A stretch of DNA of 64,000 nt from Terriglobia bacterium (GTDB lineage Bacteria; Acidobacteriota; Terriglobia; Acidiferrales; UBA7541), in contig JAIQGG010000005.1 in assembly GCA_020072785.1 (NCBI GenBank), positions 118,181 through 182,180 of the forward strand, given 5' to 3'. This document shows, piece by piece, positions 1-64,000 of this stretch (the first letter of the stretch is position 1; every line of letters starts with the position of its first letter). The translations under genes were made by a program, and so were the position numbers. The notes beneath the pieces were generated by a model, which worked only from the letters and a program-made list of their open reading frames with translations, was not told where the DNA came from and did no database searches.

Positions 1-189
1 AAACCAAGATTGATTGACACATCCTAGATCTTCGCGGGATCGCATGCAGGCTAAGAAGTGTGCGGATAGCCCCAATTGGAGGAGAAACGGGGGCGGGACC
101 GGGCCCGAAAAATGAATCGGCTCCGCTCGCCCGAGCGGCTTGGACCGTGGCGGAACGGCCAAGGCTCGGAGGAGAGGAGCCGAACTTTG

Positions 190-242
190 GCTGTCTCTCG
201 TAACGCGCTGAACCATCCAGGGGTTCAGAAATCAGAGACAGC
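190..242 (-). terminator. Nested stem-loop after the E2 gene
   Basis: A two-tier inverted repeat lies just past the stop of the minus-strand operon. The outer 9-bp stem is GCTGTCTCT (190-198) with AGAGACAGC (234-242). The inner 7-bp stem is CTGAACC (208-214) with GGTTCAG (222-228) around a 7-nt loop. No clear T run follows, so it may be a non-canonical terminator or an mRNA 3'-end stabiliser. Nothing else is recognisable in bases 1-266. Confidence 0.35.
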
Positions 243-266
243 GCTAAATCCTGAAATCGCTTCCCG

Positions 267-1466
267 TCAGCGCAGCCATTTTTCGGGGTCGCGGAGGGCT
301 TCCACCACGTCGTTCATGAACGCCGCGGCGCGCGCCCCGTCCACAACCCGGTGGTCGCTGGAGAGCGTCAACGTCATCACCGGGCGGATGGCCGGCTTGC
401 CATCCACCGGCACCACACGATCGGCAATACGCCCCACGGCAAGAATCGCGACTTGCGGCGGATTGATGATCGCGGTGAACGAGTCCACGTTGAACATCCC
501 AAGGTTGCTGATCGTGAAGGTCCCGCCGGCTATGTCCGCTGGACGCGAGCGGCCCGCGCGGGCGCGCTCTGTGAGGTCCCGCCGCTGGACAGCGATTTCC
601 CCGAGGTCCAGGGCATCCGCCTTGGGAATCACCGTCGCGACCACGCCGTCGTTCACGGCCATGGCCAAGGCCATATTCACATCAGGATTGAGACGGATTG
701 CCGCGCCGGTCCAACTGGCGTTCATCCGCGGGTGCTTGGCCAGGGCACGGGCCACCAGGGCCACCAGCATGTCGGTCTGCGTGGGCTTCACCCCGCGCGC
801 CTTCTCCACGGTTTCGCGCAGCTTCTTGTGCGTTTCCACGAGCGCGCCAGCGTCCACTTCCCGCACTACGAAGAAGTGCGGCACTGTGGTCCAACTCTGC
901 GTGGTGCGCTCGGCCATCAAGCGCCCGATGATACCCAGCGCCTCGGTACCGCCAGCGGCGGCGGCCGGAGCAGCAGCGGGAGCGCCCTTCGCGTCCACCA
1001 AAGCCTGTATGTCCGAAGCCAGAATCTCGCCATCCGCGCCCGATCCGCGCACCTGGGCAATGTCGATGCCGTGCTCGCGCGCCAGGCGCCGCGCTTTGGG
1101 CGAAATCCGCACTCCTCCGCCCGCTGCCTGCGCGGAACGATCCGCGGCGGCTGCGGCCGGACGCGCAGCTTCTGCGCGGGCCGGACTGGGAGCAGCCGCC
1201 GGCGCGCCAGCCGCGGGCACCGCCTCGCCGGGAAGGACGAGCCACGCGATTGTCTGGCCGACGGGAATGACCGCACCTTCGTGCGCGGTAATCCCCGCGA
1301 GAATGCCCTCTCCGGGGGCTTCCACTTCCACCACGGCTTTGTCGGTTTCAATCTCCAGCAGCGGCTCGCCCTTGGCGACGCGTTCGCCTTCTTTTTTCCG
1401 CCAAGCCAGGACCTTGCCGGTTTCCTGCATCAACTCCAGTGCGGGCATTACGACGCTGATAGCCAT
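267..1466 (-). CDS. Dihydrolipoamide acyltransferase (E2) of a 2-oxoacid/acetoin dehydrogenase complex
   Basis: Transfers the acyl group from E1-bound hydroxyethyl-TPP through a lipoyl arm to CoA; cytoplasmic. The 399-residue protein has an N-terminal lipoyl domain (about 2-78) with the lipoylated lysine K43 in ETDKAVVEVEAP. An Ala/Pro-rich linker leads to a peripheral-subunit-binding domain (about 119-157, VRISPKARRLA). The C-terminal acyltransferase core carries the active-site motif DHRVVDG with H372 and D376. It is the last gene of a minus-strand operon with E1alpha and E1beta, but the M24 gene sits between it and E1beta. No E3 (dihydrolipoamide dehydrogenase) gene is in the window. Whether the substrate is pyruvate, acetoin or a branched-chain oxoacid cannot be decided; the compact single-lipoyl layout and roughly 330-residue E1 subunits resemble acetoin (Aco) systems. 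Confidence 0.9.
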   Translation of the reverse strand: MAISVVMPALELMQETGKVLAWRKKEGERVAKGEPLLEIETDKAVVEVEAPGEGILAGITAHEGAVIPVGQTIAWLVLPGEAVPAAGAPAAAPSPARAEAARPAAAAADRSAQAAGGGVRISPKARRLAREHGIDIAQVRGSGADGEILASDIQALVDAKGAPAAAPAAAAGGTEALGIIGRLMAERTTQSWTTVPHFFVVREVDAGALVETHKKLRETVEKARGVKPTQTDMLVALVARALAKHPRMNASWTGAAIRLNPDVNMALAMAVNDGVVATVIPKADALDLGEIAVQRRDLTERARAGRSRPADIAGGTFTISNLGMFNVDSFTAIINPPQVAILAVGRIADRVVPVDGKPAIRPVMTLTLSSDHRVVDGARAAAFMNDVVEALRDPEKWLR

Positions 1467-1495
1467 GGTCCGTGAGAAAAGTGAAGGTCCCGCCC

Positions 1496-2842
1496 TCAGC
1501 TCTTGACTCCGACTCCTTCCATCTTGGCGCTGGCTGCGATCATCTCCTTGACGTGCTGGTTTGGTTCCGGGTCGGACTCGCGCAGCGTCGGCAGCGGCCC
1601 CTTCACGGACACGTAATGCGAGCCCGCGACCAGCAGCTCTTCCGCCGGGAAGCGCGTGATCACCTCGTGGCCGGTTTCCGTCACCACGATCTCTTCTTCG
1701 ATGCGTGCCGCGCTCCAGCCGTCGGTGGAAGGCCAGAACGTCTCCAGCGCGAACACCATGCCCGGCTTGATCTCGCAGGAATGTTCGAGCGAAACGAGCC
1801 GGCTGATCACCGGCTTTTCCCAGATGGCCAGCCCGATGCCGTGGCCGTACTGCAGCGCAAACGCCGCCTCTTCATTCGGGAAGCCGAACTCCTGCGCCTT
1901 GGGCCACACCGCGGCGATCTCCGCGGTCGTGCGCCCGGGCCGCACCAGCGAAATGGCCGCATCCAAATAGTCGCGGCAGCGCTTGTAGGCGTCGGTCATC
2001 GCGTGCGATGCGTAGCCGATGGTGAAAGTGCGGTAATAGCAGGTGCGGTAGCCCATGAACGAGTGCAGAACGTCGTAATACACCGGATCGCCGGGCCGCA
2101 GAATGCGGTCCGAAAACACGTGCGGGTGCGGGTTACAGCGCTCCCCGGAAATCGCGTTCACCGCTTCCACATACTCCGAACCGAGATCGTAGAGGACCTT
2201 GCTGACCAGCCCGACCGCCTGGTTCTCGCTCATGCCCGGCTTCATCGCCCGGTACAGTTCATCGTAGGCGGCGTCCACCATCATCGCGGACGTATTCAGC
2301 AGCTCGATCTCGTCCCGGGTCTTGATCAGGCGCACGTCGGACATGAGCTGCTGCCCGTCGACGATGGTGATTCCTTCCTTCTGCAGGGCGAAGAGGATCG
2401 GCGGCTCGATGATGTCGACTCCCACCGGCTCCTTATGCAGCCCGCGCTTCTCCAGCTCGATGCGGATCTTCTTGGCCACGTCTTCGGCGCGTCCCATCTC
2501 CGGCGACATGGCTCCGCGCAACATGCCGATTCCCGCCCGCGAACGCTCGCCGAGCCACGGGCAATGCAGCTGATGATGCTTGGCCGCCGATCCGAAGTCC
2601 CACAGGATGGGCTCATCCTTCTGCGGCAGCAGCGTGAACCGGCTCATCTTGTCCTGTGCCCAGGTGCCGATGTGCGTGGCGGTGATGTAGCGCACGTTGT
2701 TCATGTCAAAGCAGAGCAGCGAGCCCATCGAGGACTTCGCGAGATGCGCCTTCACCCGGGCCAGGCGCTCGCGGCGCAGGCGGTCGTAATCAATCCTCTG
2801 CTCCCAATCAACGGCCATCAATCCATGTGTAGGTAGCGCCAC
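1496..2842 (-). CDS. M24 (pita-bread fold) metallopeptidase-like protein with an altered metal site
   Basis: The M24 superfamily includes Xaa-Pro aminopeptidases, creatinase and the DMSP lyase DddP. The 448-residue protein has the creatinase-type N-terminal domain (about 1-180) and a C-terminal pita-bread domain. Expected ligands found are D257 (in VYYDVL), H334 (YGHGIG), E367 (FALETF) and about E382 (RIEEEI). The second Asp, expected 11 residues after the first, is cysteine (C268, codon at 2039-2041). The GTG start at 2842 is chosen because AAGGAG lies 7 nt upstream; a later in-frame ATG (2818) lacks such a site. It sits between E1beta (23 nt away) and E2 (29 nt away), so it belongs to that operon. 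Its reaction is unknown; peptidase, lyase and amidinohydrolase roles are all possible. Confidence 0.8.
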   Translation of the reverse strand: MALPTHGLMAVDWEQRIDYDRLRRERLARVKAHLAKSSMGSLLCFDMNNVRYITATHIGTWAQDKMSRFTLLPQKDEPILWDFGSAAKHHQLHCPWLGERSRAGIGMLRGAMSPEMGRAEDVAKKIRIELEKRGLHKEPVGVDIIEPPILFALQKEGITIVDGQQLMSDVRLIKTRDEIELLNTSAMMVDAAYDELYRAMKPGMSENQAVGLVSKVLYDLGSEYVEAVNAISGERCNPHPHVFSDRILRPGDPVYYDVLHSFMGYRTCYYRTFTIGYASHAMTDAYKRCRDYLDAAISLVRPGRTTAEIAAVWPKAQEFGFPNEEAAFALQYGHGIGLAIWEKPVISRLVSLEHSCEIKPGMVFALETFWPSTDGWSAARIEEEIVVTETGHEVITRFPAEELLVAGSHYVSVKGPLPTLRESDPEPNQHVKEMIAASAKMEGVGVKS

Positions 2843-2865
2843 GTCAGGTCTCCTTGTTGCAAATT

Positions 2866-3861
2866 TCAGGAACGGCTACAGAGCGCACGGGCCGCATCGA
2901 AGACCGTGCGGTCGGTGGGCAAAGTTGCATCTTCGAGGGGCGGCGAGAACGGAATCGGAACGTGCATGGCTCCGATGCGCTTCACCGGTCCGTCCAGTTG
3001 ATAAAATGCGCCTTCGGCGATCACCGCGGCGATCTCCGCCGCCACGCCGTACCGCCCGTAGCCTTCGTCCATGACGATGGCCCGGGAGGTCTTCTTGACC
3101 GAGTCGACGATGGTTTTCTCGTCGAGCGGCCAGGTCGTGCGCGGATCGACCACTTCGGCGCTGATCCCCGCCTCGTCCAGCAGCTTCGCGGCGTCCAGGG
3201 CCACTTGCACCATGCTGCTGGTGGCCACGATGGTGATGTCGCGGCCCACGCGCTTCACATCGGCCACGCCCAGCGGAATCGTGTACTCCTCGGCGGGTAC
3301 CGGCCCCTTCAACTTGTACATCATCTTGTCTTCGAAAAAGACGACCGGATTCTCGTCGCGGATCGCCGTCTTCAGCAGTCCTTTGGCATCGTACGGCGTG
3401 GATGGCAGCACCACCTTGAGCCCCGGAACGTGGCTGAACCACGCATGCAGCGACTGCGAATGCTGCGCCGCCGACCGCCGCGCGGCTCCCATCGTCGTGC
3501 GCATCACCATCGGGACTTTCCACGTGCCACCCGACATGTAATGCACCTTGGCCGCCTGATTCACCATCTGATCCATCGTCAGGGTGATGAAATCTCCGAA
3601 CATGATGTCCACGACGGGACGCACGCCCGTCATGGCCGCGCCCACGGCGAGGCCCGTAAACCCGGCTTCCGAAATCGGCGTGTCAATCACACGCCCGGTG
3701 CCGAATTCTTCCACCAGGCCCGACAGCACCTTGAACGGCGTGCCGGCTTCGGCCACATCCTCGCCGAGAATGCACACCTTGGGATCGCGGCGCATCTCTT
3801 CCGCCAGCGCTTCTTTGATCGCTTGGGCGAACGTCAATTCACGCACGGCATCTTCAGGCAT
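2866..3861 (-). CDS. 2-oxoacid/acetoin dehydrogenase E1 component, beta subunit
   Basis: Forms the thiamine-diphosphate-dependent E1 heterotetramer with the upstream alpha subunit and decarboxylates or cleaves the substrate before transfer to E2. It has 331 residues from the ATG at 3861, typical for AcoB/PdhB. The N-terminal GEDVAEAG (about 33-40) carries the conserved Glu that activates TPP, and the transketolase C-terminal domain follows residue 200. The start at 3861 is preferred over an upstream in-frame codon because it overlaps the alpha-subunit stop by 8 nt, the arrangement expected for translational coupling. Confidence 0.92.
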   Translation of the reverse strand: MPEDAVRELTFAQAIKEALAEEMRRDPKVCILGEDVAEAGTPFKVLSGLVEEFGTGRVIDTPISEAGFTGLAVGAAMTGVRPVVDIMFGDFITLTMDQMVNQAAKVHYMSGGTWKVPMVMRTTMGAARRSAAQHSQSLHAWFSHVPGLKVVLPSTPYDAKGLLKTAIRDENPVVFFEDKMMYKLKGPVPAEEYTIPLGVADVKRVGRDITIVATSSMVQVALDAAKLLDEAGISAEVVDPRTTWPLDEKTIVDSVKKTSRAIVMDEGYGRYGVAAEIAAVIAEGAFYQLDGPVKRIGAMHVPIPFSPPLEDATLPTDRTVFDAARALCSRS

Positions 3862-4852
3862 AAATGTCCTGCTCCACTTGGTCCACACCGGGATAGGGTG
3901 CCGCCAAAGCGAACTCGACGGCTTTCTTCATTTCCGCTTCGATCTCCGCGTAAATTCCATCGAGCTGGGCTTTCTCCGCATGCTTCTGCTCGAGGAGCCA
4001 ACTGGAGAAAAGCTTGATGGGATCGCGCTCTCCTATCCAGAGTTGCTCTTCCTGCTTCGAGCGGTAGTATTCGCGGCTGATGTCGCCGACATGGTGGCCG
4101 GTGTATCGGTAGGTCTTGCACATCAGCAGCGCCGGTCCCTCGCCGCGCCGCGCCCGCTCGATGAGCCGCGTCGCTGTCGCATTCACCACGCGCACGTCCT
4201 GACCGTCCACGCTCTCCGCGTGCAGCCCGAACGCCGTGCCCCGTGCCAGGATGTCCCCGGCCGTCGTCTCCGTGTAGTGCGTGTACTCGTTATACAGATT
4301 GTTTTCGCAGACGTAGATCACCGGCAGCTTCCAGAGCTGCGCCAGGTTCATGACCTCGTAGAGTACGCCTTGTCCCAGCGCTCCCTCGCCGAAGAAGCAC
4401 ACCGCCACTTGTCCAGTCTTCAGCTGCTTGGCGGAAAACGCCGCTCCCGTGGCAATCCCTGCGCTCCCGCCAACAATAGCGTTCGCGCCCAAGTTTCCCG
4501 TCTTGGGGTCGGCAATGTGCATCGAGCCACCCTTGCCGCGGCAATAGCCCCCTTCTTTGCCCAGCAGTTCCGCGAACATGCGATCCGGCGCCGCGCCCTT
4601 GGCCAGGCAATGCCCGTGCCCGCGATGCGTGCTGGTGATGTAGTCATCGGCCCGCAGCGCCTCGCAGATCCCCACAGCCACGGCCTCTTCGCCCGAGTAT
4701 AGGTGCGCGAGCCCCGGCATCAGCGCGCGCTTGTACAGCTCGTTGACCTGCTCTTCAAACAGGCGGATGCGCAGCATCTGCCTGTACATCCTCATCCACT
4801 GCTGGACGCCGAGCGCGGTCTGCGTCTCGGAACTACCGGTGGCTATGGTCAT
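3854..4852 (-). CDS. 2-oxoacid/acetoin dehydrogenase E1 component, alpha subunit
   Basis: TPP-binding subunit of E1. The 332-residue protein shows STHRGHGH (74-81), the substrate-side segment conserved in E1alpha proteins, and a TPP-binding motif GEGALGQG (155-162) ending in CENN (182-185). The usual GDG is GEG here, a conservative change. Its ATG overlaps the stop of the upstream hydroxyacid dehydrogenase (ATGA, 4849-4852) and its 3' end overlaps the E1beta start, so these genes are translationally linked. The family is confident; the substrate is not. Confidence 0.92.
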   Translation of the reverse strand: MTIATGSSETQTALGVQQWMRMYRQMLRIRLFEEQVNELYKRALMPGLAHLYSGEEAVAVGICEALRADDYITSTHRGHGHCLAKGAAPDRMFAELLGKEGGYCRGKGGSMHIADPKTGNLGANAIVGGSAGIATGAAFSAKQLKTGQVAVCFFGEGALGQGVLYEVMNLAQLWKLPVIYVCENNLYNEYTHYTETTAGDILARGTAFGLHAESVDGQDVRVVNATATRLIERARRGEGPALLMCKTYRYTGHHVGDISREYYRSKQEEQLWIGERDPIKLFSSWLLEQKHAEKAQLDGIYAEIEAEMKKAVEFALAAPYPGVDQVEQDIYA

Positions 4853-5730
4853 TTCGCAACTCCGGACATGCGCGCCAGCACGTCAAACAGCACGGCGAAA
4901 TCCTGTTCCACCATGCCCATACCCCGCGCGGCGGTCAGGAACTCGTTGGTCACCGCGGTCGTCGGCAGTGGCACATCGAGCTGCCGCCCCAATTCCAGGG
5001 CCAGCAGCATATCCTTCTGCATCATGTTTACGTTGAACCACGCCTCGCCGGGCATCTTCAGAATGAACGGTCCGCGGTATTGCACCATCGGCGACGCCAC
5101 CACGCTGTGCGTGAGCACGTCCACCGCGACCTCGCGCGCCACTCCGCTCTTCTCCGCCAGCAGCACGCCTTCGGAAAACGCCAGCATTTGCACAGCCAGA
5201 CTCAGATTTACGGCGATTTTCATCGCCAGCGCCAGCCCGTTATCCCCCACATGAGTGACTTTGGGGCCGATATCCAACAGCAGCGGCTTCACCTTCTCAA
5301 ACGTTTCCTTGCGCCCCCCGACCATCACCGACAGCTTCCCTTCCTGCAGCGTAATCACGCTTCCGGAGACCGGCGCATCCACCAGGTCCGCGCCCTTTTC
5401 CCGCACCTTGGCGGCCAGGCTGCGGCTGGCTTCCGGGCTGATCGTGCTCATGTCCACCAGCGTCTTGCCCTTACCGACCCCGGCCAATATCCCGTCCGGC
5501 CCCTCCATGATGGACATCAGCGCCTTGGTGTTGGTGACCATGGAAAAGGTCACGTCGGCAGCCACAGCCACCGCCCGCGGCGAATCGGCCCACTTCATGC
5601 CCTTCTTCATCAGCCAGTCGGCCTTCCCACGCGTGCGGTTGTACCCCGTCACCGTGTGGCCCTTGTCCAGCAGGCGGCTCACCATCTGACTGCCCATTAC
5701 TCCGAGGCCTACAAACCCAAGATTTGCCAT
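4849..5730 (-). CDS. NAD-dependent beta-hydroxyacid dehydrogenase (3-hydroxyisobutyrate / tartronate-semialdehyde reductase family)
   Basis: Reversibly oxidises a beta-hydroxyacid to its semialdehyde with NAD(P); cytosolic. The 293-residue protein has the Rossmann motif GLGVMG (8-13), the substrate loop DAPVSGS (118-124) and catalytic lysine K171 in AMKIAVN, all characteristic of the family. It lies 20 nt downstream of GntR-1 and overlaps E1alpha by 4 nt, so it is the first structural gene of the operon. A semialdehyde product would fit the nearby succinate-semialdehyde dehydrogenase-type gene, but that link is inference. A second family member is at 25454-26365. Confidence 0.9.
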   Translation of the reverse strand: MANLGFVGLGVMGSQMVSRLLDKGHTVTGYNRTRGKADWLMKKGMKWADSPRAVAVAADVTFSMVTNTKALMSIMEGPDGILAGVGKGKTLVDMSTISPEASRSLAAKVREKGADLVDAPVSGSVITLQEGKLSVMVGGRKETFEKVKPLLLDIGPKVTHVGDNGLALAMKIAVNLSLAVQMLAFSEGVLLAEKSGVAREVAVDVLTHSVVASPMVQYRGPFILKMPGEAWFNVNMMQKDMLLALELGRQLDVPLPTTAVTNEFLTAARGMGMVEQDFAVLFDVLARMSGVAK

Positions 5731-5750
5731 CTCACTCTGTCTCCCGGCTC

Positions 5751-6476
5751 TTAAACTTTCTTCTTAACGTCCGGTATCCGCCCCCCGGACGCGTCTTGCG
5801 AATCCTCCCGGATCTGCTGCAGGTGCGCACGCATCGCTTCCCGCGCTCGGTCCGCATCACGATGTTCCACGGCATCGAGAATACGTTTGTGGTGAAACTG
5901 CCCGCGTTCTGGACCGCCCGCGGTCAGAAAGATGCGCATGCGCTGCTCACGTAGCAACCCGACGATGGAGTCGGTCACCGACAAAATGAGGGGATTGGCC
6001 GCCGCTTCGGCCAGGGAAAGATGAAAATCGAGGTCCGCCTCGATAAAGGCGTTGGGATCCTGCATGGAACGGTCCATGACGGCGACTGCCTCGCGCATAG
6101 CGGAGAGATGCGCCTCTTCAGCGCGGCTCGCCGCCAAAGCGGCGATTTCCGGCTCGAGAATGGCGCGCATTTCCGCTAGATGCGCGGACCCGTCCGACTG
6201 CCCAAATTTAATCATCAGATCGAAGGACTGCTTGATGGCTTGCGAGGTGCCGTTAGTGATGAAGGTGCCACGGCCCGAGTACGCTTCCACTAAACCTTTT
6301 TCGTGCAGCGCCTTGACCGCTTCCCGGACGGCGGTGCGACTGACGCCAAACCGTTGAGCAAGGTCACGTTCTGCGGGCAACTGGTCGCCCGCCTTGAGCG
6401 CGCCCTTCTGGATTGATTCCTCGATCTGTTGAACGATCTGCTCGTACAAACGTAAAGATTGAACAGCTTTGTACAC
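5751..6476 (-). CDS. GntR-family transcriptional regulator, FadR/FCD subfamily (GntR-1)
   Basis: Local metabolite-responsive DNA-binding regulator. The N-terminal winged helix (about 1-75) contains PAERDLAQRFGVSRTAVRE; the C-terminal all-helical FCD domain has the metal-ligand spacing seen in ADLDFHLSLAEAA plus a later FHHKR. I choose the GTG at 6476, giving 241 residues, because AGGGGGAG lies 4 nt upstream; the longer frame to 6548 begins with a Cys-rich segment unlike this family. The operator TGGTCTGACCA, matching the FadR-type consensus TGGTNNNACCA, lies 113 nt upstream of its start and again in front of the aldehyde dehydrogenase. I infer autoregulation and control of that gene. Confidence 0.88.
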   Translation of the reverse strand: MYKAVQSLRLYEQIVQQIEESIQKGALKAGDQLPAERDLAQRFGVSRTAVREAVKALHEKGLVEAYSGRGTFITNGTSQAIKQSFDLMIKFGQSDGSAHLAEMRAILEPEIAALAASRAEEAHLSAMREAVAVMDRSMQDPNAFIEADLDFHLSLAEAAANPLILSVTDSIVGLLREQRMRIFLTAGGPERGQFHHKRILDAVEHRDADRAREAMRAHLQQIREDSQDASGGRIPDVKKKV

Positions 6477-6588
6477 GGTACTCCCCCTACGCAAAACGAA
6501 TCGATCGAAAGGCTGTGCTTTAGTTGCGGCACAACGGCAGAAGCACAAAACAAGGCTTCAAGTCGTGATTATTCATTCCCCGGTCTAT

Positions 6589-6599
6589 TGGTCTGACCA
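6589..6599. promoter_or_regulatory. Predicted GntR-1 operator TGGTCTGACCA (copy 1)
   Basis: An 11-bp palindrome TGGT-CTG-ACCA between the aldehyde dehydrogenase stop and the GntR-1 start, identical to the copy at 8104-8114. It matches the published FadR-type consensus TGGTNNNACCA. Binding by GntR-1 is inferred from proximity and family. Confidence 0.65.
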
Positions 6600-6632
6600 C
6601 CATATCACAGGACCAATACCAGCACAACTCTT

Positions 6633-8003
6633 TTATGATTCCTGAATCCACACCGTCTTGGCATTCGTAAACTCTCGAATCCCGTGGATGCTCAGCTCGC
6701 GTCCGTGCCCGGACTGCTTCACGCCCCCAAACGGGACTCTCGGATCGGAGGCTACCATCTTGTTGATAAACACCATTCCTGCATCCAGATCATTGATGAA
6801 GCGCTCGCGTTCGGCTTTGTCATTGGTCCAGGCGCTGGCGCCCAGCCCGAAGCGCGTGTCGTTGGCGATGCGGATGGCGTCGTCCACGTCTTTTGCGCGG
6901 AAGACACACGCCACCGGCCCGAACAGCTCTTCCTTGTAGGCTGGGCAATCCTTGGGAATGTTCGTCAGGACCGTCGGCGCATAAAAATTGCCCGGGCGCG
7001 GCAACTTCTTGCCACCGGTCAGAATCCGCGCACCGGCCTGCACCGACTTCTGCACGTCCCGGTCAAGATCGGTTACACCGTCCGGAGTAGCCAGCGGCCC
7101 GACGTCGACACTCTCATCGAACGGATCGCCCACTTTCAGCGCCTCCATCCGCGCGACGAATTTCCGTTCAAATGCATCGGCAATCGATTCGGCCACGATA
7201 AAGCGCTTGGCGGCGATGCACGACTGCCCGTTGTTCACACATCTCGCTTTCACGCCGGACTCCACCGCAGCGTCCAGATTCGCACTGGGCATGACGATGA
7301 AGGGATCGCTCCCGCCCAGCTCCAGCACAACCTTCTTGATGCGTTTGGCCGCGCCGATTCCCACTTCAATCCCTGCGCCTTCGCTGCCCGTGAGTGTGGC
7401 GGCTACTACCCGCGGGTCATTGAGAACACCGTCGACTTTGGCCGAGCCGATCAGCAGCGTCTGAAAAACGCCTTCGGCAAAACCAGCCCTGCGAAAAAGA
7501 TCCTCGACAGCCAGCGCTGATTGCGGCACGTTCGACGCGTGCTTCAGCAGCCCCACATTGCCCGCCATCAAAGCCGGCGCGGCGAAGCGCAGCACCTGCC
7601 AGAAGGGATAATTCCACGGCATCACCGCCAGGACCGGGCCGATCGGAAGGTAACGCACGAAGCTGCGGCTGGCGCTGGTCTCGATGATTTCATCCGCTAG
7701 AAAACGCTCGGCGTTCTCCGCATAATAGCGGCATCCCGAAGCGCATTTCAGGACTTCGTCCACCGCGGAGCGATAAGTTTTCCCCATCTCCGTGGTCATC
7801 AGCCGGCCAAAAACTTCCTTGTCCTTTTCCAGTATCTCCGCCACCTTGAGCATCAACCGGGTGCGTTCCGCAAAAGGCATCTTGCGGTGCCTGGCAAACG
7901 CGCTCGTTGCGCGCTGCAACTTCTCTTCGATCTGCGCGTCGGTCAGTGGCTCGAATATCTTCAGGGTCTCGCCTGTTGCGGGATTAATCGTGGCTATAGC
8001 CAT
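6633..8003 (-). CDS. NAD(P)-dependent succinate-semialdehyde dehydrogenase-type aldehyde dehydrogenase
   Basis: Oxidises an aldehyde, probably a short semialdehyde, to the acid. The 456-residue protein has the ALDH motifs MPWNYPFWQ (128-136), general-base E228 in VLELGGSDP and nucleophile C262 in NNGQSCIAAKRF. Length and the MPWNYPFW signature fit the Sad/YneI type of succinate-semialdehyde dehydrogenase more than betaine aldehyde dehydrogenases. GGAGG lies about 10 nt before the ATG. It stands as its own unit, with a predicted extended -10 promoter and GntR-1 operator upstream. The exact substrate is not fixed by sequence. Confidence 0.88.
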   Translation of the reverse strand: MAIATINPATGETLKIFEPLTDAQIEEKLQRATSAFARHRKMPFAERTRLMLKVAEILEKDKEVFGRLMTTEMGKTYRSAVDEVLKCASGCRYYAENAERFLADEIIETSASRSFVRYLPIGPVLAVMPWNYPFWQVLRFAAPALMAGNVGLLKHASNVPQSALAVEDLFRRAGFAEGVFQTLLIGSAKVDGVLNDPRVVAATLTGSEGAGIEVGIGAAKRIKKVVLELGGSDPFIVMPSANLDAAVESGVKARCVNNGQSCIAAKRFIVAESIADAFERKFVARMEALKVGDPFDESVDVGPLATPDGVTDLDRDVQKSVQAGARILTGGKKLPRPGNFYAPTVLTNIPKDCPAYKEELFGPVACVFRAKDVDDAIRIANDTRFGLGASAWTNDKAERERFINDLDAGMVFINKMVASDPRVPFGGVKQSGHGRELSIHGIREFTNAKTVWIQES

Positions 8004-8102
8004 TGCGGCTCATCCTCCGGGGTGCCTTTCGGCATTAGATCGCTTTTATCCAATAGAAAGACTGCTGCCAGCCGAACAACTTGTCAGGCCCAGCCGGAAT
8101 TT

Positions 8103-8122
8103 ATGGTCTGACCATTATACCA
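8103..8122 (-). promoter_or_regulatory. Extended -10 promoter overlapped by GntR-1 operator (copy 2)
   Basis: On the minus strand TGGTATAAT (-10 hexamer TATAAT at 8119-8114, preceded by TGG as an extended -10) runs directly into the palindrome TGGTCTGACCA (8104-8114). The operator would cover the start of transcription of the aldehyde dehydrogenase gene beginning at 8003, so repression by steric block is likely. No good -35 is visible. Confidence 0.6.
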
Positions 8123-8247
8123 TAGCGCTCCCGGCGCAGACCTTCTGCGGGCCTATATAGTAAGGATAAAAATTGCCTGTATGTGTTTGGATTCCTTCGC
8201 GGTGGAGCCGTCTTACCTGTTTTCGGAGAGTCTTTTACTGCTTTCAA

Positions 8248-9045
8248 CTATTCATCGCAAATCGGATTTCGCAGCGTGCCCACACCTTCCACGCTGACCT
8301 CCACCACATCGCCGGAGACGACCGCCCCGACTCCCTGGGGTGTGCCGGTGGCGATCAAGTCGCCGGGAAGAAGCGTCATGACCTCGGCAATAAAGCGGAT
8401 GATGGCATCGAGCGGAAAGATTAAATCCCGGGTATTGCCCTGCTGGCGCACTTCCCCATTCACGCGCGTTTCCACGCCCACGCCGGCCCAGGGATCCAGA
8501 TGTTCCGTCACCAGCGGCCCCACTGGACAGAACGTGTCGAAGCCCTTGGCGCGCGCCCATTGCCCGTCAACGTCTTGCAGGTCCCGCGCGCTGAAATCGT
8601 TCAATGCCGTGTAGCCCAGGATATAGGGACGCACGTTCTCGTCTCCGGCCAGTTTGCGGCAGCGCTTCCCGATCACCACGCCCAGTTCTCCTTCGTAATG
8701 CGTGCGCCGGGAGCTTTTCGGGCGAAGAATGGTTTCTCCCGTGGCCAGCAGCGAAGAGGGCGGTTTGAAAAAAATCAGCGGCTGTTTGGGAACTTGATGG
8801 CCCATTTCTACGGCATGCCCGCGATAGTTCCGGCCCACGCAGACGATCTTCGAAGGGCGCACCGGGGCGAGGAGTTTCGCTTCGCTTAGAGGCAGATGGG
8901 CCATATGCCTGGAGGGAACATTTTCCACCCCTCCATTCTCTTCGGGAGCAGCCAGCAGCAAACGGGTAATGACGTCTTTGCCTGCGAGGGTTTCGACGAG
9001 TCCGTACTGAGCCTGGCCTTCGAATTGGAACCGGCAATATTTCAT
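8248..9045 (-). CDS. Fumarylacetoacetate hydrolase (FAH) family protein
   Basis: The family hydrolyses or isomerises beta-diketo or 2-oxo acids with a divalent metal. The 265-residue protein has metal ligands E118 and E120 in HYEGELGVVIG and D150 in ALNDFSARD, and a lysine in RAKGFDTFCPVGP (about 165-177). The ATG at 9045 is preferred to a GTG two codons earlier because AGGGG lies 5 nt upstream of it. It follows the split UxaA genes by about 95 nt on the same strand. Possible activities include 2-oxohept-4-ene-dioate isomerase, acylpyruvase or a sugar-acid 2-keto-3-deoxy dehydratase/hydrolase; sequence alone does not choose. Confidence 0.85.
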   Translation of the reverse strand: MKYCRFQFEGQAQYGLVETLAGKDVITRLLLAAPEENGGVENVPSRHMAHLPLSEAKLLAPVRPSKIVCVGRNYRGHAVEMGHQVPKQPLIFFKPPSSLLATGETILRPKSSRRTHYEGELGVVIGKRCRKLAGDENVRPYILGYTALNDFSARDLQDVDGQWARAKGFDTFCPVGPLVTEHLDPWAGVGVETRVNGEVRQQGNTRDLIFPLDAIIRFIAEVMTLLPGDLIATGTPQGVGAVVSGDVVEVSVEGVGTLRNPICDE

Positions 9046-9140
9046 GGACACCCCTCACTTGTCGTCAGGACGCAGCCGGAAAACGCGAATTCGGGCGGCG
9101 TCCACGCGGCCGCCGCCCGAATTCGCCAGAAACAAGGGCT

Positions 9141-10310
9141 TCAGGCGCTCTGGTAGAGCTTGGTGAGCACGAACTCGCGGTGCCCCAGGGCTTCGGCGCA
9201 GGTGAGCCGGCCGTTGCAGGTGCGGATCATGATTTCGATCAGCCGGTCACCGGCCTCGTCGAGCGTCATCTCCCGCCGCAGAATCCCGGAGACGTCCAGG
9301 TCGATATGCTCGCCCATGGTACGCGCGGTCCTGGGATTGGCGGTCAGCTTGATGACCGGCTCGATGGGATTACCGATGACGTTGCCCTGCCCGGTGGGAA
9401 AGAGATGCACCACGAACCCGGCGGCCGACTGCAGGGTTATGCACTCCGCCGCCGCCGAAGAGGTGTCCATGTAATACAGCCCAGCGCCCTTGGCCGGCGC
9501 CTCGGCTGGATTCAGCACGTCGATATACTTCGTCTTTCTGCCGATTTTCGCCAGATTGCCGAAGGCTTTCTCCTCGATGGTCGTCAGGCCGCCCGCGATA
9601 TTCCCTCTCGTCGGCTGCGAGTCCGAAAGGTCGCTGGTCTTATACCGGTTGATGACTTCCTGGTAGGCATCGAAAACCTGCATGAAGCGCTTGCCTACCT
9701 CCGGGGTAGAGGCACGGCTGGCGCAGACCTTCTCGGCTCCGGTGAGTTCGGAAGTTTCCCCGAAGCAGGTGGTGGCGCCCAGCGGATCCAGCTTGTCGAT
9801 CAAATTTCCCACGGTCGGACAGGAAGCTAGGCCCGAAGTGGTGTCGCTCTCCCCGCATTTCACCGAAATGAAGAGTTCCTCGATCGAACAGACTTCGCGC
9901 TGCTTCTCCGAAGCCCACTGCACGAACTCCTTCGCCTTGCGCGAAGCCGAAGCGATAGTGCTGATGTCTCCGTTGCACTCGATCGCAAAACCCGCCACCG
10001 GCTTGCCGGTCTTGGCGATGCCGTCGATGATGCGGCCTGTCCAGCTGGGCTCGATGCCGATGACCACGCAAGCTGCGACGTTCGGATTGGAACCCATCCC
10101 GATCAGCGTGCGAAAGAACAGCTCGAGGTCCTCCCCGAACTGCAGGCGGCCGTAGGCGTGCGGAAGCGCCAAGGCGCCCTTGATATTGTTTGCAACCGCT
10201 TCCGCGGCCGCATTCGAAAGATCATCGAGTGGCAGAATGACAACATGATTGCGGATTCCAACCCGGCCGTTTTCGCGGCGATAGCCAAAAAACTGATAGC
10301 GACCCATCAT
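9141..10310 (-). CDS. UxaA/SuyB-type lyase, large subunit
   Basis: Large catalytic half of the altronate/galactarate dehydratase family; in sulfolactate sulfo-lyase the same half is SuyB. About 389 residues, beginning [18 protein letters not shown]. Cysteines that may contribute to a metal or Fe-S site occur in [17 protein letters not shown] and [13 protein letters not shown]. The first ATG overlaps the stop of the small subunit (TAATG), and GGTGG lies just upstream, so the two are translationally coupled. Substrate candidates are a hexaric or hexonic acid, or sulfolactate; family assignment is firm and substrate is open. Confidence 0.82.
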
Positions 10311-10594
10311 TACCACCTTTTCGTCTTGAGATTATGAACGTGCACGTGCCGTCCCTTGCCGACCTCCGCCACAATCCGGCCGACGTCATGGCCGTATTTC
10401 AGGACGGTGTCCCCCGTTTTGAGATCCCGGAGCGCGATCTTGTGGCCCAGAGGCACCGCATCCAGAGCCTGGAGCGTAATCGTCTCGTTGGTCTCCATGA
10501 TCCAGCCGGTTACATCCTTGCCCGGCTGCACATCTTCCACAACCACGACGCCGACCGTATCGGCCTTGTCGTGAACGATAAAGTGAGTGGCCAT
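10310..10594 (-). CDS. UxaA/SuyA-type lyase, small SAF-domain subunit
   Basis: A 94-residue protein corresponding to the N-terminal SAF domain of altronate dehydratase, encoded separately as in SuyA. Family features are the histidine-containing start [16 protein letters not shown] and the segments [16 protein letters not shown] and [14 protein letters not shown] lies 6 nt before the ATG. It is 42 nt downstream of GntR-2 and overlaps the large subunit, forming a GntR-2/small/large/FAH operon. Confidence 0.82.
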
Positions 10595-10636
10595 GCTTTT
10601 CTCCTGAATAAATTCGTAAAACGGTCGCCGGCCCGG

Positions 10637-11359
10637 TCAGCGGCCTTCGGTGCTGGCCAGCAGGCGCATGATTTCGGTGGCGGCTTTGGTCGCCTCATCC
10701 CGCATGAGTTTCTCGGCAAGCTCCGCTTGGCGCTTCTTGATGGCCTCCAGCATGCTGCGCAACCCTCCGATGCTCTCTTTCCAGCGCTCCGCGGTGCGCT
10801 TGGGATGCCCCAGGCCCAGGGCGCGCCAGCGCCAGATGCGCACGTGCAGCGTGCCGATCATGGAGGAAAGCGTCTCGCTCCCCGCCCCTTCAAACAGGAC
10901 GTCGTAAAAAATGTTCTTGCTTGCCAGGATCTGCGCGGGATCGCCGCTCTTGTAGGCCTTCTCCGTGGCGTTGAGCTCCTGCTCCAACTTTTCCACCTGC
11001 GCTGCGTCCGCATTCTGGACGAACAAGCGGGCCGCCAATCCCTCGAGCACGGCGCGGATGGCATAGAGATCTTTGGCTTCCGCTAACGTGAGTTCGCGCA
11101 CCACCGGTCCCTTGTTGGGAATGATGGCGATCAGCCCTTCGGTTTCCAATTGGCGCAGTGCTTCGCGGATGACCGTGCGGGAGACCCCCATCATGCTGAT
11201 GAGTTCACGCTCGACAAGGCGCGAGCCAGGCGCCAGGCGCCCGGAGATGATAGACTGGCGCAGTTCATCCAGAACTTGCCGGCGCAAGGGCGCGGCAAGC
11301 TTGCGAATCACCGGAAGAACCGCCCCGGTAGCGGCTATAATGCTTGACTGTCGCATCAT
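10637..11359 (-). CDS. GntR-family transcriptional regulator, FCD subfamily (GntR-2)
   Basis: A 240-residue regulator with a winged-helix domain (about 25-90, including ERELISMMGVSRTVIREAL) and a helical FCD ligand-binding domain. It is divergent from the Gfo/Idh-creatininase-cupin-DctA operon and first in its own operon with the split lyase. An inverted repeat CATCATAC-N9-GTATGATG covers its start codon and the -10 of the divergent promoter, so it probably controls both arms in response to a substrate-derived acid. Confidence 0.88.
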   Translation of the reverse strand: MMRQSSIIAATGAVLPVIRKLAAPLRRQVLDELRQSIISGRLAPGSRLVERELISMMGVSRTVIREALRQLETEGLIAIIPNKGPVVRELTLAEAKDLYAIRAVLEGLAARLFVQNADAAQVEKLEQELNATEKAYKSGDPAQILASKNIFYDVLFEGAGSETLSSMIGTLHVRIWRWRALGLGHPKRTAERWKESIGGLRSMLEAIKKRQAELAEKLMRDEATKAATEIMRLLASTEGR

Positions 11360-11378
11360 ACCGTACTATCGTATGATG
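11344..11378 (+). promoter_or_regulatory. Promoter of the Gfo/Idh operon with embedded GntR-2 operator
   Basis: TTGACT (11344-11349), 17 nt, TATCGT (11367-11372) reads toward the plus-strand operon. A perfect 8-bp inverted repeat CATCATAC (11354-11361) / GTATGATG (11371-11378) overlaps the spacer and -10. The same repeat covers the GntR-2 start codon on the opposite strand. Confidence 0.6.
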
Positions 11379-11447
11379 AGTTGCTGTGGATTGCAACTGT
11401 TTCTTGTGACCGTCATTCGCGTTTTTATATCCGCTGAAAGGGCAGGC

Positions 11448-12515
11448 ATGAGCTCTACTCCAGTCAAAGTCGGCATCGTCGGGCTCGGTCGCTGGGCCAA
11501 AGTACTTACCCGCGCTGCCAGCACATCCCAGCAACTAAAAATCGTTGCCGGTTTCAGCCGCTCCGAAGAAAAGCGTCTGGCCTTCCAGCAGGAAATGGGC
11601 GTTCCCGCGGCCCCGGACATGAATTCCCTGCTCTCGAACCCCGAGATCAAAGGTGTCATTCTCACCGTCCCCAACGAACAGCACCTGCCCGTTGCGACCG
11701 AGGTAGCCAAGGCCGGCAAGCACGTGTACACCGAGAAACCCATCGCCAGCACCCTCGAAGACGGTCTGGAGATCGCCGCCCTGCAGCAGAAATACGGTAT
11801 CACCGTTACCGTGGGTCATAGCGCACGGCTGATGGCCGGCATGCGCAAGATCCGCGAAGCCATCGACAGCGGCGAGCTGGGCCGCCTGGCCTTTCTCGAA
11901 GCCAATTTTTCCAACGAGCGCGCCCTGGAGCTGACGCCGAAAACCTGGCGCTGGTACAAGGCCAAGGCGCCCGGCGGACCCTTGTCCCAGTTGGCGATCC
12001 ACATGTTCGACGTGCTGCACTATCTCGGCGGTGAAATCACCGAGGCCAGCTCCATGGCCTCCAAGCTTTCGCCGGTCGGCGCGGAAGTGGACGATCAGTC
12101 CATGACGCTGCTCAAGTTCAGCGATGGCAAGGTCGGCTATGTGGGTTCCTGCTGGACCTCCCCCGGCGTCTTCGCCGTGCGCGTCTTCGGTTCCAAGGGC
12201 CTGATGCATTATGAGATCGACTTCGGCACCTGGGATACCCCGGACAAACTGCACGAGACCTCGACCCTCTACATCCAGCGCGGCAAGGACGGCTACGCCA
12301 AGCGTCAGGAGCTGAAGGTCCCGCAGAGCGATATGTTTCGGACGGAGCTGGAAATGTTTGCGGAAAGCTGCCGCAGCGGAAAGCCGGGCGAACTTACCGC
12401 GGAGAACGGCAATATCGCCGTCGCTGTCGTCAATGCCGCCCTGCGCTCGCTTGAAAAGAACGGCCAGTACGTGCGCGTCGCCGACATCCTCGCAGAAGCG
12501 CGCAAGAGCCGCTGA
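11448..12515 (+). CDS. Gfo/Idh/MocA-family NAD(P)-dependent oxidoreductase
   Basis: Family enzymes oxidise or reduce sugars, inositols and related hydroxy compounds. The 355-residue protein starts MSSTPVKVGIVGLGRWAKV, giving the Rossmann motif GLGRWA near residues 11-16, and keeps the EKP motif (VYTEKPIAST) with its catalytic lysine. I choose the ATG at 11448, after AAAGGGCAGG, since upstream in-frame sequence runs through the promoter and operator. It is the first gene of a tight plus-strand operon through the DctA gene. Substrate unknown. Confidence 0.85.
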   Translation: MSSTPVKVGIVGLGRWAKVLTRAASTSQQLKIVAGFSRSEEKRLAFQQEMGVPAAPDMNSLLSNPEIKGVILTVPNEQHLPVATEVAKAGKHVYTEKPIASTLEDGLEIAALQQKYGITVTVGHSARLMAGMRKIREAIDSGELGRLAFLEANFSNERALELTPKTWRWYKAKAPGGPLSQLAIHMFDVLHYLGGEITEASSMASKLSPVGAEVDDQSMTLLKFSDGKVGYVGSCWTSPGVFAVRVFGSKGLMHYEIDFGTWDTPDKLHETSTLYIQRGKDGYAKRQELKVPQSDMFRTELEMFAESCRSGKPGELTAENGNIAVAVVNAALRSLEKNGQYVRVADILAEARKSR

Positions 12516-12529
12516 TAGGAGCCGTCCCT

Positions 12530-13321
12530 GTGCCGAGCCGCTACTTCATCGACCTGACGCAGCCGGAAATCGCCGCGCAGTTCAAGCGTCACCCGCTCGT
12601 GATTCTACCGGCCGGCAGCGTCGAACAGCACGGCCCGCATCTGCCAACCGGCACCGACACCTATGCCGCGCAGGTGATCGGCCATGCCGTGGCGGAACGC
12701 ATGGACGGTGTGGTGTTGCCCGGCACTCCCCTGGGCGTCACCCCGATGCACATGCCGTACGAGGGCACGATCACGCTTTCGCCGGACACCTACATGCGCG
12801 TGGTCACCGAAACCTGTGTCTCCACGGCCAGGCACGGCGCGAAATATCTGCTGATTCTCAACTGGCACGAAGGCAACATCTCTTCTCTGGGCATCGCCGC
12901 CGAAGCCCTGCACCGCGAGCATGGCATGACCGTGCTTACCGTGCAGGCCTGCTACGTCGCGGCGGAGATGTTCGGTCCCGAATGCAATGGCCTGACCCAT
13001 GGCGGCGAGATCGAAGCGCTTGCCGTCCTCGCTTACCGCCCGGATCTCGTGCATCTCGACCGCATTGATTATTCCTCCGACGCGCAGCAGGCCAGCAAGA
13101 TGGACAAGCTGCGCCGCACGAGCAGCTATCAGCCGGTTTTGACCGATATCCGTTCCATCGCGCCGACCGGCTGGTACGGCAGCCCGCAGCACGCCACGGC
13201 GGAAAAGGGCGTGCGCATGCTCCATGCTATCGCCGGCGCCATCGCCAGGGAAGCCACCGAGATCTTCCGGCAACTGGACCTGGTCCAGGGCGGCGTCGCC
13301 GAAATCAAGCAGTTGCGGTAA
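12530..13321 (+). CDS. Creatininase-family amidohydrolase
   Basis: The family (creatininase, FAPy deformylase, MftE peptidase) uses a binuclear metal site to open cyclic or linear amides. The 263-residue protein keeps the ligand string E-H-D in GSVEQHGPHLPTGTD and the later HGGEIEAL. The glycine-rich NGHGGN is NWHEGN here. The GTG start at 12530 is supported by AGGAG 7 nt upstream. It is 14 nt downstream of the Gfo/Idh gene, implying a nitrogen-containing or lactam/lactone intermediate, which is inference. Confidence 0.85.
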   Translation: MPSRYFIDLTQPEIAAQFKRHPLVILPAGSVEQHGPHLPTGTDTYAAQVIGHAVAERMDGVVLPGTPLGVTPMHMPYEGTITLSPDTYMRVVTETCVSTARHGAKYLLILNWHEGNISSLGIAAEALHREHGMTVLTVQACYVAAEMFGPECNGLTHGGEIEALAVLAYRPDLVHLDRIDYSSDAQQASKMDKLRRTSSYQPVLTDIRSIAPTGWYGSPQHATAEKGVRMLHAIAGAIAREATEIFRQLDLVQGGVAEIKQLR

Positions 13322-13329
13322 GGACAGGC

Positions 13330-13728
13330 ATGGCGCGCGTGTTCACGCAAGCGGAAGCAAAACGGCTCGGCCTCGCCGGGCGCAAGTCCCTGGAGATCGT
13401 CTCCGGCGCGCAAGGCGCGCGCGGCGTGACTCTCCGGCTCGTCGAGATTCCCGTATCCGGGCTGGAGGAGACGGCTCGCGGCCCGCATCAGCATAGCGAT
13501 TTCGAGGAATGTATCTTCGTGCTTTCCGGCCAGGGCACGACCTTTGCGGAAAGCGGCGAGTTTCCGCTCCTGCCCGGGGACACCATTCTGATGCCTCCCG
13601 GGGAAAAGCACGTGACACGCAATACCGGCACGGAACCGCTTCGCCTCCTGTGTTTCTTTCCGGTTGCCGATATCACCGGCGGCACCCACGAACGCCCGGT
13701 CCCTCCCCAGGCGGCGAAAAAACCATGA
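13330..13728 (+). CDS. Small cupin-domain protein
   Basis: A single-domain cupin of 132 residues. The first cupin motif is visible as GPHQHSDFEECIFVLSGQG (metal-binding His/His/Glu) and the second as PGDTILMPPGEKHVT with a later His. It could be a sugar-acid isomerase, an oxygenase-like enzyme or a binding protein. It begins 8 nt after the creatininase gene and overlaps the next gene by ATGA, so it is co-translated within the catabolic operon. Confidence 0.8.
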   Translation: MARVFTQAEAKRLGLAGRKSLEIVSGAQGARGVTLRLVEIPVSGLEETARGPHQHSDFEECIFVLSGQGTTFAESGEFPLLPGDTILMPPGEKHVTRNTGTEPLRLLCFFPVADITGGTHERPVPPQAAKKP

Positions 13729-14705
13729 CCATTGACGTCCTCTGTTTGCGCCCCCTGGCCGACTTCGAACGCGTGGGCGTGCTGCCCCCGCCGCCGCTCC
13801 GCGTCGCCTACCGCTCCTTGAACGACGCCGATGTGCCGGCGCTGATGCAGTCCGCCCGCGCGCTGGTGATTCCCGCGGTCGGCCCGCCGATTCCCCCTGC
13901 GCTATTCGAAGGCACGGCCCTGAAACTTGTGCAGGTCACCGGCGCGGGGCTCGACCGCCTCGACCAGGCCACGCTCAAGCGCCTGGGCATTCCGGTGGCC
14001 AATGTCCCCGGCGGCAGCAATGGCGCCGTGGCGGAATACGCGGTCACCACCGCTTCCCTTCTTCTGCGCCGTTTTGTCTGGGCCGATGCCGAAATCCGCA
14101 GCGGAAACTACGCCGCTTACCGCGCACGGCTGCTGGCCGCCAACGTCGCCGGCCTCGACGGCCTGCTCGTCGGGGTAGTCGGCCTGGGCATTATCGGGCT
14201 GGCGGTGGCCCAGCGATTTCACGCCATGGGCTGCCGCATCTGCTATTTCGATCCTGCGCCCCGCGACCCGCAGGCCGCCCAGGCGCTCGCGGCGCAGTCG
14301 CTTTCTCTCGATGAGTTGCTGAAAACCGCGGACGTGGTCACCCTGCACGTGCCGCTGCTCCCCGCGACTCAGGGGCTCATTGGCGACCGCCAGCTCGCGG
14401 AGATGAAACCGGGAGCGGTGCTGATTCAAGCCTCGCGTGGCGGCATCATCGACGAAGCCGCTCTTGCCAGGCATCTCCAGACCGGGCATATTGGCGGCGC
14501 CGCCATCGACGTCTACTCGAGCGAACCGCCGGCAGCCGGCCATCCGCTGCTCACGCTCCAGGGAGACGCCGCGCGGCGGCTCGTCTTCACGCCGCACATC
14601 GCCGGCGTCACGCGCCAGGCCACCACATTTTTGTGCCGCTCCGCCTGGCGCAATATCCAGCGCGTGCTCCTCGAAAACGAGCCGCCGCTGGACCGCGCCT
14701 ACTGA
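13725..14705 (+). CDS. D-isomer-specific 2-hydroxyacid dehydrogenase (phosphoglycerate-dehydrogenase-like)
   Basis: NAD(P)-dependent oxidation of a 2-hydroxyacid or reduction of a 2-oxoacid. From the ATG at 13725 (overlapping the cupin stop) the protein has 326 residues. Visible elements are the Rossmann motif GVVGLGIIGLAVAQ (about 148-161), the catalytic Arg in LIQASRGGIIDEAAL and the catalytic His in FTPHIAGVT. The absence of a C-terminal ACT domain argues against biosynthetic SerA. The product could feed the dicarboxylate or pyruvate pool. Confidence 0.88.
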   Translation: MTIDVLCLRPLADFERVGVLPPPPLRVAYRSLNDADVPALMQSARALVIPAVGPPIPPALFEGTALKLVQVTGAGLDRLDQATLKRLGIPVANVPGGSNGAVAEYAVTTASLLLRRFVWADAEIRSGNYAAYRARLLAANVAGLDGLLVGVVGLGIIGLAVAQRFHAMGCRICYFDPAPRDPQAAQALAAQSLSLDELLKTADVVTLHVPLLPATQGLIGDRQLAEMKPGAVLIQASRGGIIDEAALARHLQTGHIGGAAIDVYSSEPPAAGHPLLTLQGDAARRLVFTPHIAGVTRQATTFLCRSAWRNIQRVLLENEPPLDRAY

Positions 14706-14771
14706 CGGCGGAAGCGGAACGATTTTCAGTTTTTAAAGTGCCCCACGCGACTCGTGGGAGAAGGGGGATTC

Positions 14772-16082
14772 ATGCCACAGCGCCGGCCCTGGTACGCCAC
14801 TCTCTATGTGCAGGTCCTCATCGCCATTGTCGCCGGCATTTTCATCGGCCGCTTTTTCCCGAAGGCCGGCATAGCGCTCAAGCCCCTGGGCGACGGATTC
14901 GTCTCGCTCATCCGTATGATGATCGCCCCGGTGATCTTCTGCGTTGTAGTGCAGGGCATTGCCTCGATGAGCGACCTAAAGAAGGTCGGCACGGTCGGCG
15001 TCAAGGCCCTCGTCTATTTCGAAGTGGTCTCAACCCTGGCGCTGATCGTCGGCATCCTGGTCGCCGAGGTTCTGCACCCTGGCAGTGGCCTCAACATCGA
15101 CCCCGCCACCCTTGATCCCAAAACGGCCGCGGGCTTCGTCACCCACGCCAAGGAGGCTGGCTTCATTGCCTTCCTCCTGGGATTTATCCCTCGCACCTTC
15201 GTGGATGCCCTGGCCGGCGGCGCCGTCCCGCAGGTTCTCCTGATCTCCATCTTGACCGGCTTCGCCATCTCCCGCATGGGCGAAGCTGGCCAGCGCGCCA
15301 CGCGCGCCATTGAGCTCGCCAACAAGGTCGTTTTTGGAATCATCCGCATCATTGTGAAGGCCGCTCCCCTCGGCGCACTCGGCGGCATGGCCTTCACCGT
15401 CGGCAGCTACGGTCTCAACTCCCTGTCCAGCCTCCTCAAGCTGATCGGAACGTTTTATCTCACCAGTATCTTGTTCATCGTGATCGTCTTCGGAGCTATC
15501 GCCTACGGGGTCGGCTTTTCCATTTTTCGCTTCCTCGCCTTCATCAAGGACGAGCTTCTCATTGTTCTCGGCACCAGTTCGTCCGAGACCGTGCTCCCGG
15601 ACATGATGCAAAAGCTGGAACGCCTGGGCGCCTCGCGCTCCGTCGTCGGTCTGGTCTTTCCGACGGGCTACGTTTTCAATACCGACGGCACCAACATCTA
15701 TCTCACGCTCGCCGTGCTTTTCCTGGCCCAGGCCACCAACACGCATCTCTCGCTGGCACAGGAAGGCGCCATCCTGCTCTTCGCCCTGATCGCCTCGAAG
15801 GGCGGCTCCGGCGTGACCGGCACCGGATTTGTTACCCTGGCCGCCATCCTCGCCGCAGTCCCCTCCATCCCCGTCCAGTCCCTGGCTATTTTGCTCGGCG
15901 TCGAAAAGTTCATGAGCGAATGCCGCGCCTTGACCAATGTCGTCGGAAACGGCGTCGCTACGCTGGTCGTCAGCCGCTGGGAAGGCGAACTCGACGTCCC
16001 CAGGATGCGCGCGATCATGGCCAACTCGGCGGATGCGCCGTCGGCGAATAATGGAGCATCCTCCGCCACCGGTCATTCCTAG
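14772..16082 (+). CDS. Dicarboxylate/amino acid:cation symporter (DctA/GltP family)
   Basis: Inner-membrane importer of C4-dicarboxylates, glutamate/aspartate or similar acids with Na+ or H+. The 436-residue protein has the hydrophobic profile of the family and its transport-core motifs: [12 protein letters not shown] (Ser-rich hairpin), [17 protein letters not shown] and [13 protein letters not shown]. The ATG at 14772 follows AGAAGGGGGATTC; an upstream GTG in frame would place that site inside the gene. It is last in the Gfo/Idh operon and so probably imports that pathway's substrate. A paralogue is at 50590-51894. Confidence 0.92.
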
Positions 16083-16215
16083 ACAGGGGATCCTAGAGAA
16101 CGGCAGGCATAGCCACTGCCTGTATCTGCAGCCCTCGAGGGTGTGATTCTTTGCGGAGTTTTGCCAGAGCCCGCCGCAGGACTCGGAAAGACATCTATGC
16201 GGTATGCGCTGGAGA

Positions 16216-18381
16216 TCAGCCGCGCTGCAGACCGTTGGGGACCAGCGGCAGCGAACGCAACCGCACGCCCGTAGCGTCGAAAATAGCGTTGCCGATGGCC
16301 GGCGCGACGCCCATCAGCGGAGTTTCCCCCGCCCCCATCGAAGGCAGGTCCTTGCGGTCCAGCATCACGCTCTCCACCGGCGGAATATCGCGGAACCGCG
16401 GGACGCGATACAACGACATCAGCCCGTTCAAAATCCGGCCGTTTTCGAATTCCACAACCTCGAACAGCGCTCCGCCCAGCGCCATGATATTCGCTCCCTC
16501 GATCTGATTGCGCAGTCCATCCGGGTTGACGATCGCCCCGCATTCATACGCAGTCACCACGCGCACGATCTTGACCTCGCCCGAGGCTCGCTCGACGGCC
16601 ACTTCCACGCAGGTCGCCACATATCCGCCCTTCTCAAATCCGCCGGCCACGCCGAACCCCTGCCCCGGTCCGCTCTTCTCCTTTCCCCAGCCGAACTTTT
16701 TCGCGGCCGCCTGGTACACATCGCGCAGCCGCGCGTCCTTCACATTCTTCAGGCGGAACTCCAGCGGGTCCATCTTCACCAGATGGGCCAGCTCATCCAT
16801 GTGCGATTCGCGCGCGAAATGATTCGCCGTGGCCGCCAGCCCGCGGTAAGAGCCCTGCCGCAGCGGACTGCGTGTCGCATGAAACGCGATATGCTGGTTG
16901 GGAATGTCGTACGGCGTGTGGAATCCCGCGGCGCCGGAATTGTAGTTGTGAAATTCCCAGGCCGTGATCGTGCCGTTCTTCTGCATTCCGCTGGACACTT
17001 CGATGACCCCGGCCGGACGGAAATAGGCCCACGTGAACTCCTCTTCACGGGTCCACACCACCTTCACCGGGCGCTTCGCCGAGCGCGCCAGCCGCGCCGC
17101 CTCTACCGCCGCGTCGCCGGTGTGCTTTCCACCATAGCCGGATCCCGTGTCCGGCATCAGGACCCGCACATGCTCTTCCGGAATTCGGAAAGCGGCGGCC
17201 AGCTCGCTGCGCACGCCGAAGGGCCTCTGCGTGCCCGTCCACACGGTCAGATGGTCTCCGGACCACTGCGCCAGGGCCGCGCGCGGCTCGAGCGGGGTAT
17301 GCGCGATGTAGGAAACGGTGTAGGTCTGTTGCAGGCGGTGCTCCGCGGAGGCCAGGGCCTGCTCGACGGAGCCAGCGTCATGACGCGTCGGGGCCCCCGT
17401 GGGATCGCCGCCTTCGGTTACATTTTTCTTCAGGTATTCGAACAATTCCTTCTGTGATGGCTGCGGCTCGGCTTTCCATTCCGCCTTGATGGCCGCGGCC
17501 GCGCGGGAAGCGATGGCGCTGCTTGGCGCCGCGACGCCGATGAAATCGCCGTCATGAACAACCGTGACCCCCGGCATTTGCTCCGCTTCGTGCGTGTCCA
17601 GGGAGACAAGCGTCGCGTTGAAGGAACTCGGCCGCACAATCTTGCCGTAGAGCATCTCCGGCCGCTTCTGGTCGGAGGGATATTTGTGTTTCCCGGTCAC
17701 AAAGTCCCGCCCATCGACCTTGGGCAGCGGCTGGCCGGCCACTGTCCACTGCGTGGCAGGAGCGAGAGCCTCTTCGGCGGGTACGGTTTGCGTGAGTTGC
17801 TGTCCCTTTACGAGAACGGCATATTCCACCGAGCGCTTTGTCCCCGGATCGGTGATCTTGCCGTCCGTGGCAACCAGGCGCTGGCGATCCACTTTCCATT
17901 GCGCTGCCGCCAGATCCACCAGCAGATTTCGCGCGGCCGAAGCGACTTTCCTCAGTTGCAGATTCATGGTGGGGGTGGTGAGGCTGCCGAAGGTGCCCCT
18001 ATCGAAGGGAGTCAATTGCGTGTCGCCCATGACCATCTGGATCTTGCCCATGGGTACGTGCAGCTCCTCGGCAACACCCTGGCTGAGCGAGGTCCGGATG
18101 TTCTGCCCCATTTCCACTTTGCCCGTATAGACGGTTACCACGCCGTTCTCTCCGAGATGCAGCCAGGCCCCGATCTCCTTGGGCAGCGCCTCGCCCATGG
18201 GCTGCTTGCCGCCGGTTTCCTGCGCGGCGCGCAAGTTCTTCGACACGCAGACCACCAGCAAGCCGGCGCCGAGAAATTTAAACCATTCGCGCCGGTCGAT
18301 TTCGAAGTGATACGTGGGCGGCGCGGTAAGCTCGTAGCGTTCGGGTTCCAGCGGCAATTGGAAATCGGGCTTCTCGTTCAT
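16216..18381 (-). CDS. Molybdenum hydroxylase large (molybdopterin-binding) subunit, IorB/xanthine dehydrogenase family
   Basis: Catalytic subunit that hydroxylates a heterocycle or oxidises an aldehyde using Mo-molybdopterin. It has 721 residues from the ATG at 18381, which overlaps the small-subunit stop (ATGA). Near the N terminus RREWFKFLGAG followed by a hydrophobic stretch is Tat-like, implying export of the folded cofactor-loaded complex. Cofactor motifs include GYGGKHTGDAAVEAARLA, and the catalytic Glu lies in GAGETPLMGVAPAIGNAI near the C terminus. Isoquinoline 1-oxidoreductase beta and bacterial aldehyde oxidoreductases are the closest concept; substrate unknown. Confidence 0.9.
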   Translation of the reverse strand: MNEKPDFQLPLEPERYELTAPPTYHFEIDRREWFKFLGAGLLVVCVSKNLRAAQETGGKQPMGEALPKEIGAWLHLGENGVVTVYTGKVEMGQNIRTSLSQGVAEELHVPMGKIQMVMGDTQLTPFDRGTFGSLTTPTMNLQLRKVASAARNLLVDLAAAQWKVDRQRLVATDGKITDPGTKRSVEYAVLVKGQQLTQTVPAEEALAPATQWTVAGQPLPKVDGRDFVTGKHKYPSDQKRPEMLYGKIVRPSSFNATLVSLDTHEAEQMPGVTVVHDGDFIGVAAPSSAIASRAAAAIKAEWKAEPQPSQKELFEYLKKNVTEGGDPTGAPTRHDAGSVEQALASAEHRLQQTYTVSYIAHTPLEPRAALAQWSGDHLTVWTGTQRPFGVRSELAAAFRIPEEHVRVLMPDTGSGYGGKHTGDAAVEAARLARSAKRPVKVVWTREEEFTWAYFRPAGVIEVSSGMQKNGTITAWEFHNYNSGAAGFHTPYDIPNQHIAFHATRSPLRQGSYRGLAATANHFARESHMDELAHLVKMDPLEFRLKNVKDARLRDVYQAAAKKFGWGKEKSGPGQGFGVAGGFEKGGYVATCVEVAVERASGEVKIVRVVTAYECGAIVNPDGLRNQIEGANIMALGGALFEVVEFENGRILNGLMSLYRVPRFRDIPPVESVMLDRKDLPSMGAGETPLMGVAPAIGNAIFDATGVRLRSLPLVPNGLQRG

Positions 18382-18854
18382 CGGCCGGACTCCTTCAGGA
18401 CGCTCGCCGCCCTGCGGATCGCCGCCACGATGCGCGGGTGGGTTCCGCAGCGGCAGATGTTCCCCTCCATGAAGCGGACGATCTCGGCCTCGGATGGATC
18501 GGGATTGGTGTTCAGAAGCGATACCGCCGACAGGATCATCCCGGAGGTGCAGTAGGCGCATTGCATGGCGCCTTCTGCGAGAAACGCCTCCTGCAGCGGG
18601 TGCAGATGCTCGCCTTGGGCGAGGCCTTCAATGGTGGTGATCTGCTTGCTGGCGGCCGCTACTGCCGGTGTGAGGCACGAGCGGCGGGCCTTTCCATCGA
18701 TCAGGACCGTGCAGGCGCCGCACTGGCCCTCGCCGCATCCGTACCTGGTTCCCGTAAGATCGAGTTGCTCGCGCAACACGCTGAGCAGGCTGGCTTCCGC
18801 ATCGGCATCGACGCTGTAGCTGCTTCCATTTATCTGGAATTGAATCTTGGCCAT
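18378..18854 (-). CDS. Molybdenum hydroxylase [2Fe-2S] small subunit (IorA-like)
   Basis: Electron-transfer subunit with two [2Fe-2S] clusters. The 158-residue protein has a plant-ferredoxin-type domain with GCGEGQCGACTVLIDGKARR and a later Cys, then a helical domain with QCAYCTSGM and GNICRCGTHPRI. It overlaps the large subunit by 4 nt. No FAD-binding middle subunit is present, so electrons probably pass to a cytochrome, as in isoquinoline-oxidoreductase-like systems; the pentahaem cytochromes in this window are candidates by inference. Confidence 0.92.
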   Translation of the reverse strand: MAKIQFQINGSSYSVDADAEASLLSVLREQLDLTGTRYGCGEGQCGACTVLIDGKARRSCLTPAVAAASKQITTIEGLAQGEHLHPLQEAFLAEGAMQCAYCTSGMILSAVSLLNTNPDPSEAEIVRFMEGNICRCGTHPRIVAAIRRAASVLKESGR

Positions 18855-18941
18855 CGCAAATCCTCGCTAGGGGAAATAAAGATAACATTCCGCGCGCCGC
18901 TCGGGGAGCTTTTTTTTCCTGCGCGTCCCGGGAAAAACTTC

Positions 18942-18970
18942 TTGACGATTTTTCATACAACTGTATCATT
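18942..18970 (+). promoter_or_regulatory. Promoter of the TPP/ABC operon with TetR-type operator in the spacer
   Basis: TTGACG (18942-18947), 16 nt, TATCAT (18964-18969), reading toward the gene at 19063. The spacer and -10 contain TTCATACAACTGTATCAT, which recurs with one mismatch at 29576-29593 next to the TetR gene. Downstream TTAGCGC versus TAAGCGA is also conserved. Confidence 0.6.
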
Positions 18971-19062
18971 AGCGCATCCACTGCGGCAGGACGAGGAATT
19001 GCGATGCCGGGCGCTGCTTTTGCCCCGCGGGCCCCCTTCCCCTCTCCGCAAAGGTCCCACGC

Positions 19063-20769
19063 ATGAGCCCTGACACGACTGTCGCCCAGGTAATTGCCGC
19101 CGCGCTGCTGCGCCACGGCGTGCAGACGATTTTTTCCCAAAGCCTCCCCTCCGCCGTCTTGCTGGCCGCCGAAGACCTGAGCATTCGCCAGTTCACCTAC
19201 CGCACGGAGAACGCCGGAACGGCCATGGCCGACGGCTTCGCGCGCGTCTCCGGGCAGGTTGCCGTGGTTACCGCGCAGAACGGCCCGGCGGCCACCCTGC
19301 TCGTGCCGGGTCTCGCCGAAGCGATCAAGTCCTCCATCCCCATCGTGGCCCTGGTGCAGGACGTCAACCGCCCCACCACGGACCGCAACGCCTTCCAGGA
19401 GTTCGACCACTTCGGTCTCTTCCAGTCCTGCGCCAAATGGATCCGCCGCGTCACCGAGCCCGATCGCATGGAAGATTACGTGGACATGGCCTTTGCCATC
19501 GCGGCCTCCGGCCGCCCGGGCCCTGCTGTTCTCCTTCTGCCGGCGGATCTCCTGAACGAGCGCGTGACCTCCCCCGGCCGCCGCCAGGCGCGGCTCGGCG
19601 CGTTCCCGCTCGACCGCATGCTCGCCGATCCCGCGCGCATCAGCGCCGCCGCCGACCTCATCGCCGCGGCCAAGCATCCACTGCTCGTTGCCGGCGGCGG
19701 CATTCATCTCTCGAATGCGGCGGCCGAACTGGCTGCGCTACAGGACGCCGCGCATCTTCCAGTGATGACCACGGTGATGGGCAAGGGCGCCGTGGACGAG
19801 CGCCATCCCCTTTCGCTGGGCGTCGGCGGCTACAATCTGGGCCGCCTGTCCCCGGGACGCCACCTGCGGCCGCTGATCGAGCAGTCTGATCTCATTTTCT
19901 TCGTCGGCACGCGCACCGCGCAGAACGGCACCGACTCCTGGTCTCTCTTTCCTTCCAGCGCTCGCTACATCCATCTCGACATCGACCCCGCGGAGATCGG
20001 CCGTAACTATGAAGGCCTGCGCCTCGTTGGCGACGCCAAACTGACCCTGCCGGAGCTGACCGAGCGCCTGCGCGGCCGCTGCAAACCGCGGCCGGAGTTC
20101 GCCCAAGCCATTGCGGCTGCCCGCGATCGCAACGCCGGGGAGATCGCGCCGCTTCTGCAGTCGGAGGCCAGTCCCATCCGCCCGGAGCGCCTCATGGCCG
20201 ATCTGCAGCAGGTTCTGACTCCGGAGACGCTGGTCGTCGCCGATGCCAGTTACTCCACCGTTTGGGTCGCCTGCTACTTGCGCGCCCTCGCACCCGGGAT
20301 GCGCTTCATTACCCCGCGCGGCCTCGCCGGCCTCGGCTGGGGACTGCCCATGGCGCTCGGCGCTCGCGTGGCGCGCCCCGCCAGCCCGATTCTCTGCATC
20401 ACCGGCGACGGCGGCTTTGCGCACGTCTGGTCCGAGCTGGAAACCTCGCTCCGTATGCGCGCCCCCATTGTCCTCACCGTACTCAACAACGGTGTCCTCG
20501 GCTATCAGAAGGACGCGGAGGACGTAAAATTCGGCCGGCATACCAGCGCTTGCTACTTTGCTCCCGTCGACCACGCGCAGATTGCGCGCGCCTGCGGCTG
20601 CCGCGGCGTCACCATTGCACGGCCGGCGGATTACCTCCCGGCCGTGCGCGAAGCCCTCGCCGCGAAAGAGACGACCGTCATCGACGTCCTCACCGATCCC
20701 CAAGCCTATCCGCCCGTCTCTTTCTTCGACGAACGCCTCGAGGCGGTGCGGCGCGCGGCGGGAAAATGA
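19063..20769 (+). CDS. Thiamine diphosphate-dependent enzyme, acetolactate synthase/benzoylformate decarboxylase superfamily
   Basis: A 568-residue protein with the three-domain layout (PYR, central, PP). The activating Glu is E49 in YRTENAGTAMADG. The TPP/Mg motif starts GDGGF at 448-452 and ends LNN at 474-476. It is not the housekeeping acetolactate synthase, which is encoded at 54319-56028, and no small subunit follows. First gene of a plus-strand operon with an ABC importer, a beta-diketone hydrolase-like enzyme and a hydroxyacid dehydrogenase, so a catabolic decarboxylase, carboligase or C-C lyase is likely. Sulfoacetaldehyde acetyltransferase was considered, but the sequence does not particularly support it. 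Confidence 0.85.
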   Translation: MSPDTTVAQVIAAALLRHGVQTIFSQSLPSAVLLAAEDLSIRQFTYRTENAGTAMADGFARVSGQVAVVTAQNGPAATLLVPGLAEAIKSSIPIVALVQDVNRPTTDRNAFQEFDHFGLFQSCAKWIRRVTEPDRMEDYVDMAFAIAASGRPGPAVLLLPADLLNERVTSPGRRQARLGAFPLDRMLADPARISAAADLIAAAKHPLLVAGGGIHLSNAAAELAALQDAAHLPVMTTVMGKGAVDERHPLSLGVGGYNLGRLSPGRHLRPLIEQSDLIFFVGTRTAQNGTDSWSLFPSSARYIHLDIDPAEIGRNYEGLRLVGDAKLTLPELTERLRGRCKPRPEFAQAIAAARDRNAGEIAPLLQSEASPIRPERLMADLQQVLTPETLVVADASYSTVWVACYLRALAPGMRFITPRGLAGLGWGLPMALGARVARPASPILCITGDGGFAHVWSELETSLRMRAPIVLTVLNNGVLGYQKDAEDVKFGRHTSACYFAPVDHAQIARACGCRGVTIARPADYLPAVREALAAKETTVIDVLTDPQAYPPVSFFDERLEAVRRAAGK

Positions 20770-20860
20770 GCCAGACCTCTTTTCGCAACGCGGAACATCG
20801 GGGCACGCGGTCTTTCGTACGTTTCGCGCACAGCCACCTTTGCCAGCGGGGAGAATGTTC

Positions 20861-21910
20861 ATGAGCATCCGGGGTCTCAGCCAGCGCATCGCGGTCGTTC
20901 TTTTTACCGCATTCCTGTTTGCTCTGGGTGCGCAGTCTGCCCGCGCCCAGACCGAACTCGTGGTCACCAACTACGGCGGTTCGTTCGAAGACGGATGGCG
21001 CAAGGCCGTCGTGGAACCCTTCGAGAAGGCCCACCCGGACATTAAGATCAAACTGGTCCAGAAGCTGGTCTTCGAAAGCATGGCCTTGATGCGCGCCCAG
21101 AAAGACGACGTCAAGATCGATGTATTCATGATGGACGAAGTGGGCGCGGCGCAGGCCACCGCCGAAGGGCTGGTGCAACCGATTTCCGTCAAGAGCGTCC
21201 CGCATCTCGCCGATCTCTATCCCGAGTTCCGCATGCCCGGCGATTCCTTCGCCAAGTTCATGTATGTTGCGGCGGTGATTGCCTATAATACCCAGCAGGT
21301 GAAGCCCGCTCCCCAGTCCTACAAGGATTTCTGGGACGCAAAGTACAACGGCAGGATCGCGATCAATAACCTGGACAGTGCCACGGGCCTCAGTTTCTTC
21401 CTCATGCTCCTCAAGACGGAAGGAACGACCATGGACCGCCCCGATCCGGCCTTCGCCGCCATGAAACAATTGAAGCCCAGCATCCTCACCTTTCCGGAGC
21501 AGCACGCCCAGCTCGCCCAGCTCTTCACACAGGGAGATATCGTCATGGCCCCCTGGGTTTCCGACCGCGTCGTGGGCCTTGCCAGCAAAGGTGTGCCGGT
21601 CGCCTGGGTATTGCCCAAAGAGGGCGGCATCCTCCAGGAGGGCGGGCTGGTCATCGCCAAGGGCACCAAAAAACTGCAGGCCGCTCTGCAGTACGTCAAC
21701 TTCGCCTTGAGCGTCCAGGCCCAGGCCGCCAACGCCAAATACACCTTCCTCTCGCCGACCAACTCCAAGGTCGTGCTCGATCCCCAAACCGCCGGCAAGA
21801 TCCCCAACGGGCTCAAGATCATCAGGACCTTGACGCGCCCCGACTGGAAGAGGGCCAACGAGCTTCGCCCGCAGTGGATCGACCGGTGGAACCGCGAAGT
21901 GACGCAATAG
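20861..21910 (+). CDS. ABC transporter periplasmic substrate-binding protein (polyamine/Fe3+-type, PotD-like)
   Basis: Binds the imported solute in the periplasm. The 349-residue protein has a Sec signal peptide (1-29, cleavage after ARA) and starts its mature part with TELVVTNYGGSFEDGWRKA, typical of family-1 extracellular binding proteins of the spermidine/putrescine or iron class. The ATG at 20861 is chosen because GGGGAG lies 7 nt upstream; an ATG two codons earlier is too close to it. The ligand is not readable from sequence; similar systems take up polyamines, Fe3+, phosphonates and small organic acids. Confidence 0.88.
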   Translation: MSIRGLSQRIAVVLFTAFLFALGAQSARAQTELVVTNYGGSFEDGWRKAVVEPFEKAHPDIKIKLVQKLVFESMALMRAQKDDVKIDVFMMDEVGAAQATAEGLVQPISVKSVPHLADLYPEFRMPGDSFAKFMYVAAVIAYNTQQVKPAPQSYKDFWDAKYNGRIAINNLDSATGLSFFLMLLKTEGTTMDRPDPAFAAMKQLKPSILTFPEQHAQLAQLFTQGDIVMAPWVSDRVVGLASKGVPVAWVLPKEGGILQEGGLVIAKGTKKLQAALQYVNFALSVQAQAANAKYTFLSPTNSKVVLDPQTAGKIPNGLKIIRTLTRPDWKRANELRPQWIDRWNREVTQ

Positions 21911-21913
21911 AAG

Positions 21914-22801
21914 ATGGAGACGCGCCGGAGCACCATGCGATCCTGGTCCTCGAAGCCGCACGGCTCCTTCGCTCCCTGGGCGCTGCTCGGTCCCAATCTG
22001 CTGCTCATCCTTCTGTGCATGGCGGGGCCGCTCCTGCTGCTCGCCAGGATCAGCTTCATGGGCTACGAGGCGGGACACGGCATCATCCCCACATGGCAGA
22101 TGGCCAACTACAAGAAGTTCTTCTTTGATCCCTTCTACCGCGACATTCTCTGGGGAACTCTCCTGCTCGGCGCCGAAGTTACCGCGCTCTGCCTCGTGCT
22201 CGGTTTTCCGCTCGCCTATGCGCTCTCCCGCGCGCGCGGTCTGAAGCGCGCCGTACTCTTCTTCTGTATCCTGATGCCACTGCTCACCAGTACCGTCGTG
22301 CGCACCTTCGGGTGGATGATCCTGCTCGGCAACAACGGCTTTATCAACCACACGCTCCTGCGCTTCCATCTCATCGCCGCCCCGCTGCGCCTGATGTACA
22401 ACGTCACCGGCGTGATCATCGCCCTCGGAGAGGTCCTCCTCCCCTTCATGGTCCTGTCCATCGACACCGCCCTCCTCAACATCAATCCTTCGCTCTACGA
22501 GGCGGCCCAGAACCTCGGGGCCCGCGGCACCCGCATCTTTTTCCGCATCACCCTGCCTCTTTCGCTCCCCGGTATCGTGTCCGGCTGCGTCCTCGTCTTC
22601 ACCGGCACGCTGAGCGCCTTCGTCACCCCCACGCTCATAGCCGGCGCTCGCTTCAAGGTCATGGCCACCATCATCTATCAGCAGGCTATGGCGCTGCTCG
22701 ATTGGCCCTTCGGCGCGGCCATCGCCTTCACCATGCTGATCGCCATCCTCATCCTGTTCGTGGCCTCGTTGCGGCTCACGGAACAGAGGCGGAGCATCTG
22801 A
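21914..22801 (+). CDS. ABC transporter permease (PotB-like)
   Basis: Inner-membrane permease of the importer. About 295 residues with six predicted hydrophobic segments. The EAA loop that contacts the ATPase is visible as YEAAQNLGARGTRIFFRITLP. It starts 3 nt after the binding-protein stop; a second ATG at 21935, preceded by GGAG, is an alternative start. It overlaps the next permease gene by one base (TGATG). Confidence 0.9.
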   Translation: METRRSTMRSWSSKPHGSFAPWALLGPNLLLILLCMAGPLLLLARISFMGYEAGHGIIPTWQMANYKKFFFDPFYRDILWGTLLLGAEVTALCLVLGFPLAYALSRARGLKRAVLFFCILMPLLTSTVVRTFGWMILLGNNGFINHTLLRFHLIAAPLRLMYNVTGVIIALGEVLLPFMVLSIDTALLNINPSLYEAAQNLGARGTRIFFRITLPLSLPGIVSGCVLVFTGTLSAFVTPTLIAGARFKVMATIIYQQAMALLDWPFGAAIAFTMLIAILILFVASLRLTEQRRSI

Positions 22802-23574
22802 TGCGAATCGTCCTGCGCTTGCTCAACGCCATCATCCTTCTCTATCTCCTGGCGCCCATCTTCGTCGTCATAGCCACGGCATTCGGCACCAGCGCCTATC
22901 CCCTTTTCCCCCCGGAAGGCGTCACCCTGAAGTGGTTTCACCAATTCTGGAGCACACCCGAACTCCGCGACTCTCTGCGCATCAGCGCCACCCTCAGCGC
23001 GATTAGCACGGCCCTTGCCACCGTCATCGGAACTTTTAGCGCACTCGCCCTGGTTCGCTATCGCCTCCCTGGCAAGACCACCATCTCCGCCGTCCTGCTC
23101 TCCCCCATCCTGTTCCCGGCCATCGTCCTGGCTCTCGCCCTGCTCATCGCCCTTCAGCGCGTGGGCCTGACGCAAACCTTCACCGGCCTGGTCGCCGCGC
23201 ATACCCTGCTCATCACCCCCTTCGTCGTCCGTCTGGTGATGGCCAGCCTGGCGGAGTTCGATCCTTCCCTGGAAGAGGCCGCGCAGAATCTCGGCGCCGG
23301 CTGGTGGCGCACCTTTTTTCGAATCACCCTGCCGCTTATTCGTTCCGGCATCCTGGCCGGTGCGGTCTTTGCTTTCATCATGTCCTTTGACGAACTGGTG
23401 GTTACCCTGCTTCTGGCCGGGCCCGAATTGCAGACCCTGCCGATTCGCATTTTCAACTACGTGCAGTACTCGAGCGATCCGACCATCTCGGCCATCTCCA
23501 CGTGCCTGATCGCGGCCTGGCTGGCCATCGGCATCCCGGTTTATACGCGGTTCTTGTCAGTCCGGCACTCTTAA
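22801..23574 (+). CDS. ABC transporter permease (PotC-like)
   Basis: Second permease of the heterodimer, 257 residues, with six hydrophobic segments. The EAA loop is EEAAQNLGAGWWRTFFRITLP, closely matching that of the first permease. The ATG at 22801 shares its A with the preceding stop codon, so I place the start there despite a longer open frame upstream. Confidence 0.9.
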   Translation: MRIVLRLLNAIILLYLLAPIFVVIATAFGTSAYPLFPPEGVTLKWFHQFWSTPELRDSLRISATLSAISTALATVIGTFSALALVRYRLPGKTTISAVLLSPILFPAIVLALALLIALQRVGLTQTFTGLVAAHTLLITPFVVRLVMASLAEFDPSLEEAAQNLGAGWWRTFFRITLPLIRSGILAGAVFAFIMSFDELVVTLLLAGPELQTLPIRIFNYVQYSSDPTISAISTCLIAAWLAIGIPVYTRFLSVRHS

Positions 23575-23591
23575 AGAGGATTTATCTTCGA

Positions 23592-24650
23592 ATGGCTTAT
23601 CTCACGCTGCGCAAACTGAAGAAAACCTACGGCGCAACCATCGCCGTGGAAGACTTCGACCTCTCCGTCGAGGCCGGGGAATTTGTCGCGCTTCTCGGCC
23701 CCTCGGGTTGCGGCAAGACCACCACGCTGCGCATGATCGCCGGCTTCGTCCCGCCCACCGCCGGGGAGATCTGGATCCACGACGCCGATGTCACCCACCT
23801 GCCGGCCCATCGCCGCAATGTCGGCCTGGTCTTCCAGAATTACGCGCTCTTCCCGCACATGACCGTGCGCGCCAACATCGAGTTCGGCCTGAAAGCGCAT
23901 CACGTGGACTCGGCCCAGGCGGACGAACGCGTTCGCTCGGTCCTGGCCCTCGTCGGCCTCTCCTCGCAGGAGCATCGCTACCCCCGCGAGCTCTCCGGAG
24001 GCCAGCAGCAGCGCGTGGCGCTGGCCCGCGTGCTCGCGCTCAAGCCCGATCTTTTGCTCTTCGATGAGCCGCTCTCGAATCTCGATGCCAAGCTCCGCGT
24101 GCAGATGCGCCAGGAAATCCGCCGCCTGCAGCGCGAGGTGGGCGTGACCGCGCTCTTCGTCACTCACGATCAGGAAGAGGCCATGACCATAGCCGACCGC
24201 ATCGTGGTCCTCGACCGCGGCCGCATCGCCCAGGTGGGCAGCCCCGCGGAGATCTACGACCGCCCTCAGACCCGCTTCGTCGCCGATTTCATCGGCATTT
24301 CCAATTTTTTCGAGGGCGCGCCCGTCTCCGAGGCCGGACGCAGCGTCTTCCGCTGCGAGAGCGGCCTCGAAATCAGCATCCCTCCGGAAAACGCGCCCGG
24401 CGCGCCGGGCGCCATGGCCGTCCGCCCCGAAAAGATCGAGTTTGTGAGCGCCGATGCGCCGCATTCGCTTCCCGGAATCATCCGCCAGGCCATGCAACTC
24501 GGCTCCACGATGGAATACCTGATCGAACTCAGCAGCGGGGATCGCGTCGTCGTCCACGAGCAAAAACGTCCTCGCGTCTCGATTCGCCAGACGGGCGAGC
24601 AAGTCCGCATCACGTGGCAGCCTGCGGACAGCATATTTTTACAGTCTTAA
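23592..24650 (+). CDS. ABC transporter ATP-binding protein (PotA-like)
   Basis: Drives import by ATP hydrolysis. The 352-residue protein has Walker A GPSGCGKT (36-43), the Q-loop FQNYALFPHM, the signature LSGGQQQ (134-140), Walker B LLLFDEP (154-160), the H-loop FVTHDQEEA and a C-terminal TOBE domain (about 280-345). The ATG at 23592 is used because it begins MAYLTLRKLKKTYGA, the usual start of this family. AGAGGA lies 12 nt upstream, a little far. Confidence 0.93.
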   Translation: MAYLTLRKLKKTYGATIAVEDFDLSVEAGEFVALLGPSGCGKTTTLRMIAGFVPPTAGEIWIHDADVTHLPAHRRNVGLVFQNYALFPHMTVRANIEFGLKAHHVDSAQADERVRSVLALVGLSSQEHRYPRELSGGQQQRVALARVLALKPDLLLFDEPLSNLDAKLRVQMRQEIRRLQREVGVTALFVTHDQEEAMTIADRIVVLDRGRIAQVGSPAEIYDRPQTRFVADFIGISNFFEGAPVSEAGRSVFRCESGLEISIPPENAPGAPGAMAVRPEKIEFVSADAPHSLPGIIRQAMQLGSTMEYLIELSSGDRVVVHEQKRPRVSIRQTGEQVRITWQPADSIFLQS

Positions 24651-24663
24651 AAGGAGCGTTCCG

Positions 24664-25416
24664 ATGACCGCGTTCGACGATTACGCCAAGAAGTTCGAAA
24701 CCATCCGCTTCCGCCGCGAAGAGGGCATCCTGGAAATGTCCTTGCACACCAATGGCGATTCCCTGCGCTGGGGTCCCACGGCCCACGCCGATCTGGAGCA
24801 GGCATTCCTGGACATCGCCCGCGACCCCGAAAACCAGGTCATCATTCTCACCGGTGTCGGCGAAGAGTTTTCCGGCCCCGCGGTAACTCCCGCGATCAAT
24901 CGCGCCGTGCCCAAGCTCTCTCCGGTCCAATGGGGCAAGCTGGGCGCAGAATCCAAGCGCTTCACCATGAACATGCTGGCTATCGAAGTCCCCATGATCA
25001 GCGCCGTCAACGGTCCGGCGCTGCGTCATCCGGAGCTGCCCGTACTCTGCGACATCGTGCTCGCTTCCCCGGAAGCCGCCTTTCAGGACTCCGCGCATTT
25101 CGCCGGCGGCCTCGTGCCCGGCGACGGCGTGCACGTCATTTTCCCGCTGCTCATGGGCCTCAACCGCGGCCGCTATTTCCTCCTCACCGCGCAGAAGCTT
25201 TCCGCTAAGGAAGCCCTGGATCTCGGACTTGTCAACGAGGTTCTGCCCCGGCCCGCGTTGCTTCCGCGCGCCTGGCAGCTCGCCCGCCAGCTCATGCAGC
25301 AGCCCGAACTCAACCGCCGCTATACGCGCATCCTTCTCACCGAGCATCTTCGCCGGCAGATGCACGATCTCCTCGGCTACGGCCTGGCGCTCGAGGGTCT
25401 GGCCATCGGCCAGTAG
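24664..25416 (+). CDS. Crotonase-superfamily C-C hydrolase, 6-oxocamphor hydrolase-like
   Basis: 6-Oxocamphor hydrolase (OCH) is a cofactor-free retro-Claisen enzyme of the crotonase fold that cleaves cyclic beta-diketones. From memory of that enzyme, the whole 250-residue chain here aligns with it. The residues corresponding to its active site are kept: H41, H122 (RHPELPVL), H145 (FQDSAHFAGG), D154 (VPGDGVHV) and E244 near the C terminus. The segments NRGRYFLLTAQ and LLPRAWQLAR also match. These residues make beta-diketone cleavage likelier than enoyl-CoA hydration. It lies 13 nt downstream of the ABC ATPase, so its substrate probably enters through that importer. Confidence 0.78.
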   Translation: MTAFDDYAKKFETIRFRREEGILEMSLHTNGDSLRWGPTAHADLEQAFLDIARDPENQVIILTGVGEEFSGPAVTPAINRAVPKLSPVQWGKLGAESKRFTMNMLAIEVPMISAVNGPALRHPELPVLCDIVLASPEAAFQDSAHFAGGLVPGDGVHVIFPLLMGLNRGRYFLLTAQKLSAKEALDLGLVNEVLPRPALLPRAWQLARQLMQQPELNRRYTRILLTEHLRRQMHDLLGYGLALEGLAIGQ

Positions 25417-25453
25417 GCGCGTTCTCGTTTACCCGTTCGAAAGGGGTGTTGTC

Positions 25454-26365
25454 GTGGCAAACATCGCATTTCTAGGCGCGGGCAACATGGCACGGGGCAT
25501 GATTCTACGTCTCCTCTCCTCCGGTCATGCGGTCACCGTCTACAACCGCAGCCCGGAAAAGACCGTCGCGCTAAAAGAGGCTGGCGCAACCGTCGCTCCC
25601 AACCCGCGCGCCGCCGCGGAGGGAGCCGACGCTGTCTTTTCCTCCGTCAGCGACGATCAGGCCTCCCGCCTGGTCTGGACCGGCCCCGACGGCGCTCTCT
25701 CCGCCGCTCTCTCTCCCGCCACATTTATCATCGAGTGCTCCACTCTGTCCCACGATTGGGTGCTCGAACTCGCCGCCATCGTCGCCGCCAGGGGCCTTCG
25801 CTACATCGATTGCCCCGTCGCGGGACGCCCGAACGACGCTGCGGCCGGCCAGCTCAATCTTTTCGTGGGCGCCAAGGAAGCCGATCTCGCAGCGGTGCGC
25901 CCGCTCTTCGAGCCCCTCCGCAAAAATATCTTTCACTTCGGACCGGTCGGGGCCGGCACCGCCTTCAAGCTGATCTACAACCTCATGGGTGCCACCCAGG
26001 TCGCAGCCCTCGCCGAAGCCATGCTGGCCGCGGAGGCGGCCGGCATTGATCTCCACACCGCAGCCCAGGCTTTCTCCGCCGGCTACACGGGCAGTCCCCA
26101 TGTCATCCGCCACTCCGCCGTCATGGCCGAGGGAAAGCGCGGGCAGGCCGTCGCCTTTTCTGGACGCGGCCGCCTCAAGGATTCCCTCTACGGAGTGCAC
26201 CTGGCCGAGAAACTTCACCGCCAGGCCTTCCTCGGCAAAGCCACCGTGCATGTCTTTGAACAGATGGTCAATCAGGGCATGGGTGCGTCCAACGACAGCG
26301 AGCTGATCGACGCGCTGCGCGCCGAAGCCCGCGTCCAGTCGCCGCCAAAACCATCCCAGAAATAA
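25454..26365 (+). CDS. NAD-dependent beta-hydroxyacid dehydrogenase (3-HIBDH / 6-phosphogluconate DH-like)
   Basis: A 303-residue member of the same family as the gene at 4849-5730. The Rossmann motif GAGNMA lies at about 7-12, the substrate loop is DCPVAGRPND, and the catalytic lysine is in AFKLIYNLMGA. I place the start at the GTG 25454, preceded by AAGGGG with a 7-nt gap, since it gives the canonical N terminus VANIAFLGAGNMARG. It closes the plus-strand TPP/ABC operon. Substrate unknown. Confidence 0.87.
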   Translation: MANIAFLGAGNMARGMILRLLSSGHAVTVYNRSPEKTVALKEAGATVAPNPRAAAEGADAVFSSVSDDQASRLVWTGPDGALSAALSPATFIIECSTLSHDWVLELAAIVAARGLRYIDCPVAGRPNDAAAGQLNLFVGAKEADLAAVRPLFEPLRKNIFHFGPVGAGTAFKLIYNLMGATQVAALAEAMLAAEAAGIDLHTAAQAFSAGYTGSPHVIRHSAVMAEGKRGQAVAFSGRGRLKDSLYGVHLAEKLHRQAFLGKATVHVFEQMVNQGMGASNDSELIDALRAEARVQSPPKPSQK

Positions 26366-26373
26366 TGCTGCAT

Positions 26374-26397
26374 TCCGGCGCGGGAATCCCGGCCGGA
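26374..26397. terminator. Hairpin between convergent genes
   Basis: TCCGGC-G-CGGG-AAT-CCCG-GCCGGA forms a 10-bp stem with one bulge and a 3-nt loop, filling the gap between the convergent hydroxyacid dehydrogenase and cytochrome genes. No T run follows on either strand, so termination efficiency is uncertain. Confidence 0.45.
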
Positions 26398-26964
26398 TCA
26401 GTTCTTATGGCAGGTCACGCACGCCGTTCGCGCGTTGTGCTTTTCGTGGCAATCGATGCAGCCGAACATGGCCGTCACCCCGGTCACACGGGCCATGGCC
26501 TCCAACTGGTCCACCTGCCCGTGACACATCTCGCATTTCATCCCGGCCTGCAGATGCGCGCGGTGGTTCCAGCTCACACCGGGGAGAACCACATAGACGC
26601 GCACCCAGGGTATCGGCGTCTTGGTCTTGGCATAATCCGCCAGCTTGCGGATGGCCGCCTTGTCCGTGGCGACCGTGGCATGGCAGCCCATGCACGTGGC
26701 GGTTTCCGGAAACTTCATCAGGACGCCCGGCTCGGGATTGGTGTGACAGAGATCGCAGGTCAGCCCCATGGCCAGATGCTTCTTGTGACTATAAGGGATG
26801 GGCTGCACAGGTGGTGGAGCTTCCAAGACTTTTTTCAGCGCTTTCTGCTTGGCGGCTGAGGGCGACGGTGCCTGTTGGGCCGGGAGCCCGAGGGCGACGA
26901 ATAGGAGCGCCGCCAGGGTGTGCGCGGTCACGAGCAGGGCGAAGCTGCCTTTATTTCGTATCAC
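26398..26964 (-). CDS. Exported pentahaem c-type cytochrome (cytochrome c3/c7-like), copy 1
   Basis: A periplasmic electron carrier of 188 residues with a signal-like hydrophobic N terminus (about 8-30). Five CxxCH haem motifs occur at 70-74, 91-95, 144-148, 169-173 and 182-186, and extra His residues (SHKKH, NHRAH) can serve as distal ligands. The GTG start has GGAGG 6 nt upstream. It follows the FAD oxidoreductase by about 100 nt on the same strand and probably accepts its electrons. A paralogue with identical length and haem spacing is at 48182-48748. Confidence 0.9.
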   Translation of the reverse strand: MIRNKGSFALLVTAHTLAALLFVALGLPAQQAPSPSAAKQKALKKVLEAPPPVQPIPYSHKKHLAMGLTCDLCHTNPEPGVLMKFPETATCMGCHATVATDKAAIRKLADYAKTKTPIPWVRVYVVLPGVSWNHRAHLQAGMKCEMCHGQVDQLEAMARVTGVTAMFGCIDCHEKHNARTACVTCHKN

Positions 26965-27063
26965 GAGCCACCTCCGCGAATCAGAACTAGCCCACTCCTG
27001 AGTCAGCCTGCCGGTTGCAAGCGGGCAAAGACCCTGGCGAATCGTCCGGCTTCTTTCCCGCTC

Positions 27064-28737
27064 TTATGTTTTTTTCTTCACGACTTCCTCGATGCTTCTT
27101 CCGAAGTCCTTGAGCATGACTATCGCCGCATTGCGCCCGGGGCCACCCGAGACCGAACCGCCGGGATGCGTGGTGGCACCGGTCTGGTACAAGCCGGGGA
27201 TGGGCATGCGGTGTTGCGCCCAGCCCGGTACGGGGCGCAGCGGGCCGGTCTGCGCTGGATCCTGCGCCCCGCCGTGGCACGTGCCGTGCCAGTTATGCGG
27301 GTTCATGCGCTCGAGATCCAGGGGACTTTCCACAATGCGCGCCAGGATCTTGTCGTCGGTTAGATTCGGCGAAAAACGCCGCAGGTAATTCAGATTGGCG
27401 TCGGAGATCTGGTCTTTGATCGTGTCCCAGTGCTGCGGGCCTTCTTTCAGTTCGTAGGGCAGATTGCCGATGACTTTGATCGTGTGTATGCCTTTGGGAG
27501 CGCGCGAGGGATCGGCAACCGTGCTGCAGACCACCAGCAGCGGCGGCTCCTCGACATTCACCCTCTTGCAGGCAAAGTCGTAGCCCACGCGCAGCGCGCG
27601 CTCCGGAGTCGCCATGGTGCCGGAAGCCACCGGCGAGATCGTGCCGCCGGCGACCGCATACGTCGGGGGTTCCGTCGTGGTGTAGTGCGTGACGAACAGG
27701 GTGATGCCCGCCTGCCAGGTCTCCACGCCTTCGATGAACTCTTTGCCGAATGCCTCGCGCGGCGCCATATCCACGAGGTGCTTGATGTGCACTGTGGAAA
27801 GCACGGCCTTCTCGCCACGGTACGAGCTGCCGTCGCCGCATTCCACGCCCGCGCATTTGCCGTTTTCCACGATCAGCCGCCGCACCCATTTGTTGGTGAG
27901 GATCACGCCGCCATGCGCTTCGATCAAGCGCGCGAGGGCCTGCGTTAACGCTCCCGAGCCTCCCTTGGGGGTGGTCCAGCTCCAGCGCTGGCGCCCGGAG
28001 ACCAGCGCATAGGCCAGCCGCCCGGTCATCGAGTCTTCCGGCGGCACCACCGTCTGATAGGCCATCCAGATCATGAACGCCCGGCAGTGGTCGTCTTCGA
28101 AATTGTCGCGGATGATCTCCCACGCGGACATGGCCACGCGCCGCTGCCACAGCTTGCCCTTGGGATGCGCCGCCAGCAGCTCGTTGACCGGCTTTCCGAA
28201 TCCTATCGGCGTGTAGGCGCTGGCGCCGAAGATCGGTCCGACCTCCGCATACTCGGTGATCATCTGCCGGTAAGCCGCCGCATCCTTCTTCGAAAACCGC
28301 GCGAATTCCGCGCACGTGCGGTCCAGGTCCCGCCACTGCGTGATGTAACTGCCGTCGGCAAACGGTAGATGCACCACCGGATCGGGAAAGATGTACTCCA
28401 GACCGTACTCGCCCAGCCCCAGCTCGTCGTTGCGCATCAGCGGGCTGTCTTGAATCAGGACGTGGGCCGACGAGCACACATCATGTTTCACTCCCGGCAG
28501 CGTTAATTCCGCGGACTTAACGTCACCGCCGACAATCGGCCGGCCTTCCAATACCACGCAGCGATAGCCGGCTTTGGCCAGGTAAGCCGCAGCGATCAGG
28601 CTGTTGTGTCCGGCCCCCGCAACCACAATATCAAAGCGTTCGCCCGGCGCCGTTCCCGGCCCCAGGGAGATCGATTTGGCCGCCAGCGGCGCGATGGCCG
28701 CCCCTTTTACGAATCCACGCCGCGACATGTTGCTCAT
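27064..28737 (-). CDS. Tat-exported FAD-dependent oxidoreductase (phytoene desaturase/amine oxidase-like), copy 1
   Basis: A 557-residue flavoprotein. The N terminus MSNMSRRGFVKGAAIAPLA is a twin-arginine signal, so the folded holoenzyme is exported. The dinucleotide-binding motif GAGHNS (41-46) continues to VVLEGRPIVGG (61-71), as in CrtI/PYROXD2-type desaturases. AGGAGG is 7 nt before the ATG. It lies between TetR and the pentahaem cytochrome on one strand, suggesting a periplasmic dehydrogenase that hands electrons to the cytochrome. Substrate unknown. Confidence 0.86.
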   Translation of the reverse strand: MSNMSRRGFVKGAAIAPLAAKSISLGPGTAPGERFDIVVAGAGHNSLIAAAYLAKAGYRCVVLEGRPIVGGDVKSAELTLPGVKHDVCSSAHVLIQDSPLMRNDELGLGEYGLEYIFPDPVVHLPFADGSYITQWRDLDRTCAEFARFSKKDAAAYRQMITEYAEVGPIFGASAYTPIGFGKPVNELLAAHPKGKLWQRRVAMSAWEIIRDNFEDDHCRAFMIWMAYQTVVPPEDSMTGRLAYALVSGRQRWSWTTPKGGSGALTQALARLIEAHGGVILTNKWVRRLIVENGKCAGVECGDGSSYRGEKAVLSTVHIKHLVDMAPREAFGKEFIEGVETWQAGITLFVTHYTTTEPPTYAVAGGTISPVASGTMATPERALRVGYDFACKRVNVEEPPLLVVCSTVADPSRAPKGIHTIKVIGNLPYELKEGPQHWDTIKDQISDANLNYLRRFSPNLTDDKILARIVESPLDLERMNPHNWHGTCHGGAQDPAQTGPLRPVPGWAQHRMPIPGLYQTGATTHPGGSVSGGPGRNAAIVMLKDFGRSIEEVVKKKT

Positions 28738-28809
28738 GCGCTTCCTCCTGCTCTTGCGCGCGCATCCTGCCGCGCGCGCCCTTCGCTTTTCCGCAAACCT
28801 GCTCCTCCG

Positions 28810-29463
28810 CTACACCGCTGCCCGAAAACCGGCCGCCAGGAACGGAATAACATACTTCAAAGCGACTTCAGGCCGGGACGTGTCGAATCCCTTCCCGGCG
28901 ATCGTCTGAATCTTCCCCGTATCCGCGAGCACAAACAGCATCACTCCGTAGAAACAGTTCAGCCGCCAGTAAAATACGTCGTCGGGCAGGCTGGCGTTGG
29001 CCTTGCGCAATTCCTTCGGCACTACCATGAATTCCGAATTGTAAATTTCCGCCATCAACTTGCGCACTTCCGGCGTCGGGTCCGTCGAAGCCCGCCCCAG
29101 CAACCGCCGGAACGATTCATTTTCCCGGCTTGCCCGGAACGCCGGCTCCAGCAGCGCCCACAGCAACTCCTCGAGACTCGGCTTCTTGCCGCTCTGCAGC
29201 AACTTCTCGATCCGCTGCTCGCGCTCCTCCCGCAACGGCAGCGCGCGCCGGTAGATTACGGCCTTGAATAGCTCTTCCTTGGTTCCGAAATGGTAGGGCA
29301 CCGCGCCCAGGTTGACCTTCGCCGCGTGCACGATCTGCCGCACCGATACGCCATTGAAGCCGTAGCGCGCGAACAGCTTCTCCGCCGCATCCAGCAGCCG
29401 CTCCCGCGAGACGAGCCCTTGCCGCCGCTTCGTCACCGCTTTCCGTTTCCGCCGTTTTCCCAT
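28810..29463 (-). CDS. TetR-family transcriptional regulator
   Basis: A 217-residue regulator with an N-terminal HTH (about 18-64: RLLDAAEKLFARYGFNGVS followed by GAVPYHFGTKEELF) and a divergent ligand-binding domain. The basic leader MGKRRKRKAVTKRRQG is typical. AGGGG lies 5 nt before the ATG. Two operator-like sites lie in the intergenic region with the divergent beta-propeller gene, and a copy of one lies 10 kb away at the TPP/ABC operon promoter. I infer autoregulation, control of the FAD/cytochrome genes downstream, and control of both plus-strand operons. Confidence 0.88.
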   Translation of the reverse strand: MGKRRKRKAVTKRRQGLVSRERLLDAAEKLFARYGFNGVSVRQIVHAAKVNLGAVPYHFGTKEELFKAVIYRRALPLREEREQRIEKLLQSGKKPSLEELLWALLEPAFRASRENESFRRLLGRASTDPTPEVRKLMAEIYNSEFMVVPKELRKANASLPDDVFYWRLNCFYGVMLFVLADTGKIQTIAGKGFDTSRPEVALKYVIPFLAAGFRAAV

Positions 29464-29536
29464 GCCGCCCCTTGCCGCCCGCGAGGCCCTTCGGCGCCCT
29501 CATAAATAGCACCGGGCATCGCCAATGGCCAACACT

Positions 29537-29560
29537 TTTTTCATACGTACGTATGAAAAA
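29537..29560. promoter_or_regulatory. Perfect 24-bp palindrome, predicted TetR operator
   Basis: The half-site TTTTTCATACGT is followed immediately by its exact reverse complement, with the centre between 29548 and 29549. The core TCATAC/GTATGA is shared with the less symmetric sites at 29576 and 18952. It lies 74 nt upstream of the TetR start and just upstream of the divergent promoter. Confidence 0.7.
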
Positions 29561-29566
29561 TATTCC

Positions 29567-29595
29567 TTGACACTATTCATACAAATGTATCATAA
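29567..29595 (+). promoter_or_regulatory. Promoter of the beta-propeller gene with a second TetR-type operator
   Basis: TTGACA (29567-29572), 15 nt, TATCAT (29588-29593). The spacer and -10 carry TTCATACAAATGTATCAT, matching the site at 18952-18969 at 17 of 18 positions. The layout (a -35, then the operator spanning spacer and -10) is the same in both promoters. Confidence 0.6.
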
Positions 29596-29668
29596 GCGAC
29601 GGTACCCGGTTCCGCGGCGCTCCGCCGCCGCCGGAACCCGGCGCACACGCAAAGGGGGGTCCCGTTCC

Positions 29669-31210
29669 ATGAAAAAGAAAACCGGTCATCCGACTCGCCG
29701 CGAGTTCCTCAAAAATGCCGCAGGGGCAGGCTTGGCACTGGCCGGCTCCGCAGCAACGTCCTGGGCGAATAACCACCCCCATCCCTCTCCGCAGAGCCTC
29801 ACCTACCTCGATCGCCGGATGTATAGCCGCAACATGGAGCTCATCGCGCACATCCTCCCGGGCCATGACCGGGGCGGAAAGATGCAGATGATGTCGGTGG
29901 GGCGGCAGCGCTATCTTTTGCAGCAAGGGGACGTGTTTGACATCTCCGATCTGCACAATCCGAAGATGTACAACCCGCAAGGCTACGAGGGTTACCAGGT
30001 CCAGGTGGCCTACAACAAGAACCTGAAGAAATGGATCCTGATGACCGGACAAGGGGCGCCCATTACCAGCTCGACTCCGGAAGCGCCCAATGGCAAGTAC
30101 GATGACCCGAAACTGCTGAACGCGTGGAGGAACTACAAAGGGCTCCGTGGCGTGCGGTTCTACGATGCGACGGATCCGTCGAAGATCGTCAAGCTCTCGG
30201 AATTCAGCACCGGCGCCACCGGCTCGGGCACCCATCGCAACTATTACGACGGCGGACGGTACGCCTATCTCGACACGGCCCCCGATGACAGTTTCAGCCA
30301 CCAGATCTCGTACTTCCGGCCGCTGGTGAACGGCAACATGATTGTGGATGTCTCCGATCCTTCCAATGCCAAGGAAGTCTCGATGTGGTGGGTGCCCGGC
30401 TCGCGGAAGAACGAGCAAGCCGAATATGAGAAATGGCAGTGGTCCCAAATCAAGTACGAGCATATGGACCAGACGCCCTTCGCCGGGCTTCACGGGCCCG
30501 TGTACGTCCCCAAAAAGATCGAGGACGGAGGCAACCGCGGCTACGGCGCGTGGGGATGCTTCGGCTTGATCATTCACGATCTTTCGGATCCCAAGAATCC
30601 GAAGGAGATCGGCCGGTTTGAGCCGCCCCCGCAATACGGGGCGGGAGGCATCGCCTTCCACACCATCTGGTGCGGGATGCTCGATCGCGGATTCGTCATC
30701 GGGAATGGGGAGACCACCAATCCCGACTGCAATCAGATTTTTCTCCCGGTCTGGGTCATTGATGTGCGCGACGAAAAGCGCCCCGTCCCCGTTGCGCAAT
30801 TTCCTCGTCCGGTGCCTCCTCCCGAAGCGCCCTACCGCGATTTCTGCTTCAAGCGCGGACGCTTCGGGGCGCACAACCCGCCGCATTTGAAGGCTCCCGG
30901 CAATATCTCTCCGAACTTCATCGCCTATTCGTATTTCGACGCCGGCTTGCGCTGCTACGACATCGGCAATCCCTACCGGCCGGAAGAGGTTGCCTACTTC
31001 ATTCCCCCGCAAGGCGGGGATTTGAAGAAGTTCGGCAGTTGGAACCGCACCGTGGACAACGTCCTCATCGAATGGGACCGCAATCTGATCTACGTCGCGG
31101 CCGATACAGGCATCTACGTGCTGAGCTGCCCGAACCTCGGCAAGCCCATCCTCGACCCCATGCCGGTGGCCGAGTGGTCGCTCGACAAACTGAACGAAGG
31201 CGCGCCGTAG
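29669..31210 (+). CDS. Tat-exported beta-propeller protein with LVIVD-like repeats
   Basis: A 513-residue protein whose N terminus HPTRREFLKNAAGAGLALA is a Tat signal. The body repeats short units such as GDVFDISDLHNPK, NMIVDVSDPSNAKEV, LIIHDLSDPKNPKEI and RCYDIGNPYRPEEVAYF, which resemble LVIVD repeats of surface or periplasmic propellers. The ATG at 29669 follows AAAGGGGGG; the longer frame would run back through the promoter and operator. Function unknown: a scaffold, a binding partner of the oxidoreductases, or an enzyme are all possible. Probably controlled by the adjacent TetR. Confidence 0.75.
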   Translation: MKKKTGHPTRREFLKNAAGAGLALAGSAATSWANNHPHPSPQSLTYLDRRMYSRNMELIAHILPGHDRGGKMQMMSVGRQRYLLQQGDVFDISDLHNPKMYNPQGYEGYQVQVAYNKNLKKWILMTGQGAPITSSTPEAPNGKYDDPKLLNAWRNYKGLRGVRFYDATDPSKIVKLSEFSTGATGSGTHRNYYDGGRYAYLDTAPDDSFSHQISYFRPLVNGNMIVDVSDPSNAKEVSMWWVPGSRKNEQAEYEKWQWSQIKYEHMDQTPFAGLHGPVYVPKKIEDGGNRGYGAWGCFGLIIHDLSDPKNPKEIGRFEPPPQYGAGGIAFHTIWCGMLDRGFVIGNGETTNPDCNQIFLPVWVIDVRDEKRPVPVAQFPRPVPPPEAPYRDFCFKRGRFGAHNPPHLKAPGNISPNFIAYSYFDAGLRCYDIGNPYRPEEVAYFIPPQGGDLKKFGSWNRTVDNVLIEWDRNLIYVAADTGIYVLSCPNLGKPILDPMPVAEWSLDKLNEGAP

Positions 31211-31380
31211 ATCGCGTAAGTGCAACCAATCCGGCATTCAGGCCGTCTACTACTGCAACTGCCCATGGCACCCAGGGCGGCGTACTTCTGCATACCGGCA
31301 GCGGAGCCACACCCGTCGATCGGCGGGACAGGCGGCCGGCATTACCTGGTCTTGTTCCACTCTAACCTCGCGGAGGGTTT

Positions 31381-32385
31381 ATGAAGGTTTCGCGCTTTAT
31401 CGGGTGCTCCACCGCCGTCGTGCTTCTCGCCGCCGGCATGGCCGCACTCGCGCAGACTCCGGCCCTGCAAACCATTCGCGTCGTCAGCTTGCCGGGACGT
31501 CCCCTGCCCCTCGTCGTTGCCGAAAAGCAGGGCATCCTCGCCCGCCACGGCATCGCCATGCAGCTCGAAGTCATGCCCAATTCCAACGATTTGCGCGGCG
31601 CTCTCGCTAGCGGTAAGGCCGATGTCGCCTATGCCGCGGTGGACAACGCCGTGGCCATGGTCGAGCTCGCCGGCGCCGACGTGCTCATCGTCATGGGCGG
31701 CGAAGGCTCGCTGAACGAACTGATCGTGCAGCCGGGCATCAAGTCGATCTCCGATTTGCGCGGAAAGATCCTCATCGTCGACGCTCCCAACACCGCTTAC
31801 GCCCTGCAGCTCAAGAAAATCCTTCTCTCCAAGGGCCTGCAAGCTGGTCGGGACTACGAGATCAAGCCCGTCGGCGCCACCCCGCAGCGCCTGGTGGCCA
31901 TGCGCGAGCACAAAGAGTACGCCGCATCCATGCTCGCCCCGCCCACGTCGATTCTCGCCCAGCGCGCCGGCTTCGTCAGCCTCGGCTCCACGCAGGAACT
32001 CATCGGCCCGTACCAGGCCGGGGGTGCGTTCGTGCTCCGCCCCTGGGCCCGCGCACATGCCGATCTGCTGGCGAACTATCTCGCGGCCTACGTCGAGGCG
32101 CAACGCTGGCTCCTGGCCCCGGCCAACAAGCAAGCGGTCATTGACCTGCTCATGCAGGATGCGCATCTCCCCGCCGATGTCGCCGCCGAAACCTACCAGC
32201 TCGAGGTCAGCAGCCCGGGAGGCTGGGCGCAGGACGCGCGCTTCGATTTGCAGGGCTTCCAGAACGTCCTCAAGTTGCGCGCCGAAGTCGAGGGGCAGTG
32301 GGGCGGCAAACCGCCCGCGCCGGAGAAGTATTACGATTCCGCCGTTTACCAGAAGGCGCTGGCCATGCTGCAGCCAAAACAGTAA
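31381..32385 (+). CDS. ABC-type solute-binding protein, NMT1/THI5/SsuA-like, without a permease
   Basis: A 334-residue periplasmic binding protein with a Sec signal peptide (about 1-25, ending AALAQ). The mature start IRVVSLPGRPLPLVVAEKQG is typical of nitrate/sulfonate/thiamine-precursor binders (NMT1-like). GGAGGG precedes the ATG. No permease or ATPase gene is adjacent, so it either borrows a distant transporter or works as a sensor or carrier. It lies about 170 nt after the beta-propeller gene on the same strand; the gap shows no terminator I can recognise. Confidence 0.8.
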   Translation: MKVSRFIGCSTAVVLLAAGMAALAQTPALQTIRVVSLPGRPLPLVVAEKQGILARHGIAMQLEVMPNSNDLRGALASGKADVAYAAVDNAVAMVELAGADVLIVMGGEGSLNELIVQPGIKSISDLRGKILIVDAPNTAYALQLKKILLSKGLQAGRDYEIKPVGATPQRLVAMREHKEYAASMLAPPTSILAQRAGFVSLGSTQELIGPYQAGGAFVLRPWARAHADLLANYLAAYVEAQRWLLAPANKQAVIDLLMQDAHLPADVAAETYQLEVSSPGGWAQDARFDLQGFQNVLKLRAEVEGQWGGKPPAPEKYYDSAVYQKALAMLQPKQ

Positions 32386-32487
32386 CGTTCACGATGCCTC
32401 CGCGGCAGCGTGGAAGGACGGACTCGGAGCAATCAGTCCAAGAGAAAGTTGCAAATTGCGATTTACACCACTCAAATGGAGGACAGC

Positions 32488-33447
32488 TTGAAACGATCTA
32501 TCGGACTTGGATGGATTCTCCTCGGCGTGCTCGCCGCAGGAGCCGCGGCCGCGGGATACCACGTGGTACAGAAAGTGCCCATCGGCGGCCCGGACAAATG
32601 GGATTATGCCCTGGTTGACGAAGCCGCCCGCCGCGTTTACGTCACCCATTTCGACCAGGTCAACGTCCTGGATGCCGACACCGGCGCGGAAGTCGGCAAG
32701 ATCGCCGACCTGCACGGAGCCCACGGAATCGCTCTGGCCCCCAAGTCCGGACGCGGTTTCATTACCAATGGCCTCTCCGATGCCGTCACCATCTTCGATC
32801 TGAAGACCCTCCAGAAGATCGCGGAGATTCCCGTGGGCAAAAAGCCCGATGCCATCGTCTATGACTCGGCCACCGAGCGTGTTTTCGCCATGAACGGCGA
32901 GAGCAACGACGCCACCGCCATCGACCCCGCCACTGGCAAGGCCATCGCCACCTTCCCTCTCGGCGAGGGGCCGGAATTCGCCGTCTCCGACGGCGGGGGG
33001 CATCTCTTCATCAACCTCGAAGACGAAAGCAAGACTCTTCGCGTCGATTCCAAGGCCATGAAAGTTACCGATCGCTGGCCGCTGGCGCCCTGCGCCACGC
33101 CCACCAGCATCGCCATGGATGCCGCGCATCACCGCCTCTTCGTCGGTTGCCGTAGCAAAGTCATGGCCGTCCTTAATGCCGACACCGGCAAGATCATCAC
33201 CACGATGCCCATCGGCGGCCGCGTGGACGCCACCTTTTTCGACGCCGCCACCGGCCTCGCTTACTTTTCCACCGGCGATGGCACCGTAGACATTTTCCAC
33301 GAGGACACCCCCGACAAATACACCGCCGTCGAAAGGGCGCAGGCCCTGCCCGGGGGCAGGACCATGGCCCTCGATTTGAAGACGCGCCGCATCTACGTCC
33401 CGGCCATGGACGCCGGCAAGTTCACCGTCCTGGTCCTCGCACCGTAA
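32488..33447 (+). CDS. Secreted YVTN-type beta-propeller protein (copy A), TTG start
   Basis: A 319-residue protein with a hydrophobic N-terminal signal or anchor (LGWILLGVLAAGAAAAG) and repeated propeller blades such as VYVTHFDQVNVLDADTG, RGFITNGLSDAVTIFDLKT and KVMAVLNADTGKIITTMPIG. The start is set by the ribosome-binding site: GGAGG lies 5 nt before the TTG at 32488. The in-frame ATG four codons earlier has no such site and itself contributes the G of GGAGG. Blade proteins of this kind act as binding scaffolds or lactonases; no catalytic signature is evident. A related protein is at 42478-43506. Confidence 0.75.
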   Translation: MKRSIGLGWILLGVLAAGAAAAGYHVVQKVPIGGPDKWDYALVDEAARRVYVTHFDQVNVLDADTGAEVGKIADLHGAHGIALAPKSGRGFITNGLSDAVTIFDLKTLQKIAEIPVGKKPDAIVYDSATERVFAMNGESNDATAIDPATGKAIATFPLGEGPEFAVSDGGGHLFINLEDESKTLRVDSKAMKVTDRWPLAPCATPTSIAMDAAHHRLFVGCRSKVMAVLNADTGKIITTMPIGGRVDATFFDAATGLAYFSTGDGTVDIFHEDTPDKYTAVERAQALPGGRTMALDLKTRRIYVPAMDAGKFTVLVLAP

Positions 33448-33456
33448 CTTTCTGCT

Positions 33457-33492
33457 CCCCGCGATTCCCAGGCCAGCCTGGGAATCGCGGGG
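33457..33492. terminator. Perfect 16-bp stem hairpin
   Basis: CCCCGCGATTCCCAGG (33457-33472), loop CCAG, then the exact complement to 33492. It lies between two co-directional genes. No T run follows on either strand, so it may be a Rho-independent-like terminator, an mRNA processing or stability element, or a dispersed palindromic repeat. Confidence 0.5.
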
Positions 33493-33554
33493 ACAACGAA
33501 GACTCGCTCGCTGGAATTGATCCGCAAAGCACAAGGAATCGAAAGAGGACACTC

Positions 33555-34808
33555 ATGCTTAAATACTCGCTGCTTCAACATCCCTTCCCTGCTCTAGCCC
33601 TCTTGTTGCTTTTCGCTGGTGTGCTCGCCGGCACCGCCCGCGCACAGCAACAGCGCGAACGCACCATCGACGAGGTCAAAACGGAAGCGGTGCGCCGCGC
33701 GGAAAACGGGATGTATCCGCTCATCGGACTCGATCCCGCGGATGTCCGGGAAGCGTTCGCTTCCATCAAATCGCTCGATGACGATGACTGGGCCGCGGGT
33801 TTCGGCGCGGTGGCCGACCGCTATATGGCTCAGGCAAAGGCTCTCGAAGCCAGCGATCCCGCCAAAGCCAACGCCGCTTACGTCCGGGCATGGCGCATCT
33901 ATTCCTTCGGCCGCTGGCCGGTGCCGTCGTCCCCGGGCAAGCAACGCAACTATGCCAAAGCACTCGAAGCCTTTCTCGCCCATGCCCGCTTCATGGACCC
34001 GCCCTTACAGGTTGTGCGCATCCCCTTTGAAGGCTCCGAGATCGTCGGCTACTTGCGCCTGCCGAAGAATGCGAAAGGTCCCGTACCCCTGGTGATCGCC
34101 ATCAGCGGTTTGGATAGCCGGAAGGAAGATCTATCCGAAAACTTTGGTGCCATTCTGCCCTACGGCATCGGCTTTCTGGCCGTGGATTCGCCCGGCACGG
34201 GGCAAGCGCCGATCAAGGCCAGCGAAACCGCGGAACGCATGTTCTCGCGCGTGATTGACTACGCCCTGACGCGGCCGGAGGTGGATAAGACGAAAATTGG
34301 CGCTGACGGCCAGAGCTTCGGCGCCTACTGGGCCACCAAGCTGGCCATCGTCGAGCACGCGCGCGTGAAAGCCGTGGTCGCACAATCGCCGCCTGTCCAC
34401 GCTACGTTTCAGAAAGACTTTGTACTGAAAAATACGCTGGGCAATCGCGAGTATCTGTTCGGTCTCGTGCCGGCCCTCACGTCCATCTACGAGAATGCCA
34501 AGACAATTGACGACCTGGCGGAACTTCTCCCCAAGATGTCACTCGTGTACCAGAAACTCCTCGGCAAGCCGACAGCGCCGATGCTGATCATCTCCGGCGC
34601 TCTGGACACCCAGGTTCCCGTCTCCGACACCTACCTGCTCCTCAGCAACGGTGACGTGCCGAAGGAGGCCTGGATCAACCCCCAGGGCGGCCATCTCGGG
34701 CGCCAGGTGAAAGTCTGGCCCGATCCGGTCATCTTTCGGCAGGTCATCATCCCCTGGCTGGTCCGCACATTGGGAGTGGAAGGCGGCGACAAGGAAGCAG
34801 CGAAATAA
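33555..34808 (+). CDS. Secreted alpha/beta hydrolase (esterase FrsA/dienelactone hydrolase-like)
   Basis: A 417-residue protein with a Sec signal peptide (about 1-32, ending TARAQ). The nucleophile elbow is GADGQSFGAYWA with Ser254 in GQSFG. Candidate acid and base lie in SGALDTQVPVSD and NPQGGHLGRQV. An N-terminal helical domain of about 150 residues precedes the core, as in FrsA-type esterases. GAGG precedes the ATG. It follows the beta-propeller gene across the 16-bp hairpin. Likely a periplasmic ester or lactone hydrolase; substrate unknown. Confidence 0.82.
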   Translation: MLKYSLLQHPFPALALLLLFAGVLAGTARAQQQRERTIDEVKTEAVRRAENGMYPLIGLDPADVREAFASIKSLDDDDWAAGFGAVADRYMAQAKALEASDPAKANAAYVRAWRIYSFGRWPVPSSPGKQRNYAKALEAFLAHARFMDPPLQVVRIPFEGSEIVGYLRLPKNAKGPVPLVIAISGLDSRKEDLSENFGAILPYGIGFLAVDSPGTGQAPIKASETAERMFSRVIDYALTRPEVDKTKIGADGQSFGAYWATKLAIVEHARVKAVVAQSPPVHATFQKDFVLKNTLGNREYLFGLVPALTSIYENAKTIDDLAELLPKMSLVYQKLLGKPTAPMLIISGALDTQVPVSDTYLLLSNGDVPKEAWINPQGGHLGRQVKVWPDPVIFRQVIIPWLVRTLGVEGGDKEAAK

Positions 34809-35440
34809 AGAAGTAAGGAAACAGCATTGCGAGAAAGAGGTTGAAAGTCGAAAGTTGAATGTTGAAAGTTGGGACAGAAGAAAGAAGCAATACAGGGAGC
34901 TACGCCACGAAGAGCATTCGTGGGCAGAGGGAGCAGGCCCGGAATGGGCAGCGCTCCCTGCCCCCACCCCCATGTTTTCGTAAGAGTGGCAAATACAGGA
35001 CTTAGAGGAGAGGGATGTCTAAGAGGGGCAAGGAAATGAGTTGAAGTGGCTGTTTTTTCAATGGTTTGTGGGTGGCTCGTAAAAGCGACAAACAAACGAC
35101 CTATGGCTGCGATCTGTTTATAAGAAAGTAACTGGTTCGGGGCCGAAGATCTTAAAGAAGTTAAAAGAACTACGCGGTTGGAGCCCATAAATGGCGCGGC
35201 ACAGAAGAATCATGCCTGCGTAACTAAATCATTATAACATATTAGTATCTATTGCCAAATGATTACTCGTAAGTGGCTTGTCTGCATTGGGATAGGGGAT
35301 GCCGGTTCTGATTGGTAAGGCGGAGAAGTGTCTCTTGACACTGCCGTCGCTCTTATCGAGGGCACCCAAATTCTTTCTGGCGCGGTAAGGGTTAGCCTCT
35401 TGCAAGGGTCGCCAAAGGGCCCCTACCGAAAAGCTGCCGG
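34809..35440. other. 632-nt spacer of low GC with no convincing gene
   Basis: This gap is clearly more A/T-rich than the flanking genes. It holds a heptamer repeat near its left end and a purine-rich stretch. Short open frames on the minus strand (for example within 34631-35188 and 35232-35522) lack ribosome-binding sites and family features, and I do not call them. I see no tRNA or known small RNA. Confidence 0.5.
34840..34874 (+). repeat. Five tandem heptamers, GTTGAAA-type
   Basis: Successive 7-nt units read GTTGAAA, GTCGAAA, GTTGAAT, GTTGAAA, GTTGGGA. It is a degenerate short tandem repeat 31 nt after the hydrolase stop. Such heptamer repeats occur in intergenic DNA of some bacteria; no function is assigned. 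Confidence 0.7.
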
Positions 35441-36310
35441 CTACGGCATCTTGGCAGGCGCTCCCTGGATCATCGTCTGATAGCTGATGGAGATGACCCA
35501 CTGCCCATTCTGTTTTACCCACAAGCGGGTCACGTGAATCGGTTTGCCGCTATGAGGCTGGTGCAGGCAGGTCATCACCACGGCGTCCCCGAAATCAAAC
35601 ATGCGCGCGGAGACCAGCGGGGGCGGAGCCGAACCCACGCCCAATTGCTTCTGCTCATCGAGCGTCGCGATGCGGTCCGCCTTGTGGTTCGGATGATCGC
35701 CACCCGAACTCACCTGCACGAACTCCTCGGCGATGTGCGGCGCCCAGGCGGCGGAGTCATGCGCCGTCACGCCCGTCTCCAGCGCCTGCCACGACGCGAT
35801 TATCGCCCGCTCCGCTTCGTTCTTCGGCTCGTACGGCACCGTCTTGCAGGGGTTCTCGCACTCCCTCACGCCAGTCCCCGCCGACTTCGGCGGCTCGGCC
35901 ATCTGCGTCACCTCGTGATACACCAGCGCCCGCCATCCCTCTGCCCGCTTCACCCAGATCCGCAAGGCGTACACTTTCCCGCGATTGGCAGTGACCGCTC
36001 CCACATCACCATACGTCCGCTCCTGCACTTCGATCCCGCTTTCCTCGCCTAGCCCGGACTTCGGCAACGCCTGCAGCACTTCTGCCCGCGTCAGCGTCTT
36101 TCCCGCCGAATCCGTCCACGTAAACTCCGCGTCCAGCAGCTTGTCCGCCGCGGCCTGGTCCGCTTTTGCAAGGGCCTGCACGAGCGCGCGATCCGCCTGC
36201 AGCACCGCCTGATCCTCTCCCGCAGCCACCGCCGGCTGAGCAAGAAGGGCCGCCACCAGGCCTCCAAAGACAAGCGCAAAAACGAGTACAAAGGTGTTTG
36301 CGTGTTTCAT
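35441..36310 (-). CDS. Secreted two-domain NTF2-like protein (DUF4440/SnoaL type), copy 1
   Basis: A 289-residue protein with a Sec signal peptide (about 1-30, ending AVAAG) and two tandem NTF2-like domains (about 33-135 and 163-285), joined by a linker with ECENPCKTVP. The first domain begins LQADRALVQALAKAD and contains FTWTDSAGKTLTRAEVLQ. NTF2-like folds include hydratases, isomerases and ligand-binding proteins; no catalytic residues can be assigned. It is a paralogue of the gene at 40216-41106, and the two flank the large receptor gene. Confidence 0.8.
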   Translation of the reverse strand: MKHANTFVLVFALVFGGLVAALLAQPAVAAGEDQAVLQADRALVQALAKADQAAADKLLDAEFTWTDSAGKTLTRAEVLQALPKSGLGEESGIEVQERTYGDVGAVTANRGKVYALRIWVKRAEGWRALVYHEVTQMAEPPKSAGTGVRECENPCKTVPYEPKNEAERAIIASWQALETGVTAHDSAAWAPHIAEEFVQVSSGGDHPNHKADRIATLDEQKQLGVGSAPPPLVSARMFDFGDAVVMTCLHQPHSGKPIHVTRLWVKQNGQWVISISYQTMIQGAPAKMP

Positions 36311-36366
36311 GGCTTTCGCTTCCTCCCGAAGATTGCCTGCAACAGGGACTCCTTCGACCTAAAAGC

Positions 36367-36398
36367 GACAGGGGCCGGACTCACGTCCGGCCCCTGTC
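36367..36398 (-). terminator. Strong intrinsic terminator of the receptor gene
   Basis: A perfect 14-bp stem, GACAGGGGCCGGAC with GTCCGGCCCCTGTC, around a 4-nt loop. On the minus strand it is followed by GCTTTTAGG. It begins 26 nt after the receptor stop, so it terminates the receptor mRNA before the NTF2-like gene. Confidence 0.85.
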
Positions 36399-36424
36399 CA
36401 TTACGTACCTGCCATCCGCAGGCT

Positions 36425-39400
36425 CTAGAAGATGAACTTTAGACCCAACTGGATGGCGCGAGAGCCGCCCGAGCCGAGCACGGGGTTGACGGCGGCGGTG
36501 TCCGGGGTGGCACAGCCACAGCCGAAGATGCCAGTCTGTGACGGATCGCCGAAGTTGCCCTGGCCCCAACCGCTGCTGCCACCATAGGGATTGGCGAAGT
36601 GGGGATGGTTGAACAGATTGAACGTTTCGACGCGGAACTGCGCCTTGAGGCGTTCGCCGAATTTGAAGCTCTTGCTGACGGACAGATCGACGTTGTGGAA
36701 GCCGGTATCCCGGAAGATGTTGCGGCCCATCTTGCCCCAGGTGCCCGGGGCCGAAGGAGTCATAACCGAATTGCCGATAGCGTAGCAGCCGAACTGCGCG
36801 AGGGTACCCCCGGCGGTTTTGTCGGCCGCAGCATTTATGCACGCAGTCCACTCTGCAATGGATTGCGCAGAGGCCAGCGGGACAGTGACCAAGCTACCCG
36901 CGGTGGTGTAACTACATGATCCCGTGGACGCATCTGTAGGATCTCCGGTGCAGTAGGGGAGTGAGTTCGGCCCGCCCGATTTGAAGTCCGCCGGATTGCC
37001 GAAGAAATCCCAGCGCTCGGTAGCTTCGCTGGTGCCGCTGATTCCGGTGTCATTGTAGGCCACTGACTGATCATTCACACCCCAGGGCTGGCCACTCTGA
37101 AGAGTGAGGATGGTATTGACCTGCCAGCCTTCGAGGAGCTGACTCCTGGTCTTCTTTTCGGGGAGGCTGTAGGTCAGAGAAAGAGTAAAGCGATGACGGA
37201 TATCGTAGTCGCTGCTGCCATGTTCCGCGGCCGGATTCATGCTGTCCTGGGGAAGGAAGGCAACCCAGTTGGAGGACATGAAGTCCAGGCCGTGGGAATA
37301 GGTGTAGCCGGCCACGAAATCAAGGCCATGATAGTTGCGAGCGGTCAGAGTGCCCTGCAAGCCGTTGTAGGTGGAACCGTAGAGATTGGAGAGCTGGTTG
37401 ATGATCCCGAGATAGGGGTATTGGGCAGCGTAAGGCCGGGGCCCCCCACCCAGAGCAGGCTGATTGACGTCCCGAACACCGGTCAGCTTCACGCCGTGAT
37501 TACCGACGTAGGAAAGGTCGAGGGAAAGCTTGCCGGAGAAGGCGTGCTGGATACCCAGCGTCCAGTTCTCGACGTATGGAGTCTTGAAATTGCGATCCAT
37601 GGAGAAGGTGTCACAGGGATCGGGGTTATTGCCACCGGCTTCCAAGGCCAGGCCATCGCCGCACTGAACCAGTCCCGTGACGCTGGCCGGATAGATGGCG
37701 GTGGATTGATCCACCCAATTAAGGCTCGATCCGGGGAGCGTAATTCCCGAGGTGATGATGTTTCCGATGCCTGGGGTGGTGACCGAGGGATCGCCAGTGA
37801 CAATCGTGGCGCCTGTGGGAATCGTGCCCACACCTAGGGTGACAGTATTTTGCGTGTTTTGCTGGGACATGAAGGTATTCATGGACAAGAGGCTGTAAAT
37901 GAGGCTGCCCCCTGCGCGGACGATGGTAGTGCCCTTACCGCTGACATCCCAGGCGACACCAAAACGCGGGGAGAAGTTCTTGTGATCGCCATTGTAAACC
38001 GAAGAGATGTTCTTGCCGACTTGCTCCAAGCCGACCGAAGGCTCCCAATTGCCGAGCAGATTGCTGGCTTCGGTGGGAACGCCGCGGTACTCGTAGCGCA
38101 AACCGAGGTTCAAAGTGACATGGGGAGTGATGCGCCAGTCGTCCTGGACAAAGCCGGCGTAGAGCCATTGAGTGATGTTGCGAGTGGGATCGCCGGCCAG
38201 AAAAGTGGTGTTGCCGGGAATGCCCTTGAGAAAATTTTCCAAACTACCAAAGCGGATGCGGCCGCGGCCGCCGCGGAAGGTGGCCTGGTGGACCATGTCT
38301 TTGCGGAGTTCCCCGCCAAACTTAATGGCGTGCTTGCCACGCAGATAGGAGACCTGGTCAATAAAGTCAACGACCTTGTCGGGTCCGACGATCTTGGGGA
38401 AGTTGTGGAAAGCGCCCAGTTGGGTGAAGCCGGAAACGCGGAGATCGGGGATTCCGCTCAACAGGGGATTGGAAAGGCCGGTGTTGATGACGTAGGGGTA
38501 ATTGACATCGTTGGGGATGATCTGGAGAACGTAGTGAGTAAAACCTCCGCGGAACTCGTTGACCCAAGTAGAGTTGGGGGTCCAGGTCCAGGTGCCGGAG
38601 ACATCCTGGGCGCGGGAATGAACGTTGGTGCGGAATTGGGGAAGCAGCTCGATGAAGTCAAAGCCCACGATGGTGTCGTTGCCGAAGAAATAGGAGCCGC
38701 TCAGGGCGTTATGTTCGCTGATGTGGTAATCCACTTTGCCCAAAGCGTTCTTGGAACTGTTCTCGTTGGGATAGTTGATGAGAACACCTTTCCCCTGGCT
38801 GGAGTTGGGCGTGTAAAATCCCGCCAGATAGCTGCTAAGCGGGTTGACCGACATGCTTTGAGCGATAATATCCGCCGTGGCGTCCGGAATGCTCTTGGTG
38901 CAGTCGCCGGTGAGGAGCACAACGCAGCCGTTGCCACCGCCACCCGCGATGGAAGCGGTTGTGGGGACGTTGGCCTGGATCGAATTGCCGACGGTGTACA
39001 TCAGGCCCTCATATGCGCCGAAATAGAAGAGTTTATCCCTGATGATGCGGCCGCCCACTGTGGCGCCGTACTGTTCGAGATTGAGTGGCGTTTTCTCCGC
39101 GGCAAGACCGGTACTGGGATCGATCGCGGGGTTGAAGTAGTTGCGGGCATCCCAGGAATCCTTGCGGCCAAAGGCATAAGCAGTGCCGTGGATGTCGTTG
39201 GTACCGGACTTCAAGCCGACGCTGGTGACGGCGCCGGGCTTCCAGCCGAATTCGGCCTTGGGGTTGACCTGGGTGTTGAATTCCTGAATGGCGTCGATGG
39301 GAAGGATGGTCGCGGCGTCGCCGATGACCGCGGCGGCGTTGGTGATGCTGAGGCCCATGAAGGCTTCGTCGTTGGTGATGCCGTCAACGATGTAACTGGT

Positions 39401-39967
39401 GTCCTCGGGCCGGATGCCGTTGGTGCTCTGGGTCCAGGGTCCGCCGCCAGGGTAGATCGTGGTGCCGGGGCGGAGGGAGACGAGGTTCTGATAGTTGCGG
39501 CCGTTCAACGGGAGGTCGTTGATGATCTCATTGTTGATGGTGCCGCCGAGGGTGGTGCTGCTGGTGTCCACCATGGGGACGTCCTCGGTTACCGTGATCG
39601 TCTCGGTCTTCGCGCCAGTCTGGAGAACGACATCAACGCGGACCTCCTTGCCAACCTCCAGCAGGATGTTCTGGCGATCAAGCGCCTTGAAACCTTTGGC
39701 CTCCACATGCACTTTGTACGTACCTGGCAGGAGATTGGGCGCCAAGTATTCCCCGGATTCATCCGTGGTCAGGTTGCGCGAGATCCCTCTCTGCACGTCC
39801 GTGACGGTCACGGTGGCACCGGCGACGTTCCCGCCGGATTGGTCGGTGACGGCTCCCATGATGCGACCCGTGCTGCCTTGCGCAAACATCGGCACACAGG
39901 CCAGCAACAGCGCGAGACTCACAGTCAAAATGCGCACAGCCATTCCCAAACGGAATTGCCGTTTCAT
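36425..39967 (-). CDS. Large TonB-dependent-receptor-like outer-membrane protein with N-terminal carboxypeptidase-regulatory domain
   Basis: A 1180-residue protein of the acidobacterial Oar/SusC-like type. In order: a Sec signal peptide (about 1-30, LLLACVPMFAQ), a CarbReg-like domain (about 33-115: GRIMGAVTDQSGG, then GEYLAPNLLPGTYKVHV), a plug region with NDLPLNGRNYQNLVSL, and a long beta-barrel ending in the aromatic LGLKFIF expected for BAM recognition. The ATG at 39967 follows GGAGGAAGCACT; an in-frame codon nine residues earlier is less likely. I see no clear TonB box. It probably imports or binds a bulky substrate for the surrounding exported enzymes. It is a single-gene transcript, with its own promoter/operator upstream and a strong terminator downstream. 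Confidence 0.88.
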   Translation of the reverse strand: MKRQFRLGMAVRILTVSLALLLACVPMFAQGSTGRIMGAVTDQSGGNVAGATVTVTDVQRGISRNLTTDESGEYLAPNLLPGTYKVHVEAKGFKALDRQNILLEVGKEVRVDVVLQTGAKTETITVTEDVPMVDTSSTTLGGTINNEIINDLPLNGRNYQNLVSLRPGTTIYPGGGPWTQSTNGIRPEDTSYIVDGITNDEAFMGLSITNAAAVIGDAATILPIDAIQEFNTQVNPKAEFGWKPGAVTSVGLKSGTNDIHGTAYAFGRKDSWDARNYFNPAIDPSTGLAAEKTPLNLEQYGATVGGRIIRDKLFYFGAYEGLMYTVGNSIQANVPTTASIAGGGGNGCVVLLTGDCTKSIPDATADIIAQSMSVNPLSSYLAGFYTPNSSQGKGVLINYPNENSSKNALGKVDYHISEHNALSGSYFFGNDTIVGFDFIELLPQFRTNVHSRAQDVSGTWTWTPNSTWVNEFRGGFTHYVLQIIPNDVNYPYVINTGLSNPLLSGIPDLRVSGFTQLGAFHNFPKIVGPDKVVDFIDQVSYLRGKHAIKFGGELRKDMVHQATFRGGRGRIRFGSLENFLKGIPGNTTFLAGDPTRNITQWLYAGFVQDDWRITPHVTLNLGLRYEYRGVPTEASNLLGNWEPSVGLEQVGKNISSVYNGDHKNFSPRFGVAWDVSGKGTTIVRAGGSLIYSLLSMNTFMSQQNTQNTVTLGVGTIPTGATIVTGDPSVTTPGIGNIITSGITLPGSSLNWVDQSTAIYPASVTGLVQCGDGLALEAGGNNPDPCDTFSMDRNFKTPYVENWTLGIQHAFSGKLSLDLSYVGNHGVKLTGVRDVNQPALGGGPRPYAAQYPYLGIINQLSNLYGSTYNGLQGTLTARNYHGLDFVAGYTYSHGLDFMSSNWVAFLPQDSMNPAAEHGSSDYDIRHRFTLSLTYSLPEKKTRSQLLEGWQVNTILTLQSGQPWGVNDQSVAYNDTGISGTSEATERWDFFGNPADFKSGGPNSLPYCTGDPTDASTGSCSYTTAGSLVTVPLASAQSIAEWTACINAAADKTAGGTLAQFGCYAIGNSVMTPSAPGTWGKMGRNIFRDTGFHNVDLSVSKSFKFGERLKAQFRVETFNLFNHPHFANPYGGSSGWGQGNFGDPSQTGIFGCGCATPDTAAVNPVLGSGGSRAIQLGLKFIF

Positions 39968-40018
39968 AGTGCTTCCTCCGGTATTGGAACGCATGAAAAG
40001 CCTCCACCCCTGAAAAAT

Positions 40019-40057
40019 GGTATAACCGCTATACCGTCATATGAGACGATGTGTCAA
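40019..40057 (-). promoter_or_regulatory. Receptor-gene promoter with inverted-repeat operator
   Basis: On the minus strand TTGACA (40057-40052), 18 nt, TATAGC (40033-40028). The inverted repeat GGTATA-N5-TATACC (40019-40035) overlaps the -10. This is a well-formed regulated promoter about 50-90 nt upstream of the receptor ATG. The binding regulator is not identified and the motif differs from the TetR and GntR sites in this window. Confidence 0.65.
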
Positions 40058-40215
40058 GCACTTTCCTCAAAAAAATTACTTCCAGCAATTACAAAGATTC
40101 GTCCTCCAAAAGCTATTCCCCAGTAATTTAATGGGTTAGACTGCCCTGCCGGGGAAACGAGGACTAGCCAACTCCGCTTCCCTCCGATTTTCCCCTACCG
40201 ACTCTGGAGGCTGCC

Positions 40216-41106
40216 ATGAGACGAATCCATACCGGCGCCCTATTCGCGGTCAGCATCCTGGCTGCAGGTACATTCGCCGCCCCAAGCGATAAGTCCGCCA
40301 CTACGGCCACTGCGGAAACGGCCGCCATCCAGGCAGACCTCGCTTTGGTGCAAGCTATCGAAACGGGCGACCAACCCGCCTTGGCTGCGCTTCTGGATGA
40401 TGACTTTACCTGGACCGACCTGGAGGGGCGGACGCGCACCAGGGCGCAGGTGCTTCAGGACCTGACGAAGCTCACCGCCAGCAAGACGAACCTGCGGGTG
40501 CGCAACTACGGCACCGTCATCTTTTTTACCGGCAGCGCCCAAGTCGCCGCGCATAACATCCGCTTCGTGCGCGTCTGGGTAAAGCGCCCCAGCGGCTGGC
40601 GCGCACTGCTGCATGAGGACACCGCCATTGTCGGGAAAACCGCCGCACCACAGGCCACCGTTCCCGCCGGTACTCGCTGCGAGAATCCCTGCACTGCCGT
40701 GCCGGACATGCCGCAAGCTCCCGTCGCGCGGGAAGTCGTCGCCTCCTGGCAAGCCCTGGAGACCGCCGTCAACCGCCGCGACGCCGACGGCTGGGCCGCG
40801 CACGTCGCCGACGAGTTCGTCTTCAACGTAAAAGATAACGGCAACCCGCTCACCAAAGCCGACCGCATTGCCACCATCAAAAAACAGGCGCAAGACGCCA
40901 CCACCACGGACATCGGCGCGGTCCTGCCCGGTTCCATGGCTGTGTGGGTCTTCGGGGAGACGGCCGTAATGGCCGATGTTCAGCAGCCGACCATCGGCGG
41001 CGATCCCTATCGCGCCATGCGTATCTGGATAAAACGCGACGCCCGCTGGCAGCTCGTCTATAGTCAGCAGACGATCATCCGTCATCCCGTGCAAGCTGCT
41101 CGGTGA
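40216..41106 (+). CDS. Secreted two-domain NTF2-like protein (DUF4440/SnoaL type), copy 2
   Basis: A 296-residue paralogue of the protein at 35441-36310. It has a signal peptide (about 1-22), a first NTF2-like domain with IQADLALVQAIETGD and FTWTDLEGRTRTRAQVLQ, a linker with RCENPCTAVP, and a second domain beginning VVASWQALETAV. GGAGG lies 6 nt before the ATG. It is divergent from the receptor gene. Shared blocks with copy 1 span the whole length, so this is a whole-gene duplication. Confidence 0.82.
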   Translation: MRRIHTGALFAVSILAAGTFAAPSDKSATTATAETAAIQADLALVQAIETGDQPALAALLDDDFTWTDLEGRTRTRAQVLQDLTKLTASKTNLRVRNYGTVIFFTGSAQVAAHNIRFVRVWVKRPSGWRALLHEDTAIVGKTAAPQATVPAGTRCENPCTAVPDMPQAPVAREVVASWQALETAVNRRDADGWAAHVADEFVFNVKDNGNPLTKADRIATIKKQAQDATTTDIGAVLPGSMAVWVFGETAVMADVQQPTIGGDPYRAMRIWIKRDARWQLVYSQQTIIRHPVQAAR

Positions 41107-41210
41107 TCGGCCTGCAGCGGCACCGCGTTCGGCACTGGAGCAGTACCCTTCCGCGCGCCCGCACAGGCCGCCCTCGTGCTCCTTTTCCATTTGTGGCACA
41201 GTAACAACCC

Positions 41211-42458
41211 ATGCCCGAGTCCCGGAATCCACAACGCTCCTGGCGTGCCGCCCTTTCCTATCCGGACTTCACGCTTTACCAATCCGCACGGCTCCTGATC
41301 GGCTTCTCCCAGGCCATGCAGTCGGTCGCCGTCGGCTGGCAGGTCTACGAGATCACCAAGCGTCCCCTGGATCTTGGTCTTGTTGGGCTGGCGCAGTTTC
41401 TGCCCGGAATCTTGCTCTTCCTTGTCTCCGGCCATGTCGCCGATCGTTTCGACCGCCGCAGGCTCTACGCGTTTTGCTGCGCGGGATTTGCCGTTTGCTC
41501 CAGCCTGCTTCTCTTGCTCATCTATCGGGGAAACCATTCGGTCTACCCCATCTATCTCGTGCTCATTCTCCTCGGCGTAGTTCGTTCCTTCAGCTGGCCC
41601 CTGGGCCAGGCGCTCTTGCCGCAGTTGATTCCCGAAGAACATTTTCCGAATGCCGTGGCCCTGGGCGCAACCGTCACGCAGACGGCCATGATCCTCGGTC
41701 CGGCCATCGGCGGCGTCATTTATGCATTCTCCCGCGGCCCTTCGGCCGTCTATGGCACCGCGGCCGCCGCTTCGCTGGGCGGCATGTTGGCCACGCTCCG
41801 CATCCGCTCCCGGGCCAAGCCGCGCCCGCCGGAGCAGATGAGCCTCACCACGGTCCTGGCAGGCCTGCGCTATATCTGGACCCAGCGCTTGATCCTCGGC
41901 ACGATCTCGCTCGACCTCTTCGCGGTTTTACTGGGAGGCGCGGTGGCTCTTCTTCCGGTCTACGCGCGGGAAATTCTCAGCACCGGGCCCTGGGGTCTCG
42001 GCCTGCTGCGCAGCGCCCCCGGGGTCGGCGCCGCGGCCATGGCCTTTCTTATGGCCCATCGCCCGCTGCGCGGGCGCGCCGGGGCGACCATGCTCTGGTG
42101 CGTCGCCGGTTTCGGCTTGTTCACCGTTCTCTTCGGGATCTCCCGAAGCTTTCCGCTCTCTCTGCTTGCCCTGCTGCTCGTCGGCGCCACGGACATGGTC
42201 AGTCTGATCATCCGCAGCACCATGGTGCAGCTCGCCACGCGCGATGAGATGCGCGGCCGGGTAGGCGCCGTCAACATGCTGTTCATCGGGGCTTCCAACG
42301 AGCTTGGCGAATTCGAGTCCGGTCTCACCGCCGCATGGTTCGGAACCGTCCCGGCCGTTGTCCTCGGCGGCCTCGGAACCCTCTTCGTCGCCGCCATCTG
42401 GGCCTGGCGCTTCCCCGAAATCCGCCATTCCGACCAATTCAGTGGCCCGCAATCCTAG
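41211..42458 (+). CDS. Major facilitator superfamily transporter (EntS/DHA3-type)
   Basis: A 415-residue inner-membrane protein with about 12 hydrophobic segments and the MFS loop-2/3 motif GHVADRFDRRRLY. The profile resembles exporters such as EntS or macrolide/bacteriocin efflux MFS members. No clear ribosome-binding site precedes the ATG. It lies 104 nt after NTF2-like copy 2 and converges with the beta-propeller gene. Export of a siderophore, product or toxic intermediate is possible. Confidence 0.85.
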   Translation: MPESRNPQRSWRAALSYPDFTLYQSARLLIGFSQAMQSVAVGWQVYEITKRPLDLGLVGLAQFLPGILLFLVSGHVADRFDRRRLYAFCCAGFAVCSSLLLLLIYRGNHSVYPIYLVLILLGVVRSFSWPLGQALLPQLIPEEHFPNAVALGATVTQTAMILGPAIGGVIYAFSRGPSAVYGTAAAASLGGMLATLRIRSRAKPRPPEQMSLTTVLAGLRYIWTQRLILGTISLDLFAVLLGGAVALLPVYAREILSTGPWGLGLLRSAPGVGAAAMAFLMAHRPLRGRAGATMLWCVAGFGLFTVLFGISRSFPLSLLALLLVGATDMVSLIIRSTMVQLATRDEMRGRVGAVNMLFIGASNELGEFESGLTAAWFGTVPAVVLGGLGTLFVAAIWAWRFPEIRHSDQFSGPQS

Positions 42459-42477
42459 TCCGCAGCGGCCCCGGCCA

Positions 42478-43506
42478 TCAATCCTGTACGGTATAGATCC
42501 ATATCTCGGCACCGTGATCGGCCCGCGCCGGAACGGCCAGGAAGAAGCGATCGAAGCCCTTTCTTCCTTTTCCAAAGTAACCGGCAGTGCGCGCGCCTAG
42601 GGACGAGGGCACCTTGGTGAGAAGCTGGTAGTGATCGGCGTCCTTCTCTTGAAATACGCTGATATAACCCTCTGCCCCCGGAATGTAAACGCGCTGGCGC
42701 GCGGAATCGTAGAACACTTCATCCGCTTCCTGGACGCAGGGGAGCGTGGCGACCACGCGGCCGGAATTGGTGTCCAGCACGACCAGGCTGGCCGGCTGAT
42801 GCGTGACGACAAACAAGCGGTGCTCCGCCTCATCCAGCGCCATGGGAAAGTTCTGCTCCACGGTCAAAGGCCACCGCGTAATCGCACGGGTGCTGCGGTT
42901 GATCACCGCGACCTGCTTCAAATCCGGTAGATTCACGTAAATATTGGGGCCCGACTTCTCCAGCTGGAAGGATTCGGGATGGGCGCCCAGGACATATTCC
43001 TCCTTCAGCCGCTCGTTGGTCGTGGCATCGACCATTCCGATGGCGCCGGTTTCGTCCTCGCCATAGCCGACATAGACCCGCTTCGTCGCCGAGTCGTAGC
43101 GCAGGTTATCAACGTCACCATGGAAATCGATGGTTTTGATCAAATCAAAGGAAATTCCGTCATAGATGTACAGCTTGCCCTTGCTGCTGCCGACAAAAAG
43201 CTTCTTTGTCTCCGGAGAGTAGGCTATGCCTTGCGGATTCGGCACCCCGCTGATGCTGTGCGCGCGGATTCTGGCGCTGATGTCGATGACCTCTACCGTA
43301 TTGTTGCCCAGCGCGGAAATAAAGAACTGGTTCCGGCCGTCGTAACCCGAATGGTCGAATCGTCCCTGCACACCCGGAAGAGGGATGGCTTCCGTCAGGA
43401 CAAGCGGCTGCGGACGATCCCCTGGCGCTCCTTCTTGCGCGCCTACTTGCGCCGCGAATCCCGCAACCAACGCAACTCCCATGCACAACCTGCAAATCTT
43501 CGTCAT
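42478..43506 (-). CDS. Secreted YVTN-type beta-propeller protein (copy B)
   Basis: A 342-residue protein with a Sec signal peptide (about 1-23, ending QVGAQE) and repeated blades: QFFISALGNNTVEVIDISA, KLFVGSSKGKLYIYDG, RVYVGYGEDETGAIGMVD, RLFVVTHQPASLVVLDT and RVYIPGAEGYISVFQ. GGAGG precedes the ATG. It is divergent from the hydrolase at 43682. Related in architecture to the propeller at 32488-33447. No catalytic motif is seen. Confidence 0.8.
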   Translation of the reverse strand: MTKICRLCMGVALVAGFAAQVGAQEGAPGDRPQPLVLTEAIPLPGVQGRFDHSGYDGRNQFFISALGNNTVEVIDISARIRAHSISGVPNPQGIAYSPETKKLFVGSSKGKLYIYDGISFDLIKTIDFHGDVDNLRYDSATKRVYVGYGEDETGAIGMVDATTNERLKEEYVLGAHPESFQLEKSGPNIYVNLPDLKQVAVINRSTRAITRWPLTVEQNFPMALDEAEHRLFVVTHQPASLVVLDTNSGRVVATLPCVQEADEVFYDSARQRVYIPGAEGYISVFQEKDADHYQLLTKVPSSLGARTAGYFGKGRKGFDRFFLAVPARADHGAEIWIYTVQD

Positions 43507-43579
43507 TCTGGCCTCCGTGCCAAACCCGCGAACGAGCTCATTTCTTCCGAATAAGCCTCAAGACCATACAGCGCAGCGC

Positions 43580-43608
43580 TTGACGGGTCAATGCCCCGGT
43601 GATAGAAG
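43580..43608 (+). promoter_or_regulatory. Predicted promoter of the alpha/beta hydrolase pair
   Basis: TTGACG (43580-43585), 17 nt, TAGAAG (43603-43608), about 75 nt upstream of the hydrolase ATG at 43682. The -10 is only moderately conserved. Confidence 0.4.
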
Positions 43609-43681
43609 CGCAAGACGGATGCACTGGCGGATACATACCAGAGCGTCTTGTCCATCGTTGTGTAAACTGCGGAGGTCGCTG

Positions 43682-44722
43682 ATGAAACTCCACTTTGCAC
43701 TCAAAGCCGTCACCTTGTTTGCTCTCCTGGCCGCATTCCTTACGGCTCCGCACCTCTCCCTGCTCACCCACGCCCAGCTCAGTACCGGGAAGCCGCCCGC
43801 CGAATCGATCGCTACGCATGGCTACGTGGTCGCTACCAAACCCATCAAAGGCTCGGCCATCCCGGCGGAATACACCCTGGTGCTGACGCGGGACGAGATC
43901 TACGTACCCATCGCCATTCGTAAGCCAGAAGGCAACGGGCCCTTCCCCGTCATCACCATGGCTTCCGGCGAGGGGCGCGAAGGCATGAAAAAAGTCGAGC
44001 AGTTGACGGAAAGCCTGGCGCAGATGCAGGACCGCATGCTCGCGCGGGGCTACGTCGTGGTCACCATCAACTACCGCAACGAAATCCCGTACGAGTACGA
44101 GCACGCCAAGCCGCCGCAAAATCTCCCCGACAGCATCAGCGGAGAGCGCCGCATGCTGAAATCGGGCCCGACGCTCGACCACGAGGACTTGATCGCCATC
44201 CTTCGCTATCTCCAGTCCCTGCCCTATGTGGATAAGGACGCCGTCGGCTCGATGGGCGTCAGTCACAGCGGCGAGATGATCCTGAAGGCGGCGAGCGAAT
44301 ACACTTTCGGAGCCGGCGTGTGCATCGAACCCGCCGCGCATGAGTTTCTGACGATCGACACGGGCCCGACGGCGCCCCGCAAGGATACCGAGATCCAATT
44401 CAATGACATCGAAGTCGTCCGGAAGAGAGCCAATAAGGCAGAGGCGATGGAGCGCATCCAGCGCATTCACACCCCCATCCTCGTCTTCGGCCGCGATACG
44501 GATCACCAGCAGGGCGTTTTCAAGCTGACCTACGAGTGGATGAAAGAAGCCGGCAAGGACGTGGCCTGGCAAAGCTTCGACCACCCTGTCCACGGCTACG
44601 TATTCATCTACCCCCAGAAAGACGGCTCCTACAAGCCCGATGAGATCCAGAAAAAGGCCTTCGATATATTCATGGATTATTTCGACAAGCACCTGAAGCA
44701 TTCGCACGCGGCGGCCCAGTAA
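43682..44722 (+). CDS. Secreted alpha/beta hydrolase (dienelactone hydrolase/acyl-peptidase-like)
   Basis: A 346-residue protein with a Sec signal peptide (about 1-31). The nucleophile elbow is SMGVSHSGEM with Ser194; the usual second Gly of GxSxG is Ser, a tolerated small residue. Candidate Asp and His are in GRDTDHQQG and DHPVHGYVF. GGAGG is 7 nt before the ATG. It is 46 nt upstream of a second alpha/beta hydrolase on the same strand. Substrate unknown. Confidence 0.82.
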   Translation: MKLHFALKAVTLFALLAAFLTAPHLSLLTHAQLSTGKPPAESIATHGYVVATKPIKGSAIPAEYTLVLTRDEIYVPIAIRKPEGNGPFPVITMASGEGREGMKKVEQLTESLAQMQDRMLARGYVVVTINYRNEIPYEYEHAKPPQNLPDSISGERRMLKSGPTLDHEDLIAILRYLQSLPYVDKDAVGSMGVSHSGEMILKAASEYTFGAGVCIEPAAHEFLTIDTGPTAPRKDTEIQFNDIEVVRKRANKAEAMERIQRIHTPILVFGRDTDHQQGVFKLTYEWMKEAGKDVAWQSFDHPVHGYVFIYPQKDGSYKPDEIQKKAFDIFMDYFDKHLKHSHAAAQ

Positions 44723-44768
44723 TGCATGATCCCGTGTGCACCGGCCGGGATGGGGGAGTGGACGAACC

Positions 44769-45836
44769 ATGTTGATCACCCATGACGCCTCTGGCGTCCT
44801 CGCACAGTCTCGCTGCTGGCCTCCACTGCGGGGAGTGAAAATTCTCGCGCTGGCCGCTCTGCTTCTCTTCGCCCTGCCGGGCGAGCAAGCCTGGGCGGCG
44901 AACGCCAAAGAAGACGGCTCGATCGCCGGCCTTACGGCGAAGCTGGTTGACGTCCATGGCGTCCGGACGCGGTACTACGAGATGGGTCAGGGCGAGCCGC
45001 TCGTGCTGGTGCACGGCGAAGGCTGGTCCGGCCACTCCAGCGCCAACACCTGGTCCAAAAACATTCCGGGGCTGGCCCAGCGCTTCCACGTCTTCGCGCC
45101 GGATAAACTCGCCTCCGGCATGACCGGCAATCCCCTGGACGACAAGGACTACAACATCCAGGGGGAAGTCGAGCACCTCTACCAGTTCATCCAGACCCTG
45201 CATCTCGGAAAAGTGCATCTCATCGGCCAGTCGCGTGGCGGCGGCTGCGCTTTCTTTCTGGCCGTGGCGCATCCGGAGATCGTCAGGACTTTAGTCATCA
45301 TCGACAGCCTCACGGCCGCACCGGACGGCCCCAACACCCGCCAGGAAGCTTTGGCCAAGTGTCCCAAGGAGCCCGATTGGGTGGAGTGGAAGTGCCGGCT
45401 CCAAGCTATCTCCTTCCTGCCCGACGCCGCTTTCGACGACGAGTTCTGGGAGGCCGGAAAATATATGGCCAGCCTGCCGAAATCGCTGGAAACCGCAGCG
45501 AAGGTCAAAGCCGGCGCCGGCGAGCCGCTGGCTTCACAATTCAAAGAGTGGAAAAAGACGGTGCACGAGCGCGTGAAAAACGAAGGCCTTTTGCAGATGC
45601 CCGTGCTGCTCTATTGGGGACGCAATGATCCCTCGGCCGTTCTGGCACGGGGATTGGATCTCTTCGACATCATCGCGGAGAAAAACCAACGTACGCGGAT
45701 GTTCATCACAAACAAGGCCGGCCATTTTCACTATCGGGAATATCCGGCAGAGTTCAATCAGAACGTCATCCACTTCATCGACTACTGGGAGCATCAGCCG
45801 GCGGGAACGCCGACCGCGGCAGCAAAAAGTTTTTGA
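44769..45836 (+). CDS. Secreted alpha/beta hydrolase (meta-cleavage-product hydrolase-like)
   Basis: About 355 residues from the ATG at 44769. The oxyanion motif is LVHGEGWSGH, the nucleophile Ser155 is in LIGQSRGGG, and the catalytic His is probably in NKAGHFHY. This layout is that of C-C bond hydrolases and haloperoxidase-like esterases. A hydrophobic stretch ending LPGEQAWAA looks like a signal peptide but begins about 22 residues in, so a GTG at about 44836 could be the true start. It follows the previous hydrolase and converges with the second molybdenum hydroxylase gene. Confidence 0.8.
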   Translation: MLITHDASGVLAQSRCWPPLRGVKILALAALLLFALPGEQAWAANAKEDGSIAGLTAKLVDVHGVRTRYYEMGQGEPLVLVHGEGWSGHSSANTWSKNIPGLAQRFHVFAPDKLASGMTGNPLDDKDYNIQGEVEHLYQFIQTLHLGKVHLIGQSRGGGCAFFLAVAHPEIVRTLVIIDSLTAAPDGPNTRQEALAKCPKEPDWVEWKCRLQAISFLPDAAFDDEFWEAGKYMASLPKSLETAAKVKAGAGEPLASQFKEWKKTVHERVKNEGLLQMPVLLYWGRNDPSAVLARGLDLFDIIAEKNQRTRMFITNKAGHFHYREYPAEFNQNVIHFIDYWEHQPAGTPTAAAKSF

Positions 45837-45852
45837 AGATGCCGGAGTTATC

Positions 45853-48117
45853 TCAGACCAGTTTTGCCCGCGAGAGCGGCAATTCCCGGATCCGCTTCCC
45901 CGTCGCCGCGAAGATGGCGTTGCACAGCGCCGGCGCAAACGGCGGAACAGCGGGCTCGCCCGCTCCTGCCGGTGGTGCATCACTGGGCACGAGATGAACA
46001 TGCGTTTCGGCCGGCGTCTCTTTCATCCGCGCCACCGGATAGTTATGAAAATTAGACTGATCGATTACACCGTTCGTCGCCGTAATCTCTCCCATTAGCG
46101 CCAGGCTTGCGCCGAAGACGGCCGAGCCTTCGACCTGGGCGCGCACCCGTTCGGGATTGACCACTGTTCCGGCATCAAAGGCCGTATCCACGCGCCGAAT
46201 CCGGATCTCCCCGCGGCCGCTCACGTCCACGCGGACCACCGTGGCCGCATAAGTGAGAAAGCACCGGTGCACCGCCAGGCCCATGCCCGAGCCCTGGCCG
46301 AGTTTCTGCTGGCCCCAGCCCGCTTTCTCCGCTGCCAGCTCCAGCACGCGCCGCAGACGAGCCGTGTCGATCGGGTATTTTTCGTAGGGCGCGCCATAGT
46401 TGGGATAGTCCGCAGGCAGGGCGTTGCGCTCGAGGATGCGGTCCGGCCCCAGCAGCGCCAGCAGATACTCCAGGCTGTCGCGCCCGGCGGCGTGCGCCAG
46501 TTCGTCCGCAAACGATTGCACCGCAAACGCATGATAGACGTTGCCCACCGAACGCAGCCATCCGATCCGCACGTGCGCTTTCGCGGCACCGTTTTCCACG
46601 CGCAGATTGGGAATCGCGAAGGGTACGTCGCACAGGCCGTGATTCAAATCGCGGGGAAGTCCGTACACCGCGTTTACATCGTTCATGGAATTGATCGGCG
46701 GGAATGCCGAGCGATGCAGCCAAGCCGTCGGTTTTCCGTCCGGGCCCAGCGCGGCCTTCAGGTACATCGCGGCCACCGTATGGTAGTAGTCGAAATGCAG
46801 ATCGTCCTCGCGCGTCCAGACCACTTTGACCGGCCGGCCCGTCTGGCGGGAGAGGAGGGCGGCTTCCACCGCGTAGTCCGGCTTCGATTTTCGCCCGAAG
46901 CCCCCGCCGAGAAACGTGACGTGGCAGAGCACGTCTTCATTCTTGATTCCCAGCGCCTTGGCGACCGCTCCTTGCACAGCCTGCGGGTTCTGCGTGCACA
47001 CCCACGCCGTCACTTTCCCGTCGCGGTACTCGGCCACTGCCGCAGGCGGCTCCATCGGAGCGTGCGCCAAATGCGGCGCGTAATACTCCGCTTCCACCAC
47101 TTTGCCGCCCTTGGAGAATTCCGCATCCACATCCCCGGAGTTGCGAACCACCTTGCACGGCTTGCGCACCGTCTCCTGCAGTTCCCTCTTGTAAGTGTCC
47201 GAGTTGTAACTCGCATTGGCCCCGTGATCCCACTCGATCTTCAGCTTCTTGCGGCCTTGCATGGCTGACCATGTGCTTTCCGCCAGAACGGCCACGCCCC
47301 CCAGCGCCTGAAACCCGTGCGGCGGTGTGAACGGTTCGATCGGAACAACCTGGCGCACGCCCGCGACGCCGAGTGTTTCCTTGTCGTCCAGGGACTTGAT
47401 CTTTCCTCCAAGAACCGGCGGCCGCTCGAGCGAAGCGTACAGCATGCCGTCTACGCGCATGTCCTGGCCGAACATCGCCTTGCCCGAACAGAGCTCCGTG
47501 ATGTCGTAGTTCTTTGCTTCTTTTCCGATGTAGCGCCACTCGCTTCTGGCTTTCAGCGCTACTTCTTCTTTCTCCGGCACTGGCAGTTTTGCGGCCGCCG
47601 GCGCCAGTTCGCCGTATCCAATCTTCCGTCCCGTTGGCCGGTGCACGACGACGTGCAGTTCGGAGGCGCATTCGGCCACCGGCACGTTCCACTGCAGCGC
47701 CGCAGCGTTCACCAGCATCCTGCGAGCGCTGGCTCCGGCCAGACGCATCACGTCGAAGAATAATCGAACCGATTTCGAGCCATCGGTGTCCTGCGTCCCG
47801 TATTTCGGATCGCCCACCGCCTGTTCAATCCGCACGCGGGTCCAGTCGGCATCCAGTTCATCGGCCACCACGCGCGGCAGCGACGTCCGGATTCCCGTGC
47901 CCATCTCGGAGCGGTGCGCGATGATGCTTACGCTCCCGTCACGAGCAATGGCCAGATAGACATTCGGCTGGAAAGCCATTCCCTCCGGCAGTCCCGACGA
48001 GCCGGATTGGGCGGCCCAGAGAGTCTCCGGATACGCACGGACGCACAACACCAGCGCTCCGGCCGAGACCATTCCCTGCAGAAATCCGCGGCGGCTGACG
48101 TTTTCGATTCTGTTCAT
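45853..48117 (-). CDS. Orphan Tat-exported molybdenum hydroxylase large subunit (IorB-like)
   Basis: A 754-residue xanthine-dehydrogenase-family molybdopterin subunit with a clear Tat signal, ENVSRRGFLQGMVSAGALVL. Cofactor motifs include GGGFGRKSKPDYAVEAALLS and VVWTREDDL; the catalytic Glu is in AGAGEPAVPPFAPALCNAI. GGGAGG lies just before the ATG. Unlike the 16216-18381 system, no [2Fe-2S] small subunit is next to it. It may share the other small subunit, use one elsewhere, or pass electrons through the cytochrome encoded 65 nt upstream. Substrate unknown. Confidence 0.88.
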   Translation of the reverse strand: MNRIENVSRRGFLQGMVSAGALVLCVRAYPETLWAAQSGSSGLPEGMAFQPNVYLAIARDGSVSIIAHRSEMGTGIRTSLPRVVADELDADWTRVRIEQAVGDPKYGTQDTDGSKSVRLFFDVMRLAGASARRMLVNAAALQWNVPVAECASELHVVVHRPTGRKIGYGELAPAAAKLPVPEKEEVALKARSEWRYIGKEAKNYDITELCSGKAMFGQDMRVDGMLYASLERPPVLGGKIKSLDDKETLGVAGVRQVVPIEPFTPPHGFQALGGVAVLAESTWSAMQGRKKLKIEWDHGANASYNSDTYKRELQETVRKPCKVVRNSGDVDAEFSKGGKVVEAEYYAPHLAHAPMEPPAAVAEYRDGKVTAWVCTQNPQAVQGAVAKALGIKNEDVLCHVTFLGGGFGRKSKPDYAVEAALLSRQTGRPVKVVWTREDDLHFDYYHTVAAMYLKAALGPDGKPTAWLHRSAFPPINSMNDVNAVYGLPRDLNHGLCDVPFAIPNLRVENGAAKAHVRIGWLRSVGNVYHAFAVQSFADELAHAAGRDSLEYLLALLGPDRILERNALPADYPNYGAPYEKYPIDTARLRRVLELAAEKAGWGQQKLGQGSGMGLAVHRCFLTYAATVVRVDVSGRGEIRIRRVDTAFDAGTVVNPERVRAQVEGSAVFGASLALMGEITATNGVIDQSNFHNYPVARMKETPAETHVHLVPSDAPPAGAGEPAVPPFAPALCNAIFAATGKRIRELPLSRAKLV

Positions 48118-48181
48118 GGGTCCTCCCGGGTGAAAAACAGCCGGGCTGCGAGAGCTAGAGCTTCACGAACTCCCGGCCAGA

Positions 48182-48748
48182 TCAGTTTTTATGGCACGTA
48201 TCACAGACCGTCTTGGCATTGTTCTTTTGATGGCAGTCAATGCAACTGAACATCGTCTTGACGCTGGTGGTCTCCGCCATGGCTTCCATCTGCGCCACCT
48301 GCCCGTGGCACATTTCGCATTTCATGCCCGCCTGCAGATGCGGGCGATGCGCCCAGGTGACGCCCGGGAGCACGGCGTAAATGCGCACCCAGGGAACCGG
48401 CTTCCGGGACTTTGCAAACTCCGCGAGTTTCTGGATGGCCGGCTTGTTCTTGGCAATCGAAGCGTGGCACGACATGCACTTGCTCGTGGCCGGAAACGTC
48501 ATAAGGGTGCCGGGATCGGGATTCGTGTGACAGGCCTTGCACTGCAGGCCGAAGCTCAGATGTTTTTTGTGGCTGAAGGGGATGGGTTGCGCGGGCGGCG
48601 CAGGATGCATCGGGTTATCGGGCACGATCTGCGGAACCGCGGGCGGTGGCCCCGGCGCCTGCGCCGCGAGCGCAACCGCCGTAGACAGGAACATGGACAT
48701 CGCTACGCTGGCTGCCACCCGGGTGAAATTTTCCTTTTTCCCATTCAT
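48182..48748 (-). CDS. Exported pentahaem c-type cytochrome, copy 2
   Basis: A 188-residue paralogue of the protein at 26398-26964. From the ATG at 48748 (GAGG 7 nt upstream) the five CxxCH motifs fall at 70-74, 91-95, 144-148, 169-173 and 182-186, exactly as in copy 1, which supports this start over a GTG two codons earlier. It has a signal peptide (about 10-30). Flanked by the copy-2 FAD oxidoreductase upstream and the orphan molybdenum hydroxylase downstream on the same strand, so it may serve both. Confidence 0.9.
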   Translation of the reverse strand: MNGKKENFTRVAASVAMSMFLSTAVALAAQAPGPPPAVPQIVPDNPMHPAPPAQPIPFSHKKHLSFGLQCKACHTNPDPGTLMTFPATSKCMSCHASIAKNKPAIQKLAEFAKSRKPVPWVRIYAVLPGVTWAHRPHLQAGMKCEMCHGQVAQMEAMAETTSVKTMFSCIDCHQKNNAKTVCDTCHKN

Positions 48749-48853
48749 GCGCACACCTCGTGGATTAATCCTGCTGCCGCCGATCCCATCGGCCGCTCTG
48801 GCCCGTCAACTTTCCCGGTTTCTTCATTGCAGAATCCGCTGCCTGCGCGCGTA

Positions 48854-50524
48854 TCATGCTTTTTTCTTCAGTACTTCCTCTATGCTGGTGCCAAAATCCT
48901 TCAGCATCACCGTCGCCGCATTGCGTCCGGGCGCTCCCGTCACCGAACCTCCGGGATGCGTCGTGGCGCCGGTCTGGTACAGGCCGGGGATTGGCATGCG
49001 GTGCTGCGCCCACCCGGGCATCGGGCGCATGGGGCCGACCTGCGACGCGCTTTGCGCGCCGGCATGCGCGCTGCCGTGCCAGAAATGCGGGTTCATGCGC
49101 TCCAGATCGAGGGGGCTCTCGATGAAGCGCGCGAGGATCTTGTCGTCGGTTAGATTGGGTGCGAAGCGCCGCAAGTATTTCAAATACGCATCGGAGACCT
49201 GGTTCTTGATGACGTCCCAATGCTGCGGATCTTCCTTCAGCTCGTAGGGCTGCCAGCCAAGAACCTTAACCGTATGCATGCCCGCCGGGGCGCGCGACGG
49301 ATCGGCCACGGTGCAGCAGATCACCTGCAGGGAGGGATCCTCGAGAGTGACCACGCCACGGGCATCGTCGTAGGTGCCATGCAACGCCCGCTCCGGAGAA
49401 GCCAGAATGCCCGATTCACAGGGGGAAAGTGTGCCGCCGGAGACGGCGTACTTGGGAGGTTCCGTGGTGGCGTAGTGGGTGACAAACATGGCGTGCTCCG
49501 CCTGCCAGGTATCCACACCATCGATGAAGTCCTGGCCCCACAATTCTCGCGGCGCCATATCCACCAGGTGCTTGATGTGGATCGTGGAAAGCACGGCCTT
49601 CTCGGCCCGGTACGCGCTGCCGTCGTCGCATTCCACCCCCGTGCATCTGCCGTTCTCCACGATCAGCCGCCGCACCCACTTGTTGGTGAGGATCACTCCA
49701 CCGTTGGCCTCGATCACCCGCGCCAGCGCCTGCGTCAAGGCTCCCGATCCGCCCTTGGGAATGGGACGCCCCGAACGCTGCTGTCCCGGCGCCGCGAAGG
49801 CCATCCGCCCAGTCACCGGCGCATCCGCCGGCTCCGCCGACAGATGCGACATATACAGCATGAACGTGCGGCTGTGGTCGTCCTCAAAAGCATCCCGGAT
49901 GATCTCCCAGGCAGACATCGCCAGGCGCCGCTGCCACAGCCTACCGCGCGGGACATCCGCCAGCCGATCGTTGAGCGGCTTTCCGAAGCCGATGGGCGTG
50001 AAGGTCGAAGCACCCAGGATCGACTTGACGGCCTCAAACTCGGTCAGCAAGCGCCGGTAGGCGGCCGCATCTTTTTTGGAAAACTTGGCGAATTCCGCGC
50101 AGGTGCGGTCCAGGTCGCGCCACTGCGTCAGATAGCTGCCGTCGGCAAACGGCACATGGAAGATCGGATCGGGATCGATGTACTCCAGACCGTAATTGCG
50201 CAGCCCGAGTTCATCGTTGCGCAGCATCGGGTTGGCTTGAATGAAGGTGTGCGCCGTGGCGCAGACGTCGTCTTTGAACCCCCGCAGCGTCAGTTCCGCG
50301 GTCTTGACCCCGCCGCCGACTATCGGCCGTCCCTCGAGGACGATGATGCGGTAGCCGGCTTTGGCCAGGTAGGCGGCCGCGGCCAGGCTGTTGTGCCCGG
50401 CACCGGCCACGACGATATCAAAGCGATCGCGCGGAGCCGCTTGCGGCTCCAGAGCGAAAGCGTTGACGGCCAGAGGCGCAATGGCCGCACTCTTCACAAA
50501 GCCGCGCCGCGTCATCTTGCTCAT
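48854..50524 (-). CDS. Tat-exported FAD-dependent oxidoreductase, copy 2
   Basis: A 556-residue paralogue of the protein at 27064-28737. From the ATG at 50524 (GGGAGG 6 nt upstream) the Tat signal MSKMTRRGFVKSAAIAPLA and the flavin motif GAGHNS (41-46) align residue for residue with copy 1. An in-frame codon nine residues earlier would spoil that match. The two diverge in the middle (for example FMLYMSHLSAEP here versus FMIWMAYQTVVP), suggesting different substrates. No regulator gene accompanies this copy. Confidence 0.86.
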   Translation of the reverse strand: MSKMTRRGFVKSAAIAPLAVNAFALEPQAAPRDRFDIVVAGAGHNSLAAAAYLAKAGYRIIVLEGRPIVGGGVKTAELTLRGFKDDVCATAHTFIQANPMLRNDELGLRNYGLEYIDPDPIFHVPFADGSYLTQWRDLDRTCAEFAKFSKKDAAAYRRLLTEFEAVKSILGASTFTPIGFGKPLNDRLADVPRGRLWQRRLAMSAWEIIRDAFEDDHSRTFMLYMSHLSAEPADAPVTGRMAFAAPGQQRSGRPIPKGGSGALTQALARVIEANGGVILTNKWVRRLIVENGRCTGVECDDGSAYRAEKAVLSTIHIKHLVDMAPRELWGQDFIDGVDTWQAEHAMFVTHYATTEPPKYAVSGGTLSPCESGILASPERALHGTYDDARGVVTLEDPSLQVICCTVADPSRAPAGMHTVKVLGWQPYELKEDPQHWDVIKNQVSDAYLKYLRRFAPNLTDDKILARFIESPLDLERMNPHFWHGSAHAGAQSASQVGPMRPMPGWAQHRMPIPGLYQTGATTHPGGSVTGAPGRNAATVMLKDFGTSIEEVLKKKA

Positions 50525-50589
50525 GCCATGCCTCCCGTGAAACGCGCGCATTCTAGCACGTTCGCGCCAATTGCACTCTTAGGCAAGCG

Positions 50590-51894
50590 TCAAGCGAGAT
50601 TGCGCCGCAGGGTCTCGCGATCCAGTTCCTTTTCCCAGCGGGCGACGACGAGAGTGGCGACGCCATTGCCGATCATGTTCACCAGGCCGCGGAACATGCT
50701 CATGAAGCGGTCAATGCCCAGAACCAGGGCCATGCCCGCCACGGGGATGGTCGGCACGACCATCAGCGTGCCCACCAGGGCGATGAACGAGGCGCCCTGC
50801 ACGCCGCTCGCGCCCTTGGAAGTGAGCGTGGCCACGGCCAGGATGGTGATCTGCTGCATCACCGTCAGATGGATATTGGTGGCCTGGGCCACAAAGAGGG
50901 CCGCCAGCGTCATGTACAGGCTGCTGCCGTCGGTGTTGAAGGTGTAGCCCGTGGGCACCACGAGCCCCACGAGCGGCTTCGAGCAGCCGAGCTTTTCCAG
51001 CTTGGCCATCAAGGTGGGCAGCGCCGTCTCCGACGAGCTGGTGGCCAGCACCAGCAGAATTTCTTCCTTGATGTACACGAGGAACTTGACGATGTTGAAG
51101 CCCGCGACCCGGGCAATCGCGCCGAGAATGATGAGCACGAAAAGAATTGAGGTGATGTAGAACGTGGCGATCAGCTTCGCCAGCGGTCCGAGCGAGGCGA
51201 GGCCGTATTTGCCGACGGTAAAAGCCATGGCGCCGAAAGCGCCAATGGGCGCGAGGCGCATCAGAATATTGACCACGCCGAAGACCGCATGCATCAGGGC
51301 GTCGAAGAGATCAACGAGCGGCTTGCAGCGCTGACCGATGCTGGAGAGCGCGAAGCCGAACAGAACAGCGACAAGCAGGACTTCCAGAATGTCGCCCTTG
51401 GCGAAGGCGTCCACCACGGTGGTGGGAATAATGTGCATCAGGAATTCCGTGACGCTCTGCGCCTTGGCGGCGCCGGCATAGTCGGCCACGGCCTTGGCAT
51501 CCAGTCCGGCGGGATTGACGTTGAAGCCGCCGCCGGGCTTGACCACGTTGCCGACGACCAGACCGATCAGCAGGGCCACCGTGGAAACGATCTCGAAATA
51601 CAGCAGAGCCTTGCCGCCGACCCGCCCGACTTTCTTCATATCCTGCATGCCGGCGATGCCGGAGACGACGGTGCAGAAAATGATCAGGGTGATGATCATG
51701 GTGATCAGGCGGATAAAGGCGTCACCGAGGGGCTTCATGGCGATGGCTTTAGCCGGACTGAAGTAACCCAGGGCTACGGCCACAACGATGGCCAGCAGCA
51801 CCTGAACCCACAGACTCGCGTAAAACGGTTTCTTGGGTGCTTCCGGCTCCTCGGCGGCGAGGGCAGGCGACTGCGAAGCGCTGAAAAATCCCAT
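50590..51894 (-). CDS. Dicarboxylate/amino acid:cation symporter (DctA/GltP family), copy 2
   Basis: A 434-residue inner-membrane symporter paralogous to 14772-16082. It keeps the family motifs [30 protein letters not shown] and [20 protein letters not shown] precedes the ATG. It is 65 nt upstream of the FAD oxidoreductase on the same strand, so it may be the first gene of a symporter/FAD oxidoreductase/cytochrome/molybdenum hydroxylase unit (51894 down to 45853). Confidence 0.92.
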
Positions 51895-52241
51895 TGGTCG
51901 GTCCTCTCAAGTGTGACCGCAAAGCGGTCAACCGTTCCTGCAAACGTTCGTTTCCGATTCCAAGCTGGCTCCGTTCGGGGGAGACCAACAGTATGCAGAC
52001 ACCTCGAGTAACGAGACTTTGCCCGATGCACGTCAGAAGCAAATTCACACGCATCGAGGCTCAATCCCGCTGACCGAAGGCACTACACTCCGCCACCTTC
52101 TGGAATTGGGTTCCGATGGTGCCAACTGGGGCGCCGCAGCGCAACTATTTTCTGTCTGCGTCCGGCGGAGACGCCCGCGGAGATCGCAAGAAGGGCCCGC
52201 GGGAGGAGAACGGCGTGACGCCGGAGGGCCCGGGGGCGCAT
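51895..52241. other. Spacer between divergent symporter and ilv operon
   Basis: No gene, tRNA or known RNA recognised. It contains the symporter's ribosome-binding region at the left edge and, near 52200-52240, a G/C-rich stretch with a small palindrome CGGCGTGACGCCG. The ilv promoter lies immediately to the right. Confidence 0.5.
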
Positions 52242-52269
52242 TTGTAGTGATAATTCTTTCTTATATTAT
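52242..52269 (+). promoter_or_regulatory. Predicted promoter of the ilvDBNC operon
   Basis: TTGTAG (52242-52247), 16 nt, TATTAT (52264-52269), within a strikingly A/T-rich patch in otherwise GC-rich DNA. Transcription from about 52276 would give a leader of about 300 nt before ilvD, containing the leader peptide and attenuator. Confidence 0.55.
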
Positions 52270-52342
52270 AGGCAATAATTATTAATTGGACTGATTCGCC
52301 CCTTCCCTCGCATTCTGGTAACGTCTTTGGCGTACTCCATCT

Positions 52343-52462
52343 ATGGTCGCCAGCGCGTACGAATCGAAGCCACGAGTGTCCGGCACAGCCGGGAGCGCGA
52401 TTCGTGTAGTCGTGCGAATTCGCCCCATTCCTGGAAGCGCGCGCGGAGACAGCGGCGGGTGA
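52343..52462 (+). CDS. Predicted Ile/Val-rich leader peptide of the ilv operon
   Basis: A 39-codon reading frame beginning ATG GTC GCC and ending TGA at 52460-52462. Residues 20-29 read IRVVVRIRPI: six branched-chain codons in ten. Starved ribosomes would stall there. The stop codon lies inside the predicted antiterminator arm (52457-52466), so a ribosome that finishes the peptide masks that arm. No clear Shine-Dalgarno site precedes the ATG, the main weakness. A GTG at 52376 could be an alternative start and keeps the Ile/Val run. Confidence 0.6.
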   Translation: MVASAYESKPRVSGTAGSAIRVVVRIRPIPGSARGDSGG

Positions 52463-52527
52463 TGGCAGCCTAGGAGAGAAATTCAAGCAAGACCCGGGGC
52501 CATCATCCAGAGCTGGATGATGGCCCC
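52457..52527 (+). terminator. Transcription attenuator of the ilv operon
   Basis: The terminator-like hairpin spans 52496-52527: GGGGCCATCATCC with its complement GGATGATGGCCCC, about 14 bp with a small loop, followed by GCAAATTTTC. The competing antiterminator is GGGTGATGGC (52457-52466) pairing with GCCATCATCC (52499-52508), ten pairs including one G-U, which uses the 5' arm of the terminator. The two structures exclude each other. The T run is short. The ilvD start is 50 nt downstream. Confidence 0.65.
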
Positions 52528-52576
52528 GCAAATTTTCGGGGCCGCGCAGTTCGCCGCGAGCCATGAGGAGCGAGAA

Positions 52577-54322
52577 GTGAGCAATCCCCTACCCAGACCC
52601 CGGAGCAGCGCGCTGACCGACGGGGCGCACCGCGCCGCGGCGCGGGCCATGCTGCGAGCCACGGGTTTGCGCGACGAGGATCTTGCGCGGCCGCTCATCG
52701 GCATCGCGAACACGTGGACCGAGATCGGTCCCTGCAACTACCACTTGAAAGAACTTGCGGAGCACGTCAAGGCGGGCGTCCGGGCCGCGGGCGGCACCCC
52801 GCTGGAATTCAACACCGTATCCATTTCCGACGGCATCACCATGGGCAGCGAAGGGATGCGCACGTCGCTGGTGAGCCGCGAGGTGATCGCGGACTCGATC
52901 GAGCTGGTGACGCGCGGCAACCTGCTGGACGCGCTGGTAGTGCTGGTGGGCTGCGACAAAACGATTCCGGGCGGGGTGATGGCGCTGGCGCGGCTGGACA
53001 TTCCCGGGCTGATTCTCTACGGCGGATCCATCGCGCCGGGACAGTTTCACGAACGTCCGGTGACGATCCAGGACGTTTTCGAAGCGATCGGCGCGCATGC
53101 GCGAGGCGGCATGTCGGACGAGGATCTGCATGCCCTGGAGTGTTCCGCGTGCCCGGGCGCGGGAGCGTGCGGGGGACAGTTCACGGCCAACACCATGGCG
53201 CTGGTGTGCGAATTCCTGGGGATTGCGCCCATGGGGCTTTCGAGCATTCCGGCCACGAACAAAACCAAGGAGACGGCGGGGCACAAGGCGGGCGAGATGG
53301 TGATCGAGCTGCTGCGCCGCGACGTGCGGCCCAGCGCCATTATCACTCCGAAGTCACTGGAAAACGCGATTGCGGGGGTGGCCGCAACGGGCGGCTCGAC
53401 CAACGCCGTGCTGCATCTGCTGGCCATCGCCCAGGAAACGCAGCTGCCGCTGGTGATCGACGATTTCGACCGCATTAGCGCGCGTACACCGCTGCTGGCG
53501 GACCTCAAGCCGGGCGGGCGTTTTGTGGCCACAGACCTGTACGCAGCGGGCGGCACGGCGCTGGTGGCGCAGCGGCTGCGCCAGGCGGGTCTGCTGCACG
53601 GCGAATGCCTCACCGTGACGGGAAAGAGCATCGGAGAAGAAGCAGCCGCGGCGAAAGAGACACCGGGCCAGGAAGTGGTGCTCCCGGCGGCCAAGCCGAT
53701 CAAGCCCACGGGCGGGCTGGTGATTCTGAAGGGCAACCTTGCGCCGGAAGGCTGCGTGGTGAAAGTGGCGGGGCACAACATCCAGGAGTTCCGCGGGCCG
53801 GCGCGGGTGTTCGACAGCGAAGAAGCGTCGTTCGCGGCGCTGCAACAGGGCGGAATTCGCGCGGGCGACGTGGTGGTGATCCGCTACGAGGGACCGAACG
53901 GCGGACCCGGAATGCGCGAGATGCTGGCGGTGACCGCGGCGCTGGTGGGAGCGGGGCTGGGCGACAGCGTGGCGCTGCTTACCGACGGGCGCTTCTCCGG
54001 AGCGACGCACGGACTGATGGCCGGGCATGTGGCGCCGGAAGCGGCGACGGGCGGACCGATCGCGGCGCTGCGCGACGGGGACATGGTGGTGTTCGACATT
54101 CCGAAGCGGGCGTTGCGCGCCGAGGTTTCCGAAGACGAGCTGCGCGAGCGGCTGCGCAGCTGGACGCCGCCAGCGCCGCGCTATACCAGCGGAGTGATGG
54201 CGAAATACGCGCTGCTGGTCTCCTCCGCATCGCGCGGAGCGATCACCACGGTGCCTGCCGGGGTACGTTCCTTGTCCGCGCCGTCGCCTGCAACGACACC
54301 GCTTCCGGCGAGGACGATATGA
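52577..54322 (+). CDS. ilvD: Dihydroxy-acid dehydratase
   Basis: Dehydrates 2,3-dihydroxy-isovalerate and -methylvalerate to the 2-oxoacids in valine and isoleucine synthesis; an Fe-S enzyme of the cytoplasm. It has 581 residues from the GTG at 52577, which has GAGGAG 6 nt upstream; an in-frame ATG at 52517 lies inside the attenuator hairpin and is not used. The three cluster cysteines are visible as C53 (GPCNYH), C126 (GCDKTIPGG) and C198 (GAGACGGQ). The ATGA overlap with ilvB indicates coupling. Confidence 0.95.
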
Positions 54323-56028
54323 AACGAACAGGCGCGGAAATTCTCTGTGAAACGCTGCACCGCCTGGGGGTGAAGGACATTTTCGGGTACCCCGGCGGAG
54401 CGATTCTGCCGACCTATGATGCGCTGGGCCGCTCGCCGCTGCACCACGTGCTGGTGCGGCACGAACAGGGTGCGACGCATATGGCCGACGGCTATGCGCG
54501 AGCGAGCGGAGGAGTGGGCGTGGCCATGGCCACGTCGGGCCCCGGAGCGACGAACATGGTCACGGGGATCGCCACGGCCATGCTGGATTCTTCGCCGGTG
54601 GTGTGCATCACCGGGCAGGTGAGCAGCAAGCTGCTGGGAAGCGATGCGTTTCAGGAGATCGACATCACGGGCATCACCATGCCCATCACCAAGCACAACT
54701 CGATTGTGTCGCGCGCGGAGGACATCGCGCGGACAGTGCGCGAAGCATTCGTCATCGCGGCGTCGGGCCGGCCGGGACCCGTGCTGGTGGACGTCACGAA
54801 AGACGCGCAGCAGGGGACATGCGAGCTGGACTGGGAGGCCGCCACACCGAAGCTGCCGCCGAAGCGGGTGCACCCGGCGTGCGAAGCGAGCGAATTTGCC
54901 CGGGCCGTGGAGATGCTGAACTCCGCGAAACGGCCGGTAATTCTGGCGGGACACGGGGTGCAGATTGCAGGCGCGGTGCGCGCACTGGAAGCATTCGTGC
55001 GCCGCGGACACTTCCCCGTGGCCATGACGCTGCTGGGGATCGGAACGTTTCCGGCCACCGATCCGTTGAATCTGGGGATGATGGGCATGCACGGGGAAGC
55101 CTGGGTGAACCGCGCGGTGCAGGAATCCGACCTGATCGTGGCCGTGGGGATGCGCTTCGACGACCGCGTCACCGGAGACCTGCGCACGTATGCGACGAGC
55201 GCCCGGAAGATTCACATCGAGATCGACCGCTCGGAGATCAACAAGAACGTGAAGGTCGACGCGGCGCTGGTGGGCGACGCGCGCGAACTGCTGGAGCAAC
55301 TGCTTCCCTGCCTGGAGCCGCGCGATCGCAGCGAATGGGTGGACTACATCCGCACGCTGAAGGGCCATTCCGCGGTGCGCGACATTCAGAGCCTGCCGGA
55401 CAGCGGGCATCTCTATGCGGCGCACGTGATCAACGATTTGTGGAAGGAAACGAAGGGGCGTGCGCTGGTGGTCAGCGACGTCGGGCAGCACCAGATGTGG
55501 GAGGCGCAGTATTACCACCACGACCGGCCGCGTTCGCTGATCACCTCGGGCGGTCTGGGGACGATGGGGTTTGCCCTGCCGGCGGCGATCGGGGCGAAAT
55601 TCGCGAAACCGGACGACGAGGTTTGGGTGGTGGTGGGCGACGGCGGGTTCCAGATGACCATGTGCGAACTGGCGACGATCGTGCAGGAGAAAATCAACGT
55701 CAAGATCGCCATCATCAACAACGGCTACCTGGGTATGGTGCGGCAGTGGCAGGAGTTTTTCTACGACAAGCGTTACGTGGCTACTCCGCTGGTGGCCCCG
55801 GATTTCTGCGCGCTGGCCAATGCCTTCGGAATCCGCAGCGAGAAGATCTGCACGCGCGGCGAAGTGCTTCCGGCGATCCGCAAGGCACGGGAAGCAGCAG
55901 AGACGGTTCTGCTGGACTTCCGGGTGGAACAGGAAGACGCGGTGTATCCGATGGTGCCGGCGGGCGCGGCGCTGCACGAAATGATCCGGCGACCGAACCC
56001 GCTGGTGGAAACCGCGACGGAGCCGTGA
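54319..56028 (+). CDS. ilvB: Acetolactate synthase, large catalytic subunit
   Basis: Condenses two pyruvates, or pyruvate and 2-oxobutyrate, to acetohydroxy acids with TPP and FAD. The 569-residue protein has E49 in [17 protein letters not shown], the FAD/quinone-binding SGPGATN segment, and the TPP/Mg motif starting GDGGF at 440. The start at 54319 overlaps the ilvD stop; the much longer open frame upstream is ilvD read in another frame. Its regulatory partner ilvN begins 7 nt downstream. Confidence 0.95.
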
Positions 56029-57654
<1,626 letters not shown>

Positions 57655-57807
57655 GGCAATTAACGGGCTGCGGCGGCGGGCGGCGAATATGTCTCACGGC
57701 GTGGAGGCATCCCAGCCGGGCCGGATGCCGCCGCAACAGCGAACGGACTTCGGTGCAAAGTTCCACAGAGTTGACAGCAGCGACAATTTGGGCAATCCTC
57801 TGGCCGC

Positions 57808-58680
57808 ATGCCTAGAAACCCGGACGTTCCCAAGGAGCCGGCGCCCAACCTCGCCGAGCGCATCGCGCAGCTCAGCGCCAAGCGCCAGGAGATCATCCGC
57901 CCGATCCTGGAGCAGCCGCGCGATTATGTTCTGCTCAGCGTCCGGGCCATGGCCAAACACCTGAAGACGGACCCCGCGACGATCGTGCGCATCGTCCGCG
58001 GTCTGGGCTTTGGCAGCTACCGCGAATTTCAGCGCCACCTCCATAACCTCTCGATCGCTTTTGCCACGTCACTCGATACCATGCAGACCGCCGGCGGGAA
58101 GGATTCCAGCATTCCCGGCCATATCCGGGAATCGCTCGAGCAAGACCTGAAAAACCTGCAGGGACTCAAGAACAGCCTGGACACGCGGCGTTTGACGGCC
58201 GTGGCGAAGCGGTTGTATAAGGCGCGCCGGATCCTGCTGCTTGCCGGAGACCTGGCGACGACGCTGGCCTTTTTTTTCGATTACCAGGCGAGCGTTCTCG
58301 GCCTGCCGCTGTTTTCCGCGACCTCGCCGGGGCGCATCACGCATCTGGTGCGCAACGTGAGCAGCAAGGACGTGGTGATCGCCATCAGTTTCCGACGCGG
58401 GCTGCGGCAGACCGTGGAAGGACTGGAGCAGGCGCGCAGCTGCGGCGCGCACTGTATCGGCATCGCCGATACCTTCCTTTCTCCGCTGGCGCGTCACTGT
58501 GATGAGCTCTTCCTGGCGCCCGTCGAGTCGCCCTCGTTCGCGGCCTCTTATGTCGCTCCCATGGCCCTGCTCAACGCGCTGCTGGCCGCGTGCGGCGAAG
58601 TGCGCCGGCCCCGGACGCTGGCACTGATGAAGCAGGTGGCGGAGGAGCAGCGCAAAGGATTCCGCTGGTGGGCGTCCTAA
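57808..58680 (+). CDS. MurR/RpiR-family transcriptional regulator (HTH-6 plus SIS domain)
   Basis: A 290-residue regulator with an N-terminal HTH (about 10-85; VRAMAKHLKTDPATIVRIV, LGFGSYREFQRHL) and a C-terminal SIS domain (about 125-255; ILLLAGDLATTLAFFF, VVIAISFRRGLRQTV, CIGIADTFLSPLA). SIS domains bind phosphosugars, as in MurR with MurNAc-6-phosphate. It sits 150 nt after ilvC and about 170 nt before the exported peptidase fusion on the same strand, so control of cell-wall turnover or amino-sugar use is plausible but inferred. Confidence 0.85.
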   Translation: MPRNPDVPKEPAPNLAERIAQLSAKRQEIIRPILEQPRDYVLLSVRAMAKHLKTDPATIVRIVRGLGFGSYREFQRHLHNLSIAFATSLDTMQTAGGKDSSIPGHIRESLEQDLKNLQGLKNSLDTRRLTAVAKRLYKARRILLLAGDLATTLAFFFDYQASVLGLPLFSATSPGRITHLVRNVSSKDVVIAISFRRGLRQTVEGLEQARSCGAHCIGIADTFLSPLARHCDELFLAPVESPSFAASYVAPMALLNALLAACGEVRRPRTLALMKQVAEEQRKGFRWWAS

Positions 58681-58851
58681 GAGGCCCGGCTATGCAACAC
58701 ACGTCTCAGAGGCTTCCCTGGCAGCAGGGATTCTTGACACAGCTTCCCGCACGAAATGGAAACCTCGCGAGCGAGCAGAATCTGGCTTCGTGAAAGAGAC
58801 ACCCGTCCTCATGCCTTCGTTAACGCCCTGAGTCCTCGGAGGAAGAACGCC

Positions 58852-61800
58852 ATGAAACGTACACGCCCGGTCCGGTCGTTACTGCGCTGCGGACTTCTCC
58901 TGGCCGCGGCCGCGGTTTGCCCGCACCCTGCATTGGCACAGAATTCCGCGTCCCCCGTAATGGCCGAGCGCATCCGGAAGATTATGGAGCGGCCGGAATT
59001 CGCGCACGCCAATTTCGGCATCGAATTCTACTCGCCGGAGACCGGTGAGGTGATCTATGCGCTGAACGAGCACAAGCTGTTCACGCCGGCTTCGACGACA
59101 AAGACGCTCACTGAAGGCGCGGTTCTGGCGAGTTTCGGCGCGGACTATCGCTTTCATACGCGGATTTACCGCACTGGCCCGGTGGATGGAAAGGGCCGGC
59201 TGAAGGGTGACTTGGTGCTGGTGGCCAGCGGCGATCCCAATCTTTCGAACCGCATCCGGCCGGACGGCACGCTGGCGTTCGAAGATGAGGACCACTCTTA
59301 CGGGGGTCCGGCCGTGGCGGGCGATCCGCTCGCGGTCATTCGGCAGCTCGCCAAAGATGTGGCCGCAAAGGGCATACGCCAGATTGAAGGGCACGTGCTG
59401 GTGGATGCGAGCCTGTTTCCGGACGGACCGCGTGAGGGCGGCACGGGCGTGGTCATCTCCTCGATCGTAGTCAACGACAACGTCATCGATTTGGTTGCCA
59501 GGCCCGGAGCCAAGGCCGGCGACGCGGTGATTTTGGAATCCACACCGCAGACTTCGTATGTCAAATTCGTGAATCAGCTGGCGACGTCCCCTGCAGGGAG
59601 CAAACCGGACCTGGAGGAGCCGGGTATCGTCACGAACGCGGACGGAACGGTGGTGGCGACGCTGCGAGGCAGCCTTCCGCAGGACGCGAAGCCGGTCACC
59701 GCGCCCTTCGCCGTGCCCGCCCCGACACAATTTGCGCAAACCGTGCTGAGCGAAGCGCTGGCCGCCGCGGGAGTTCAGGTGAAAGCGCCGGAAAAGGCCG
59801 CGGCACCGGACTTGGCGGGATATGCGAAGTTCTACGTTGCGGAAAATCAGGTGGCCGAGCACGTTTCCCTGCCGCTCGCCGAAGAGATCAAGGTCACGCT
59901 AAAGGTCAGTCAGAATCTGCACGCAGGGATGGGGCCGTATCTGCTGGGCGCCCTGGTGGCCAAAAACACAACCGACCCGCTACTCGCCGGTTTCGGCATC
60001 GAGCGCGAGTTTCTGCAAGCGGCAAAGCTGGATCTCTCTGGCGCGTCGCAGGGAGACGGCGCGGGCGGGGACTGGGCCGATCTTTTCAGCCCGGACTTCA
60101 TGTGCCGGTATCTGGCGTACTGGACGAGGCGTCCGGACTTCGATGTGTTTTTTAAAGCGCTGCCGGTGCTGGGCAGGGACGGCACGCTGGCGAAGATCCA
60201 GACGGACTCGCCGGCTGCCGGATACGTCCACGCGAAAACCGGCACCTATGACTCCGAAGACCGGCTTGGCGGGAAAATGATGCTCAACGCCAAGGGCCTG
60301 GCCGGCTACATCCTTACCAAGAACGGGCGGCGACTGATCTTCGCGGCGTACATCAATCACGTGCATCTGCCGCCGGATGCGGATGCGGATCAGAGAATTG
60401 CGGGACAGGCGCTGGGGGCGATCGCGGCGGCGGCCTACGACGCGCCGCTCGAGGCGGCCGCTCCCGTCTCCGCCGGCTACGACATCATCATCCGCAACGG
60501 ACACATTGTGGACGGTACGGGCAATCCCTGGTACGCGGCGGACGTGGCCATCCAGGGCGAGCGCATCGCAAAGATCGGCGACCTGAGCGGAGAAAAGGCC
60601 AAGCGGGAGATCGACGCCGCGGGGCGCACAGTCGCGCCGGGGTTCATCGATGTGCTCGGCCAGTCGGAGACTTCGCTGCTGCTCGACAAGCGCGCCATCA
60701 GCAAACTCGCGCAGGGTATCACCACGGAGATCACCGGAGAAGGCGGCTCGGCCGCGCCGCAGAACGAGAAAACGCTGGCTCCGCTTCAGCCCCTGCTCAC
60801 GCACTTCGGCCTCACCGTGGATTGGACCACGCTGGATGGCTATTTCCGCCGCCTCGAAAAGCAGGGTACGCCGCTCAATTTTGGCACCTACGTTGGTTCC
60901 GCGCAGGTGCGCGAGGCGGTCCTTGGCGACGACAACCGCGCGCCCACACCCGAAGAGTTGGAGCAGATGAAAGCGCTCGTCGAGCAGGCAATGAAGGACG
61001 GCGCGCTCGGCGTTTCGAGCGCGCTCATCTATCCGCCCAACATCTACGCCAAGACCGATGAGCTGATCGCCCTCGCCCAGGTGGCGGCGAAGTACGGAGG
61101 CCTCTACGCCACGCATATGCGCAGCGAAGGGGCCTCCGAAATGCAGGCCCTGGCGGAGGCCATGCGTATCGGGCGCGAGGCAAAGATCCCCGTCGAAATT
61201 TTCCATCTGAAAGTCAGCGGGAAGCCGCGCTGGGGCAACATGAAAAAGGTCGTTGCAGCCATCCAGGCGGCGCGCGATACCGGCCTGGACATTGCCGCCG
61301 ACATGTATCCTTATACCGCCGGCGCCACAGCGCTGGCCTCGGCCCTGCCGCCGTGGGCGGCCGACGGCGGCCCGCAGAAGCTCCTCGAGCGGTTGAAAGA
61401 TCCGGAGGTCCGCTTGCGCATTAAGAAGGAGCTGGCGAGCGATCATCCCGACTGGGAAAACCTGTTCTTCGACGTTGGAGGTGCTCGCGGAGTTCTGCTG
61501 GCTTCCGTGACGAACCCCGAACTAAAGAATTTCGAAGGCAAAACGCTTGCCGAGGTAGCCGGCGCGTGGAAGAAATCGCCCGCCGATACACTGATGGATT
61601 TCGTTCTCGCGGACAACGCGCAGACCGGCGCCATCTATTTCATGGCCAGTGAAGACGATTTAAGAACCGGCCTGCAGCAGCCGTGGACGAGCATCGGCCT
61701 GGATGTCAATGCCATGGCGCTGGACGGACCAACTTACGAACCGCACACGCACCCGCGCGCGTTCGGCTCCATGGCGCGCTTCCTGGGGCACTACGTCCGC

Positions 61801-62100
61801 GACGAACGCCTGTTTCCGCTTGAAACTGCGATCCGTAAGATCACTTCCCTGCCGGCGCAGCGGGAACACCTGACCGATCGCGGCCTGCTCCTGCCCGGCT
61901 ATTTCGCGGACATCACTGTGTTTGATCCCGCGACGATCATTGACCACGCGACCTACGCCAAACCCGATCAACCGGCAACAGGCGTAGATGTCGTTCTCGT
62001 GAACGGGCAGGTGGAATTTGATCATGGCAATCTCACGGGCGTTACCGCCGGCCGGATCCTGCGCGGCCGCGGCTACCAGCCGCCGGCTGCCTCAAAGTAA
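58852..62100 (+). CDS. Exported fusion: S13 D-Ala-D-Ala carboxypeptidase (PBP4-like) plus D-aminoacylase-like amidohydrolase
   Basis: One uninterrupted 1082-residue frame. It has a signal peptide (1-29, ending PALA), then an S13 penicillin-binding domain (about 35-530) with all three active-site motifs: S81-T-T-K84, S353-Q-N355 and K462-T-G464. An amidohydrolase/N-acyl-D-amino-acid deacylase domain follows (about 545-1080). That domain keeps H755 (YATHMRSEG), H785 (EIFHLKVSG) and the Asp of LDGPTYEPHTHPR. Its expected metal-binding HxH after PGFID is L602-G-Q604, and the expected Cys of GNCG is Gly in GEGGSAAP. Likely acts in the periplasm on murein-derived D-amino-acid peptides. GGAGGAAG precedes the ATG. 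Each domain is roughly full length, so this is a fusion and not a readthrough of a broken gene. Confidence 0.85.
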   Translation: MKRTRPVRSLLRCGLLLAAAAVCPHPALAQNSASPVMAERIRKIMERPEFAHANFGIEFYSPETGEVIYALNEHKLFTPASTTKTLTEGAVLASFGADYRFHTRIYRTGPVDGKGRLKGDLVLVASGDPNLSNRIRPDGTLAFEDEDHSYGGPAVAGDPLAVIRQLAKDVAAKGIRQIEGHVLVDASLFPDGPREGGTGVVISSIVVNDNVIDLVARPGAKAGDAVILESTPQTSYVKFVNQLATSPAGSKPDLEEPGIVTNADGTVVATLRGSLPQDAKPVTAPFAVPAPTQFAQTVLSEALAAAGVQVKAPEKAAAPDLAGYAKFYVAENQVAEHVSLPLAEEIKVTLKVSQNLHAGMGPYLLGALVAKNTTDPLLAGFGIEREFLQAAKLDLSGASQGDGAGGDWADLFSPDFMCRYLAYWTRRPDFDVFFKALPVLGRDGTLAKIQTDSPAAGYVHAKTGTYDSEDRLGGKMMLNAKGLAGYILTKNGRRLIFAAYINHVHLPPDADADQRIAGQALGAIAAAAYDAPLEAAAPVSAGYDIIIRNGHIVDGTGNPWYAADVAIQGERIAKIGDLSGEKAKREIDAAGRTVAPGFIDVLGQSETSLLLDKRAISKLAQGITTEITGEGGSAAPQNEKTLAPLQPLLTHFGLTVDWTTLDGYFRRLEKQGTPLNFGTYVGSAQVREAVLGDDNRAPTPEELEQMKALVEQAMKDGALGVSSALIYPPNIYAKTDELIALAQVAAKYGGLYATHMRSEGASEMQALAEAMRIGREAKIPVEIFHLKVSGKPRWGNMKKVVAAIQAARDTGLDIAADMYPYTAGATALASALPPWAADGGPQKLLERLKDPEVRLRIKKELASDHPDWENLFFDVGGARGVLLASVTNPELKNFEGKTLAEVAGAWKKSPADTLMDFVLADNAQTGAIYFMASEDDLRTGLQQPWTSIGLDVNAMALDGPTYEPHTHPRAFGSMARFLGHYVRDERLFPLETAIRKITSLPAQREHLTDRGLLLPGYFADITVFDPATIIDHATYAKPDQPATGVDVVLVNGQVEFDHGNLTGVTAGRILRGRGYQPPAASK

Positions 62101-62241
62101 AAGTTCGGTGGAGACACCATACAAGTGCTGGCGGAGGCGAGCCATATCGTGCTTCTACGGTATATCGTGTAGAGGCATAGCAAGAAGCCCGTCTCCATAG
62201 GACTCCTGCAACGGCCGGAACGATATCCCCCTGGTTCGAAA

Positions 62242-62269
62242 TTGACATCTTCTTATCTAGGGGTATCTT
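62242..62269 (+). promoter_or_regulatory. Predicted promoter of the lipoprotein gene
   Basis: TTGACA (62242-62247, a perfect -35), 16 nt, TATCTT (62264-62269). It lies about 50 nt upstream of the lipoprotein ATG, giving a short untranslated leader. Confidence 0.6.
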
Positions 62270-62320
62270 TGAGAGTGTGCCCGCGTTTCGATACTCGGAC
62301 CGGGCAGGAGGTACTTCGTC

Positions 62321-62998
62321 ATGCGCCGCAAACTTTTTTCGATTATTGCCAGCATCAGCCTATTGGCGTTTCTTGCCGGGTGCAAAACGCTCAGCCCCGA
62401 ACAGGCCGAAAAGACAAGTCCCGAGGAAGGCAAAAGCGCCGGAAAGGGCGCTGCCAAAACAGCTGCTGTCCCCACTATGAGGACCATCGTCGTTCCCGAA
62501 GGAACGGAAATTTCCGTCGTTCTCGACCAGACCATCGGTTCGAAAACCAGCCAGGCTGGCCAGCGATTTGACGCCTCCGTAGCCGACGCGATTGAAGTGG
62601 AAGGCAAGATCGTTATCCCCAAAGGAGCCCACGCCGAAGGGGTGATCCGCGACGCCAAGCCTGCCGGCCGATTCAAGGGCGGGGCCGTGCTCGCGCTGGC
62701 TCTGACGTCCATCACCGTCGGTGGCCAGTCCTACGAAATTGAGGCCTCCGCGCCGACTCTGACCAGCAAAGGAAAAGGCAAGCGCACAGCCGTAATAGTC
62801 GGCGGCGGGGCGGGCGCCGGAGCTGCGATCGGGGCACTGGCGGGCGGTGGTAAAGGCGCTGCCATCGGTGCCGCTGTTGGCGCCGCAGCGGGTACGGGAG
62901 GAGCGGCCTTCACCGGCAATCGCGACATCACCCTGCAGGCTGAAACCGGCCTGACATTCAATCTGCTGAAGCCGCTAGAACTGAAGGAAAAGCGCTAG
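62321..62998 (+). CDS. Lipoprotein with glycine-zipper segment, unknown function
   Basis: A 225-residue protein with a lipoprotein signal peptide and lipobox LAGC (acylated Cys21). A charged linker is followed by a beta-rich domain (about 55-140; [32 protein letters not shown]). Next comes a long Gly/Ala stretch, [18 protein letters not shown] and following (about 160-200), resembling a glycine zipper able to insert in or pack against membrane. AGGAGG lies 9 nt before the ATG. Envelope location is likely; the molecular role is not known. Confidence 0.78.
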
Positions 62999-63030
62999 GC
63001 AGTACGACGGCAACTTTTCGGAGTGATTCT

Positions 63031-63795
63031 CTGCTGACCAAACAGACTGCACTCATCACCGGCGCTGGCAGCGCCGGTGGCATCGGTTTTGCCGTTGCCC
63101 GCCGGCTGCATGCCTCCGGTATCCGCGTGGCCATCACCTCGACGACGGAGCGCATCCATGCGCGCGCTCGCGAACTCGACCCCGGCGGGAAAACCGTGCT
63201 CTCCTTCGTCGCTGACCTCACCGTCGAGGCCGAAGCGCAGGGCCTGGTTGAATCGGTCCTCGAGCGCGCCGGGCAGCTCCACATCCTCGTTAATAACGCG
63301 GGCATGGTGCAGACCGGCGAAGAGATGCTGAGCAAGCCGCTGCGCGACCTCACCTACTCCGAGTGGCGGCGACAGATCGCCATTACGCTGGATACCGCTT
63401 TTCTCATGACCCGCGCGGTTCTGCCGGCGATGACCAAGAGCAAGTACGGGCGCATCGTGAACGTCTCTTCGGTCACCGGGCCCATGGTGAGCAACATCGG
63501 CTCTTCAGCCTATGGAGCGGCCAAGGCCGGGCTCGATGGCATGATGCGCGCGGTGGCCCTGGAAACCGGGCGCGACGGCATCACCATCAATTCCGTGGCG
63601 CCGGGCTGGGTGGCCACGGCTTCGACCACGGAGGAAGAGCGCGTCGCGGCCCTGCACACACCACTGGGGCGCGCGGCCACGCCGGACGAAGTTGCCGCAG
63701 CGGTCTGCTTTCTGGCCACGCCGGACGCTTCATACATTACCGGTCAGGTTCTGGTGGTGGATGGGGGGAATATTCTGCAGGAGACCAAGGGATAG
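63031..63795 (+). CDS. Short-chain dehydrogenase/reductase, apparent CTG start
   Basis: NAD(P)-dependent oxidoreductase of the 3-oxoacyl reductase type. It has 254 residues if translation starts at CTG 63031. The cofactor motif TGAGSAGGIG, NNAG (NNAGMVQTG) and catalytic Ser/Tyr/Lys (NVSSVTG, AYGAAKAG) are all present. The first ordinary start in frame, GTG 63127, would remove the cofactor motif, and no ATG, GTG or TTG lies between the upstream in-frame stop (62941) and 63127. GGAG sits 7 nt before CTG 63031; CTG 63034 is the alternative. A sequencing error could also explain this. It starts 32 nt after the lipoprotein stop. Confidence 0.85.
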   Translation: MLTKQTALITGAGSAGGIGFAVARRLHASGIRVAITSTTERIHARARELDPGGKTVLSFVADLTVEAEAQGLVESVLERAGQLHILVNNAGMVQTGEEMLSKPLRDLTYSEWRRQIAITLDTAFLMTRAVLPAMTKSKYGRIVNVSSVTGPMVSNIGSSAYGAAKAGLDGMMRAVALETGRDGITINSVAPGWVATASTTEEERVAALHTPLGRAATPDEVAAAVCFLATPDASYITGQVLVVDGGNILQETKG

Positions 63796-63802
63796 AAAAA
63801 AG

Positions 63803-63826
63803 AAGGGCGGACCGAGGCCCGCCCTT
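63803..63826 (-). terminator. Intrinsic terminator of the partial minus-strand gene
   Basis: AAGGGCGG (63803-63810) pairs with CCGCCCTT (63819-63826) around an 8-nt loop. On the minus strand it is followed by CTTTTTTC, a good T run. It ends close to the dehydrogenase stop, so it may also help termination on the plus strand. Confidence 0.75.
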
Positions 63827-63846
63827 ACCCAGTAAATTCTCTCATT

Positions 63847-63878
63847 CCAAGCGAAGCGAGGAATCTCTCTTCGCTTGG
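63847..63878. terminator. 10-bp hairpin beside the terminator
   Basis: CCAAGCGAAG (63847-63856) pairs with CTTCGCTTGG (63869-63878) around a 12-nt loop, directly after the stop of the partial minus-strand gene. No T run is attached. It may act with the 63803 hairpin as a tandem terminator. Confidence 0.5.
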
Positions 63879-63887
63879 CGATGCGTT

Positions 63888-64000
63888 CTAGTCGTAGTAT
63901 TCCTGGCCGAGGTGGGTGATGAGGTCTGCGCCCATCATCCAGCGCAGGGTATTCTTCAGTTTCATGAGCTGGATGAACAGGTCGTGCTCGGGGTACAGGC
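63888..64000 (-). CDS. 3' end of an unidentified gene (partial)
   Basis: The last 36 residues of a minus-strand protein that runs off the window. The readable end includes LYPEHDLFIQLMKLKNTLRW and closes with LGQEYYD and a TAG stop. A terminator follows 60 nt downstream. I do not recognise the family from so short a tail. Confidence 0.7.
   Translation of the reverse strand, partial: LYPEHDLFIQLMKLKNTLRWMMGADLITHLGQEYYD

Follow-up and report, generated by a model that had tools for sequence, protein, structure and literature searches.

A probable ribosome-mediated attenuator before ilvDBNC in an acidobacterium, and a family of similar leaders across the phylum

In Proteobacteria and Actinobacteria, leader-peptide attenuation is a well-documented form of control. 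Is the ilvDBNC operon of a Terriglobia bacterium, a soil member of the Acidobacteriota, controlled by its leader in the same way? The question was raised by an original prediction made on a stretch of DNA of 64,000 nucleotides (hereafter, the window), which sits on contig 5 of a 3.73-Mb genome (G000) whose nearest relative in our search was G007. We found no description of an acidobacterial amino-acid attenuator in the literature searched, which was mostly outside subscription journals, and in a survey of 2010 almost no predicted acidobacterial attenuators had functions (PMC2965389). From the analysis reported here we conclude, with a probability of about 0.9, that the ilvDBNC leader works as a transcription attenuator mediated by the ribosome, and that it is the local copy of a module which serves several amino acids across the Acidobacteriota. 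The principle of attenuation is already known; what is new here is the phylum-wide family and the placing of stop codons in two frames.

Anatomy of the ilvD leader

All features described in the window are on the + strand. The leader frame (52343-52462) opens with ATG at 52343 and is closed after 39 codons by TGA 52460-52462. Its translation, MVASAYESKPRVSGTAGSAIRVVVRIRPIPGSARGDSGG, has Ile or Val at I20, V22, V23, V24, I26 and I29, and direct reading and a script agreed that this frame, with six Ile/Val codons in residues 20-29, had been predicted exactly to the base. Six Ile/Val in ten codons had a probability of P = 0.0004 in base shuffles of the leader stretch. The TGA lies inside GGGTGATGGC (strand 2, 52457-52466), which forms, as claimed, a helix of 10 bp, G-U at one position, with GCCATCATCC (52499-52508). 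These last bases also belong to strand 3 (52495-52509), the 5′ arm of a terminator hairpin of 15 bp with loop GAGC, whose 3′ arm, strand 4 (52514-52528), is followed by CAAATTTTCGGG. The hairpin had been placed at 52496-52527, 50 nt before ilvD; it is present, with one more pair at its base (52495-52528), and the ilvD GTG is at 52577, with a gap of 48 nt.

The first gene, ilvD (dihydroxy-acid dehydratase, 52577-54322), was identified from its ORF and homologues, and its GTG start has GAGGAG upstream. It is followed closely by ilvB (acetolactate synthase large subunit, 54319-56028), the start of which overlaps the ilvD end, and by ilvN (acetolactate synthase small subunit, 56036-56569) and ilvC (ketol-acid reductoisomerase, 56608-57654), both ORFs annotated from sequence.

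The two weak points conceded from the outset are real: the leader ATG is not preceded by a Shine-Dalgarno site, and the T run in CAAATTTTCGGG is poor. A terminator scan scored the hairpin on the opposite strand only. Folding also gave a second hairpin, GGCCCCG-CAAATTTT-CGGGGCC (52522-52543), which overlaps the terminator 3′ arm; its stem is a perfect 7 bp, it absorbs the T run, and it was seen only in G000 and G007. Because the T run is poor and this second hairpin overlaps the terminator, termination may be leaky in the window genome. Weak T runs in G000 and G007 would also suit a leader that senses the ribosome and acts on translation or via Rho, instead of an intrinsic terminator, as could be imagined from mycobacterial cys leaders, which have runs of Cys codons without terminators (PMC1262725). 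We hold this to be very unlikely, however, as a good T run follows the hairpin in most relatives, and the ilvD Shine-Dalgarno site lies outside the hairpin and is not covered by it.

Upstream from the leader, an extended -10 element, TGG-TAACGT (52316-52324), was recognised by alignment to the promoter common to the genus, which consists of ATTAATTTGACTGATTGACTT, a 17 nt spacer and TGnTA. Compared to this genus promoter the window -35 is degenerate and poor, and a promoter scan of the window did not find a sigma-70 consensus. Transcription is predicted to start around 52331, which would leave some 12 nt as 5′ UTR. A start downstream of 52466 had been named as the observation that would tell against attenuation; the predicted promoter is instead 5′ of the leader, and is kept in relatives. 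A short 5′ hairpin GGCG/CGCC, whose loop holds the start codon of the leader, can be read at 52329-52351, and relatives carry a counterpart (GGCGAT..ATG..ATCGCC). Finally, an inverted repeat TTAT-N10-ATAA is located 5′ of the promoter (52261-52278). A TTAT/TTAA-N9-11-ATAA-like match is present in 19 of 31 genus leaders, and the repeat is possibly a site for a LysR-type regulator.

Folding and the predicted order of events

The energies of the isolated helices are -15.9 kcal/mol for the antiterminator and -30.8 kcal/mol for the terminator. With the polymerase at 52513, when strand 4 is still unmade, folding gave the antiterminator a probability near 1, with or without the upstream sequence. Once strand 4 was made, the equilibrium preferred the terminator, and when the RNA was covered to 52475 the terminator alone could form. 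Folding with the leader stop occluded or free was a check proposed along with the original prediction, and both outcomes agree with it. Since the finished terminator is much more stable than the antiterminator, the choice between the two must be kinetic.

The events may then be ordered as follows. Transcription would start near 52331, and the ribosome would enter the leader very close to the 5′ end of the RNA. If Ile-tRNA or Val-tRNA were short, it would stall at codons 20-29 and leave strand 2 free while strand 3 is made, so that the antiterminator would form first and the polymerase would enter ilvD. If amino acids were plentiful, the ribosome would reach the TGA in strand 2 and cover that strand, strand 3 would pair with strand 4, and transcription would end.

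Attenuators of this kind have a short frame with control codons for the amino acid of the operon, an intrinsic terminator 5′ of the first structural gene, and an antiterminator that excludes the terminator and that a ribosome on the stop codon of the leader can cover. All three are found here, the translation of the frame being predicted, the T run being weak in the window, and mutual exclusion following from pairing and geometry. The strand 1 of classical four-strand, trp-type leaders, which blocks the antiterminator when there is no translation, was absent from our predictions: folding of the window, genus and phylum leaders yielded no competing strand that sequesters strand 2. With 125 nt of upstream sequence, genus leaders had a median antiterminator probability of 0.95 and phylum leaders one of 0.76 (the window itself gave about 1), and it is because the antiterminator core stays likely despite this upstream sequence that no general strand 1 was found. 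In our model, it is the ribosome on the stop codon that would do the job of hiding strand 2.

Some genus leaders (e.g. L029, L045 and L032) have a small hairpin after the control codons and just 5′ of strand 2, GUUCCC-GUAA-GGGGGAC or GUCCUC-GUAG-GAGGAC. It is possibly an RNA polymerase pause signal.

Conservation, covariation and control codons

The ilvD gene was matched in 34 of 36 genus genomes, and the same arrangement precedes it in 31 of the 33 genus upstream regions examined. A covariance model built from 31 genus leaders (R1) found the module with E≤1e-11 in 31 of the 36 genomes. It is absent before ilvD in G021 (L028) and G002 (L055), and strand 2 is decayed in G034 and G035 (L049 and L050). 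Genus leaders vary in sequence, but the frame is preserved, as are Ile/Val runs (for instance RIVYPIVVRNIPVPV) and a stop within GGATGATGGC. Among 29 distinct genus leaders, Ile and Val together amounted to 6.6 per 30 codons in the leader frame, versus 1.5 and 1.6 in the other frames, so that the conservation of Ile/Val codons expected in relatives was indeed observed. The leader frame was open in 28 of the 29, the other frames in 17 and 7. Close genus pairs displayed no excess of synonymous changes in the leader (32 synonymous, 80 non-synonymous), and selection therefore seems to bear on codon content and stop position, not on the peptide. In the genus alignment, 94% of the cells of the terminator stem are paired (0 of 500 shuffles were as high), and four of its pairs have changed on both sides. 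The attenuation reading is thus supported by the retention in relatives of the frame, the overlap of stop and strand 2, the terminator and the upstream promoter. Covariation of the antiterminator is weak within the genus, where the strands hardly vary; they are too invariant for such an analysis, and the phylum set was therefore used.

Upstream of ilvD, R1 matched nine other acidobacterial loci in the genome_contigs collection, from groups including gp1, gp6 and Vicinamibacterales. A second covariance model (R2, 38 sequences), in which the antiterminator pairs were left outside the model, matched with E≤1e-4 in 55 of 396 sampled phylum genomes, belonging to 34 genera and with at most five sites per genome, a count that exceeds that of true sites because some of the weak hits (E of about 1e-4 to 1e-6) are plain terminators. 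The module is thus spread over many acidobacterial families besides that of the window genome. Strong R2 sites mostly precede ilv, leu, thr and cys genes. Outside the phylum, a small sample of 24 genomes searched through their loci gave 0 matches at E≤1e-4. Hits of E around 1e-4 to 1e-6 in one family (e.g. G104, G127, G218) stand behind other genes, look like plain terminators, and were rejected.

Strand 2 covaries with strand 3 throughout the Acidobacteriota, which is the compensatory change that had been proposed as a check in relatives. In 75 phylum leaders, the eight positions of the antiterminator core paired in 554 of 600 cells, compared to 529.0 +/- 2.6 (0 of 5000) when strand 3 was redealt among leaders, a null that leaves relatedness in the shuffles, with models that favour consensus-like sequences. 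Under the same null, the flank (three bases 5′ of GGATGA and three bases 3′ of strand 3) paired in 122 of 225 cells, compared to 90.6 +/- 5.9 (0 of 5000). After thinning to 66 leaders of both sets, at least 45% divergent, the core still gave 491 of 528 versus 467.2 +/- 2.4 (0 of 2000), and the flank 89 of 198 versus 73.3 +/- 5.3 (6 of 2000).

The genes behind the sites include ilvD, ilvB, ilvN, ilvC, ilvA, citramalate synthase (cimA), leuA, homoserine dehydrogenase, aspartokinase, cysM, the siroheme synthase N-terminal domain, prephenate dehydratase, glutamate synthase and LysR-type regulators, and the leader codons follow the gene. In the last 22 leader residues, Ile and Val make up 33% in the ilv class (41 leaders), Thr 27% in the homoserine dehydrogenase/aspartokinase class (10 leaders), Cys 29% in the sulfur loci (three loci) and Leu 32% in a single leuA leader, fractions that are descriptive because frames were assigned by reading within each class. 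Examples are VRACACPCCCPACCRRQDVVYG in a cysM leader and the run TTTTTT in an aspartokinase leader. The module is compact and widely shared, and its amino-acid specificity appears to change by re-coding between operons, which makes it possible to trace the evolution of attenuators within one family. For organisms that are difficult to cultivate, the model predicts regulons for Ile/Val, Leu, Thr and Cys.

Several leaders deserve mention by themselves. Cys-rich leaders with the common terminator module were found at L247, L248, L249 and L223; two of them precede genes for cysteine synthase and a siroheme synthase domain, and one is near a JAB-domain gene. Val-rich leaders precede prephenate dehydratase genes (L191, L194, L232), for which Val is not the amino acid that would be expected. 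The window's own genome has a second copy of the module (G000:C2:638611-638702; L215 / L259 7889-8623), with a Leu/Ile-rich leader, before a LysR-type gene, and the module is also found before LysR genes in other members of the phylum (L186, L199, L225).

These data bear on two further explanations of the ilvD leader. The hairpin might be an ordinary terminator or structural element beside which the leader frame is incidental: palindromic hairpins are common between genes, plain terminators account for several weak hits of the models away from amino-acid genes, and the T run of the window is weak. We regard it as highly improbable, since it leaves the open frame, the position of the stop, the gene-class codons and the covariation of strands 2 and 3 without a reason. 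A riboswitch for an unknown ligand, or a T-box, might use the same terminator, an intrinsic terminator 5′ of a biosynthetic operon being what such elements would also present. This we find hardly credible, because no Rfam covariance model, of the T-box or of any other cis-regulator, matched the window or twelve related loci, and because the conserved part is short and specificity resides in codons that differ by operon.

A frame overlapping the leader stop, and comparison with known systems

An ATG or GTG overlaps the leader stop and opens a second frame, which in the window is GTG ATG GCA GCC TAG (52459-52473), closed within four codons. Closure within seven codons was scored for 26 of 29 genus leaders and 45 of 75 phylum leaders, the other two frames giving 2-6 (Fisher P 9e-10 to 8e-12), an excess that ascertainment may inflate, as the models include some mini-frame sequence, and that is explained in part by about ten leaders (e.g. 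...GMM*) in which the overlapping frame is the leader's own. In the thinned set, it was closed in 45 of 66 leaders, versus 8 and 7 for the others. Neither the type of this second stop nor its position is fixed (MMAA*, MMA*, MM*, MR*, MTL*).

Possibly, the mini-frame stops restarting or -1-slipping ribosomes before the terminator, and holds the ribosome on strand 2. We tentatively propose, at somewhat less than even odds, that the Acidobacteriota leaders are one interchangeable cassette in which strand 2 is a "double stop": the UGA, the overlapping AUG restart and the second stop would hold the ribosome, in place of an anti-antiterminator hairpin. The ribosome would be held on strand 2 and kept off the terminator. 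In E. coli, holding more ribosomes on leader stop codons leads to more attenuation (PMC5373646), and the proximity of ribosomes represses a terminator (PMC4824070). A rival to the double stop, which leaves attenuation itself untouched, is that the closed frame is a trap for ribosomes slipping to -1 at starved codons. It is the -1 frame and the sole one to be closed, and some leaders use it as their own, all of which fits a trap; the ATG or GTG overlapping the stop suggests re-initiation as well, and sequence cannot separate the two. We consider the trap, taken as the explanation, less likely than not. The double stop, if functional, would be a new way of timing the ribosome on RNA.

Enterobacterial trp, ilv, leu, thr and his leaders are of the classical four-strand type. 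The acidobacterial leaders resemble them in having a short leader peptide with many residues of the amino acid under control, the ribosome position as sensor, and mutually exclusive antiterminator and terminator. The comparison with enterobacterial ilv, drawn in the original prediction, is thus right as a likeness of principle, not as a tested homology of parts. They differ by the stop codon placed inside strand 2, by a 5′ UTR that is probably very short and devoid of a Shine-Dalgarno site, by a strand-2/terminator sequence common to different amino acids, and, according to the folding predictions, by having no detected strand 1 to hide strand 2.

The ilvBNC leader of Corynebacterium glutamicum, for which a three-hairpin model was proposed, also has branched-chain codons, bases common to antiterminator and terminator, and kinetic competition, and it has an anti-antiterminator hairpin, H1 (PMC11857589). 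In contrast, our predictions for the acidobacterial leader include no H1, and a ribosome on the stop codon would take its role. Actinobacterial trp attenuators and cys leader frames (PMC1262725) were, like the present family, found by comparison, with Cys-rich leaders before cys genes. Whereas the mycobacterial cys leaders are without conserved terminator hairpins (PMC1262725), Cys leaders of Acidobacteriota come with the terminator module shared by the family.
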